Assembly (NCBI RefSeq): GCF_042477335.2 | Contig: NC_091255.1 | Coordinates: 41,456,501-41,520,500, forward strand | Length of the DNA: 64,000 nt | From: Ovis canadensis | Lineage: Eukaryota > Chordata > Mammalia > Artiodactyla > Bovidae | Direction: 5' to 3' | Shown: positions 1 through 64,000 of the stretch, piece after piece | Layout: every line of letters starts with the position of its first letter | Numbering within the stretch: position 1 is the first letter of the stretch | Translations under genes and position numbers: made by a program | The notes under the pieces: model-generated | Database searches by the model: none | What the model saw: only the letters and a program-made list of their open reading frames with translations | Told to the model about the DNA's origin: nothing

Positions 1-897
1 AAGGAACCCCTGAGTGCAAAAATACTGAATTGAGGGTCCTAATTCCTCTTCCACCTCTGATTCTGTGAACGTCCAGTGCTGCTGATAACACAACTTTTTC
101 AAACTGAGCTCAGGACCAAGATGCATGGAAAATAAAGTCACTGGTGCCCCTTGACTGACTATTTCATGGAACCCGGGGATTTATGTTTATGTTGCATACA
201 TGTAACTGTACAGAGCATACTTGTGGGAACTCGAGGCACAAGTGAAATCACTGCTGCACGCTCTGGGCCTTGTGTGTCGAGGTCTTTATGCATCAGCAAC
301 CCTCATCTCCTCACAGCTGAGTCACACAGCATGCTACCTGCCCCACCAAGTATTCTCATCATTTCACAGATGAGACAGCTGAGCCTCAGAGAGGGTAGCC
401 TCAGAGAGGCCCTGCCCCCATGTCCTTCCCCATCCCCAGCCACAGACTTCTGCGGCCATGAAATGCAGGGACAGACCAGTGGTGGGGACACTCAGTGACC
501 CTGACATTGCTGCTGGCTCTCAGCTGCCCACTAGATGCTTGGTGTCATGGACATAGGACCTGATGTGGGAGCTGCAGTCAGGAAGAACTCCAAGAAGACA
601 CCCAAATGAGCCCTCACTTAACAGATGAGGAAGATAAGGCTTAAGGAGAGGAAATCACTTGCTTATGGACACACAGCACAGGACTCTGGCCTCCTTCTTA
701 GGGTATGTCACCTCCCATACCCCACATCCATATGCTCTATTCCATATCCTCCATACCCCACATCCATAATATGCTCTATCCTGTACCCTCTGATGTCTGA
801 CATCCTTATGTGAGATCCGAGCCTGGACTTCGGCCTTCCGCGGCCAGTAAGAAAGGACGCCCTACAGTCACTTACCCCATATGCCATCAGAACCCAC
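1..897. other. FBXW10 intron sequence with a MIR fragment
   Basis: No exon of the WD40 region was recognised here. By position this is intron between coding exon 5 and the next exon beyond the left edge. Apart from a MIR-like fragment near 605-700 and short CATA/CCATACCCC repeats near 710-790 I see nothing definable. Confidence 0.6.
605..700 (+). repeat. MIR SINE fragment
   Basis: The stretch ACAGATGAGGAAGATAAGGC followed by a 'cttgcttatggacacacagc' match is the conserved MIR core found across mammals. Confidence 0.5.
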
Positions 898-1020
898 CTT
901 TGTTCTCAGTTTCCACTTCTGATTTTTCACACGTAGGCGCTTCCCATCATCCGTCATTTTCGGAATTGGGATAATAACCTTGCTGGCGTAACTAGGGTCT
1001 ATTCCCCTGGTGTAGGACCC
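898..1020 (-). CDS. FBXW10: FBXW10-family coding exon 5 (F-box to WD40 linker)
   Basis: The 123-bp, 41-codon exon has acceptor TTCCCCCAG and donor GTGGGT. It encodes GSYTRGIDPNYASKV and then IPKMTDDGKRLRV, matching the human linker before the WD40 repeats. It is too short for a long-ORF search and was found by reading the minus strand. Confidence 0.87.
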
Positions 1021-4000
1021 CTGGGGGAAATAACAGAAAACAGTTATTCTTTGTCCTTACACTCCAAGAGAAAACTAAAAACTAGTGCTTGACAGAGTCT
1101 GAAAGATGGACAAGCACTGGCCCAGGAAGGCATGGGCCTGGAGAGTTGGGCCAGTGGTATGGGCAGACTGGCTCGAGGAGGGTAATGACATCAAATGTCC
1201 AAGGAGGACCAGCAAGAACGGTGGGTGGCATGGCTGATTCATGTCAATGAATAGGAAAAACCACTACAATACTATAAAGTAATTAGCCTCCAATTAAAAT
1301 AAATTAATTAAAAAAAAAAACAACGGTGGGTGGTCCCCAGCCTCCAGCATATGGCCTGCCTCAGGGCCTCCTCATCTGTCTCCTGCCCCCTCCCTCTGCT
1401 GGGAAAAAACCAGACTACCAGGAACCCCTGATTTAGAGTCAGGCTTCAGGCAAGAGACAGAACTGTAAATGCCAGAGGTGGTTACTAGCCAGGGAATAAT
1501 GCATCATAACCTAAAAATACACTTTGTGGCCCTGTAAACGTCTGTGTACATGAGTCTCTCTTATGGCACAAGCTCTGGTAAGGCTCCCTGGGGAAAACTC
1601 ACAGCTCCGTGGGGCGTGGGGAAGGCTCTGCCTCTCTCTGCCTGCGGGGCTTCTAGACGGGGTCCTCCCCACTAGAGAGTCAATGGTGATTGGGAATCTG
1701 GACATGAAAGCAGTGAAGAAGCAGCCCACGTGGAGCTGGAGGCCAGTCGGGGGCCACCACAGACAGGAAGGCTGGGCAGAAAGGAGGCTGGTCTGACCTG
1801 TCCCTCCCAGACAGGCCATACCTGCAGGAAGGTGATCTGGTGCTGGATGAAGGAGTGCATGGACAGGTCGGTCTTGACCTGCTGCGCTAGCGCCGCCCAG
1901 TGCTGGCTCACAAAGCTACACCTGTTCAAGGTGCTCCTATCCAGCAAGCCTGGAAAAACAAGAGGTGGGCCTGGGAACCTCCCACCTGGGCCACGATGAG
2001 GGAGAGGGGGTGCTTGAGAAACCCCCCAACAGGCCCCACATACTTAGGATATACTTGGAGAGGTGGATGGGCAGCTGGCGGATGAAGTCGCAGTACCTGC
2101 TGACCCCAGAGGACAGTTTTCTGACGGTATCCAGCTCCAGCAGCACATCAGGGGCCGGGGCCAAGCCTGATTTGGCTTTTTCAGAAAATAGCCTGTTCAT
2201 CTCGGAAATACACTGGAGCGAACTCTTCCACTGCATTTCTAGAGGGAATCCGGGGAAGGGGGCACAGCTGGGGCATCTTTGGGATGGGTCCAAGCCCACC
2301 CAGGGACGTGTGCTTTCTCCGAGCACTTTTGGGCTTCCCTGGTGGCTCAGCCAGTAAAGAATCTGCCTGCAATGCAGGAGAACCATGTTAAGTCCCTTGG
2401 CCAGGAAGATCCCCTGGAGAAGAAAATGTCAACCCACTCCGGTATCCTTGCCTGGGAAATCCAATGGACAGAGGGGTCTGGTGGGCTACAGCTCATCCGT
2501 ATGTGTGCTTAGTCGCTCAATAGGGTCCGACTGTATGCGGGGTTGCAAAAAAGTCAGACACGACTTGGCAACTAAACTACCACCACCACCAGGCCCAAAA
2601 CAAGTCCTTGCCAAAAGCTCCCCCACCAAAACAGAGCTCATCAGAGTCTACCCTGAGGCCACTGACCTTTGGTGATTTCTTCTGCCAAAGTGAAAATACC
2701 ATTTCCCCTAACCAAGCTGAAAACCAAGCAGTTTTCAGCGTTCCCAGCTCAAGGTAACATCTGCAGCATGAAAACTGCCCTGCTGGTGAAAAGGCATGGT
2801 GTCCAAAGTTCCCTTTAAAGGGTCTCAACAAGAAAAAGCCTCAGACAATTTCAAAAGAGAGGGGTGGGCGAAATAAGATGGACAAGATGGTGACAATTGC
2901 TGAGCCTGGAAGACAGTTAACATGGGTGACAATTATACTGTTCTACCTCTTTGGAACAGACCCTGATGCCAGGAAAGATGGAAGGCAGGAGGAGAAGGGG
3001 GCAACAAAGAATGAGGTGGTTGTATGGCATCATCGACTCGATGGACAGGAGTTTAAGCAAGCTCCAGGAGACAGGGGAAGAGAGAGGAAGGAACCTGGCG
3101 TGATACAGTCCATGAGGACACAAAGAATCAGACACGACTTAGTAACTGAACAACAAAAACAAACCTATTTTTGAAACTTCATATTTTCCATATAAAAAGT
3201 GTTTTAGAACCTATGCTTTGTGTTTCCTATATTTATTCCATGTACGTGTCTTGATTCAAAAACCAACTGAGGACAGCCTTAAGGTCAGAGCCCAATTCCC
3301 CACTGCTCTTATTTCCACCTCAAGACTGAATCCAGGGACAGCCCTGGTGGCCCAGTGGTAAAGACTGCACTCCCACTCCAGGAGCCTGAGTTCAATCCCT
3401 GGTCAGGGAACTAGGTCCCTCATGCCACAACTAAAGATCCCACATGCCACAACTAAGACCTCACAGAGCCAAACAAATAAATAAAAAGGCTGAATCCAGT
3501 GCTGCAAAAATAGCTCCTGGTGGGCTGGATCCTGGAGGTGCCCCTCCCCCTCCCTGCACCAGAAGTCGGAGGACTAGACCAAGGGGTACAGCCTGGTGCA
3601 GAGGAAGACTTAGGATCACACCGACTGATTATTATCCTTGTTTCTCACCCCAGCAGTGAGTGTGTGCATGCTCAGTCGCTCACTTGCGCCCGATTCTGTG
3701 ACCCCGTGGATTAGCCCACTAGGCTCCTCTGTCCATGGGATTCTCCTGGCAAAAAGACTGGAGTGGGCTGCCATTTTCCTCCTTCAGGGGATCTTCCTGA
3801 CTCAGGGATCAAACCTGTGTCACCTGTGTCTCCTGCATTGCAGCCTGATTCTTTACCCACTGAGCCATTGGAGAAGCCCACTTACCAGACATGGGATTAA
3901 ATGAGGGAATAAACACCAGAGTGCCCAGCCCACTTTGTAGACAACAAATGAGTGTGAGTTGCCCACATCTGTCCTCCTCAGATGCCATCACCTGCCAGCC

Positions 4001-7000
4001 CCTCCAGGTCTTTGGGGACCCCGCCCCTTGGGCTTTCCTGCCACCAGCGGACTTACCAGCAGTGGCTGCTCCCCGCCGCACAAGGTCATGCAAGCTTGCT
4101 TTTCCTGCAGCTTTGGACAACGGGAAGGTTGTGTGCCTGGTTCTGGCTGCCCAGCAGACTTGTGAGGTGTCGCACGAGTGTACGCGGCCTTTCTCAGGGA
4201 TTAAAAACATGTTGGTAAAGTCTGGGTCAGTCCCTAAAGAACAAAAGACCAAGACGAGCGGCCCTTGAAGCAGGTGCATGGAGAGGAAGTGCTGAAGAAA
4301 AGTGGCTTTAGGTCTACCGGTTTCTCTTAAATCTACACAAAACAGACCAGGCCAGTCATGTCTGTTTTTATTTAGGGGCCTCTGAGTTTCTACACAAAAG
4401 TCACAGAAAGCCTCTGTTAGCCTTTGCCACCCTGCCTGCACTGTAAACCTCATCAGTTTTCTATATACATGAGGATAGAGACTGAGAGACAGGGAAGGAG
4501 GACAAGAGAGAGAAAAAGAGGCAGGAGTTGAAAGAGGGATTGCTTTTTCGAAGCACTTTTAATTTTCTTCGGTGATATGAATAAATGCCCTTGAGTCAAA
4601 TTAGAAAATTTCATTTTTAAGACAGAAGCTCCCCTAGGAGAGGGAGACCTGTAAATACAAGGAGCTGATTCCTACGGTGGGGGAGGACCTCCGAGCAGGG
4701 TATGTATATGGACAGATCTGCTTCCCTGCCTGGAGGGCAGCCTTGCCCATGGGAGATGCTTAGGATGGGAGGCCTGGTTTTCACCCCCCAACCAGATGAC
4801 CACAACCAAGTCACTCAGATTGGCTGAACTTCAACATCATTACCTACAAAAATAAAGGTGCTGGACTGGTCAATCTCTAACCTAACTGATGGGATTCTCT
4901 GACTTTCTCCACCACTTCTTCATTCCATATGATTATTCTTTTACTTCCTGGACACCAAAGAAAGCAAGTGCCTTTATCAGGTTCTAATAGCCCTCTGCGT
5001 GCATGCTTAGCCTCTTCAGCCCCGTCCGACTCTTTGTGACCCCAGGGGTTATAGCCTGCATCTATTCATGGGATTCTCCAGGCAAGAATACTGGAATAGC
5101 TTGCTATTTCCTTCTCCAGAGGATCTTCCCAATCCAGGAATTTTTACCCACTGAGCCACCTGGGAAGCCCCTAATAGTCCCCTAGGGAGCTGTAAAGTTT
5201 CTTGAAATTCTATGAGTCTGCAAATAGGACCACACTGCAAATAGGACCATGGACAGCAGGAATCCCCCACTCTCAAGAGCACAACCTCTGAATCTCTCCA
5301 TCTCTTGCCCCCTTCCAACCTTCTCCCATGCCACTAAACCTCTGCTTGCCTTTCTAGACACCCCCCTGCAACCCCAGTCCCTTGCCTCCTTTCTGGCTGC
5401 TTTTGCTGCCCTAGTCCAGCTGGCCAATACCTTCTCACCAACAGACTGGACCACTGGCTCCCAAAATGAGGCACACAGACCAATATCAGCATCTCTTAGC
5501 AACATGTTAGCAGTGCAGACTCATAACCCACATCATACCTGCTGGGTCAGGAGCTCTGGGGGAGGACCACAGCCACCTGGATGTTAACAAGCCTTCCAAG
5601 TGATTCTGATACAACAATAATGGAGAACTCCTATCCCAGCCTTATTCAGTCCTTTCATGCCTTCAGAAGACTCTTGAGAAGTTCCTTGGACAGCCAGGAG
5701 ATCAAACCAGTAAATCCTAGAGGAAGTCAACCCTGAATATTCATTGGAAGAACTGATGCTCCTTGAAGGTGAAGCTCCAATGTTTTGGCCACCTGATGTG
5801 AAGATCAGACCCGCTAGAAAAGACCGTGATGCTGGGAAAGACTGAAGGCAAGGGGCTGGGAGTGGCAGAGGATGAGATGGTTAGATAGCATCATCGGCTC
5901 AAGGGATATGAATCTGAGCCAACTCTGGGAGATAGTGGAGGACAGAGGAGCCTGGCATGCTACAGTCCATGGGGTCGCAAAGAGTCAGACACAACTTAGA
6001 GACTAAACAACAACATCTGACCCAGCTTTGGATAAACTCCACATCCAGGTTCGATTTCATGTCCAAGCAAGGAATACAGTGGAATGAATGGAGATAGGGC
6101 TTCCCTGGTGGCTCAGGCAGTAAAGAATCTGCTTGCAATGCAGGAGACCCAGGTCGATCCCTCAGTCAAGAAGATCCCCTGGATAAGGGAATGGCAACCC
6201 ACTTCAGTGTTCTTGCCTGGAGCATCCCATGGACAGAGGAGCCTGGTGGGCTACAGTCCATAGGATCGCAAAGAGTAGGACACGACTGAGTGACTAACGC
6301 TTTGAATGGAGAAAAGTCCTAGGTTTGGACCTCTTGGCCTGGTTTCCGTGCAGTGCAAACTGAAGGGCAAAACAAGTCAGCAGTAACCTTAACCCTCTCC
6401 CAAACCCACTTCAATCCTGAATGCACTGAGGCGGGAACCAGCCTGGCACTAATGAGCAGAGACAGAGAGACCAGCCACTTCTGGGCTTCAGGGATGAAGA
6501 AGTCCCTGAGCCACGCTTGACAGCTGAAAGTTCCTTCTGCATGTGTCATTTCTCATTTTCCAGAAGGAAGTCACATTTCAGCAGCTTCTCCTTCAGTCAA
6601 CAGGACCAGGCACCAGGATGGTGGCTCAGTCGGTAAAGAATCTGCCTACAATGCAGGTGAGACCTGAGTTCTATCCTGGGAAATTCCCGTGGGGAAAGAA
6701 ATGGCAACCCACTTCAGAATCCTTGCCTGGAGAGTCCCATGGACAGAGGATCCTGGCAGGCTACAGTCCATGAGGTCGCCAAGAGTCGGACACGACTGAG
6801 CAACTAGCCCACCACCATCTGCCATCTGGCAGTGCCCTGTCAACCTGAGCTCGTCCACACCTCCCATCCCTTCATAGGCTCCTGGTCTCCAGGGACCCCT
6901 GGTCTCTCTACCTGTGGCCTTGCTTACCTGAGGCGTCACCCCACTCTCTCAGAAACAGGACTCTGATGACATCAGTGGCGGTGAGCAGCAATCCGGGGTC

Positions 7001-7429
7001 ACACATCTGCAGCAGCAGGAGCGTGTAGTTGGCCTTCGTCCGCTGGCTGCTGTTCTGGAGCCAACGCAGAGCCTCCCGCATCTTCTGCTCCACCGTCTCG
7101 TCCAGCGTTTGATTCCAGGACTGGATCATCTTGCCCTCCTTCCTGCTCAGGTCGACCCGGGTCCTGTGGTAGACCAGGTCCTTGCCCTGTGTGGTCTGCA
7201 GGAGGGTTAGGAAGTAGTGTAACAAGTACGGGCTGTCCAGTTGCTGCAGGACACTCACCAGGAACCTCCTCTGGAACCCAGCACCCACCCTCCAGAACCA
7301 CTCTCGCGTGGAGAAGATCTTCCAGGCCAGGATGCATGTCTCACACTTCTGGCACACAGGGAGAGAATCATTCCCCTTCTCACAGCGAAAGTACGGGGCA
7401 TTCTTGAGCCTGGACTCCAGGTTTGCCAT
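898..7429 (-). CDS. FBXW10: FBXW10-family F-box/WD40 gene, N-terminal five coding exons (partial)
   Basis: Coding exons on the minus strand are 6928-7429, 4057-4233, 2044-2238, 1822-1949 and 898-1020. All have AG acceptors and GT donors, and they join in frame to 375 codons. The protein matches human CDRT1/FBXW10 along its length: a Cys-rich N-terminus (C16, C26, C29, C32), a variable middle, then an F-box at about residues 282-320 starting LPIHLSKYIL and continuing into the next exon. F-box proteins bind SKP1 and act as substrate receptors of SCF ubiquitin ligases; the substrate of this family is not established to my knowledge. The WD40 propeller should be encoded left of position 898 and outside the window. 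The start Met opens the conserved N-terminus. Cattle may have one gene where humans have FBXW10 plus CDRT1 (FBXW10B), so the exact paralogue name is uncertain; family membership is not. Confidence 0.9.
1228..1321 (+). repeat. Ruminant L1 3'-end tail
   Basis: The sequence AAGTAATTAGCCTCCAATTA followed by an AAATAAATTAATTAAAAA tail is the usual 3' end of young ruminant L1 elements; only the end is present. Confidence 0.55.
1822..1949 (-). CDS. FBXW10: FBXW10-family coding exon 4 (rest of F-box)
   Basis: The 128-bp exon has acceptor TTTTCCAG and donor GTATGG. It restores the frame and encodes LLDRSTLNRCSFVSQHWAAL and the following ITFLQ, completing the F-box (the W of QHW is typical). Confidence 0.88.
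2044..2238 (-). CDS. FBXW10: FBXW10-family coding exon 3 (start of F-box)
   Basis: The 195-bp exon has acceptor CCCTCTAG and donor GTATGT. It encodes CISEMNRLFSEKA, a variable linker, then the first F-box helix LPIHLSKYIL, and ends one base into the next codon. Confidence 0.88.
2331..2590 (+). repeat. Bov-tA SINE
   Basis: It has the tRNA-derived head GGGCTTCCCTGGTGGCTCAG, the BovA-type body and a terminal CCACCACCACCA tail. It lies in FBXW10 intron 2, about 90 bp upstream of coding exon 3. Confidence 0.9.
2953..3168 (+). repeat. BovB LINE 3'-end fragment
   Basis: It contains the BovB 3' landmarks GACCCTGATGCCAGGAAAGA, 'gactcgatggacaggagttt' and the terminal CAGACACGACTTAGTAACTG. Confidence 0.8.
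3328..3488 (+). repeat. CHR-type tRNA-Glu SINE
   Basis: It has the head CCCTGGTGGCCCAGTGGT, the B-box-like GTTCAATCCCTGGTCAGGG and an AAATAAATAAAAA tail. Confidence 0.8.
3657..3882 (-). repeat. Bov-tA SINE
   Basis: A reverse-orientation copy: GTGCATGCTCAGTCGCTCAC at the left and GAGCCATTGGAGAAGCCCAC, the reversed head, at the right. Confidence 0.85.
4057..4233 (-). CDS. FBXW10: FBXW10-family coding exon 2
   Basis: The 177-bp exon follows a TTCTTTAG acceptor and ends at a GTAAGT donor. It completes the split Gly codon and encodes IPEKGR, SQVCWAARTRHTTFPLSKA and neighbours. This is the fast-evolving segment matching human CDRT1 around its SQVYWTAKTQHTSLPLSKA stretch. Confidence 0.82.
4996..5172 (-). 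repeat. Bov-tA SINE, shortened
   Basis: A reverse copy ending in GAGCCACCTGGGAAGCCC. The tRNA part is shortened compared with other copies in the window. Confidence 0.85.
5694..6018 (+). repeat. BovB LINE 3'-end fragment
   Basis: The sense 3' part of BovB, including GAATATTCATTGGAAGAACT, 'ccaatgttttggccacctga' and a CAACAACAT tail. It is 5'-truncated. Confidence 0.85.
6097..6306 (+). repeat. Bov-tA SINE
   Basis: A full-length forward copy from GGGCTTCCCTGGTGGCTCAG to ACGACTGAGTGACTAACGC. Confidence 0.9.
6612..6816 (+). repeat. Bov-tA SINE
   Basis: A diverged forward copy with CAGTCGGTAAAGAATCTGCC near its start and ACACGACTGAGCAACTAGCC with CCACCACC at its end. It lies 110 bp downstream of the FBXW10 exon 1 donor. 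Confidence 0.85.
6928..7429 (-). CDS. FBXW10: FBXW10-family coding exon 1
   Basis: The ATG is the complement of 7427-7429 and the donor after 6928 reads GTAAGC. The exon is 502 bp and ends one base into a Gly codon. It encodes the conserved N-terminus, beginning MANLESRLKNAPYF, with a four-Cys cluster and a helical stretch containing SPYLLHYFLTLLQTTQGKD. Confidence 0.9.
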
Positions 7430-8061
7430 GGCCCCGAGAAGACTGGCTCATTTTATCCTTGCCTGCGGCCAAACCCCAGACGGACAGTAGACGCTGATGA
7501 GTATCCCAGCTGAGCCTTTTCCGACATGAACATCTCTCGAAGAAAAGGTACACTGCTCCAATGGGGTGGAGAGCTTGTCTCTCCCAGAAACTGCCGGTTA
7601 AGTCTGGCTTTCAGTACTGACCTCCTAGGAAACATGCCTTTACCGTAAATCTCCTAAGCCTGGTGCTGCTCAGAGGGAGGCAGTTGCTGTATATTCTGAA
7701 AGAGCTGGTCATCTCATTTCTAGAACAGCAGGAAGAGAGGTGGTCAAATCTAGATAGTGGAGGGACCCCTTTTAAAGAGAAAATTATATGGTGGAGCCTG
7801 GTGTTGAGGCTTCCATTGTTGTTGTGAATGAATTTTAAATATTTATGAATATGAAATTAGATAGAGGCTTCTGTGGATGGCTGTTTAGTTAGAATGATCT
7901 TGCATGTTTATAGCTATCTTCTTAACATTGAAGTGAAAACACAAATGCTTAATGTATGTTTGCCTGGTAGGCTACAGTTGGACATGACCAAGTGACTAAA
8001 ACTTTTGCTTCAGTTTCACTTCACTTTTTAAGTTACTTAAGTGTTTCAGAATGCTAACCAA
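7430..8061. other. Sequence upstream of the FBXW10 start, no feature recognised
   Basis: This contains any 5' UTR of the FBXW10-family gene. It is not CpG-rich and I see no clear promoter element, noncoding exon or repeat. Confidence 0.4.
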
Positions 8062-8250
8062 GGGACTTCCCTGGCTGTCTAGTGGTTAAGATGCTGCCCA
8101 TCCAACACAGAGGGTGTGGGTTCAATCCCTGGTCAGTGAACTACAATCCCACATGCTAAGGAACAACTAAGCCCATGTGCCACAACTACAGAGTCTGTGC
8201 ACTGCGATGACAGATCCCTGATAACACAAGGAAGATCCTAAGGCCTGTGA
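8062..8250 (+). repeat. CHR-type tRNA-Glu SINE
   Basis: The head GGGACTTCCCTGGCTGTC, the GTGGGTTCAATCCCTGGTCA motif and a CACATGCTAAGGAACAACTA body. Its A-rich tail runs into the tandem repeat that follows. Confidence 0.78.
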
Positions 8251-8252
8251 CC

Positions 8253-8395
8253 AAGACCCAACCACAGCCAAGTAAATACAAATAATAAAGTGAATAAATA
8301 ACAACAAAGACCCAACCACAGCCAAGTAAATACAAATAATAGAGCAAATAAATAACAACAAAGACCCAACCACAGCCAAGTAAATAAATATATTA
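8253..8395 (+). repeat. 54-bp tandem repeat, about 2.6 copies
   Basis: The phrase AAGACCCAACCACAGCCAAG recurs at 8253, 8307 and 8361, an exact 54-bp period. It sits in the tail of the preceding CHR SINE, so it arose by local duplication of the SINE end. Confidence 0.85.
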
Positions 8396-8539
8396 CAGTA
8401 AATAAATAATAATTTTTTAAAAAAAGAATCCTAAATGGAAATCTCTGCAGGTAAAACTCCTTAGTGAAAAAAATGTCATTGGGCCTGAGCATATATTTGG
8501 GGTCTCTTCAAGCTTCAATCACATGCCAACCCTGGTGTT

Positions 8540-8692
8540 AGGAGACACCACAGCTGAATGGAGAAGAGCGGGGAGTCTGGGGTCAGACCCCTGGGTTTGG
8601 ACCCCAGCCCAGCTGCTCACAAGGTCTGTGATCACAGGTAGATTACTTAACCCTTTATGCTTCAGTCTCCTCATCTGTAAAAGGGAGACAAC
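8540..8692 (+). repeat. MIR SINE
   Basis: The MIR core 'cttcagtctcctcatctgta' with a preceding GGGTTTGGACCCCAGCCCAG; it abuts the 3' end of the BovB element. Confidence 0.6.
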
Positions 8693-11268
8693 TGTTCAGT
8701 TCAGTCACTCAGTCGTGTCCAACTCTTTGTGACCCCATGAACCACAGCATGCCAGGCCTCCCTATCCATTATGAATTCCCGGAATCCACCCAAACCCATG
8801 TCCATTGAGGCGGTGATGCCATCCAACCATCTCATCCTCTGTCATCCCCTTCTTCTCCTGCCCTCAATCTTTCCCAGCATCAGGGTCTTTTCCAATGAGT
8901 CAGCTCTTCGCATGAGGTGGCCAAAGTATTGGCATTTCAGCTTCAACATCAGTCCTTCCAATGAACACCCAGGAATGATCTCCTTTAGGATGGACTGGTT
9001 GGATCTCCTTGCAGTCCAAGGGACTCTCAGGAGTCTTCTCCCAACACCACAGTTCAAAAGCACCTTTGGCGCTTAGCTTTCTTTATAGTCCAACTCTCAC
9101 ATCCATACATGACTACTGGATAAATCATAGCCTTGACTAGACGGACTTTTCTTGACAAAGTAATGTCTCTGCTTTTTAATATGCTGTCTAGGTTGGTCAT
9201 AACTTTTCTTCCAAGGAGTAAGCGTCTTCTCATTTCATGGCTGCAATCACCATCTGCAGTGATTTTGGAGCCCCCCAAAATAAAGTCAGCCACTGTTTCC
9301 ACTGTTTCCCCATCTATTTGCCAGAAAGTGATGGGACCAGATGCCATGATCTTAGTTTTCTGAATGTTGAGCTTTAAGCCAACTTTTTCACTCTCCTCTT
9401 TCACTTTTATCAAAAGGCCCTTTAGTTCTTCTTCACTTTCTGCCATAAGGGTGGTGTCATCTGCATATCTGACATTATTGATATTTCTCCCGGAAGTCTT
9501 GATTCCAGCTTGTACTTCATTCAGCCCAACATTTCTCATGATGTACTCTGCATAGAAGTTAAATAAGCAGGGTGACAATATACAGCCTTGACATACTCTA
9601 ATTCCTATTTGGAACCAGTCTGTTGCTCCATGTCCAGTTCTAACTGTTGCTTCCTGACCTGCGTACAGGTTTCTCAAGAGGCAGGTCAGGTGGTCTGGTA
9701 TTCCCATCTCTCTCAGAATTTTCCACAGTTTATTGTGATCCACATAGTCAAAGGCTTTGGCATAGTCAATAAAGCAGAAATAGATGTTTTTCTGGAACTA
9801 CCTTGCTTTTTCGATGATCCAGCGGATGTTGGCAATTTGATCTCTGGTTCCTCTGCCTTTTCTAAAACCAGCTTGAACATCTGGAAGTTCACGCTTCACG
9901 TATTGCTGAAGGCTGGCTTGGAGAATTTTGAGCATTACTTTGCTAGCGTGTGAGATGAGTGCAACTGTGCAGTAGTTTGAGCATTCTTTGGCATTGCCTT
10001 TCTTTGGGATTGGAATGAAAACTGACCTTTTCCAGTCCTGTGGCCACTGCTGAGTTTTCCAAATTTGCTGGCATATTGAGTGCAGCACTTTCACAGCATC
10101 ATCTTTTAGGATTTGAAATAGCTCAATTGGAATTCCATCACCTCCACTAGCTTTGTTCATAGTGATGCTTCCTAAGGCCCACTTGACCTCACATTCCAGG
10201 ATGTGCAGCTCTAGGTGAGTGTGAGTGATCACACCATCGTGATTATTGGGTCATGAAGATCTTTTTGTACAGTTCTGTGTATTCTTGCCACTTCTTCTTA
10301 ATATCTTCTGTTTCCATTAGCTCCATAATATTTCTGTTCTTTATTGAGCCCATCTTTGCATGAAATGTTCCCTTGGTATCTCTAATTTTCTTGAAGAGAT
10401 CTCTAGTCTTTCCCATTCTATTGTTTTCCTCTATTTCTTTGCATTGATCACTGAGGAAGGCTTTCTTATCTCTCCTTGCTATTCTTTGGAACTCTGCATT
10501 CACATGGGTATACCTTTCTTTTCTCCTTTGCTTTTCACTTCTCTTCTTTCCACAGCTATTTGTAAGGCCTCCTCAGACAGCCATTTTGCTTTTTTGCATT
10601 TCTTTTTCTTGGGGATGGTCTTGATTCCTGTCTCCTGTACAATGTCATGAACCTCCATCCATAGTTTATCAGGCACTCTGTCTATCAGATCTAGTCCCTT
10701 AAATCTATTTCTCACTTCCACTGTATAGTTATAAGGGATTTGATTTAGGTCATACCTGAATGGTCTAGTGGTTTTCCCCACTTTTTTCAATTTAAGTCTG
10801 AATTTGGCAATAAGGAGTTCATAATCTGAGCCATAGTTAGCTCCTGGTCTTGTTTTTGCTGACTGTATAGAGCTTCTCCATCTTTGACTGCAAAGAATAT
10901 AATCAATCTGATTTCGTGTTGACCATCTGGTGATGTCCATGTGTAGAGTCCTCTCTTGTGTTCTTGGAAGAGAGTCTTTGCTATGACCAGTGCATTCTCT
11001 TGGCAGAAGTCTATTAGCCTTTGCCTTGCTTCATTTTGTATTTCAAGGCCAAATTTGCCTCTTACTGCAGGTATCTCTTGCCTTCCTACTTTTGCATTTC
11101 AGTCCCCTATAATGAAAAGGACATCTTTTTGGGGTGTTAGTTCTAGAAGGTCTTATAGGTCTCCATAGAACCATTCAAATTCAGCTTCTTCAGTGTTACT
11201 GGTCGTGGCATTGACTTGGATTACCATGATATTGAATGGTACCTTGGAAACCAACAGAGATCATTCTG
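8693..11268 (-). mobile_element. BovB (RTE-clade) LINE, 5'-truncated, about 2.6 kb
   Basis: The longest uninterrupted BovB in the window, antisense, with its 3' end at the left (GTTCAGTTCAGTCACTCAGT). Decayed reading frames run right to left: endonuclease C-terminal part (10500-10940), linker (10243-10503), then reverse transcriptase in two pieces (9798-10232 and 9054-9743). The RT keeps the YADD catalytic motif but frameshifts and stops split the ORF, so it is dead. A full-length BovB is about 3.2 kb; the first part of the endonuclease is missing. BovB is known to have entered ruminant ancestors horizontally, probably from squamates. Confidence 0.95.
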
Positions 11269-11326
11269 TGTCAGCGTCACTTCAATGTCAGTGTGAGGAT
11301 TAAATGAGGTATTATTACATGCGAGC

Positions 11327-11542
11327 AGGGCTTCCCCACTGGCTCAGACAGTAAAGGATCCCCCTTCATCCTTTACTGGATGGAAGGATGATCCTCTGGA
11401 GAGGAAGGAAGATCCTCTGGAGAAGGGAATGTCAACCCACTCCAGTATTCTTGCCTGGAGAATCCCATGGACAGAGGAGCCTGGCGGGCTCCAGTCCATG
11501 GGGTCACAAAGAGTCAGACATGACTTAGCAACTATAACACCA
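11327..11542 (+). repeat. Bov-tA SINE
   Basis: Forward copy starting AGGGCTTCCCCACTGGCTCA. It has a short internal duplication of GATCCTCTGGAGA-type sequence near 11390-11420. Confidence 0.85.
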
Positions 11543-12378
11543 TCAAAAGGCAGGCAATGGCATGAGCATTTCTAGCACCCACATTTGGAAACTAGCTACT
11601 GCCAGAGAAAGGCGGTGGAAGTCATGGCCAGGCTGGTCTTATAAAAGGTTAGGGTGAAGACAGGACCCAGAAGGAGATCAGTGCTAACAGCTCAAGCCTG
11701 GAGAAGCGGCAAGAGTGGATTAGCTTCTGGTCCACCAGGAAGGCCCGACAGAGCAGAGAGGCCCAAAGCACCTGTATAGGGGGCACATTACCCCCAAATA
11801 TGCTACATACTGGAAGCAGCTTGTTCCTAAAGGTCTAAATAAATTAGGGTTTTAATCTGTGGAGCGGACATACGCCAAAGAAGCAGTTTTACAATCCAAT
11901 TTGGCCTTGACTTCATGTTTGAGGGCCCAACCTTGGGAGTTAGAGATGGGCTGGAATCCCCCACAGTTTTCTTACTGGAGCTGTGGCCTTGGGCAAGCCC
12001 TACAGCCCCTCCAGGCCCCGTTCTCATCATAGAAGACAGGTGCTTACCACTGACTGGTGGGGCGTCCTAGTGTGAGGCCTACATTCCATCTGTGATTAAG
12101 GAGCTGCCAGAGACAGTGGAGGCTCCTATATGACATACAGCTTGGAGATATATATACCAAGCTTGGAGAAAATGACAGAGAACATAACACTGGCCTTTGT
12201 TATCTTTTTATTTTTTATCTGTTTGTTTTAGGCAATTTCAGTTTTGGACCAAGTAAAAGAAGATATGACTGTCACTTGAGGCAACAATAGAAAGAAACTA
12301 AATGTTCCTAACACCCAGTTTTGCTGTGATCAATCAATTTTGATCACAGAAAAACTGAGTGTTACTAAAATTTAAGAA
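11543..12378. other. Intergenic sequence, nothing recognised
   Basis: Between FBXW10 and TRIM16. I see no exon, promoter or clear repeat in this stretch. A short near-perfect inverted repeat around CAGTTTTGCTGTGATCA near 12316-12360 is the only structure noted. Confidence 0.4.
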
Positions 12379-12967
12379 GGGGCTTCCCTGATACCTCAGT
12401 TGGTAAAGAATCTGCCTGCAATGCAGGAGACCCTGGTTCGATTCCTGGGTTGGGAAGATCCCCTGGAGAAGGGATAGACTACCCACTCTAATATTCTTGG
12501 GATTCCCTTGTGGCTCAGCTGGTAAAGAATCCATCCGCAATGTAGGAGAACTGGGTTCGATCCCTGGGTTGGGAAGATTCCCTGGAGAAGGGAAAGGCTA
12601 CCCACTCCAGTATTCTGGCCTAGAGAATTCCATAGTACAGTCCACGGGATCACAAAGAATTGCACACAACTGAGCAACTTCTCGGAGAAAGCAATGGCAC
12701 CCCACTCTAGTACTCTTGCCTGGAAAATCCCATGGATGGAGGAGCCTGGTGGGCTGCAGTCCATGGGGTCTCGAAGAGTCAGACACGACTGAGCGACTTC
12801 ACTTTCACTTTTCACTTTCATGCATTGGAGAAGGAAATGGCAACCCACTCCAGTGTTCTTGCCTGGAGAATCCCAGGGACGGGGGAGCCTGGTGGGCTGC
12901 AATCTGTGGAGTCACACAGAGTCGGATACAACTGAAGTGACTTAGCAGCAGCAGCAGAGCAACTTCT
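12379..12967 (+). repeat. Two Bov-tA copies, the second interrupted by Bov-A2
   Basis: A truncated Bov-tA (12379-12499) is followed directly by another (12500-12682). The second is split by a Bov-A2 and resumes only as the duplicated GAGCAACTTCT at 12957-12967. Confidence 0.88.
12683..12956 (+). mobile_element. Bov-A2 SINE with 11-bp target-site duplication
   Basis: A full dimeric Bov-A2 from CGGAGAAAGCAATGG to GACTTAGCAGCAGCAGCA. The duplication GAGCAACTTCT at 12672-12682 and 12957-12967 shows it inserted into the older Bov-tA. Confidence 0.93.
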
Positions 12968-13014
12968 ACTTTTTTACATCAAGAAAAAAGGTCTTCAAGC
13001 CAAAAGAAAGAAAA

Positions 13015-13232
13015 AAAGTGATAGTTGCTCAGTTGTGTCTGACTCTTTACCACCCTGTGGACTATAGCCCACCAGGCTTCTCTGTCCATGAGATTTTCCA
13101 GGGAAGAATACTGAAGTGAGATGTTATCTCCTCCTCCAGGGGATCTTCATGACCCCAGGATCAAACCAGCGTCTCCTGTGTCTCCTGCATTGCAGGCCGA
13201 TTCTTCACCCCTAAACCACCAGGAAAGCCCTT
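13015..13232 (-). repeat. Bov-tA SINE
   Basis: Reverse copy: TAGTTGCTCAGTTGTGTCTG at the left and AACCACCAGGAAAGCCCT at the right. Confidence 0.86.
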
Positions 13233-13764
13233 AATGAGTGAACAAAAAGAGAAGCCGGTGTTGAAGACAGGTGAGGAGACACCCAGAGGGTTCCTTTTAT
13301 GAGTCTGAGTGTGGCGTAAACAAATGACATCTCACGACACTGACACAATTTACCAACGTGACTGAAATCCAAGCAGTAAATTTTGAGAAACTAGGGAGAA
13401 TGCTGGAGGATGGAGACAGGCAAAATTGTCTAGATTTTTTAAAAGAAAAATAAGGTAGATTCTACAAACAGCAGACTAGATGTGAATTTGTACCTGATTT
13501 CTAAAATGCTTTATCAAATAGTTTGTGAGCATTTAAGGAAGAAACATCAACAACATATAGGGGTTTAAAAACAGCACGGTGGCCAAGCTGATCTCATTTT
13601 CTCCTTTCAGAGCACTGTTAGAAGGAAGCGCTGACCTAGTGTATCTTGACCTTTGCGGTTGAAAACGTCCTTCATGGTGTCCATTGCATAAAGGTGCAGA
13701 GGTGGACTATGTTATCGAAGAGTTCTACTCGTGCATAACTTTTAAAAAAATTTTTTAGACATGG
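13233..13764. other. Intergenic sequence, nothing recognised
   Basis: AT-rich non-coding sequence between repeats; no exon or motif was supported. Confidence 0.4.
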
Positions 13765-13930
13765 ACTATTTTTTAAGTTTTTATTGAATGTTACAATATT
13801 GCTTCTGTTTAATGTCTTGGTTTTTTGGCCACGAGGCATGTAGGATCTTAGCTCTCCAACCAGCGATTGAACTCGCACCCACTGCATTAGAAGGCGAAGT
13901 CTTAACCATTGGACAGCCAGGGAAGTCCCA
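13765..13930 (-). repeat. CHR-type tRNA-Glu SINE
   Basis: Reverse copy containing TTTTGGCCACGAGGCATG and ending GACAGCCAGGGAAGTCCC. Confidence 0.82.
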
Positions 13931-14429
13931 CACGGATGCATGACTTATTGAATAACTAAAACCAAAAGGTATTGACTGAGGACTGCAAGACTCTAACCAA
14001 TTTATGTATCAACGAAAGTAAGATTTAAGAAAAGGTCACCAATTTCTGCAGGATAGGAAGGAGAGCTGTTATAACCCAGTAGGATCATGAAACAAATCTA
14101 TCTCCACAAGCAGCAGTGATGTCATGAGTTTTACAATTCAAATTTTTTAAAAGTCAATAAAATTTAAAAATTTAAAATTCAGTTTGAAAATTAAAATCCT
14201 ACACTGTGTAAATCCTATGATCAAATGTCTGACAGGGTCTCCAGAAACAAGTCAAGTGATGCTGAAACAAAGTGCTCTTGAGACAGGACCACCAGACAGG
14301 GCAAAGAGGAAGAGGATTGCCTTACACAGGTCATGGAAAAGACCCAGAAGTTACATGTCCAGTGAATCCCAGAAGGGATTTCAGGTTACGTCCTCAGAAA
14401 CCCATTGAAATACAGTTTGTCATTTGCCT

Positions 14430-14630
14430 AAAGGTTTGATGTTAGTAAAGAACTGTCTGCCAATGCAGGAGACACAAGAGACGCAGATTCGATCCCCAAG
14501 TCAGGAAGATCCCCTGGAGAAGAAAATGGCAACCCACTCTGGTATTCTTGCCTGGGAAATCCCATGGACAGAGGAGCCTGGCAGGCTACAGTCCATGGGG
14601 TCACAGAGTCAGACACAATTGATCAAGAAT
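14430..14630 (+). repeat. Bov-tA SINE
   Basis: Forward copy with a degraded head, the GAAGATCCCCTGGAGAAGAA core and a CAGAGTCAGACACAATTGAT end. Confidence 0.82.
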
Positions 14631-15054
14631 AAGGACTAAAGACACCTTTAATTTTAGGGAACAATCTGTCAAAAGGAAGAGAAAGTGACCAGAGAGGTAA
14701 AAAATCTGGAAACAAGGAAACTGGGAAACAGGATGTGAAAACACGCATATTCCCAGGGGACCTGTGAGAGCTACTCCTCAGTGTGTAGACAACTGCCCTT
14801 TGGATAAGGAGCTCCCCACCATCCAGGTGGCTCCAGAAGAGAGGTGTTAGGGCCATATGCCGAGGTCATAGGGACTAGGACATGGACCCTATGAAGACAG
14901 TCCTACAGTTCTCGCTGTGCCCAAGCCAGGAGAGCTGCCTGTGAGGTAGTGAGCTCTCTGTCACAGCACAGCTGCAAGGCCCATCAGACGTGGGCAGGAA
15001 AAGCCACCGAGACTGTCAGACTCTCCATGCTCACAAATGCAGTTCAGCTTGTAG
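14631..15054. other. Intergenic sequence left of the proposed TRIM16 3' end
   Basis: Unique sequence beyond the candidate TRIM16 poly(A) signal; no exon or repeat was recognised. Confidence 0.4.
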
Positions 15055-15060
15055 TTTATT
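15055..15060 (-). terminator. Candidate TRIM16 polyadenylation signal
   Basis: TTTATT on the plus strand reads AATAAA on the minus strand. It is the first canonical signal downstream of the TRIM16 stop codon and would give a 3' UTR of about 0.6 kb. No GU-rich element was checked. Confidence 0.42.
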
Positions 15061-15109
15061 CACTTACACACAACATCTGTGATCTAAGGAGGAGGGCAGG
15101 GTTGGGTAG

Positions 15110-15262
15110 TGGTTAGAACTTCGATGTCAGGTTTGAATCCCAGCTCGGCCACTCACTCGCCACGTGACCACAGTGACCCTGAGTGAGTTCACTAACCCCC
15201 TAAACCGCAGCCTGTCCATCCGCCAAGTGGGGGTGGTTGAGCACCTCCCCATGGGGCTGCCG
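15110..15262 (+). repeat. MIR SINE
   Basis: MIR-type sequence GTGGTTAGAACTTCGATGTC followed by AATCCCAGCTCGGCCACTCA. It would lie inside the TRIM16 3' UTR, antisense to it. Confidence 0.6.
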
Positions 15263-15649
15263 AGAAGGTCACAAGGGCTGAGGCCCAGGAGGCGCTCAGA
15301 ACAGGGGACACGGGAGTAAGACAAGGTTAGCGATTGGTTCTGATTCCTCTGCAGTCTTTCTGATCCCTCTGAGGTTGCCTGGTGACCACCTCTGGGCACA
15401 GCATGTCGTCCACCCAAGCAGACAGGGCGAGATCATAAGAATATGGTGAGGGGGACCTAGGGTTTGAGGATTACTGCAAACACGGGGACCAGCGCAGTGA
15501 GGAGCCCAGGGCGGCAACCAGAGACCTTTCCCCTCATCCTCACATGATTTCTAAAGCCAGCAGGCACTGGCCTGGACCCCCCGTCAGTCTCCCAATAGAA
15601 ACTGCCACCTGTCTGTGTGTCAGCACAGGTCTGAGACCTGGACCGGCGT

Positions 15650-16233
15650 CTAGGCAGCAGCCTCCACCGGGGCCGGCCCTGGCTTCTCGGGTTCCTCTCC
15701 CAGATCTGCAATCCGGATGGCACTGTCCTTCTTGGAAAGCCAGAAGGCTGGGTAGACGGGCTCCGAAAACTTACACTGGAACCTGTGCAGCAGCGTCAGG
15801 GTCTCAGGCTCGATGCCGTAGAAGGAGAGGCCCCCGCCGGGGAAGTCCACATAGATCCCCAGCCTCCGGCAAGCGCTGGCGCTGAGCAGGGTCTCTGCAT
15901 CACTGTGCCATGCCCTGAACCCCTTCCCGTCCCAGTGGAGGCTCCAGGAGAAGTCGTTCCCGGAGATACAGCTGTTGCGCTCTTCACCCTTGCGGTCAAT
16001 GCCCTGGCATGTCAGGCCCACATAGATGCCCGCTCCCGAGAGCTCCACCTCGAAGTAGTACCTGTGCAGGTACAGGCTCTGCTGGGCCAGCACCTGCCGC
16101 CAGTGTGAGAACCTGCTGGGCAGGTCGGGGTAGGGGTGCTCCCAGGGCGCCGTGTTGGTGACCTTGCGGTTGTCCTCCTGCAGCCGGAGGTACCTGTGTG
16201 CCGTGTCAGGGTCGAAGACAATGTCACAGGCAT
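15650..16233 (-). CDS. TRIM16: TRIM16 coding exon 6 (PRY-SPRY)
   Basis: The 584-bp terminal coding exon follows acceptor CCCCCAG. It opens [19 protein letters not shown], has the PRY and SPRY core, and ends VEAAA-stop (TAG, complement of 15650-15652). Confidence 0.96.
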
Positions 16234-19200
16234 CTGGGGGGGATATAGAAGGTCGGGGGTTGGCAGCTGACTCACATCTAGCCAGCCTCCAAGGGATGAG
16301 AAGACATCCATCCCTCTGTTCCCTGTCTACCCAAGTTCTGTCCCCTCCCAAAGAAGAGGTGGGTGAAAACCAGGAAACAGAACACAAGCGGGACTCTGTG
16401 ACTTACAGTAATTGTAGACTTGGTCTCTGCCCCTGGCTACCACCACAGAGTTCTCTGTAATTTCCTGAGTGGTAACAGTACTAGCACCATCCTTTGTTCT
16501 AATGTTTGGTCTTTGACAGGCTTCCCAGGCAGTTCAGAGGTAAAGAACCTGCCTGCCAACACAGGAGATGCAAGAGACTAAGTTTTGATCCCTGGGTCAG
16601 GAAGATCCCCTGGAGCAGGAAATGGCAACCTACTCCAGTATTCTTGCCTAGAAAGAATCTGCCTGCAATGCAGGAGACACAGGTTCAATCTCTGGGTCAG
16701 GAAGATCCCCCTGGAAGAGGAAATGGCAACCCACTCAGTGTTCTTGCCTAGAAAATCCCATGCTGAGACCAGTTCCTGACACAGAGCTCCTGAAACCCTT
16801 GTAATTTCCTGGGTTAAACAAATGTCTTTTTTCTCCTTAAGAGGTAGAGTTTGGGGGTTTCATTTTATGTTTATTTATTTATTTATTTGGCTACACCAGA
16901 TCTCAGTTTTGGCATGTGGGATCCAGTTCCCTGACCAGGGATTGAACCTGGACCCCAGTGCCTTGGAGCTCAAAGTATTAGCCACTGGATCATCAGGGAA
17001 GTCCCAGTGTCTTTCGTTCTAACAAAGTGACTCTGTGTGTGGGGATGGGGGGGTGGGGCTGGCTGGTCACCAGAAGAACCAAGTCATAACCAAGTTCTGC
17101 TTGGATCTTGCAGCCCTAATTCCTCTTCTCTTGGGAAGAGAGATGGGCTGGAAGTGGTTCATCATGCCTGTAGGATAAAGCCCCCATAAAATCCCAGGAG
17201 TGTGGGGTTCTGACTACTTCTGGGCTGACAAACATCCACATCAGGCAATTGACCCCACCTCCACGGGGACCCTCCCAGCCCTCGCTCTGAGCATCTCTCC
17301 CTTCCTCCGGCTGCTCATCTGTGTCCTTCATCACACCCTTTGATGAACTGGTGAACATAAGTGTCTGAATTCTGTGAGCCGTTCTAGCAAATGCTCGAAT
17401 CCAAGGAGGGTCCTGGGAGCCTTGGATTGCAGCCAAGTCGGACAGAAGTTGTGGGTCCTCTGGGGGCCCCATAATTGTGACTGGCATCTGAAGCGGGGTC
17501 CATCTGGTGGGCTCTGACACCATCTCCAGGCAGATAGCATCAGGACAGAGTTAAATCCTGGGATGCCCAGCCACGTCTGGGGGAATTGCTAGGTTGGGGT
17601 TGGGGGAGGGGGTCTCACTTCCACACATGTGGTAAGTGGTCCCAGACACCTTTTAACAAGTCACCCCCACTTCCTTCCTTCCTTCTTGAAGCTCAAACTG
17701 CTTGCCATTTACTGTACTATTTGTTGAACTGAATCAAGAAATAAAATTTACTGATGGGCTCATGTTTTCATTCATTCGACAAACACGTCCTGAATTCAGG
17801 TGCTTTTCTATGCAGTGTTGGCAAGGGTCATACACCCACATCTGATTCACTCATTTGTTAAAATATTTGGCCACTATTTAGCAGGGGAATTCTCAAGCAG
17901 TCCCCCCCCCACATGTACACAGATATTCTTTTTCTGGCCCCAGAGGACACCTCCACACACCCAAATGCTCAAGTCACACTCCAGGTTATTTTGACATTTC
18001 TCTTGGCCCCATCCTCCCTCATTTTGCCCCTCAACTCACACTGGAAGCCCCAAGTCCCACCTAGAGACCCCGTTCACCCCCATCTAAGCCACCCCTGAAT
18101 CTCCCCTGACGCGTGCAGCAGCTCCACATCAGCTGGCTTCTTGTATCAACTACATGTGCGCATGCTAAGTCACTTCAGTCATGTCCTGCTCTTTGCAACC
18201 CCCACAGACTGTAGCCCACCAGACTGCTCTGTCCATGGCATTTTCCAGGCAAGAATACTGGAGTGGGTTGCCATCCCCTTCTCCGGGGATCTTCCTGACC
18301 CAGGGATCAAATTTGCATTTCTTATGTCCGCTGCATTGGCAGGAGGATTATTTTCCATCACGCCAGCTGGGAAGCCCCTATTTTAACTGCATTGTCTGTT
18401 TGTAAAACATTGATATGCTGCTGTCAGGAAGCACAAAAGATAAATAAAGGAAACTGGAAACCAAGAGGTCCTGGGGGAGACGAGGAGCTGTGGCAAGAAC
18501 AGGGTCATCAAACCCGAGGCTCCACGTCAAGACCAGAGAGAATGGGGTTCAGGAGTCAGCCAACCAGAGCTTACCCCAGAAAGCAAGCAGAAGCAGGGTT
18601 GAACAGTGAGTTCCAAAGAGATGAAAGTCAGAAAAATTAGCCTTGATTACCCAGACATGTCCTTCCTCTCCTGGGAGACAAGACCTCCCTGTCTTGTTAA
18701 CCATGAGCAAGTATTGATTGGAAATAAGTGTTTCTAAAAATGCCAACAGACCAGGACACTTCAACGTCAGGACAGGACAATGGGCTAGGTAATTTCAGCC
18801 AAACCAGACTTAAAAGGGAGCCACCTGGTAACCAGCCAGGATCTTTAAAGGGGCCAAGGTTTTGAAGGACACAGAAGGACTAAAGGACTGGACACAGACT
18901 GAAGGAAGCTAAGGAGACCAGAAAACATCTGTGACTCTGGACTGGACTTCCGACCAGAAAAAGGACACTGGAAGCAACCCTGGTGAAATCTGATAAATTC
19001 CAGCCAGCAATGCTCACTTCCTGATTTGGATCAATGGACCATATTTATGTAAAGTGCTCACGTTTGGAAAAGCTAGGTGAAAGGTGTATCAGAATTCTTG
19101 GTCCTCTTTCGTGCAATGTTTTTTTAAACTCTGAAATGGTTTCAAAATTAAAAGTTCTGATTTTTTTGAAATTCAACTTATTTAAAATTTAAATATACCA

Positions 19201-22200
19201 TTTGGGGATAGACCTGAAGTTGCAAGAACCTGAAACCTGCTGAAAGATGGTATCCTTGCTTCTGAAGCATCACATGCACATCTCCTCCCCCCCCCGCCCC
19301 CCCGCCCCGGGAAAGCAGAGCAGCTCACGACTTACACTGGAGGAACTGCCGCCTGGTGCAGGGCTCAGGTTTTGAGGTCCGATGTCTGTGCTCAATGACA
19401 GCACACACCTGAGTTCTGATGTCGTACTCCTCTAGAAAATCAAGAGTTGTAAATGCTCACCTGTCCAGGTGGGCAAGAGAATCTAAGGAACGGGAACCCC
19501 CCACTTCAGTTGCTCTTCCCTGGGCCTCCTGGGGAAAGTCAGGACCAGACACTAGTCATGCTTCAGAGAATCCTGCTCAATGGACCACATCAAAGTAAAA
19601 CCCACTGAGGAAAGATCCCAGCCTAACCTGGGTTTCACTTGAAAGCATAGGCATCAGTGACCTCGGAATTTAGTCTGCACTTGAGTGGAGATGTGGGCCA
19701 AGTGCATACCAAGACCATGTTTTCTGAAATCAGTTGTAAGTTAACATCATCAAGGTACGCGTCCACCAGCTACACGGTCCAACCAGTGGACGGCTCTGAA
19801 AATGGGACATTCTCTCCACCCCTGTTCTGTTCTCCTTCCCTGACCCCCACCTCCCCTGCCAACCCCTCCAGAGATGTCACAAGGCCTGGCGTCTCACCAT
19901 CCTTGGAGAACTCCTGGAGCTTCTCTTTGTAGCTCTGCAGCAGCTGGATCAGGTGGGCAGTGGAGTCCGTGATGACCTTGTGGATGCCTGATAGCTTGTC
20001 CTTGAGCCCTATGTAGACGCTGGGGAAGGCGCCATCCTCCGTGTTCTTGAACTTGCAGTACTCCTGCAGGAAAAGAAACACAGTGGAACTTGCCCTGGCT
20101 TCTGTGCTTCCTAAACAGGGCTGCCCTACTCAATACAGCACCTTCTGCATCTGTGACACGGGCTGATAGGGGCGTGTACTTCACAAAATGTAATGGGTCC
20201 AGCTCAGCACCTGACCACATAGAAGGCATCTTCCATGACCTGGTCTGGCCTCCCGCTCTGGGCAGCCCTCCCTCCTACTCCTGTTCTCTGCTGCTCTCTG
20301 CCTCATTTATCAACAGGGTGGTTGCGTTGCCATATCCACTGCGGACCTAGCAGAGTGAGGGTCTCTCTGGCTCCGGCGTCGCAGTGACCCATACCTCCAG
20401 GAATAGCATGGGACTGCCAATGGCAGCGATTCTGTCCAGCTCCTGCCTGGCCTTCTCCATCTCTGCACTCCTGTACTCCAGGTGGGTCTTGATGCCGTTG
20501 GCCTGGCCCAGGGCAGCTTGCTCCTTCTCCTCCAGGAAGAGCATCACGTCGGCCTGGGCCTTCGTCACGGCAGCACGGAGCTCCCCGAACTGCTCCTCCA
20601 CCCTGGCCTTCACCTCCGACACTGACACCTAGTGGCAAGGGGGTGGGGGAGAATCAGTGAAAAACCCATTAGTGATTAGCGAAGCATCAATCTTATCAAA
20701 GCTCAACACACAGAAATGTAAAAAAGCATGCATGCATACTCAGTCATGTTCAACTCTGACCCCACAGACGGCAGTCCGCCAGGCTCCTCTGTCCATGGAC
20801 TTTCCCAGGCAAGAATACTGGAGTGAGTTGCCATTTCCTCCTGGAGGGGATCTTCCCCACCTAGGGATCAAACTTGCATCTTCTGAGTCTCCTGCATTAG
20901 CAGGTTAATTTTTAACCACTAGCGCCACCTGAGAATCCCAATATAAACCCAAGAAACCCTCAAATTAGGGAACAATTTCCTACTATAAAAGAAAGCCTTT
21001 ATTCTCATTTGAATCCTGGGTTCTATAAAACAAGGACCCCCCGGGGTGTGAGTCCTTATTTACTCTTCATTAACTTGGTCTCTCATCCATTGGACGAGAC
21101 TGTGCGTTGTCTGCTGAGCCCAGATCTGACAGTCAGGTTCCTCTTCAGGTCTGTGACATCAGTCTTCCTGCCTGGACAATGGACCTGTTCAGTGTACTTG
21201 AGAGTCATATTTCTTGCAGAAAATTAATAATTTGGCTTCTTTGTACAAATCAGTAGCCTGAATTTGCTTTCTCAGCACTTCATTATGTCCAGCTAAACTA
21301 CCCACCAAGGAAATCAAACCGTCCAGCAAGGAGATCACACCAGTCAATCCTAAAGGAAATCAACCCTGAATATTCATTGTAAGGACTGATACTGAAGTTG
21401 AAACTCCAATACTTTGGCTACCTGATGTGAAGAGCCAAATCATTGGAAAAGACCCTGAGGCTGGGAAAGATTGAGGGCAGAAGGAGAAGGGGACAAAAAA
21501 GGGTAAGATGGTTGGATGGCATCACCAACTCAATGGACATGAGTTTGAGCAAACTTCAGGAGATAGTGAAGGACAGGGAAGCCTGGTGTGCTGCAATCCG
21601 TGGGGTTGCAAAGAGTCGAACACGACTTAGTGACTGAACAACACCAAACTGCCCACTGGATCCATCTGAGCTGAAAGCACATCCTCTGGTGTCTGGGCCA
21701 GACACAAAACGTTTAGGGCATGTGAAGGCAACCACAGCACCTGAGCATTGCAGGACAAGCCTACCTGTACGGAATGGAATGCCACATTCAAAAATATATA
21801 CAACTAACTCCACGTGATGAACAGTAGGGATTTGCCTGATGGCACCTGTGTGTGTGGGAGTCTGTCCTTCCATATCTTTAGTAAATGCCTTAGTCAAGGT
21901 CATATTTACAACTTCAATCCACGTTCTTTTCAACAGTTTCCTCTTATCTTTGGTAGTTCTTAGGTACTGGTGCTGACAGGTGAGTGGGTGGATGGATGGA
22001 TGGATGGATGGTTGGGGGAGGGATGGATGGGAGAGTGGATGAATGGATGGAGAGGTAGAATCATTCTTCATATGCAAAGATGCCGCTGCTCCTAACTGCC
22101 AATGTGTGCACGTTTTGCATTCTCCTCTGAGTTGTGGTTATTGGCTTGCCACTAGTGAGAAGCTTTCATGAAACAGTTTGGGTCCACTTAGAGTTTATTA

Positions 22201-25200
22201 TGGAAAGTGGTCAGAAACCAGAGAGACTAAAACTAAGTAGCCTGGCATACCGTTATGGGACTTCCCAGATGGCCCAGTGGTAAAGAACCCGCCTACCGAT
22301 GCCGGAGATACAAGAGACTTGAGTACAATCCCTGGGTCCAGAAGATCCCCTGAAGGAGAGCATGAAGAGCCACTCCAGGATTCTTGCCTGGGAAGTGCCA
22401 TGGACAGAGGATCCTGGTGAGCTAAAGTCCACGGGGTTGCAGAGAGTCAGACTGGGCACACACATACACCACTGGCCTTATCAAGTTGCTATTGTTGTTG
22501 TTTAGTCACTAAGTCATGTCCGACTCTTTGCAATCTCATGGACTGTGGCATGGCAGGCTCCTATGTCCATGGAATTTCCCAGGCATGAATCCTGGAGTGG
22601 GTTTCCATTTCCTTCTCCAGGGGATCTTCCTGACAGAGGATTCAAACCCAAAGTACCATCCACTAATCCAGCCGCTCTCGCCTCTCTTTTCTGTCTGCCA
22701 GGACTTAGGACAGGCGAGAATCGCATGCGGAACACCCTGTCATGGTGGAAGAAGCCAAGATTATGCATAATTTCCGGAGCTCTAGCTAACCACCCCCCTC
22801 CATTCCCACATATACCATTTGCTCCTGGTCAAAAAAGCATATGCAAATATACAAATAAGCCAGAGCTATCACAGGACTGGAGGAGGGCATGGTAATCCAC
22901 TCCAATATCCTTGCCTGGAGAATCCCATGGACAGAGGAGCCTGGTGGGCTAAAGTTCATAGGGTCGCAGAGTTAGACACGACTGAAGTGACTTAGCATGC
23001 ACACACATCACAGGACTAGTTTGCTTCTATTCTCCATTGTTAAAAGTGAATCACTTGCCAGTTTTCAACCTTGAACTAATTTCACAGCAAATCCCAGAGA
23101 CAAGGTGACGCCACCCTACAGTGTAGCCAACTTGATCTGTACCCACAGTTTCCATCAGATGATAAGACCTAAGGGGCCTGTAGACACAGAGGCCGGGCCT
23201 GCGGACGTGGAGGCCAGGCCTGCAGCCGAGTCCCACGGTTCCGGGTGGGCCTGACTGAACCAGCAGCAGCAGCCAGCCAGGTGTGTCAAAGCCTGGCAGG
23301 TGACTCTGGCCAGACTTACCAGGACAGATTTATGGTTAGCCTGGAGCCTGGAGATAGCATTTTCATTCAACTTGAATTTCTGCTCCAGGTCTAACTGGGT
23401 CCTCCGAAGCTCAGCCTAAGAAGAAGGAAGGTCAGCAGTGTTAGGGAGGAAGGTGCCCAGGGCACCCGGAAGGTCCCCGGGAGCAACGGTGCCACCTGCC
23501 CTTCTTCCACAGAAAGTGATGGGGGCCCGGAAGCTGCTCTCAGGAGCAGGCTGGGTGCCCTCCGTGGAGGCAGAGAGGGTCCACTGTGCACCAGCATTAC
23601 CAGCTGAATCTCCTCCCGTCATTGCGACCATGCCCACAGCAGGTAAACACGCTGTCTCCATAGCACAGGTGAGAAAACAGAGCCACGAGGGTCATGTAGG
23701 TGTCAGTGGTCTAGAACAGGCTGACAGGGAGCACAGGGGCTTGGAACTGGCGGTGGGGGGGACCCCAGGGTTTCTACTTAGCAGCCAAGACTTTGGGGCA
23801 AAGTTGACTTAAAGCTTCCCCACTTGCATTTCTTCACTGTGAGGTGGGGAAAGCTAGTGTCCAATTCACAGGGTTCCTATGAGGACGGGGGGCAGCAGGA
23901 AGTCTGCACAGCAGCTGGCACCTCGCGGGTACTCCATTAGTGGCAGTGGCGTCATTGACTTCGTCATTTTACTGGTGCCTCTTTGGTTGCTTTCCATCAC
24001 AGAATCTTCTCTTCCGAACGCAGGCAGGGCAACTCCTCCCCACCGAGGTGAGTGCCCACATGAGAACTCTGGGTTTGCCTGCTTTGACCCCCACCCCCCG
24101 CCCAGCCCCACTCCACCTCCCTAAGCACTTTCTGCCCAGAACCTGACAAGACAGGAAACCAGAGCCTTTGTGAACTTCAAAGGCCACCATCACTTTCTGC
24201 CTCCACAAGGGTGTGAGACAGTGGCAACAGAAAGGACAGCTTTCGCTGCTTTTCACAGCAGCGTGTGTCAGCACTGAGTTCTGAGTCACTTGCCCTAACA
24301 GGTCTTGGACTGGCGGGGAGCACCTGACGTGTCTCCCCTTCCTCCCACCAAAGTTCGTGGTAATCCCAGGCCCCAGGGACAGAAGCCCAGGCAAGCAGCG
24401 GACCTGCCTCACTCTGCCAAAAACTGGGAACTTCTGATCAAGCTCCAGGGTCCTGACTCAGAGCTGATGGGAGTCCACTGACTTCCCACACCTGAGACCT
24501 GATGTCCTGGAGTGGGGGAAGCGGGGGAGAAGGAAGCGATCTGACCTGTTTGGGGGAGATTGTGGAATCCTGGTCTATCAGAAAGGCTTACCCAGTGACC
24601 TCTCCAGGTTGGGCGGGGGGAAGGACATGAGGTGCTTGTTTAAAAGGTGGTGGGAAAAAAAATAAATAAATAAAATAAAAGGTGGTGGGAGATGCAACAG
24701 GACACACAAGAGCAACAGCACAGACATGTGGACATGTTAAAGGGGCCAGCCCCAACATGACCCAGGGACCCAGGAGATCCCCAGAGTATATAGGGAGGGG
24801 TTTCTCCCCACTGTCTGCAGACAGCCATTAAAGGAGAAAAGGACTCCAAAGTGCCTCATGGGGACCTCTGAGTCACCCCACCAGCGGGCACTCCCGCTTC
24901 CCCATGACAGGCGGGACCACTTGGGCAACCAGCACCTCCAGTTATTCCTGTTCCTAGAAAATGACGGGGTGCCTCAGACCCCAGCTCCAGGATTTCCCAA
25001 GACTTCAGCCTCACACACATCGCAGGCCAGGGCAGGCTCTGCACCAAAGCAGAACAGGGGTGCCAGTGAGCGTAAATGCCCCACATCCAGGGGCACAGAG
25101 AGCCCTGCCCACCTTGGCGGGGAGAGGACAGATGCTGTGCAAAGGACACCGTGTCTGTGATCCAACACCTGCCACTGGCGGGCTCCATGGCCCTCGTCAG

Positions 25201-28200
25201 GCCCTCTAGCATCTCCTCTGGCACCTCAAGAAAATGTTGACAGACTGTTTCTTGCCTCTTCCTCCAGGGCACAGGCGGCACCCAGCTGGGTGGCCGGGAT
25301 CAGGTTAGAGATGCAAACTGGAACAGCAGAGGGAGTGAGGAGAGAGAAAAAAAGACATTCTACATGGTGTCAGGCACTCTGTGTGTCCCTCTGGGAACAC
25401 AAGAGTGCCACCTGCGCCCTGACTTCGCTCCTCAGGTGGCTGGTCGGAACCCACTACATGTCAGTCCAGTTACATAAGGCAGCCTCCCTGCTCTTGAAGG
25501 CAGTAGAATGTTTAAGAAAAAACAACTTAGATAATACTGAGTCCAACACACTCTTCAGAAGTTCTAGAAGAAATTCTTCTGAACGGCCTCAAGCCATCCA
25601 CCTTCTGGCAGCAGACGGCCATGAACAACGCTGGTTAACTGCTCCCCCGAGAACTGGGGACACTTGTGGCTCTCAGAACCTGGCTCTTGCTTCACCTTGA
25701 GACTGTGTCCACGTCCCTACCCTGTCCTTAGCTTTCTGGAACCTGTGCCGAGGTTGGATGCAGTGACCTGCCACGAATGGTCCTAAAGGTCTAAGACGGG
25801 GTCCAGCCCAGGCCTTCCCTCCTCCCAAGACCCCCACCCCTCACCTGCCAGGGGCTCCCTCCTCGGAACACACGGCTGAGCTTTTGTGCTGTCCCAGCCC
25901 TTGGACGTCTGGGGAGCCAGGGGCCTGCTTTGGCTTCCTGATTACAGCCCACACTCCCTGGGAGGGTACAGCACACTGAGCCCACAAAAAGCTCTCGGTA
26001 ATGTTTGATAAACACAACAAGGAACAGAAAAGAACAGAAAAGCAGTCACAGAAGTGGTACAGACTTCACAACATGCACACACGCACGCAGGCATGCAAGC
26101 ATGCAGCCTCACTTCCTGGCAGTGAGCCTGAGTTCTGAGAAGGTGAGAGGAGTTAAGACCAGCTGCTCTTGACGGCTAAGGGAGAGGGATAGACTGGGAG
26201 TTTGGGATTCAGTTCAGCTCAGTCGCTCAGTCATGTCCAACTCTTTGCCACCCCATGCACTGCAGCTCGCCAGGCTTCCCTGTCCCTCACTATCTTCTGG
26301 GGTTTGCTTGAATTTATGTCAATTATATACAGGGTGGATAAACAACAAAATCCTACTGTATAGCATAGGGAACCATATTCAATATCCTGAGATAAACCCT
26401 AATGGAAAAGAATATTTTAAAAAGAATATATATATATATGTTAAAACTGAGTCACTCCATTGCTGTACAATGGAGATTGGCACAGCATTGTAAATCAGCT
26501 ATACTTCAATTTAAAAAAAAATTTTTTTAAGTTAAGGGGCCCTGGGAAGTTGGCCCCAGGAAGAGGAAGAGGTGAGTCCCCATAGGAAAGGGCTGGGCCC
26601 TAGGAGCCCAGCAGCACAGAAGAAATACTCAGTGAACACCTGGAATTTCCAGATTCAAGAGTTTTTGCCCACAGGCATAGCTGGAGAGCATAGGAGCCAC
26701 AGAAGAGGCTCAGTCGGAGAACTGAGAAGCCAGTTTCCCTGCAGACCCTGTGCAGGGTCCTGGCTGCGCTTTGTCCCTGTGGCTGACCCTGCCGTTCTCA
26801 GCTTCCTCTGCATGATGGGCTTGCCTGAGCAAGCAGCCCTAAACACCATCCAAAGTGACCTTCAGCAAGCAGCTCCAGCAAGTTCAGGCTGGCTGAAGGA
26901 AAGATGGAACTTCTGGAGCCTTACTTAGGTCTGTTAAGGCTTTCCAAATAATCCTGGTGGAGGTTGCAGCCTCCTCAAGGAACTGTGTCTTCTGAGCCAG
27001 TCTCCTGGCAAGAAATCTTTCAGCTCCTGAGCAGTGAGGACCACGGAGAGAGAACGCACTTATTGGGCACGCTCACTCTGAATTGAAAGCAAGGACACAG
27101 GGCAGAAAAGCAGAAAACTCAAACAAGCAGAACCGCAAGCAGAGGCGGTGAACAGGCCAGAGCCTAGATCTGGGGCCTGGGCTACCGCACTGCTCCTATA
27201 ACCGCCACTGCTTTCAGCACCAAAAACTGTCCTGAGTGTCGTTGTGTTACCTGACACAGCTCCCTCCTGGGATATCCAAATTTGGGGTTCTGCACATGTA
27301 CTATATAAGCAGTCCCCAACTTTATTAGCACCAGGAACTGGTTTTGTGGAAGAAAAGTCCTCCATAGATAGGGGGATGGTTTTCTGGATGATTCAAGCAC
27401 ATTACTTATTTTTATTATTTATTGTGTACTTTATTTTTATTAATGGTAAAGAATCTGCCTGCAATGAGGGAGACCCAGGTTCAATTCCTGGGTTGGGAAG
27501 ACCCCCGGGAGAAAGGAATGGCCACCTACTGCAGTATTCTTGCCTGGATAATCCCACGGATAGAGGAGCCTGGAGGGCTACAGTCCATGGGGTCACAGAG
27601 TTGCACACAACTGAGCGACTAACACTTATTTCTATTATTACATCAGCTCCACCTCAGATTGTCAGGTTAGATCCCAGAGGTTGGGGTTCCCTGCACTAAA
27701 CAACTCTCCCTGCTCAGAATGACAACTACTCAATGTCTCTGTAATGCACCAGCTTACACTACATTTAAAATTTATATTGTATCTATGTTGCTACAGGCAC
27801 AGAATTTTCTGAAAGGAACAAGGAGGAAGAGTATATGATGGTGTTTACCTCTGAAGAGGAGCTTTCCAGGTGGCTCCAAGGTAAAGAATTTGCCTGCAGT
27901 GCAAAAGATGCAAGTTTGATCCCTGGGGATCGATGTTATTCCCATTATTCCCCTGGGCTGGGAAGCTCCCCTGGAGAAGGAAATGGCAACCCACTCCAGT
28001 ATTCTTGCCTGAAAAAATCCCATGGACAGACTGGCAAGGCTGCAGTCTGTGGGGTTGCAAAGAGTCAGACACGACTTAGTGACTGAGCATATTATACTTC
28101 TGAAGAAGGAGACGGGTGGATCCAGGATGGGAGGGAGACCTTTTCTGGTAAAATCTATTGCCGTATTTGGTGATTGTTCCTCTGTGTGTAGTTACATGCA

Positions 28201-30362
28201 TTCCTTTTCCAGCTAAACATGACAGAATTCAGATTTTATACCCTGAACAAGGGAAATGCACTCTGCCTTCAACCCTTTACTATATGTATGGCAGGTTTTT
28301 GGAGCATTAAAAAAAAAATAAGGTTATAATATTGTGACCTTGGAGTTCTTCCTTGTGTCCTCCAGTGGGTGGCCTTCCAGAAGCTTCCATCCCTCACTCC
28401 ATGACTTAGCCATCTGTATGAGCTTGGACAAATGTGGTGGGGATGAAGAGTCACCACCTCATAGAGTCATCCCAGGACCAAATGGGGAAATCCCAGGGAA
28501 GCATGTTGCACATGGCAACGCTCCAAGACCAGTTTCCTCAATTACCTGGAGCTTTGTCCTCTGACCTGTCTGTTGATCCAGAGCCTCCTCGTGGCCGTGA
28601 ACGTGAGGAGTGGGTGGAAATGACCAGCTCTCTCCTGACCAGATGTTTCCTGGCACTAGAGACGCTGGGAACAGTCGACAAGTGGATTCTAGAGCTGGAA
28701 ATGGTGACTCACTGACATCTGGGATACAGAACTTTCCAGAATTATTCCCACTAACACCAGATAAAATCCATACTTAAGGGAGGACGTGGAAGAGGGACCC
28801 TGCTAGGAACCTGCCCCTCCCAGGAAGCTTCTTCTCAGCTGTCTCAGAGCCCTGGGCCAAGGCGCTGTGCTCAGTGCCAACAAGGGAGCTGCCCAGCATC
28901 TAGACACAAGAAATGTGGCACAGGACTTCCCTGACGGTCCAGTGGCTAAGAATCCACCTTTCAACACAGGGGACAAGGGTTCAATCCCTGGTCAAGGAAC
29001 CAAGATTCTACATGCAACTAAGCCAGCATGCTTCAAGTAGCTAAATAAATAAACATTTTAAAAAGAAAGAAAGAAACGTGGGACAAAGTTCAACTGCACG
29101 TCACCCCACCCCCCAGAACCAAAGTGCTCGTAGGAAGTCCAAGTAAGAGAAACAAAGCATTTAAGTCCGTTCCCAAGAATTCTCCAGGCTCTCAGCTTTA
29201 GGGCAGAGAAAAGCCAGTTGTTCCATAAACAGTTTCCCTATCTGTTGGGAATAAAATTACAGGCTATGAGCACAGTGTTTCTGTCTCTCCTGATGCTTCT
29301 ATCTGATGATGAGGTTTATTTTCCCTAAGGGAAGTGGTCCTTGACATTATCCAGGAGGGACGTTCCCAGTTCTATGTTATCTCAGCCCATCTCAAGGTCT
29401 TGAATTTCATAGCTGGCACTTCCAGAGGGGCCCTGTCTCCTGATATCTCGTTTGGGGTAAAGGGAAGAAGAGAAATTAGGGGAAATTTTCGGCTCTTTTC
29501 TCTAGAATTTCTGCCAAGATTTACATTTCATTCATTGCCACTCAGACCTGACCAGAGGGGAACACCACTGTCCTCAATCATACACCTTGTATACCCCACC
29601 CCCAGGAACAGATCAGCACTGAAAGCTGAGTGAGAAACAGCAGGAAACTAGCAAGAGGAGCGACAGACAGGGAGCATTTCAGGGACAGTGGGGCCAATGG
29701 GGATAGAGTGAGCCACTACAGCATCCAAAGCCAAGTGCAAGAGACATTCAGGCTGGGTGTACCGCCAGGTAGCAAGGCTGAGAGAACGCAGCCCCAGGAG
29801 CCTCGGCAGAGGCCTGGCAGCCTCCCCACCTCCCTCTCCCCTAGACCCCAGCACTCACCTCCTTGTCCCTGCGGGCGGCGTCCAGGGAGACTAAGGCGTG
29901 GCCCCTGTGCTCCGCCTGGCTGCACTCTTCGCAGACGCACTGCCTGTCGGGGTCGCAGAAGGCGATCAGTGGGCTGCGGTGGGCGGGGCACACCCGCAGG
30001 TCCCGGTCCCTGGCAGGCTCGGTCAGCTGGTGGCCATGCAGCCTGCTGTTCTCCTGGTGTGGCCGCAGGTGCTCCGGGCAGTAGTTCACCATGCAGGTCA
30101 GGCAGGACTTGACGGCCTTCACCCTGCTGGCCCCGAGACAGAAGTCACACAGGACCTCCTCCTCCTCCTCCAGGCCCTCTGCCTCGGGAGCTCCCTGCCA
30201 CTCAGAGCCCTGTCCCCCAGTTTCCCCTGGGGGGCTCCCCGGGGAGCCCAGGTTCTCTTCTTCTGCAGGACTGGCCGAGCCAGAGTCTGGGCTGTGAGTG
30301 GCCGGAGGGTGAGCGGGGATCCCGCTCAGCGGGCCTGGAGCCATCAGATCCAATTCAGCCAT
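15650..30362 (-). CDS. TRIM16: TRIM16, RING-less TRIM protein, complete six-exon CDS
   Basis: Coding exons are 29859-30362, 23320-23415, 20395-20628, 19898-20063, 19336-19431 and 15650-16233. They have canonical splice sites and join in frame to 1680 bp, 559 residues plus stop; human TRIM16 has 564. The N-terminus [12 protein letters not shown] matches human TRIM16. An acidic, Pro/Ser-rich leader (1-70) precedes B-box 1 (about 72-107, CDFC and CLTC) and B-box 2 (about 125-160, CPAH, CVCEEC and EHRGH). A coiled coil spans about 165-320 and PRY-SPRY about 365-550, with [28 protein letters not shown] and GIYVDFPGG. There is no RING, as in all TRIM16. The family is reported to have E3 activity through the B-boxes and roles in autophagy of damaged endomembranes, the NRF2 stress response and keratinocyte differentiation. 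No frameshift or lost key residue is seen. Confidence 0.97.
16517..16765 (+). repeat. Bov-tA SINEs, partly duplicated
   Basis: A Bov-tA whose internal part (CAGGAAGATCCCC to TTCTTGCCTAGAAA) occurs twice, at about 16599-16651 and 16696-16755. Either two truncated copies are fused or one was locally duplicated. It lies in TRIM16 intron 5. Confidence 0.82.
16866..17007 (-). repeat. CHR-type tRNA-Glu SINE
   Basis: Reverse copy with a TTTATTTATTTATTT start (reversed tail) and a CATCAGGGAAGTCCCAG end. Confidence 0.82.
17008..18149. other. TRIM16 intron 5 unique sequence
   Basis: A minus-strand open frame at 17116-17523 (135 codons) has no family resemblance I recognise and no splice-site support. 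Otherwise nothing was seen. Confidence 0.4.
18150..18379 (-). repeat. Bov-tA SINE
   Basis: Reverse copy: GCATGCTAAGTCACTTCAGT at the left and AGCTGGGAAGCCCC at the right. Confidence 0.86.
18380..19285. other. TRIM16 intron 5 unique sequence
   Basis: No exon or repeat family was recognised; purine-rich on the plus strand near 18820-18970. Confidence 0.4.
19286..19310 (-). promoter_or_regulatory. Intronic G-run tract just downstream of TRIM16 exon 5 donor
   Basis: On the minus (transcribed) strand, four or more G-runs separated by single C residues lie 25-50 nt past the GTAAGT donor. G-runs here are known hnRNP H/F-type splicing enhancers and can form a G-quadruplex. Function in this gene is inference. 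Confidence 0.4.
19336..19431 (-). CDS. TRIM16: TRIM16 coding exon 5 (linker)
   Basis: The 96-bp exon has acceptor TTTTCTAG and donor GTAAGT. It encodes [20 protein letters not shown] and then [11 protein letters not shown]. It restores frame with exon 4 and leaves one base for exon 6. A G-rich run (minus strand) starts about 25 nt past its donor. Confidence 0.92.
19898..20063 (-). CDS. TRIM16: TRIM16 coding exon 4 (end of coiled coil)
   Basis: The 166-bp exon has acceptor TTCCTGCAG and donor GTGAGA. It encodes [20 protein letters not shown], then [19 protein letters not shown], and ends one base into a Glu codon. Confidence 0.95.
20395..20628 (-). CDS. TRIM16: TRIM16 coding exon 3 (coiled coil)
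   Basis: The 234-bp, 78-codon exon has acceptor CCACTAG and donor GTATGG. It encodes [20 protein letters not shown] and onwards to LFLE. The size of 234 bp is the family norm. Confidence 0.96.
20725..20940 (-). repeat. Bov-tA SINE
   Basis: Reverse copy between CATGCATACTCAGTCATGTT and CGCCACCTGAGAATCCC, about 100 bp from TRIM16 exon 3. Confidence 0.84.
21320..21645 (+). repeat. BovB LINE 3'-end fragment
   Basis: Sense BovB 3' part with 'gaatattcattgtaaggact', CATCACCAACTCAATGGACA and a GACTGAACAACACC tail; 5'-truncated. Confidence 0.85.
21983..22052 (+). repeat. (GGAT)n microsatellite
   Basis: Tetranucleotide array of GGAT with interruptions, in TRIM16 intron 2; likely length-polymorphic. 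Confidence 0.9.
22257..22472 (+). repeat. Bov-tA SINE
   Basis: Forward copy starting GGGACTTCCCAGATGGCCCA. Confidence 0.84.
22490..22650 (-). repeat. Bov-tA SINE, truncated
   Basis: Reverse copy beginning TTGTTGTTTAGTCACTAAGT and losing similarity soon after CTTCCTGACAGAGGATTCAA. Confidence 0.82.
22886..23008 (+). repeat. Bov-tA/BovA body fragment
   Basis: The body only, from ATGGTAATCCACTCC to GACTGAAGTGACTTAGCATG; the tRNA-like head is missing. It lies 310 bp from TRIM16 exon 2. Confidence 0.8.
23320..23415 (-). CDS. TRIM16: TRIM16 coding exon 2 (coiled coil)
   Basis: The 96-bp, 32-codon exon lies between a TTCTTAG acceptor and a GTAAGT donor. It encodes [20 protein letters not shown] and neighbours. 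The 96-bp size is standard for this TRIM-family exon. Confidence 0.96.
23416..26206. other. TRIM16 intron 1, unique stretch
   Basis: About 2.8 kb with few recognisable young repeats, unusually repeat-poor for this window. Several open frames on both strands look like chance. No exon was supported. Confidence 0.45.
26207..26290 (-). repeat. BovB 3'-terminal fragment
   Basis: Reverse 3' end beginning GATTCAGTTCAGCTCAGTCG; cut off after about 80 bp. Confidence 0.7.
26318..26524 (+). repeat. L1 3'-end fragment
   Basis: The typical artiodactyl L1 3' end: AACAAAATCCTACTGTATAG, TCAATATCCTGAGATAAACC, TTGTAAATCAGCTATACTTC, then poly(A). Only about 200 bp is present. Confidence 0.72.
26525..27439. 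other. TRIM16 intron 1 unique sequence
   Basis: Unique sequence; no exon, splice pair or repeat was recognised. Confidence 0.4.
27440..27628 (+). repeat. Bov-tA SINE, 5'-truncated
   Basis: Starts inside the head (TAATGGTAAAGAATCTGCCT) and ends ACAACTGAGCGACTAACACT. Confidence 0.86.
27860..28090 (+). repeat. Bov-tA SINE
   Basis: Forward copy with a roughly 20-bp local insertion containing ATTCCCATTATTCCC and an ACGACTTAGTGACTGAGCAT end. Confidence 0.85.
28091..28921. other. TRIM16 intron 1 unique sequence
   Basis: No feature recognised. Confidence 0.4.
28922..29072 (+). repeat. CHR-type tRNA-Glu SINE
   Basis: Forward copy starting AGGACTTCCCTGACGGTCCA with GGGTTCAATCCCTGGTCA and a TAAATAAATAAAC tail. 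Confidence 0.82.
29073..29858. other. TRIM16 intron 1, proximal part
   Basis: Unique sequence next to the exon 1 donor; no additional exon was recognised. Confidence 0.4.
29859..30362 (-). CDS. TRIM16: TRIM16 coding exon 1 (leader and both B-boxes)
   Basis: The 504-bp, 168-codon exon starts at ATG (complement of 30360-30362) and ends RRDKE before the donor GTGAGT. It has the zinc-ligand Cys/His of both B-boxes. The start context has T at -3 and G at +4, so it is weak. Confidence 0.96.
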
Positions 30363-30736
30363 GTAAACAGTCTGCCACTGCGGAGCTGGGCTTCCTCTGC
30401 CTCTGGGCCCAGGATCCAGAGCCCCAGTCAGACAGCAGAACCACGCCCAGAGAACTGCAGCTGTGGCAGGACTTTAACTGTTTCCTCCCCCAGAGGCAGC
30501 TCGGTTGCTCATTACTCCACTGAGCTGGGAGGACGGCCAACTGTGATGGCCACCAGGGAGCCCGGGTCCTCGCGCTCAATGGCCCAGGCTCCGGCTCCTC
30601 CTCCAGCCCAGAACCGAAATAGCTATTCTTCTGTGAGTGATTCGTACCACCATCCCCACCCCATAATCTCAGCCAAGGCAGGTCAGTCTGGAAAGGACCG
30701 GAGATTCCTGAGATCTGCAGTCACAGCCGATGTTGC

Positions 30737-30744
30737 TTTATATA
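30737..30744 (-). promoter_or_regulatory. TATA-like element upstream of TRIM16
   Basis: Minus-strand TATATAAA about 375 bp upstream of the TRIM16 ATG. If used, transcription would start near 30705-30715. Human TRIM16 has separate 5' noncoding sequence, so the real promoter may be farther right. Suggestive only. Confidence 0.25.
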
Positions 30745-30806
30745 ACTTGACAGGTTCGACCTTTTTGTCTTCAACTTTTTCTTTCCTGGGGCCACGCCAC
30801 ATAGCA

Positions 30807-31027
30807 CGTGTTCAGTCGCTAAGTTGTGTCTGACTCTTTGTGACCCCGTGGACTATATCCCACCAGGCTCCTCTGTCCATGGGATTTCCCAGGCAAGAAT
30901 ACTGGAGTGGATTGCCATTTCCTCCTCCAGAGGACCTTCTTGACCCAGGGATCGAACTCGCATCTCCTTTGTCTTCTGCATTAGAAGGCAGATTCTTTAC
31001 TGCAGAACCACCTGCGAAGCCCGCTGG
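30807..31027 (-). repeat. Bov-tA SINE inside a CHR SINE
   Basis: Reverse copy from CGTGTTCAGTCGCTAAG to CGAAGCCCGCTGG, flanked by the 6-bp repeat ATAGCA (30801-30806 and 31028-31033). Confidence 0.86.
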
Positions 31028-31102
31028 ATAGCATACAAGATCTAAATTCCCCGACCAGGTATCAAACCCAAGCCCCCTTCAGTAGAAGCACTGGACCGTC
31101 AG

Positions 31103-31319
31103 AGTGAGAGTGAAAGTGAAGTCAATCCGTCATATCCCATTCTTTGTGACCCCACGGACTGGAGCCTACCAGGCTCCTCCATCCATGGAATTTTCCAGGC
31201 AAAAATACTGGAGTGGGTTGCCGTTTCCTTCTCCAGGGGATTTTCCCAACCCAGGGATCGAACTTGGGTCTCCCTCATTACAGGCAGACACTTTACCATC
31301 TGAGCCACCTGGGAAGCCA
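31103..31319 (-). repeat. Second Bov-tA SINE inside the same CHR SINE
   Basis: Reverse copy ending GAGCCACCTGGGAAGCC. Only a short TCAG repeat flanks it (31099-31102 and 31320-31323). Confidence 0.85.
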
Positions 31320-31330
31320 TCAGGGTGGTC

Positions 31331-31649
31331 CCTTCTTTTCAATTTTTAAAGGGACCCAAAATGTAAGGACTTAAGTAATAGGACAGCCCTTCATCCCTTC
31401 CCACCTCTTAGAATAGGAGGGACACAGTTGAGAACAAGATCTGTGTCTCTGACCTTTTGTATATGACCTTCTCCATTCCAGGAGAAGGGTTTAGGAGGTG
31501 GGCCTAGTGGCGATCAGGAGGGTCAGGAAGAATTTGTCTCTTTCCACATAAAACTAAGCAGACAGCCCTCTCAAGCTGCACAACCTGCCCAGGGGCTCCT
31601 AGAGATGGCTGGTCTCTTTACCCACTTATTAAGGTTTTCCTAGATATGG
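31331..31649. other. Intergenic sequence, nothing recognised
   Basis: Unique sequence upstream of TRIM16; no exon or promoter motif supported. Confidence 0.4.
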
Positions 31650-31850
31650 TGAGGGCTTCCCATGTGTCTACGTGGTAAAGAATCTACCTGCTAACGCAGG
31701 AGACATGGGTTCGATCCTTGGGAAGATCCCCTGGAGAAGGAAATGGCTACCCACTTCAGTATTCTTGCCTGGAGAATCCCATGGACAGAGGAGCCTGGTG
31801 GGTTACGGTCCGTGAAGTCACAGAGTTGGAAAGGACTGAGCCACTAAACA
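31650..31850 (+). repeat. Bov-tA SINE
   Basis: Forward copy from GGGCTTCCCATGTGTCTACG to GACTGAGCCACTAAACAATA. Confidence 0.86.
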
Positions 31851-31884
31851 ATAAGATGCGGTGGTGGGTTTCCTCCAGCTACAC

Positions 31885-32226
31885 AGATTGGCTGATTTAA
31901 GCAATAGAAGCTTATCTTCTCCCAATCCGAGAGGGCAGAATTTCAAGATCGAGGTCTGAGCAAGGTTGGTCTCTCCCGAGCCTCTCTCCTTGGCATGCAG
32001 ATGGCCGTCTTCTCCTGTGTGTTCACATGACCTCCCCTCTGTACACACCTGTGTCCAGATCTCTTCCGTTTATAAGGACAGCAGTCAGATTTGGATGAGG
32101 GGCACCCTCATGACCTCTCTCTTACCTTAATTCCCTCTTGAAAAAGCCCAGTCTCCAAATTTAGTCACATTCTGAAGGTTAGGACTACAACATATGAATG
32201 GAGGGGACACAATTCACCGCCTAACA
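31885..32226 (-). repeat. Ancient mammalian interspersed repeat, family unassigned
   Basis: Contains phrases repeated through mammalian genomes: GATGGCCGTCTTCTCCTGTG, TTATAAGGACAGCAGTCA, GGTTAGGACTACAACATATG, ending ACACAATTCACCGCCTAACA. I recognise the family by eye but cannot name it; the strand is tentative. Confidence 0.45.
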
Positions 32227-32777
32227 GATGCCAGAGGATAAGACGTGAGCATTTAGCTCCTTAGGAGAAAGATGGGGATAGACAGCAGACGAAGCATCTA
32301 CCAGATGGGCATCACGGAACCAGGATAGTCCAAGGCACCTGGCCCCCATCTGTATCTGTTCTACATCTCCCCCGTGCCCAAGGATTTCTCCAGATACACT
32401 CAAGGGATTTGGAACGTTAATGCAACAGAGACAGAATGGGGTGGGGATGATCTGGTTCGCCCCTGAGATTAGCGTTGGGGTAAGTCCAAGTCATGGCACC
32501 ACCCCCCGGCCATGGCTCTCCACCCATGTGAGTTCTACAGGATCCAGATAAAAGCAAATAAACCAAGAAGTCCTGCCTAGTGTAGGAGGACAGGCAGGCA
32601 GTAAAAATCTATGTCAGGAGCAGCCCTGCTTTTTGTCAACATGTACAGAGCATGCATGTCAAGATGGCCTAGACACGCTCCTTTTCAGCAACATGAAGGT
32701 TCTTCTCCCCTCTCCACTGGTGAAGACACCCAAGAAGAGGTTTCCCTGCATTTCATTCCATGGGTTTTTCCCTCATC
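32227..32777. other. Intergenic sequence, nothing recognised
   Basis: No exon or repeat supported. Confidence 0.4.
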
Positions 32778-33096
32778 ATTCTATTTATTTATTTATTTTT
32801 GGCTGCGCTGGGTCTTTGTGGCTGCACAGGCTTTTCTCCACTTGCAGCGAGTGGGGGCTACTCTCTAGTTGCAATGCTCAGCCCTCTCATTGCAGTGGCT
32901 TCTCTTGTTGCAGAGGTTCTAGGGTGCTTGGGCTTCAGTAGTTGCGGTTCCTGGGCTCTAGAGCACATGTTCAGTAGTTGTGACACAAGGGCTTAGTCTC
33001 CACGTGGCATGTGGGATCTTCCTGGATCAGGAATTGAATCTGAGTCCCCTGAATTGGCAGGTGGATTCCTCACCACTGGACCAGCAGAGAAGCCCC
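32778..33096 (-). repeat. CHR SINE, long form
   Basis: Reverse copy of the long CHR type: TATTTATTTTTGGCTGCGCT, 'ctcttgttgcagaggttcta', and an ACCAGCAGAGAAGCCCC end. Confidence 0.8.
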
Positions 33097-34029
33097 ACTT
33101 CATGGCTTTAAATCTCCAGGTGGGAGGGAAAGGAGATGACTTCTCCTGGCCTAGACCATTCCTGGAATTTTAACAAATAGGGTTGCTTTCCTTTCTTTCT
33201 CTAGATGACCTGGTTCTGGAAACTGAACTGGTCTACTCACATGCCAGGAGCCTTTGATTTTTCTGGGGAGGAGGAGGGGAGGTAACTGCCCGGCCCGACC
33301 TGTTCCACAACCCCGGGCGCCAATCCGAGGGCACTGAGCCAGCCTCTCCCTCACGAATGGTCACCTTGCCTGCCCCTTCTCTCCAGCTGACCCAGAGGGC
33401 AGCTCGCACGCTTGGTGCCCATTGGAGTCCTGAGCCAGCAGACACTCCACAGCAGCATGGAGAACAGGACACCGGACATTCCAATGCCAACCTGACCCGG
33501 GAAAATCATTTGTCCTGTCTCAGCCTCAGTCTCCTCATCTATGAAGTGGGCAGGCTGGCAAAGCCAAGGCCAGTAAACACATTCCTGGCTTGGCTCTCGG
33601 GGCAACTGTGCTGCTGTACCTGAGATCTGCCCAAGCTTGTGGGAAAGAGCACTGTGGTCTAGTTGAGACGTCTGGCCTGGGTTCAGGCCTGGAGAACACT
33701 GACCATCTGGAGGCCCCTGGCCCTCTAAGGACCACGAAATCCACCTCAACTTCTAAGCCCCCTTCACTGCCCGGCCTGATGCAGCTTCTTCCAGACAACA
33801 CTGCTACCTGAGCTCCAACCTGACCTCCCAGGGCTGTAGCGCATCTCATCATGCCCCAGGCCCCCTGGTGCAATGCTCTAGCACCTCAAGATTCGGGCTA
33901 ATGTCCCATGTGTTTCCTAAGCCCAAATTCCCTACTGACCCAGCTTGCCACAGTCACCCCCCTCTCTCCCCTGTGCCCCGGGTGCCCCAATATTCTCAGT
34001 CACAGTTCCCCACTTCCCTGCCTTAACTG
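33097..34029. other. Intergenic sequence with a MIR-like fragment
   Basis: Unique sequence; CTCAGCCTCAGTCTCCTCAT near 33518 is a MIR-like core. No exon supported. Confidence 0.4.
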
Positions 34030-34241
34030 AAGCTCATGCGTGCTAAGCCTCTTCAGTCATGTCCAACTCTCTGTGACCCTGTGGACTATAGCCCTCCAGA
34101 CTCCTCTGCCCGTGGGATTCTCCAAGCAACAATACTGGAGTGGAGTGCCATGCCCTCCTCTAGGGGATCTTCCCAACCCAGGGATCGAACCTGCGTCTCT
34201 CATGTCTCCTGCATTGGCAGGCGGGTTCTTTACCAAGCTCA
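34030..34241 (-). repeat. Bov-tA SINE
   Basis: Reverse copy beginning AGCTCATGCGTGCTAAGCCT and fading at GGCGGGTTCTTTACCAAG. Confidence 0.86.
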
Positions 34242-34399
34242 GCTTTTCCCAAAAGTGCTGTTTCTCCCACTGACCCCCTCCCCTTCCCCAGACCCCTGCC
34301 ATATCTCAGGCTGAGGTGGAAGTCCCCCATCACGAAGTCCAGACCACCCTCCAGCCCTCTCATCACACCTGCTCCTTTGATGTCAGATGGAACCCCACA

Positions 34400-35004
34400 T
34401 ATTTTTCTGGGCTCCAAAATCCCTGCAGATGGTGATTGCAGCCATGAAATGAAAAGAAACGCTTACTCCTTGGAAGGAAAGTTATGACCAACCTAGACAG
34501 CATATTAAAAAGCAGAGACATCACTTTGTCAACAAAGGTCCATCTAGTCAAGGCTATGGTTTTTCCAGTGGTCATGTATGGATATGAGAGTTGGACTATA
34601 AAGAAAGCTGAGCCCCGAAGAAGTGATGCTTTTGAACTGTAGTGTTGGAGAAGACTCTTGAGAGTCCTTTGGACTGCAAGGAGATCTAACCAGTCCATCC
34701 TAAAGGAAATCAGTCCTGGGTGTTCACTGGAAGGACTGATGTTGAAGCTGAAACGCCAATACTTTGGACACCTCATGCGAAGAGCTGACTCATTTGAAAA
34801 GACCCTGATGTTGGGAAAGATTGAGGGCAGGAGGAGAAGGGGACAACAGAGGATGAGATGGTTGGATGGCATCACCAACTCAATGGACATGGGTTTGGGT
34901 GGACTCCGGGAGTTGGTGATGGACAGGGAGGCCTGGCATGCTGCAGTTCATGGGGTCGCAAAGAGTTGGACACGACTGAGCGACTGAACTGGACTGGACT
35001 GGAG
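34400..35004 (+). mobile_element. BovB LINE, 5'-truncated, 7-bp target-site duplication
   Basis: The sense 3' 0.6 kb of BovB ending GAACTGGACTGGACTGGAG. CCCCACA flanks it (34393-34399 and 35005-35011). It keeps only the C-terminal part of ORF2 (VMYGYESWTIKKAE) with an internal stop. Confidence 0.9.
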
Positions 35005-35011
35005 CCCCACA

Positions 35012-35481
35012 ACTCCACCCTGTCCTGTCTTCCACACCAGCCTCTGACCGTTCAGCCTCGAATAATACTAATGTTTTTCTTCTTCACAAAACAAACATAA
35101 TTTCCTTCTTCCCTGAATCACATCTGCCATCCGGGGCCTCAGGGCCAAGCTACAGCTTGGTTTTCCTTTCTGGAATTGAGGGAGGTTTCCTGCCCAGAAT
35201 TTGAGCCCCGGTGGTAGGAAATGAGTCGGCAGGTAGGTAATGGTTAATCTTTCATGAGTGACTCTGTGATGAATAACCCCACAACCTGACACTCTCCCTC
35301 AGGGCCACATGAACAGTAGCGCCAACACACCCCTTCCTGGTTTCTGGGTTTAAGGTCATCCCCCTGAGGGAAGAACTCAAGAGGAACTTTCTCCACCCGA
35401 AGACTCTTGTCTGGCAGTTTCAGGATAAGGAAGCCTCTCAGCCTTTTCCCTAAAGAAACAGCTTCCAAACTCTCACTGAGG
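35012..35481. other. Intergenic sequence, nothing recognised
   Basis: No exon or repeat supported. Confidence 0.4.
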
Positions 35482-35765
35482 ACTTCCTGGGTGGTCTAGG
35501 GGTTAAGAACCTGCCTGTCAATACAGAGGGCGTGGGTTCGATCCCCGGTCTAGGGAGATCCCAAATGCTTCGGGGAGACTAAGCCCATATACCACAACTA
35601 CTGAAGCCCGTGTGTCCGAGAGTCTGTGCTCTGCAACAAGAGAAACCACCACAGTGAGCTGGCCGTAGCCCCCATCACCACAACTAGGGAAAGCCTGCAC
35701 ACAGCAACAAAGACCCAGTGCAGTCAAAAGACAAAATAAGTAAATAAACACATCTTTTAAAAACA
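35482..35765 (+). repeat. CHR SINE, long form
   Basis: Forward copy starting AGGACTTCCTGGGTGGTCTA with GTGGGTTCGATCCCCGGTCT and an AAATAAGTAAATAAAC tail. Confidence 0.82.
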
Positions 35766-35846
35766 ATCTCACTGAATGTTTCTCATCTTTGTCTGCTGAG
35801 CTGTGATTTATAAACCTAGCTAATACTTGTCTGTCAAAAATTAGAA

Positions 35847-36062
35847 AGGGGACGTCCCTGGTAGTCCAGTGACTAAGATTCCACACTCCCAACGCAGGGG
35901 GCCCAAGTTCAATCCCTGGTTAAGGAACTAGATCCCACATGCCACACTAAGAGTTCGCCTGTCCCAACTAAAGATTCCACGGCAGCAAAGATGGAAAATC
36001 CTGTGTACCACAACTAAGACCTGGCACAGCTCAATAAATAAATATTTTTCAAAAAGAAATTA
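35847..36062 (+). repeat. CHR SINE
   Basis: Forward copy starting GGGGACGTCCCTGGTAGTCC with a CAATAAATAAATATTT tail. Confidence 0.82.
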
Positions 36063-37496
36063 AGAAAAAGCAGGCATCAGACTGAGATAAATAAGGATAA
36101 TATAATAAACAATTATACATCTGAATTTGACCCATCTCTAGGGATAATACTTAATTGAGGCTGTGTCCTTTCCCCTTTTCTGGAACTGGCAGTCTTATCT
36201 TTAATAAGTGGGGTAGAGTTATCTGGAAGAGTTACACCAGTCCTCCAAACTCACTTTGCAGCTTTTCTGGTGAAATCCCAGGGTCTGAGAACCACAGAGG
36301 TGGAAGCTGCACCATCACTCCTCCAGACACCAGCCCAGACTTCTCCTGCCACCTGGGGATGTGGGTCCAGTGGACTTTCCAGCCTATGGTCACCATCAGC
36401 CAACTGGTCCCCAGCCCTGCCTTTCTCTCAAGATGAAAAGACTTAGATCATTCTGGTAATTTGCAAACTAAAAGAACAAACTGAAGAAGAGAATAGACTC
36501 AAAGAGTCTTTGTTCTAAGTCTCAGAGCTGGATGGCTGTGACTACCCCAGCCCCTCCCCAGCCTCACCCCCAAGCCCCTGGTCCCTTTGTGGGGTAGTGA
36601 CTGTTCCACTTGGGAAGGAAGGGTGGTCCCGGGGTGCTGCACATGCTTGCTCTTCACAAAGATGGGGGACACACATGTTGGTTCAGGAAATAAGACTGTG
36701 AACCCGACAGGGTGGTTTGGCTTGCTCATGAGCACCTACCACAGATCTTACAAAACTCATGCTGATGGACAGAGAAAACTGGCCAAAATCAGCTTTCACT
36801 GTGCCTGGAGTGACAGACCTCTTCCAACTTAAGGAAGCACATGGGTCACTTCCTGCCTCATCCACAGAAGGTCTGGCCCTGGGCTGTTTCCAGGTCACTC
36901 TTGTTTGCCCATGAGGTGTGGTCACAGTGCACCCCTTGATCAGCAATCCTCAAGCCACCCAGGCTCTCAGGGCCATAATTAGCTGCTGGACCTGCCAATA
37001 ACTCCCATGGGAGCTTTCAATGCCCTGGAAACAGGGAGCCCAGGATCCAGGCCACACACTCCAATCATTCCTCATACGTTCCAGACATACATCCCAAGAG
37101 CATAACGCTTTATGTGGCAGGTGGCTACCACATGCCTTAAACTGTGCCCTGTCCAACCTACATAACAACTCTAAGAACCATGTGAGAAAACCCAAAGTAA
37201 CTACACAAACTAAATGCTAGTCCCCTTCACAGCTTAGGCATAAAACAGCCAAACAACCTATTCTGACCAAATGAGTAAATCTTTTAAAATATAGAACAAA
37301 TGCTCTTTCCCACCCTGGGGATGGAAGATGGGCTCCAACTGTGACTCACCCCAGAGGTCCCAGGACAGCTGCGGCTTTGGCCAGTTTCCTGAACCTGGGA
37401 CAGCTGCACAGCCCCCAGTCAGAACAGGCTGGGGCACCACACATTCCAAGGAGCCCTGTTCACTTTCATAAAGGTATTTCAGGCCAAGAAGGCTTT
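36063..37496. other. Intergenic unique stretch
   Basis: About 1.4 kb without recognisable repeats or exons. Short open frames on both strands show no family resemblance. Confidence 0.45.
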
Positions 37497-37850
37497 CTGG
37501 GACTTCCCTCGTGGTACAGTGGATGGGAGTCCACCTCCAATGCAGGGGACACAGGTTCCACCCCTGGTTCAGCAGGATTTCCATATACCGCGGAGCAACT
37601 AAACCCATATGCCACAACTACTGATGCCCTCACGTTCTAGGGCCCGCAAGCCACAACTACTGAACTGTGTGCTGCTACTACTGAAACCCACACGCCCTAG
37701 GGCACATGCTCTGCAACAAGAGAAGCCACCACAATGAGAAGCGCTCGCACCACAAGGAAGAGTAGCCCCTGTTCACCGCAACTAGAGAAAGCTCATGCAG
37801 AGCTTCACAAAGACCCAGAGCAGTCAAAAATAAAATTTAGAAAGTTTTTT
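37497..37850 (+). repeat. CHR SINE, long form
   Basis: Forward copy starting GGGACTTCCCTCGTGGTACA, with repeated CCACAACTACTGAA units in the body and an A-rich tail. Confidence 0.82.
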
Positions 37851-38147
37851 TAAAAAAAAGAAGTCTATCTGTTTACCTCACCTGAACAGCGTGAAAGAAT
37901 GTAGAGCGAGGGCCTGTTCCAGGAAGGGAACTATGACCAGAGATAACTACAGTGAGAACTAGGTGTGGGACAGGGAGGAATCCAGCTGAGTCTGTTTGTT
38001 GGAATTCCACTCAGCATCCTATTGACTGCACTGGCCCAGCAAACACTTGTTTATCAAACATTCACTTTTCCATCTTCTTGTAAACTGACTTCCTTCCCTC
38101 TGAAATCCCAAACCACTACCCACAACATCCTCTTCTTGTCTTTAACT

Positions 38148-38348
38148 TTAAAGTGTTGGTCACTCCTGTGTCTGACTCTTTGCAACCACATGGGCTATAG
38201 CCCGCCAGCCTCCTCTGACCATGAGATTTTCCAGGCAAGAATACTGGAGTGGGTTGCCATGCCCTTCTCGAGAGAGTCTTTCTGATCCAGGGATCAAACC
38301 CAGGTCTCCTGCATTGCAGGCAGAATCTTTACCATCTAAACCAGCAGA
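38148..38348 (-). repeat. Bov-tA SINE
   Basis: Reverse copy: AGTGTTGGTCACTCCTGTGT at the left and CCATCTAAACCAGCAGAG at the right. Confidence 0.84.
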
Positions 38349-38507
38349 GTTGAAGATGGTATTTAGAGTGAGGGTTTCGACCATTTTGGTAAGTTGCTCA
38401 GTTTTCCTGGGTGTCTCCCAAGTACACGTATTGTTATTAAACTTGTACTTGATCTCCTCCTGTTAATTTGTCTCATTTAACTCTCACACCAGCCAGAAGA
38501 ACCCAGA

Positions 38508-39979
38508 TCAGTTCAGTTCAGTCGCTCAATCATGTCCGACTCTTTTTGACCCCATGGATTGCAGCATGCCAGGCTTCACTGTCCACCACTAACAAACTCC
38601 CAGAGTTTGCTCTAACTCATTCATGTCCATTGAGTCGGTGATGCCATCCAACCTCACCCTCTGTCATCCCCTTCTCCTGCCTTCAATCTTTTCCAGCATC
38701 AGGGTCTTTTCAAATGAGTCAGTTCTTCACATCAGGTGGCCAAGGTATTGGACTTTCCACTTCAGCATCAGTCATTCCAATGAATATGCAGGACTGATTT
38801 CCTTTAGGATGGACTGGTTGGATCTCCTTGCAGTCCAAGGGACTTTTAAGAGTCTTCTCCAACAACACAGTTCAAAAGCATCAATTCTTTGGCACTCAGC
38901 CTTCTTGTATAGTCCAACTCTCACATCCATACATGACTACTGGAAAAACCATTGCTTTGACTAGATGGACCTTTGCTGGCAAAGTAATGTCTCTGCTTTT
39001 TAATATGCTGTCTTGGTTGGTCATAGCTTTTCTTCCAAGGAGCAAGCATCTTTTAATTTCATGGCTTAAGTCACTATCTGCAGTGATTTTGGAGCCAAAA
39101 AAAATAGTCTCTCACTATTTCCATTGTTTTCCCATCTATTTGCCATGAAGTGATGGGACCAGATGCCATGATCTTAGTTTTCTGAATGTTGAGCTTTAAA
39201 CCAACTTTTTCACTCTCCTCTTTCACTTCCATCAAGAGGCTCTTTAGTTTTTTGCTTTCTGCCATAAGGGTGGTGTCATCTGCATATATGAGGTTACTGA
39301 TATTTCTCCTGACAATCTTGATTCCAGTTTGTGCTTCATCCAGTCCAGCATCTCTTATGATGTACTCAGCATGTAAGTTAAATAAGCAAGGTGACAATAT
39401 ACAGCCTTTCCCAATTTGGAACCAGTCGGTTGTTCTACGTCCAGTTCTAACCGTTGCTTCTTGACCTACATATAGATTTCTCAGGAGGCAGGTCAGGTGG
39501 TCTGGTATTCCCATCTCTTGAAGAATTTTCCACAGTTTTTTGTGATCCACACAGTCAAAGGCTTTGGCATAGTCAATAAAGCAGAAATAGATGTTTTTCT
39601 GGAACTCTCTTGCTTTTTCAATGATCCAATGGATGTTGGCAATTGGATCTCTGGTTCCTCTGCCTTTTCTAAATCCAGCTTGAACAACTGGAAGCTCACA
39701 GTTCACATACTGTTGAAGCCTGGCTTGGAGAATTTTGAGCATTACTTTGCTATCATATGAGATGAGTGCAATTGTGTGGTAGTTTGAGCATTCTTTTGCA
39801 CTGCCTTTCTTTGGAATTGGAATGAAAACAGACCTTTTCCAGTCCTGTGACCACTGCTGAGTTTTCCAAATTTGTTGGCATATTGAGTGTATCACTTTCA
39901 CAGCATCATCTTTCAGGATTTGAAATAGCTCAACTGGAATTTCATCACCTCCACTAGCTTTATTCATAGTGATGCTTCC
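38508..39979 (-). mobile_element. BovB LINE, 5'-truncated, about 1.5 kb with long RT frame
   Basis: Antisense BovB with its 3' end at the left (GATCAGTTCAGTTCAGTCGC). A 297-codon frame (39074-39967) covers much of the reverse transcriptase, including FIPIPKKG, AGFRKGRGTRD, FIDYAKAFDCVDH and the YADD motif, the longest uninterrupted RT piece here. The endonuclease is absent, so it is not mobile. Confidence 0.93.
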
Positions 39980-41027
39980 AAATGTCTTCCTCCCTGACGA
40001 TGCTAAGATGGGGACAATAAATATGAGAGTTGGAGGAGAGCAAAGGTGATAAAAAGCGTAGATGAATGTAAAATGGGAGCAAGGGCAAAGGTGGGAAAGT
40101 TCAGCCTGAAGAAATCCAGACAGACGTCGAGGAGGACCTGCTCTGACTTCTTACCACACACCCTGGGTCTGTTCAGACTTCTGGGCTCTCTCCCCAGCAT
40201 GACATCTCAGTCCTGGCATCTCAAAGCTGGACAGACCACGTCCTAAGAAAACATGCACCAGGGGCACTTCCTAGGTCAGGCAGGAGTCAGGGATCTAGGT
40301 TGTTGTTCATTGTTCAGTCGCTAAGTGGTGTCTGATCAAGGCAGAATGTGCCTTAGGTCTGCAGCTCCGACCACAAACAGGCAAACAGGGCTTCCACTGA
40401 CCCTGAGGTTATGTGCTCCCCTCCCGCTCTGGCTTTGTGTGGGTGCCTTCTGGATCGGTGTCAGGTTTGAAACTGGATCCTCCCTGGGACCCATCCTGAC
40501 ACCCATATGAACCTATCTTTTTGTTCCCTTGAACTGAGCATAGGGGTTTCTGAAGTTTCGTCTTTGAAATACAGTGTGGCTTCCTCTTAGGGACCAGGGA
40601 AAGGGTGTGTTCATTCTGCTCCCATAAACTAGAAACCCATGTGGATCCACAGGGCCAGGAACATCATGTCAGGCCCAGGCACAGAACACATGCCCTCCAG
40701 GGTTGCATAAGAGTGGTGGGGATTACTGATGTGAGCAGTGGAGACTTTAGTTCCGGAACCGCTGTTCATTCCAAAAAGTGAATGCATATGTTCCATAGAA
40801 AGTATATAAAAAGATCATAGGAGCTGGGTAGGACTGAAGGTCATCCACCCAACAAGGTTTGTTTGCTTCTGCCAAGCTGTTCTATTTGCTTTTCTAACTC
40901 ATTCAAAACCAGTTACTCATTATTTAAAGGCATGAGGAAGGATCACAATATATTAAGTTTCTTAAAGGTTATATAAAGTGGATTGTACACTAGGAGACTA
41001 TGTCAAAAAGAACAGCTTTAGTATATG
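39980..41027. other. Intergenic sequence with a short BovA-like scrap
   Basis: Mostly unique; TTCATTGTTCAGTCGCTAAG near 40307 is a BovA/BovB end fragment. No exon supported. Confidence 0.4.
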
Positions 41028-41197
41028 TGTGTCACTGCAGGAAACACAGGTTCCACCCCTGGGTCAGGAAGATGCCCTGGAGGAGGAAATGGCAACCCAC
41101 TCCAGTATTCTTGCCTAGAAAATCCCATGGACAGAGGAGACTGGTGGGCTACTGTCCATGGAGTCACAAAGAGTCAGACATGACTGAATGAATGAGC
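41028..41197 (+). repeat. Bov-tA SINE, 5'-truncated
   Basis: Begins inside the head (CACTGCAGGAAACACAGGTT) and ends GACATGACTGAATGAATGAG. Confidence 0.84.
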
Positions 41198-41429
41198 AAG
41201 CAGACCACATCTACATGTAGACAGCACGAATGAAGTTATTCCAGGTACTCCATCCAGAGATGCATGAAGTTCTTCCAGGTAGTTGCGCTTTCTACCTGGA
41301 ATGTGCTTTCCCAAATTATCCAACTTTTAAAATAACAACTCATACCATACATTATCATAAAATAGTATTAATAACTTAAAAAAAAAAACCTGTTTGTTGA
41401 CACGTCCCCTGTGGCAGCTCAGGGGTCAT

Positions 41430-41600
41430 CTTCCAAGGAGAGATGTCCAAGAGTCGGGAATCAGAAGACAAGTCTGCACTCAACTCAGCCACTGGTTCAT
41501 TAGCCACTTTTGCATGTCATTTGTCATCTAATCCTTTAGTTTCTTCACCTGAAAAACAAGAGTAGGACTTGCTTTGTCTAACTCTCAGGGTTATTGTAAG
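41430..41600 (+). repeat. MIR SINE
   Basis: MIR-like order: CAAGTCTGCACTCAACTCAG, then CTTTAGTTTCTTCACCTGAA. Confidence 0.5.
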
Positions 41601-41617
41601 ATTCTAAATTTTAAATC

Positions 41618-41678
41618 AAGAGAGCATAGCCGGTAACACCACATTGTAAATCAACTACATTTCAATAAAATAAAATTT
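41618..41678 (+). repeat. L1 3'-end tail
   Basis: ATTGTAAATCAACTACATTT then CAATAAAATAAAA, the L1 3' terminus; only about 60 bp. Confidence 0.55.
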
Positions 41679-41997
41679 AATAAGAAACAAGATAATGTAG
41701 TAGAAAACTGGGTAATGACTAGACAGCCTTCAAAGGACACTCCCCCTCTTTCTCCTGACTGCCCCGTCTCACGGCCACTACTTTCCCTTCTGCTCTTCTT
41801 GCTCCTCTCCCTCTCCCTGGCTGTAAAGACAAGAAATTCTTTGCAGTTCAAGCCAAGATCACTTTCTCTCCCAGCTGATGCTCTGCCCTCAATGAGTACA
41901 TCCCTTCCTTAACCTTCAGTTACCAAGTGGACAAGTTGACATCTCCAGCTCACACTTTCGGATCTGTATCTCCAACTACATTCTAAATATAAAAACT

Positions 41998-42122
41998 TGG
42001 GATGTCCCTGGTTGTCCAGTGGTTACAACTCCACACTTCCATTGCAGTGGCCACAGGTTCAATCCCTGATCAGGGAACTAAGACCCTGTATGCCATGCAC
42101 TGAGGCAAAAAAAAAAAAAATC
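41998..42122 (+). repeat. CHR SINE, short
   Basis: Starts GGGATGTCCCTGGTTGTCCA and ends in a run of about 14 A. Confidence 0.84.
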
Positions 42123-42636
42123 ACTCTAAAACCAGCACAAGATTAGATATAACAGAGTCCAAAATTAGACCCTGGGGATGCATGCATTTCATTACAATGG
42201 AAAGGCAGGAATTAAGTAATAAAGGTTGTTAGTTCAATTGGCTAGCTGTTTGACAAAATATTAAGTTTTATCCCTAACTCACCCCTTACTCTAAAAGGTC
42301 TTGTAGGTCTTCATAGAACCGTTCAACTTCAGCTTCTTCAGCATTACTGGGCAGAGCACAGACTTGGGTTACTGTGATATTGAATGGTTTGCCTTGGAAA
42401 TGAACAGAGATCATTCTGTCATTTTTGAGACTGCATCCAAGTGCTGCATTTTGGACTCTTTTGTTGACTATGATGGCTACTCCATTTTTTCTAAGGGATT
42501 CCTGCCCACAGTAGTAGATATAATGGTCATCTGAGTTAAATTCACCCATTTCAGTCCATCTTAGTTCGCTGATTCCTAGAATGTTGACATTCACTCTTGC
42601 CATCTCCTGTTGGACCAATTCCAATTTGCCTTGATT

Positions 42637-42903
42637 CTTGGAGAAGGCAATGGCACCCCACTCCAGTACTCTTTCCTGGAAAATCCCATGGACGGAGGAG
42701 CCTGGTAGGCTGCAGTTCATGGGGTCGCTAAGAGTCGGGCACGACTGAGCGACTTCACTTTCACGCACTGGAGAAGGAAATGGCAACCCACTCTAGTATT
42801 CTTGCCTGGAGAATCCCAGAGACAGAGGAGCCAGGTGGGCTGCCGTCTATGGGGTTGCACAGAGTCGGACACAACTGGAGCGACTTAGCAGCAGCAGCAG
42901 CAG
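42637..42903 (+). mobile_element. Bov-A2 SINE inside the BovB endonuclease region
   Basis: Full dimer from TTGGAGAAGGCAATGG to TTAGCAGCAGCAGCAGCAG. It splits the reversed endonuclease frame between WNVRS and NQGKLE. No clear target-site duplication is visible at this one. Confidence 0.9.
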
Positions 42904-43564
42904 TGGACCTGACATTCCAGCTTCCTATGCAATACTGCTCTTTACAGCATCGGACCTTGCTTCCATCACCAGTCACATCCGCAACTGGGTGTTGTTTTTG
43001 CTTTGGCTCCATCCCTTCATTCTTTCTGGAGTTATTTCTCCACTGATCTTCAGTAGCATATCGGGCACCTACCCACCTGGGGAGTTCATCTTTCAGTGTC
43101 CTATCTTTCTTCCTTTTCATACTGTTCATGGGGTTCTCAAGGCAAGAATACTGAAGTGGTTTGCCATTCCCTTCTCCAGTGGACCACATTCTGTCAGACC
43201 TCACCATGACCCGTCCATCTTGGGTGGCCCCACATGGCATGGCTTAGTTTCATTGAGTTAGACAAGGTCTGTGTGATCAGATTGGCTAGTTTTCTATGAT
43301 TGTGGAACAACAGACTGGTTCCAAATAGAAAAAGGAGTTCGTCAAGGCTGTATACTGTCATCCTCCTTATTTAACTTATATGTAGAGTACATCATGAGAA
43401 ACGCTGGGCTGGAAGAAGCACAAGCTGAAATAAACTTTGCTGGGAGAAATATCAATAACCTCAGATGTGCAGATGACACCACCCTAATGGCAGAAAGTGA
43501 TGAAGAACTAAAGAGCCTCTTGATGAAAGTGAAAGAGAAGAGTGAAAAAGTTGGCTTAAAGCTC

Positions 43565-45781
43565 AGTTCAGTTTAGTTCAGTCACTCAGTCGTGTCCAAC
43601 TCTTTGAGACCCCATGAATCGCAGCACACCAGGCCTCCCTATCCATCACCAACTCCCGGAATTTACCCAAACTCATGTCCATTGAGTAGGTGATGCCATC
43701 CAACCATCTCATCCTCTGTCATCCCCTTCTCCTCCTGCCCTCAATCTTTCCCAACATCAGGGTCTTTTCCAAGGAGTCAGCTCTTCACATCAGGTGGCCA
43801 AAGTATTGGAGTTTCAGCTTCAACATCAGTCCTTCCAATGAATACCCAGGACTGATCTCCTTTAGGATGGACTGGTTGGATCTCCTTGCAGTCCAAGGGA
43901 CTCTCAAGAGTCTTCTCCAACACCACAGTTCAAAAGCATCAATTCTTCTGCACTCAGCTTTCTTTATAGTCCAACTCTCACATCCATACATGACTACGGG
44001 AAAAACCATAGCCTTGACTAGATGGACCTTTCTTGACAAAGTAATGTCCCTGCTTTTTAATATGCTGTCTAGGTTGGTCATAACTTTCCTTCCAAGGAGT
44101 AAGCGTCTTCTCATTTCATGGCTGCAATCACCATCTGCAGTGATTTTTGAGGCCTAAAAAATAAAGTCAGCCACTGTTTCCCCATCTATTTGCCATGAAG
44201 TGATGGGACCAGATGCCATGATCTTAAGTTTTCTGAATGTTGAGCTTTAAGCTAACTTTTTCACTCTCCTCTTTCACTTTCATCAAGAGGCTTTTTAGTT
44301 CCTCTTCACTTTCTGCCATAAGGGTGATGTCATCTGCATATCTGAGGTTATTAATATTTCTCCCGGCAATTTTGATTCCAGCTTGTGCTTCTTCCAGCCC
44401 AGAGTTTCTCATGATGTACTCTGCAGAGAAGTTAAATAAGCAGGATGACAATATACAGCCTTGACGTACTCCTTTTCCTATTTGGAACCAGTCTGTTGTT
44501 CCATGTCCAATTCTAACTGTTGCTTCCTGACCTGCATACAGATTTCTCAAGAGGCAGGTCAGGTGGTCTGGTATTCCCATCTCTCTCAGAATTTTCCACA
44601 GTTTATTGTGGTCCAGTCAAAGGCTTTGGCATAGTCAATAAAGCAGAAATAGATGTTTTTCTGGAACTCTCTTGCTTTTTCCATGATCCAGCAAATGTTG
44701 GCAATTTGATCTCTGGTTTCTCTACCTTTCCTAAAACCAGCTTGAACATCTGGAAGTTCATACTTCACGTATTGCTGAAGCCTGGCTTGGAGAATTTTGA
44801 GCATTACTTTGCTAGCGTGTGAGATGAGTGCAACTATGCGGCAGTTTGAGCATTCTTTGGCATTGCCTTTCTTTGGGATTGGAATGAAAACTGACCTTTT
44901 CCAGTCCTGTGGCCACTGTTGAGTTTTCCAAATTTGCTGACATATTGAGTACAGCACTTTCCCAGCATCATCTTTTAGGATTTGAAATAGCTCAACTGGA
45001 ATTCCATCACCTCCACTAGCTTTGTTCGTAGTGATACTTTCTTTTTTTTCTTCAGTCTCAGATACTTTTATTTTTAACACTAGAAATTACAAACACTGTC
45101 TGCATACAGGCATAAATTTGCAGTTGAACTAATGCAATGTAAAGTTTTCATTACGTTAAAAACTCAAATTCTAGAAGAATTAAGAATGTCTGCTCTTATT
45201 CCAATGTGAAGAGAAATAGAAAAATATGCACATACCAATGAAAAGGCTGCATGTGTGGCTACTTTAGAAACTAAAATATTTTTGTTTAATTCTTGTCTTT
45301 CCTCATTAATAATATCCATACCTTTACAAAAGATCCCCAAAATGAGGATTAAGAGTATTTAATCAATTATGAATCTGCCACTTTAGGTAGAGCTTTTCAA
45401 TTAGCTCTCTCTCTCTCTCTCAAAGTGGATCATAACTCCAGAAAGGGGTTAGCAGTGGTTTTCCTGGGGGTGGGGTCTGCTGCTGCTGCTAAGTCGCTTC
45501 AGTCGTGTCCGTCTCTGTGCGACCCCATAGATGGTAGCCCACCGGGCTCCCCATCCCTGGGATTCTCCAGGCAAGAATACTGGAGTGGGTTGCCATTTCC
45601 TTCTCCAGTAGTGATACTTTCTAAGGCCCACTTGACTACACATTCCAGGATGTCTGGCTCTAGGTGAGTGATCACACCATCGTGATTATCTGGGTCATGA
45701 AGATCATTTTTGTATAGTTCTTCTATGTATTCTTGCCACCTCTTCTTAATATCTTCTGTTTCTGTTAGGTCCATACCATTT
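43565..45781 (-). mobile_element. Second BovB LINE, antisense, inserted into the first
   Basis: Its 3' end is at the left (AGTTCAGTTTAGTTCAGTCA). The RT frame is in pieces at 44586-45042 and 44224-44580 with YADD, and it is 5'-truncated at the right. CTTAAAGCTC at 43555-43564 and 45782-45791 is the duplication, and the outer BovB sequence is continuous across it. Confidence 0.9.
45043..45607 (-). mobile_element. Retroposed Bov-A monomer with downstream sequence and poly(A)
   Basis: Flanked by the perfect 15-bp duplication GTAGTGATACTTTCT (45028-45042 and 45608-45622). On the minus strand it starts with one Bov-A monomer (45607 down to about 45478, ending in AGCAGCAGCAG). About 430 bp of non-repeat sequence with a (GA)n run follows, then AATAAA (45072-45067) and a short poly(A) at 45049-45043. 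It is either a SINE transcript with 3' transduction or a 5'-truncated retrocopy of an mRNA 3' UTR. Confidence 0.82.
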
Positions 45782-46508
45782 CTTAAAGCTCAACATTCAG
45801 AAAACTAAGACCATGGCATCTGGTCCCATCAGTTCATGGCAAATATGGCAATCAGATGGGAAAACAGTACAAACAGTGGCTGACTTTATTGGCGGGGGGG
45901 GGCCTCCAAAATCATTCCAGATGGTGATTGCAGCCATGAAATTAAAAGACACTTTTCCTTCCGTGGAAGGAAAGTTATGACCAACCTAGACAGCATATTA
46001 AAAAGCAGAGACATCACTTTGTCAACAAAGGTCCATTTAGTCAAGGATATGGTTTTTCCAGTGGTCATGTATGGATGTGAGAGTTGGATTACAAAGAAAG
46101 CTGAGTGCAGAAGAATTGATGCTTTTGATCTGTGGTGTTGGAGAAGACTCTTGAGAGTCCCTTGGACTGCAAGGAGATCTAACCAGTCCATCCTAAAGGA
46201 GATCAGTCCTGAGTATTCATTGGAAGGACTGATGTTGAAGCTGAAACTCCAATACTTTGGCCACCTGATGTGAAGAGCTGACTCATTTGAAAAGACCCTG
46301 ATGCTGGGAAAGATTGAGGGCAGGAGGAGAAGGGGATGACAGAGGATGAGATGGTTGGATGGCATCACCTACTCAATGGACATGAGTTTGGGTAAACTCC
46401 GGGAGTTGGTGATGGACAGGGAGGCCTGGCATGGTGCAGTTCATGGGGTCTCAAAGAGTTGAACATGACTGAGTGACTGAACTGAACTGAACTGATCACC
46501 ACTTACTC

Positions 46509-46696
46509 AAAATCAAAATTCAGACAAAGCAATAATAAGCAAAACATATAAAGAGCTACTTCAAATTGATTTTTCTAAATTGAATAGAAAATTGGGAAAT
46601 GTACTGATAAACATTAGAAAATATTTTAAAAGATATGAAAAAAAATCCAACTTCAAAAGAATAATACAATAAAATATGAATTAAAGATAATCAAAT
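46509..46696. other. A-rich intergenic sequence
   Basis: AT-rich sequence, possibly old L1 remains; not assigned. Confidence 0.3.
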
Positions 46697-46836
46697 ATTG
46701 AGGACTTCCATGGCAGTCCAAGGGTTAAGATTCTGCACTTCCAATGCAGCAGGCTCAGGTTCCATTCCAGGTCAGGGAACTAAGAGGCCATATGTCACAC
46801 AGCACAGCTAAAAAGTAAAAAAAAAAAAAAAAAGAC
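46697..46836 (+). repeat. CHR SINE, short
   Basis: Starts TGAGGACTTCCATGGCAGTC and ends in a run of about 17 A. Confidence 0.82.
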
Positions 46837-47079
46837 AGTATTCAATATAGATATTAGATACTAATGGATACCAATATAGGTGAGACTATGGGGAAATGGA
46901 TTCTCTCTGGCACTTTGGAGCACAAATCAGTGCTTCTGAGTCATCAAGATTCTACCTTTTATGCACTCTGACTCATCACATTTCTGGAACCTATCCTGCA
47001 GCAATAGCAGGATAATCACAGAATTGTTTGCATTTGGAAGAAAGGAAAAAAAAACTGGTAAGAACTCAAGTGCCCATCA

Positions 47080-47225
47080 ATAAGTATATATATAAATAAT
47101 TATAGTATTTATAATATAATTTTATATATAATATATAATAATATGTTGAGAAAAAATGAGTTGTAAAAAGAAACAGTACAATACTGGTGACATGCGTGTG
47201 TACATACATATATATACGTACACAG
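47080..47225. repeat. AT-rich low-complexity tract
   Basis: TA-rich dinucleotide-like sequence (TATATATAAATAATTATAG and similar), then CATACATATATATACG. Confidence 0.7.
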
Positions 47226-47280
47226 ACACACATACATGAGGAAAGATTCTGAATAGGTACACAGATTCAAACTCAATTCT

Positions 47281-47752
47281 TTTTTATTTTCGGCTGTGCT
47301 ATTTTATTTTTATCTTCGTTGCTGTGCGCAGCCTTTCTCTAGTTGTGGTGAGCAAGGGCTAGTCTCTAATTGTGGTGTGCAGGCTTCTCAGTGCAGTGAC
47401 TCCTCTTGTTGCAGAGCATGAGTTTAGTTGCCCCGCGGCTGAGATCTTCCCAGACCAGGGATAGAACCTGTGTCCCCCCGCACTGGCAGCTGGATTCTTA
47501 ACCCCTGGACCACCAAGTGAAAGTGAAGTCGCTCAGTCGTGCCCGACTCTTCGGGACCCCATGGACTGCAGCCTACCAGGCTCCTCCGTCCATGGGATTC
47601 TCCAGGCAAGAGTACTGGAGTGGGGTGCCATTTCCTTCTCCAGGGGATCTTCCTGACCCAGGGATCAAACCCAGGTCTCCCACATTGCAGGCAGACGCTT
47701 TAACCTCTGCACCACCAGGGAAGCCCTTAGGGCCACCAAGGAAGTCCCAAAC
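47281..47752 (-). repeat. CHR SINE split by a Bov-tA insertion
   Basis: Reverse long CHR from TTTTTTATTTTCGGCTGTGC to CCCTGGACCACCAAG, resuming at 47741 with GAAGTCCC, its terminal motif. Confidence 0.84.
47518..47732 (-). repeat. Bov-tA SINE with 8-bp target-site duplication
   Basis: Reverse copy from TGAAAGTGAAGTCGC to CAGGGAAGCCCTTAGGG. CCACCAAG at 47510-47517 and 47733-47740 is the duplication. Confidence 0.9.
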
Positions 47753-47807
47753 TCCTTTCTTTAAGGGTAAGCCTTGCAGGGGAACAGAGGAACCCTTATA
47801 TTGTACT

Positions 47808-47935
47808 TTAAGATCCCCTGGAGGAGGGCATGGCAACACACTCCAGTATTCTTGTCTGGAGAACTCCATGGACAGAGAAGCCTCGTGGGCTATACAGTCC
47901 GTGGGGTTGCAGAGTCAGACACAACTGAGCCCCAG
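47808..47935 (+). repeat. BovA-type SINE body
   Basis: Forward fragment from AAGATCCCCTGGAGGAGGGC to GACACAACTGAGCC; head missing. Confidence 0.8.
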
Positions 47936-49324
47936 GAGAATGCACCTGGGGCTGGCGAGCGCCTGTGATCTAACATCTTAGCAGCAGGCATGACTGCCAC
48001 CTGGTGGTCATGTGCTGCCATGGCATGCCACCAACCTGAGGGTTTCTCAGCCTTGCACTGTTGCCATTGTGAGGGGGTAGGGGGCTGTTTTGTGCACACT
48101 ATGGGAGGCTCAGCAGCACCCCATGGAAACCAGCACCTTCTGGAAACCAGTGACACTCTCTCCCCCAGTGGTGACAGCAAAAATGTCTCCAGACACTGGC
48201 AATTGTCCCCTCTGGGGGCAAAACCACTCCTGGCTGAGAACCTGAGTCTCGTGAATGCAAAGTAAATAACTAAACTGTTTGTTCATTCACTCAGGAACAG
48301 CTCACGTTAGGCAAAGGCTTTTGTTCCTAATGTCAGCTGGAAGGAGTGAGCTCTTGGCCAGGGTCACTCACACACAGAATGCTTCTCACAGCTTTGCGAG
48401 ATTCTGAGCTTTAAATTCGGGAACAAGAAAATCCATTCTTACCCAGTGACTCCCCACCTGCCTCAGGCAGAAATAACAAGCATGGTGACTCCTGGCACAC
48501 ACACGACCCACACTCAGCTCAGACCTCCGGTGGGAACTCGCAGTGGACCACGCTGCAGCCTCATCATGGCACTTCAGCCAGCAACTGCCACCTCACCCAG
48601 ACAGAAAGCTGCTTTACCCCTTGGACTTGAGTCTCCTCTCCCCCACCTAGAGCTGAAGTCAGGGTGAAGTGGGGGATCCTACTTGAGAACCCTCTTTGTC
48701 CCCCACAAACCTGAGACTCCACTAACCCGCAGAGAGAAACCAGGCTCCAGGTGGCACTGGCAGAGGTCCAGGAAGTATGCTCTGTCCCAGACGGTCCTGG
48801 GAGTCCCCACTGCCCCCCGAACACACACACATACACAAACACCCCTAGAGACACCGGCTGGCTGGGTGCTACTGGTACTGGCAGGGAGGTGCCACCAAAC
48901 AAAGCACTCTCCCCAGGAAGTTCCTCTTCCTCACGGGCAGACGATCCCCTACCCATCCAGTTGCATTCCCTTTCCACCCACTCAGGCAGCATGGGCAGGG
49001 ACCAGGTAGAGCTCCAGCAGCACCAGATCAACCAAGCTGACCAAAATAGTACTACAAAGGCTCTGAAGATTAAATTGCCATTGAAACCACGGTCCACAAA
49101 ACTACACCGAGACCTACTATAAACAGGGTGACGATGCCCTAAAGCAGAAGTTTTAAATAGCACCCTCAGTTACATGAAAGTAACACGTAAAAGCCTAGAT
49201 TGAAAGCTTTATCTTTTACAATTTGAAAAGATCCTTTTCTTTTTGTAGTCAGTGCTACTGACAAGTCAGATTTACTCAGTCAGTTATTCACTGAGGGACC
49301 ACAAAATGCCAGGAACTGATTTTT
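47936..49324. other. Intergenic unique stretch
   Basis: About 1.4 kb without recognised repeats. A 199-codon minus-strand open frame (48564-49163) has no recognisable domain and low-complexity composition; it is not called. Confidence 0.4.
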
Positions 49325-49599
49325 TTTTAATTTTTTTAATTTAATTTTGCCTGTGCTGGGTCTTCATTATTGCCCACAGGCTTTTCTTTAGTTGTGATGA
49401 GAGGAAGCTACTCTGTAGTTGTGTGTGGGCATCTCATTGGGGTGGCTTCTACTGTGGAGCACAGGCTCCGGAGCACAGGCTTCAGGAGTTGTAGCACCTG
49501 TCCTGCAGGCATGTGGAATCTTCCCAGACCAGAAATCAAACCACTGTCCCCTACATCGCAGATGGAGTCTTAACCACTGGACCATCAGGGAAGTCCCAG
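49325..49599 (-). repeat. CHR SINE, long form
   Basis: Reverse copy from TTTTTTTAATTTTTTTAA through 'tttagttgtgatgagaggaa' to CCATCAGGGAAGTCCCAG. Confidence 0.82.
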
Positions 49600-49779
49600 G
49601 CATTGCTTTTGACACTGGGGTTTTAGCACTCATTGAACAAAACAAATCATTCTTTTTTTTTTTTTTTTGGTCTTGTAAGTGATCCATGTTTAGTCTTTGA
49701 GGTTGTCAGAAGTTCTTCTTTGTTATTTATTGTTAGAGGACTTCAACAAGAGGATGTGACCATTGGTTGACCCAAGAGC

Positions 49780-50125
49780 CGTTGTTTAGTTGCTGCTGCT
49801 GCTGCTGCCAAGTCGCTTCAGTCGTGCCCGACTCTGTGCGACCCCGTAGACAGCAGCCCACCAGGCTCCCCTGTCTCTGGGATTCTTCAGGCAAGAAATC
49901 TGGAGTGGGTTGCCATTTCCTTCTCCAATGCTAGTTGTATCCAACTCTTCACCACCCCGTGGACTGCCAGGCTCCTCTGTCCATGGGGTTTCCCAAGCAA
50001 GAATACTGAATGGGTTGCCAGTTCCTTCTCCAGGGGATCTTCTCCACCCAGGAATCAAATTTGTGTGTCTTGCATCTCCTGCGCTGGTAGGTGTGTTCTT
50101 TACTAGCTGAGCCATCAGGGAAATC
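49780..50125 (-). repeat. Bov-tA SINE interrupted by a Bov-A monomer
   Basis: Reverse Bov-tA: CCGTTGTTTAGTTG before the break, TATCCAACTCTTCACCACCC after it, ending GAGCCATCAGGGAAATC. Confidence 0.85.
49793..49931 (-). repeat. Bov-A monomer (5'-truncated Bov-A2) insertion
   Basis: Reverse single monomer starting CTGCTGCTGCTGCTG. TAGTTG is duplicated on both sides (49787-49792 and 49932-49937). Confidence 0.83.
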
Positions 50126-50738
50126 AAAGGAATTTGAGTTATTTTCAAAGCAGAGAATCCATGGTGTTAAAATATGGTCAAGACCACTCCCCGTTTATCA
50201 CCCTCTTCCTACCTGATGATCTTATATAATAATAAATCTATTTTCACCTCTGTTTTGCAGTAATCATCTGGCTGACTGCATGTATGTTCCTGCATGTGCA
50301 TACGTATTTGGGTATTCATGTGGATCAGGGTGGGACAAAGGTGAATAAAACCTTTGGAAGTGGAGCTGCTTGTATCTGTTAGTATCTACTCCTCTCCTAG
50401 CCCAGCTATAAGGTTACCCTGTGCTATGGTGAGCGGACAAAGATTTCCCCAGAGTAATGTCAGAGAGAGTAGAAAGGAGCACACAAGACATCAGAAAGCA
50501 CCCCCACTCCCAGAGCACATCCCTGAGTCCCCTCGTGGCATCTGGAGCTTTTCATCACTGCTACCATTCCATCCCCATCTAAACACACCACACACACACC
50601 CTAGGGCAGACTGTAGCCATCTGTCTCCCAGAGGGTCTCCAATCCATTTCTCATTCATTTCTTAATTCAACAACCTCCCTCCTTCCAGAGGCACCTAGGT
50701 TGGGTTTGGGACAAGGATCTAGCCATGTACACTGGGAT
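50126..50738. other. Intergenic sequence, nothing recognised
   Basis: No exon or repeat supported; a short CACACAC run near 50589. Confidence 0.4.
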
Positions 50739-51090
50739 GCTGTGTTAGTTATCGTTTTCTATCTAACAATATTACTACATACTGAGTGGCTGAAAATGGC
50801 ACACATTTGTTATCTCACAGTATCTGTGGATGAAGGTCCAGGCACAGCTTAGCTGGGTCCTTGCAGTGGGCTGTCAAGGTATCAGCCAAGACTGGTTTCT
50901 CATGTGAAGACTCTACTAGGGTTGATCCACTTCCAAGCATCTGGGGGTTGTTGGCAGGCGTTAGCCCTCATCTGTCTTTCTGGGCTGACAGTTTCTTGTC
51001 TCGCAGATTTCCCCAATATCATACTTGTTTCACCAATGCCAGCAAGGAGGATTCTCCTAGCAAAACAAGCATTAGAATCGTGTCACCTTT
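50739..51090 (+). repeat. Ancient mammalian interspersed repeat, same type as 31885-32226
   Basis: Phrases familiar from mammalian genomes: TGTTAGTTATCGTTTTCTAT, 'ccaggcacagcttagctggg', 'gatccacttccaagcatctg'. The family was not named with certainty. Confidence 0.45.
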
Positions 51091-51231
51091 GTTCCGTTTT
51101 ATAGGTTAAAAGTAAGTCAGAACTCCTACTCACACTCAAGGTCACAGAGCGGGTAACACAAAGGTGTGAATACCATGAGGCTCAGATCATGGGAACCACT
51201 TTGGAAAATGGGAACTGGATAAGGAGTACCT

Positions 51232-51353
51232 TCTTCTTCTTTTTGCCGTGTCTTGTGGATTGCAGGATCTTACTCCCCCTACCAGGGACTGATTCTGCGC
51301 TCACTGCAATGGAGGTGAGAAGTCTTAACCACTGGACTGTCAGGGAAATCCCA
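51232..51353 (-). repeat. CHR SINE, short
   Basis: Reverse copy ending CACTGGACTGTCAGGGAAAT. Confidence 0.8.
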
Positions 51354-51579
51354 GGGGGTGCCTTATGGTAGGAACTAAAAATCTTTTCCCCAAAAGTTTT
51401 TGAAAACCATTGAAGGGTTTTAAGCAGGAATGTAACATCTTATTCTTAACTTTAGAATGATCGCCGGCCAGAACATGTGGCTAACAGACTGGTGGGAAAG
51501 CAAACTTGACTTACAGAAATCAGCTAGGAGGCTGGTACCTTAACACCAGAGAAACGTCAGTGTCTAGAACTAAGGTAAT

Positions 51580-51698
51580 GGGGCTTCCCTGGTGGCTCAG
51601 ACATTAAAGAAACCGCCTGCAATGCAGGAGACCCAGGTTTGATCCCTGGGTCAGGAAGATCCCCTGGAGAAGGGAATGGATACCCACTCCACTATTAC
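51580..51698 (+). repeat. Bov-tA SINE, 3'-shortened, 11-bp target-site duplication
   Basis: Only the first 119 bp from GGGGCTTCCCTGGTGGCTCA are present, yet ACTAAGGTAAT flanks both ends (51569-51579 and 51699-51709), so it inserted in this short form. Confidence 0.9.
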
Positions 51699-51913
51699 AC
51701 TAAGGTAATACTGAAGGGAAAAGAGAAACATGAACAAACTGGAGAATGATTTAAAGAACACAGTGAATAGGACTTGGTGATGAATAAACAGTGAGAGTTG
51801 AGGATATTCAGGTTCTGGCTTTTGCAAATGATTTGTAAGCAGTGATATTATTCACTGAGAAGAAGAGGGACAGTGTAGACAAAAGTTTGAAGTGCCTAGG
51901 TTTGTCCAATAAC

Positions 51914-52374
51914 AGAAAGTGAAAGTTGCTCAGTTACATCCAACTCTTTATGACCCTCCTGCTGCTGCTGCTGCTAAGTCGCTTCAGTCGTGTCCGACTC
52001 TGTGCGACCCCATAGGCGGCAGCCCACCAGGCTCCCCCGTCCCTGGGATTCTCCAGGCAAGAACACTGGAGTGGGTTGCCATTTCCTTCTCCAATGCGTG
52101 AAAGTGAAGTCGCTCAGCCGTGTCCGACTCTTGGAGACCCCATGGACTGCAGCCTACCAGGCTCCTCCGCCCATGGGATTTTCCAGGCAAAAGTACTGGA
52201 GCGGGGTGCCATTGCCTTCTCCATATGACCCTATAGTCCATGGAATTCTCTAGGCCAGAATACTAGAGTGGGTAGCCTTTCCCTTCTCCAGGGGATTGTC
52301 CCAATCCAGGGACCGAACCCAGGTCTCCAGCATGGCAGGCAGATTCTTTACCAACTGAGCTATAGGGAAGCCCA
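51914..52374 (-). repeat. Bov-tA SINE interrupted by Bov-A2
   Basis: Reverse Bov-tA starting AGAAAGTGAAAGTTGCTCAG and ending ACTGAGCTATAGGGAAGCCC. Confidence 0.88.
51958..52223 (-). mobile_element. Bov-A2 SINE with 9-bp target-site duplication
   Basis: Reverse full dimer from CCTGCTGCTGCTGCTG to GCCATTGCCTTCTCCA. TATGACCCT at 51949-51957 and 52224-52232 is the duplication, placing it inside a Bov-tA. Confidence 0.93.
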
Positions 52375-52788
52375 TTAACAGAGACTAATCGTGCTCCCTT
52401 GAGGGAACACCTCCTTTGATAAATTTAATTTTTATGCTTGCAGAGAACCTGTTGCTCAAATCTGTTGAGCCAGTTGAAACTGGTTGAATCTTTTCAACTC
52501 ACCCATCTCACATGTGTGAATTTTCAGTATTACAAGTAGTCTACGAACGCATAAACATCGGTCTGCAAATACCCCTTTCACACTGTTTGACGGCAAAGGA
52601 TGAGTTTGGGAGAAAGGAGACGAATGTGGGGAAAGCCAAGTACTCTGAACATCTTACATTGGAGTGTCTTAAGTGGGACGCCTCAGCAGCGCCCCCTGGA
52701 GACAGAGCGCGGGACTTGCAATATCTCGGTTCTGCCGTTTGCTCTTTTGCGTGTCCGCGGGATCCCGCATGAGCTAAGCGCCCGCTAC

Positions 52789-52798
52789 TCTCGCGAGA
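52789..52798. promoter_or_regulatory. TCTCGCGAGA palindrome (BANP/Kaiso-type CGCG element)
   Basis: A perfect 10-bp palindrome known from CpG-island promoters; BANP binds it when unmethylated. Binding here is inferred. Confidence 0.75.
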
Positions 52799-52886
52799 CG
52801 GAGGCAGCCCGCGGCTCCTAGGATTCCCCCAACCGCGCCACGCGTGCTCCCACCTGCTAAGGAGCGGGAGTCTGGCCGCGCCCGGG

Positions 52887-52905
52887 GCCTTCTGGGAAGC
52901 GTAGT
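52887..52905 (-). promoter_or_regulatory. ZNF143/THAP11-type site
   Basis: The minus strand reads ACTACGCTTCCCAGAAGGC, close to the ACTACAATTCCCAGC-type consensus common near transcription starts. Confidence 0.75.
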
Positions 52906-52948
52906 TCCGGGACCGAACGAGGCCCGCCAGCCTAACCCCCCTGCTCTT

Positions 52949-52958
52949 GCGCATGCGC
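52949..52958. promoter_or_regulatory. NRF1 site
   Basis: GCGCATGCGC, the exact palindromic NRF1 consensus, 44 bp past the ZNF143-type site. Confidence 0.8.
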
Positions 52959-53008
52959 GGTCCCGCTGGCCCGAGAAGTTCGTAGCCTTTGTGAGGCCGT
53001 GGTGGGAG

Positions 53009-53010
53009 GT
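53009..53010 (+). other. ZNF286A: Candidate splice donor of a noncoding first exon
   Basis: GGGAG then GTGAGT lies just past the promoter motifs. A TTTCCAG acceptor at 53281-53287 could join it to the exon carrying the ATG. Plausible but not proven by sequence alone. Confidence 0.35.
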
Positions 53011-53461
53011 GAGTTGTCGCTCAGGTACCGCTTCTCTCGCTCGGCCTCGGCGGTGCCCCTTGGGCAGCTGTCTGCACCGATCAGGGCTGGAGTGCGCGCT
53101 GGAGGAAGGGGCGTCGAGGGCAGGAACGAGGCCCGGGGGCGCGGGACGGGCTGGCGGGTGGGGGGCTTGGTCTGCGCGGCGGCCCCTCGGCGGCGGCCCG
53201 GGCGCTGGTGCTCCGGCCGCGCGGTCCGGGAGCGGCAGCGCGAGGCGCTAGCGCCCAGCCTCAGGGATGCTTGTCCCGGCTTTCCAGGTGCCAGCTTCGA
53301 GGGCCGAGCCGGCTCGGGACGGAGCGAAACCTTTTGGAGGAGCCCCCCGAGGGGCGGCGGGAAGGAGGACCACGAGGCCTCGGGGCTTCCCGCCCCTCCG
53401 CCCCGAGCGGGCTGCTCTGGGGGGAGAGCAGAACCTTCGCGGCCGGGAGGAGGCGGTGGCC

Positions 53462-64000
<10,539 letters not shown>

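Follow-up and report, generated by a model that had tools for sequence, protein, structure and literature searches.

Structure of the insert and its insertion site

The stretch of DNA that we analysed, a 64-kb window of the Ovis canadensis genome (C11:41456501-41520500), contains a 565-bp insert on the minus strand of a BovB LINE (Table 1). The repeats of the window are named here BovB, Bov-A2 and Bov-tA by their fit to the cited papers. On the minus strand, the insert opens with TGGAGAAGG, the first bases of a Bov-A monomer (45607-45478); this monomer is of the second-monomer type, which bears the (AGC)n tail of Bov-A2 and follows monomer 1 in the Bov-A2 dimers of the 64-kb window. A Bov-A2 SINE insertion mobilised by BovB ends at this tail, and the insert instead runs 435 bp past it, through sequence with no other match within the window.

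The initial annotation had described a perfect 15-bp duplication bounding a segment that begins at the start of a Bov-A monomer, continues through unique sequence with a (GA)n run, and carries AATAAA about 17 nt before a short poly(A). All of these elements are present, the poly(A) being a run of seven A. The pre-insertion plus strand at the nick reads ...GATACTTTCT/AAGG..., one mismatch away from the TTTT/AA type of site that is the consensus for nicking by the L1 endonuclease, and the alignments reveal no microhomology at the 5' junction of the insert. The duplication is the longest word common to both 100-bp flanks and lies beyond chance, since in 500 plain letter shuffles the flanks never shared a word longer than 9. 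Its length also falls within the range of about 8-30 nt expected for L1-mediated processed retrocopies, as given for target-site duplications (TSDs) in a passage of PMC5322556.

The insert forms the third layer of a nested structure at window positions 43303-46495, where a plus-strand BovB is broken by a minus-strand BovB that is flanked by a TSD of 10 bp; twin priming of the host BovB, an earlier candidate explanation for the opposed BovB pieces, was replaced by this nested insertion. Removal of the insert and one copy of its own duplication restores a reading frame in the host BovB (...ALESITTNKASGG...) that matches Pfam RVT_1 (E 1.3e-10). Additionally, a related BovB copy at 8694-10335 runs uninterrupted across the insertion point and thus provides a paralogous empty site.

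Table 1. Coordinates of the insert, its host element and the relatives of its source (window positions unless a contig is named)
Feature	Position	Strand	Remarks
BovB LINE receiving the insert	43566-45782	-	Nested in another BovB; TSD TTAAAGCTCA at 43556-43565 and 45783-45792
TSD copy 1	45028-45042	.	15 bp, perfect direct repeat
TSD copy 2	45608-45622	.	15 bp, perfect; plus-strand first-nick site TTTCT/AAGG
Whole insert, probable retrocopy of C28:67239560-67240123 (distal part, presumably of the CHIC1 3'UTR)	45043-45607	-	Source match, alignment
Bov-A2 monomer 2 with (AGC)n tail	45478-45607	-	Start exactly at the first bases of the monomer
435-bp part: sequence that follows the SINE at the source locus, with the A-tail	45043-45477	-	Two places in the genome
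(GA)n run	45405-45421	-	Present in the source too, with small differences
AATAAA polyadenylation signal	45067-45072	-	Also in the source; 17 nt before the A-tail
7-A tail	45043-45049	-	Source has GAATAATATTTT at the same point, so the tail is non-templated
Relative 1	C28:34043244-34044593	-	1.08 kb of upstream sequence (96%) and whole Bov-A2 as in the source
Relative 2	C3:158240055-158240405		82 bp of upstream sequence and Bov-A2
Relative 3	C8:19261310-19261601		About 30 bp of upstream sequence and Bov-A2

The source on C28 and the CHIC1 gene

Within the 2.97-Gb assembly of 42 contigs that contains the window, a search identified C28:67239560-67240123 as the only other near-full-length match among the best 40 of 3468 candidates scored, covering positions 1-560 of the 565-bp query at 95% identity. 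The alignment is colinear and has no intron-sized gap, with 5 mismatches over the 117 positions of the monomer (4.3%) and 15 over the 424 of the unique part (3.5%). The order at the source is a Bov-A2, then the same unique sequence, then AATAAA; this is the single locus with Bov-A2 immediately upstream that the initial annotation had named as the mark of a transduction. Its concern that the 430-bp segment might belong to a known repeat family was not borne out: the unique part occurs at two places in its own genome (two scored candidates), the insert and the C28 source, and is therefore no repeat family. The same part had no match among viral contigs and phage records, a comparison that is uninformative for ruminants.

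In the source, the Bov-A2 has a monomer 1 short of about 15 bases at its start, joined by a linker to an intact monomer 2, and a short duplication (AGACCCCATC / AGACCCCACC) flanks the element. Because of the bases missing from monomer 1, the start of the insert can derive only from monomer 2 of the source, and the same gap led us to reject unequal recombination between the two monomers as the origin of that start. Where cleavage took place, the copy has GACTGAAGAAAAAAA against GACTGAATAATATTTT in the source; the source has no A-run there, and the poly(A) of the insert was therefore added to RNA. The proposal that the segment moved as one unit is thus supported, with RNA as the intermediate.

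A protein probe, the human CHIC1 sequence, located CHIC1 exons 1-5 in order on the plus strand at C28:67198197-67236981, and exon 3 occurs only once in the genome. In sense orientation, the source begins 2.6 kb beyond exon 5, and from its position, its strand and its poly(A) site it would be the distal part of the CHIC1 3'UTR, with CHIC1 mRNA as the probable template. A match to the 3'UTR of a spliced gene had been put forward in the initial annotation as the sign of an mRNA retrocopy; the sense position past exon 5 agrees with it, and against it stands the final coding exon of CHIC1, of about 15 residues, which a short-peptide search did not find in the parent region examined. No exon junction lies within any copy seen, and the copied stretch itself contains none. 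CHIC1 flanks Xist in eutherians, according to a passage of PMC2430539, and for this reason we take C28 to be the X chromosome and CHIC1 to be X-linked.

A search for the Erf4 family (PF10256) did not match the CHIC1 locus; among the matches listed, the Erf4-family loci resembled the parent region only in repeats, and the CHIC1 probe matched none of these loci. One of these loci, C2:175161584-175161811, has four internal stops and is perhaps a pseudogene; it too went unmatched by the CHIC1 probe. Two further features were noted by eye downstream on C28: open reading frame pieces resembling ARHGEF6/ARHGEF7 at 67298774-67301850, possibly a retrocopy, and minus-strand pieces resembling an endogenous retrovirus at 67250874-67253236, about 11 kb downstream of the source.

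Origin of the insert

L1 commonly makes partial retrocopies of mRNAs, and the insert resembles 5'-truncated, L1-mediated processed pseudogenes in the L1-like length of its duplication, its L1-like nick, its poly(A) following AATAAA and its copying at the level of RNA. It differs from them in holding only sequence that we take to be 3'UTR, and in having its 5' end exactly on a SINE monomer boundary. We consider it likely that the insert is a 5'-truncated copy of the distal CHIC1 3'UTR made by L1. A Bov-A2 would first have landed, in sense, in the 3'UTR of CHIC1 on C28, the presumed X chromosome, and a polyadenylated transcript would later have run through it to the downstream AATAAA. Reverse transcription would then have begun from the poly(A) of this transcript at an L1-type nick in the BovB on C11, and synthesis would have stopped exactly where monomer 2 of the Bov-A2 begins. 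Both the 15-bp duplication and the TTTCT/AAGG nick fit L1 as the probable machinery. The insert would be of the L1 type despite its BovB-type SINE, because RTE LINEs have a microsatellite at their 3' end and L1 has a poly(A) tail, as described in part of PMC8620236.

The weak point of truncation as the cause of the 5' end is the exact stop on the monomer-2 boundary, for which we estimate the chance of a coincidental hit at under 1%, counting about 4 notable boundaries of 3 nt each within about 1.9 kb. Initiation at monomer 2, or some other cause specific to this site, is thus still a live reading. Monomer 2 has its start in the 5' arm of a 9-bp stem in the predicted fold of the source RNA, a fold within the ordinary range (z -1.8). 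A stop of the reverse transcriptase at this hairpin was rejected, since a block there would leave the end further 3', an argument to which a predicted fold lends weak evidence.

Alternatively, the 5' end could be a transcription start, with Pol II initiating at the first base of the source's monomer 2 and reading across the (AGC)n tail to the poly(A) signal, and with L1 mobilising the full-length transcript as a 3' transduction. The insert starts exactly with the monomer even though the source has a linker and monomer 1 upstream, the source has a SINE immediately 5' of the transduced sequence, and Bov-A2 has been suggested to be transcribed by Pol II (PMC4324840). How often monomer 2 stands on its own bears on this question, and we examined two sets of units. 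One was a sample of 39 rows, besides the insert and the source, that match from the first base over at least 129 bases; it was chosen by likeness to the insert monomer and represents the best-scored part of 3468 candidates. Upstream sequence was read for 38 of these rows, the 39th (C6:72425146) lying inside the locus L046 as monomer 2 of its dimer. The linker is present upstream of monomer 2 in 37/39 and absent in two, L008 and L046, which share the start base of the insert. At L008 (C17:65272403-65272533), a linker-less monomer 2, a short spacer and a whole Bov-A2 dimer lie within one TSD (GGAACCAGAG) and run into further sequence. At L046 (C6:72425434-72425565), a linker-less monomer 2 likewise precedes a Bov-A2 dimer, and ATACTGYATT occurs three times. 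As both units directly precede dimers, and L046 has a threefold duplication, neither counts as a clean insertion of a monomer; the two may go back to monomeric masters or to rearrangement.

The other set comprised 12 monomer-2 BLAST matches, the source included, from the window and 200 kb of C28 with at least 3 AGC in their last 45 bases, two Bov-tA-like matches (by eye) and the insert being set aside. Ten are dimers, one is a monomer with a monomer-1-like start, and one is a monomer-2-only Bov-A at C28:67147117-67147247 that has the exact start of monomer 2, no linker and a perfect 10-bp TSD (GGCATCTGCT). Against initiation at monomer 2, other copies derived from this source have their 5' ends elsewhere, upstream of the SINE. 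We regard a transcript initiated at monomer 2 as unlikely, and as less likely than a 5'-truncated retrocopy. Of the two origins named in the initial annotation, 3' transduction and truncated mRNA retrocopy, each holds in part, and we prefer the truncated retrocopy. Its suggestion that a SINE transcript had read through to a downstream poly(A) site is unlikely in a Pol III form, given six T runs of at least 4 in the sense strand of the insert and the proposal, by Onami and colleagues as cited in a passage of PMC4324840, that Bov-A2 lacks a Pol III promoter and is transcribed by Pol II; the exact monomer-2 start still favours initiation at the SINE.

The template might also have been a sense transcript other than CHIC1 mRNA, either a product of intronic polyadenylation or an independent non-coding RNA. 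The lack of an exon junction in any copy seen and the failure to find the last coding exon would suit such a transcript; position, strand and poly(A) site fit the last exon of CHIC1, however, and we think this origin quite improbable. A jump of the L1 reverse transcriptase from the mRNA to a separate Bov-A RNA would place a small repeat RNA at the 5' end of an mRNA fragment, an arrangement known in outline from chimeric retrogenes. In its favour, two other Bov-A2 monomers (on C5 and C11) match the insert monomer at 98%, better than the 112/117 of the source, a point that also counts against the retrocopy reading. At 3 of the 5 monomer differences between source and insert, the insert has the common letter. 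However, the monomer already adjoins the unique part at the source locus, and the two have diverged to a similar degree. Moreover, in an alignment of 50 monomers (38 rows of the similarity sample, 10 others, the copy and the source), C65 and A74 occur together only in copy and source and in none of the other 48, the C5 and C11 monomers having C65 without A74. Such a chimera is very improbable. A duplication of the locus at the level of DNA would account for the colinearity of insert and source, and we give it hardly any credence in view of the TSD, the non-templated poly(A) ending at the poly(A) site and the clean insertion in BovB.

Relatives of the source and the possible use of two reverse transcriptases

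Searching with the source and its upstream sequence, we found three further derived copies. The relative at C28:34.04 Mb ends at (AGC)3 without poly(A) and is flanked by a 5-bp duplication, ATGAA. It is a clean insertion, because seven copies of the surrounding repeat (called BovB by eye) in 200 kb of C28 run through its site with the 4-5 shared bases present once. The C3 and C8 relatives also end in an (AGC)n-type tail without poly(A), and no clear TSD was found at either. C65 and A74 are both present in all three relatives, which differ from the source at 6 of 167 positions in the part compared (C28:34.04 Mb), 25 of 351 (C3) and 23 of 304 (C8). A search with the upstream sequence alone returned, besides the gene, the C28 copy and the C3 relative, nine short matches to one simple-repeat stretch. 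These features give good support to the C28:34.04 Mb relative being a BovB-type copy begun at the SINE tail, in effect a 5' transduction, and the C3 and C8 relatives are likely to be BovB-type copies of the same transcript, begun in the same way and with the same effect. Since the relatives carry sequence upstream of the SINE, RNAs covering that region existed, and 5' truncation suffices.

Parallels to this family exist in other mammals. The platypus composite known as snoRTE resembles it in that an RTE-type 3' end makes the transcript a template, which fits the three relatives ending in (AGC)n. This element, in which a snoRNA is combined with the 3' end of an RTE, is described in part of PMC5322556 as a retroposition master, whereas the CHIC1 family has few copies, derives from what is likely a protein-gene 3'UTR and exhibits 5' truncation. 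Alu and B1 elements embedded in 3'UTRs have been proposed as helpers of processed pseudogenes, and the same passages of PMC5199112 report no such excess for other SINEs and an under-representation of non-Alu SINEs in human. There, as here, the retrocopied mRNA is one that carries a SINE in its 3'UTR; in the case of Alu and B1, both SINE and pseudogene use L1, whereas the CHIC1 insert joins a BovB-type SINE to an L1-type tail. The transductions of L1 and SVA, as described in parts of PMC4862182 and PMC13174262, similarly move unique flanking sequence with a mobile element, the element in the CHIC1 insert being a Bov-A2 SINE. A passage of PMC4862182 states that no Alu-mediated transductions had been reported as of 2016, and we found no Bov-A2 transduction among the matches listed in the open-licence PMC literature.

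The insert itself is an ordinary non-coding fragment of a known kind; less ordinary is that one ruminant source appears, by the look of the ends, to have been used by two machineries. We see an even chance that, in ruminants, an mRNA with a Bov-A2 in its 3'UTR becomes a template for two reverse transcriptases, that of BovB starting from the SINE tail and copying upstream gene sequence (C28:34.04 Mb, C3 and C8), and that of L1 starting from the poly(A) and copying downstream sequence (the C11 insert). In this respect, PMC8620236 counts ruminants with the small number of placental mammals in which two LINE clades are potentially active, and describes the BovB-dependent SINEs as all but immobile in present-day giraffe and as showing no active copying in cattle. 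One source with three BovB-type-tailed relatives and one L1-type-tailed copy lets the two machineries be compared in nature for the RNA end that each uses. Such a source also raises the genome-wide question of whether genes bearing a sense Bov-A2 in their 3'UTR have copies ending exactly at the SINE tail. If such copying is general, it would amount to a second gene-copying route in ruminants while BovB was active, given the some 150,000 Bov-A2 elements of cattle (149,118 were used in the work described in PMC8620236).
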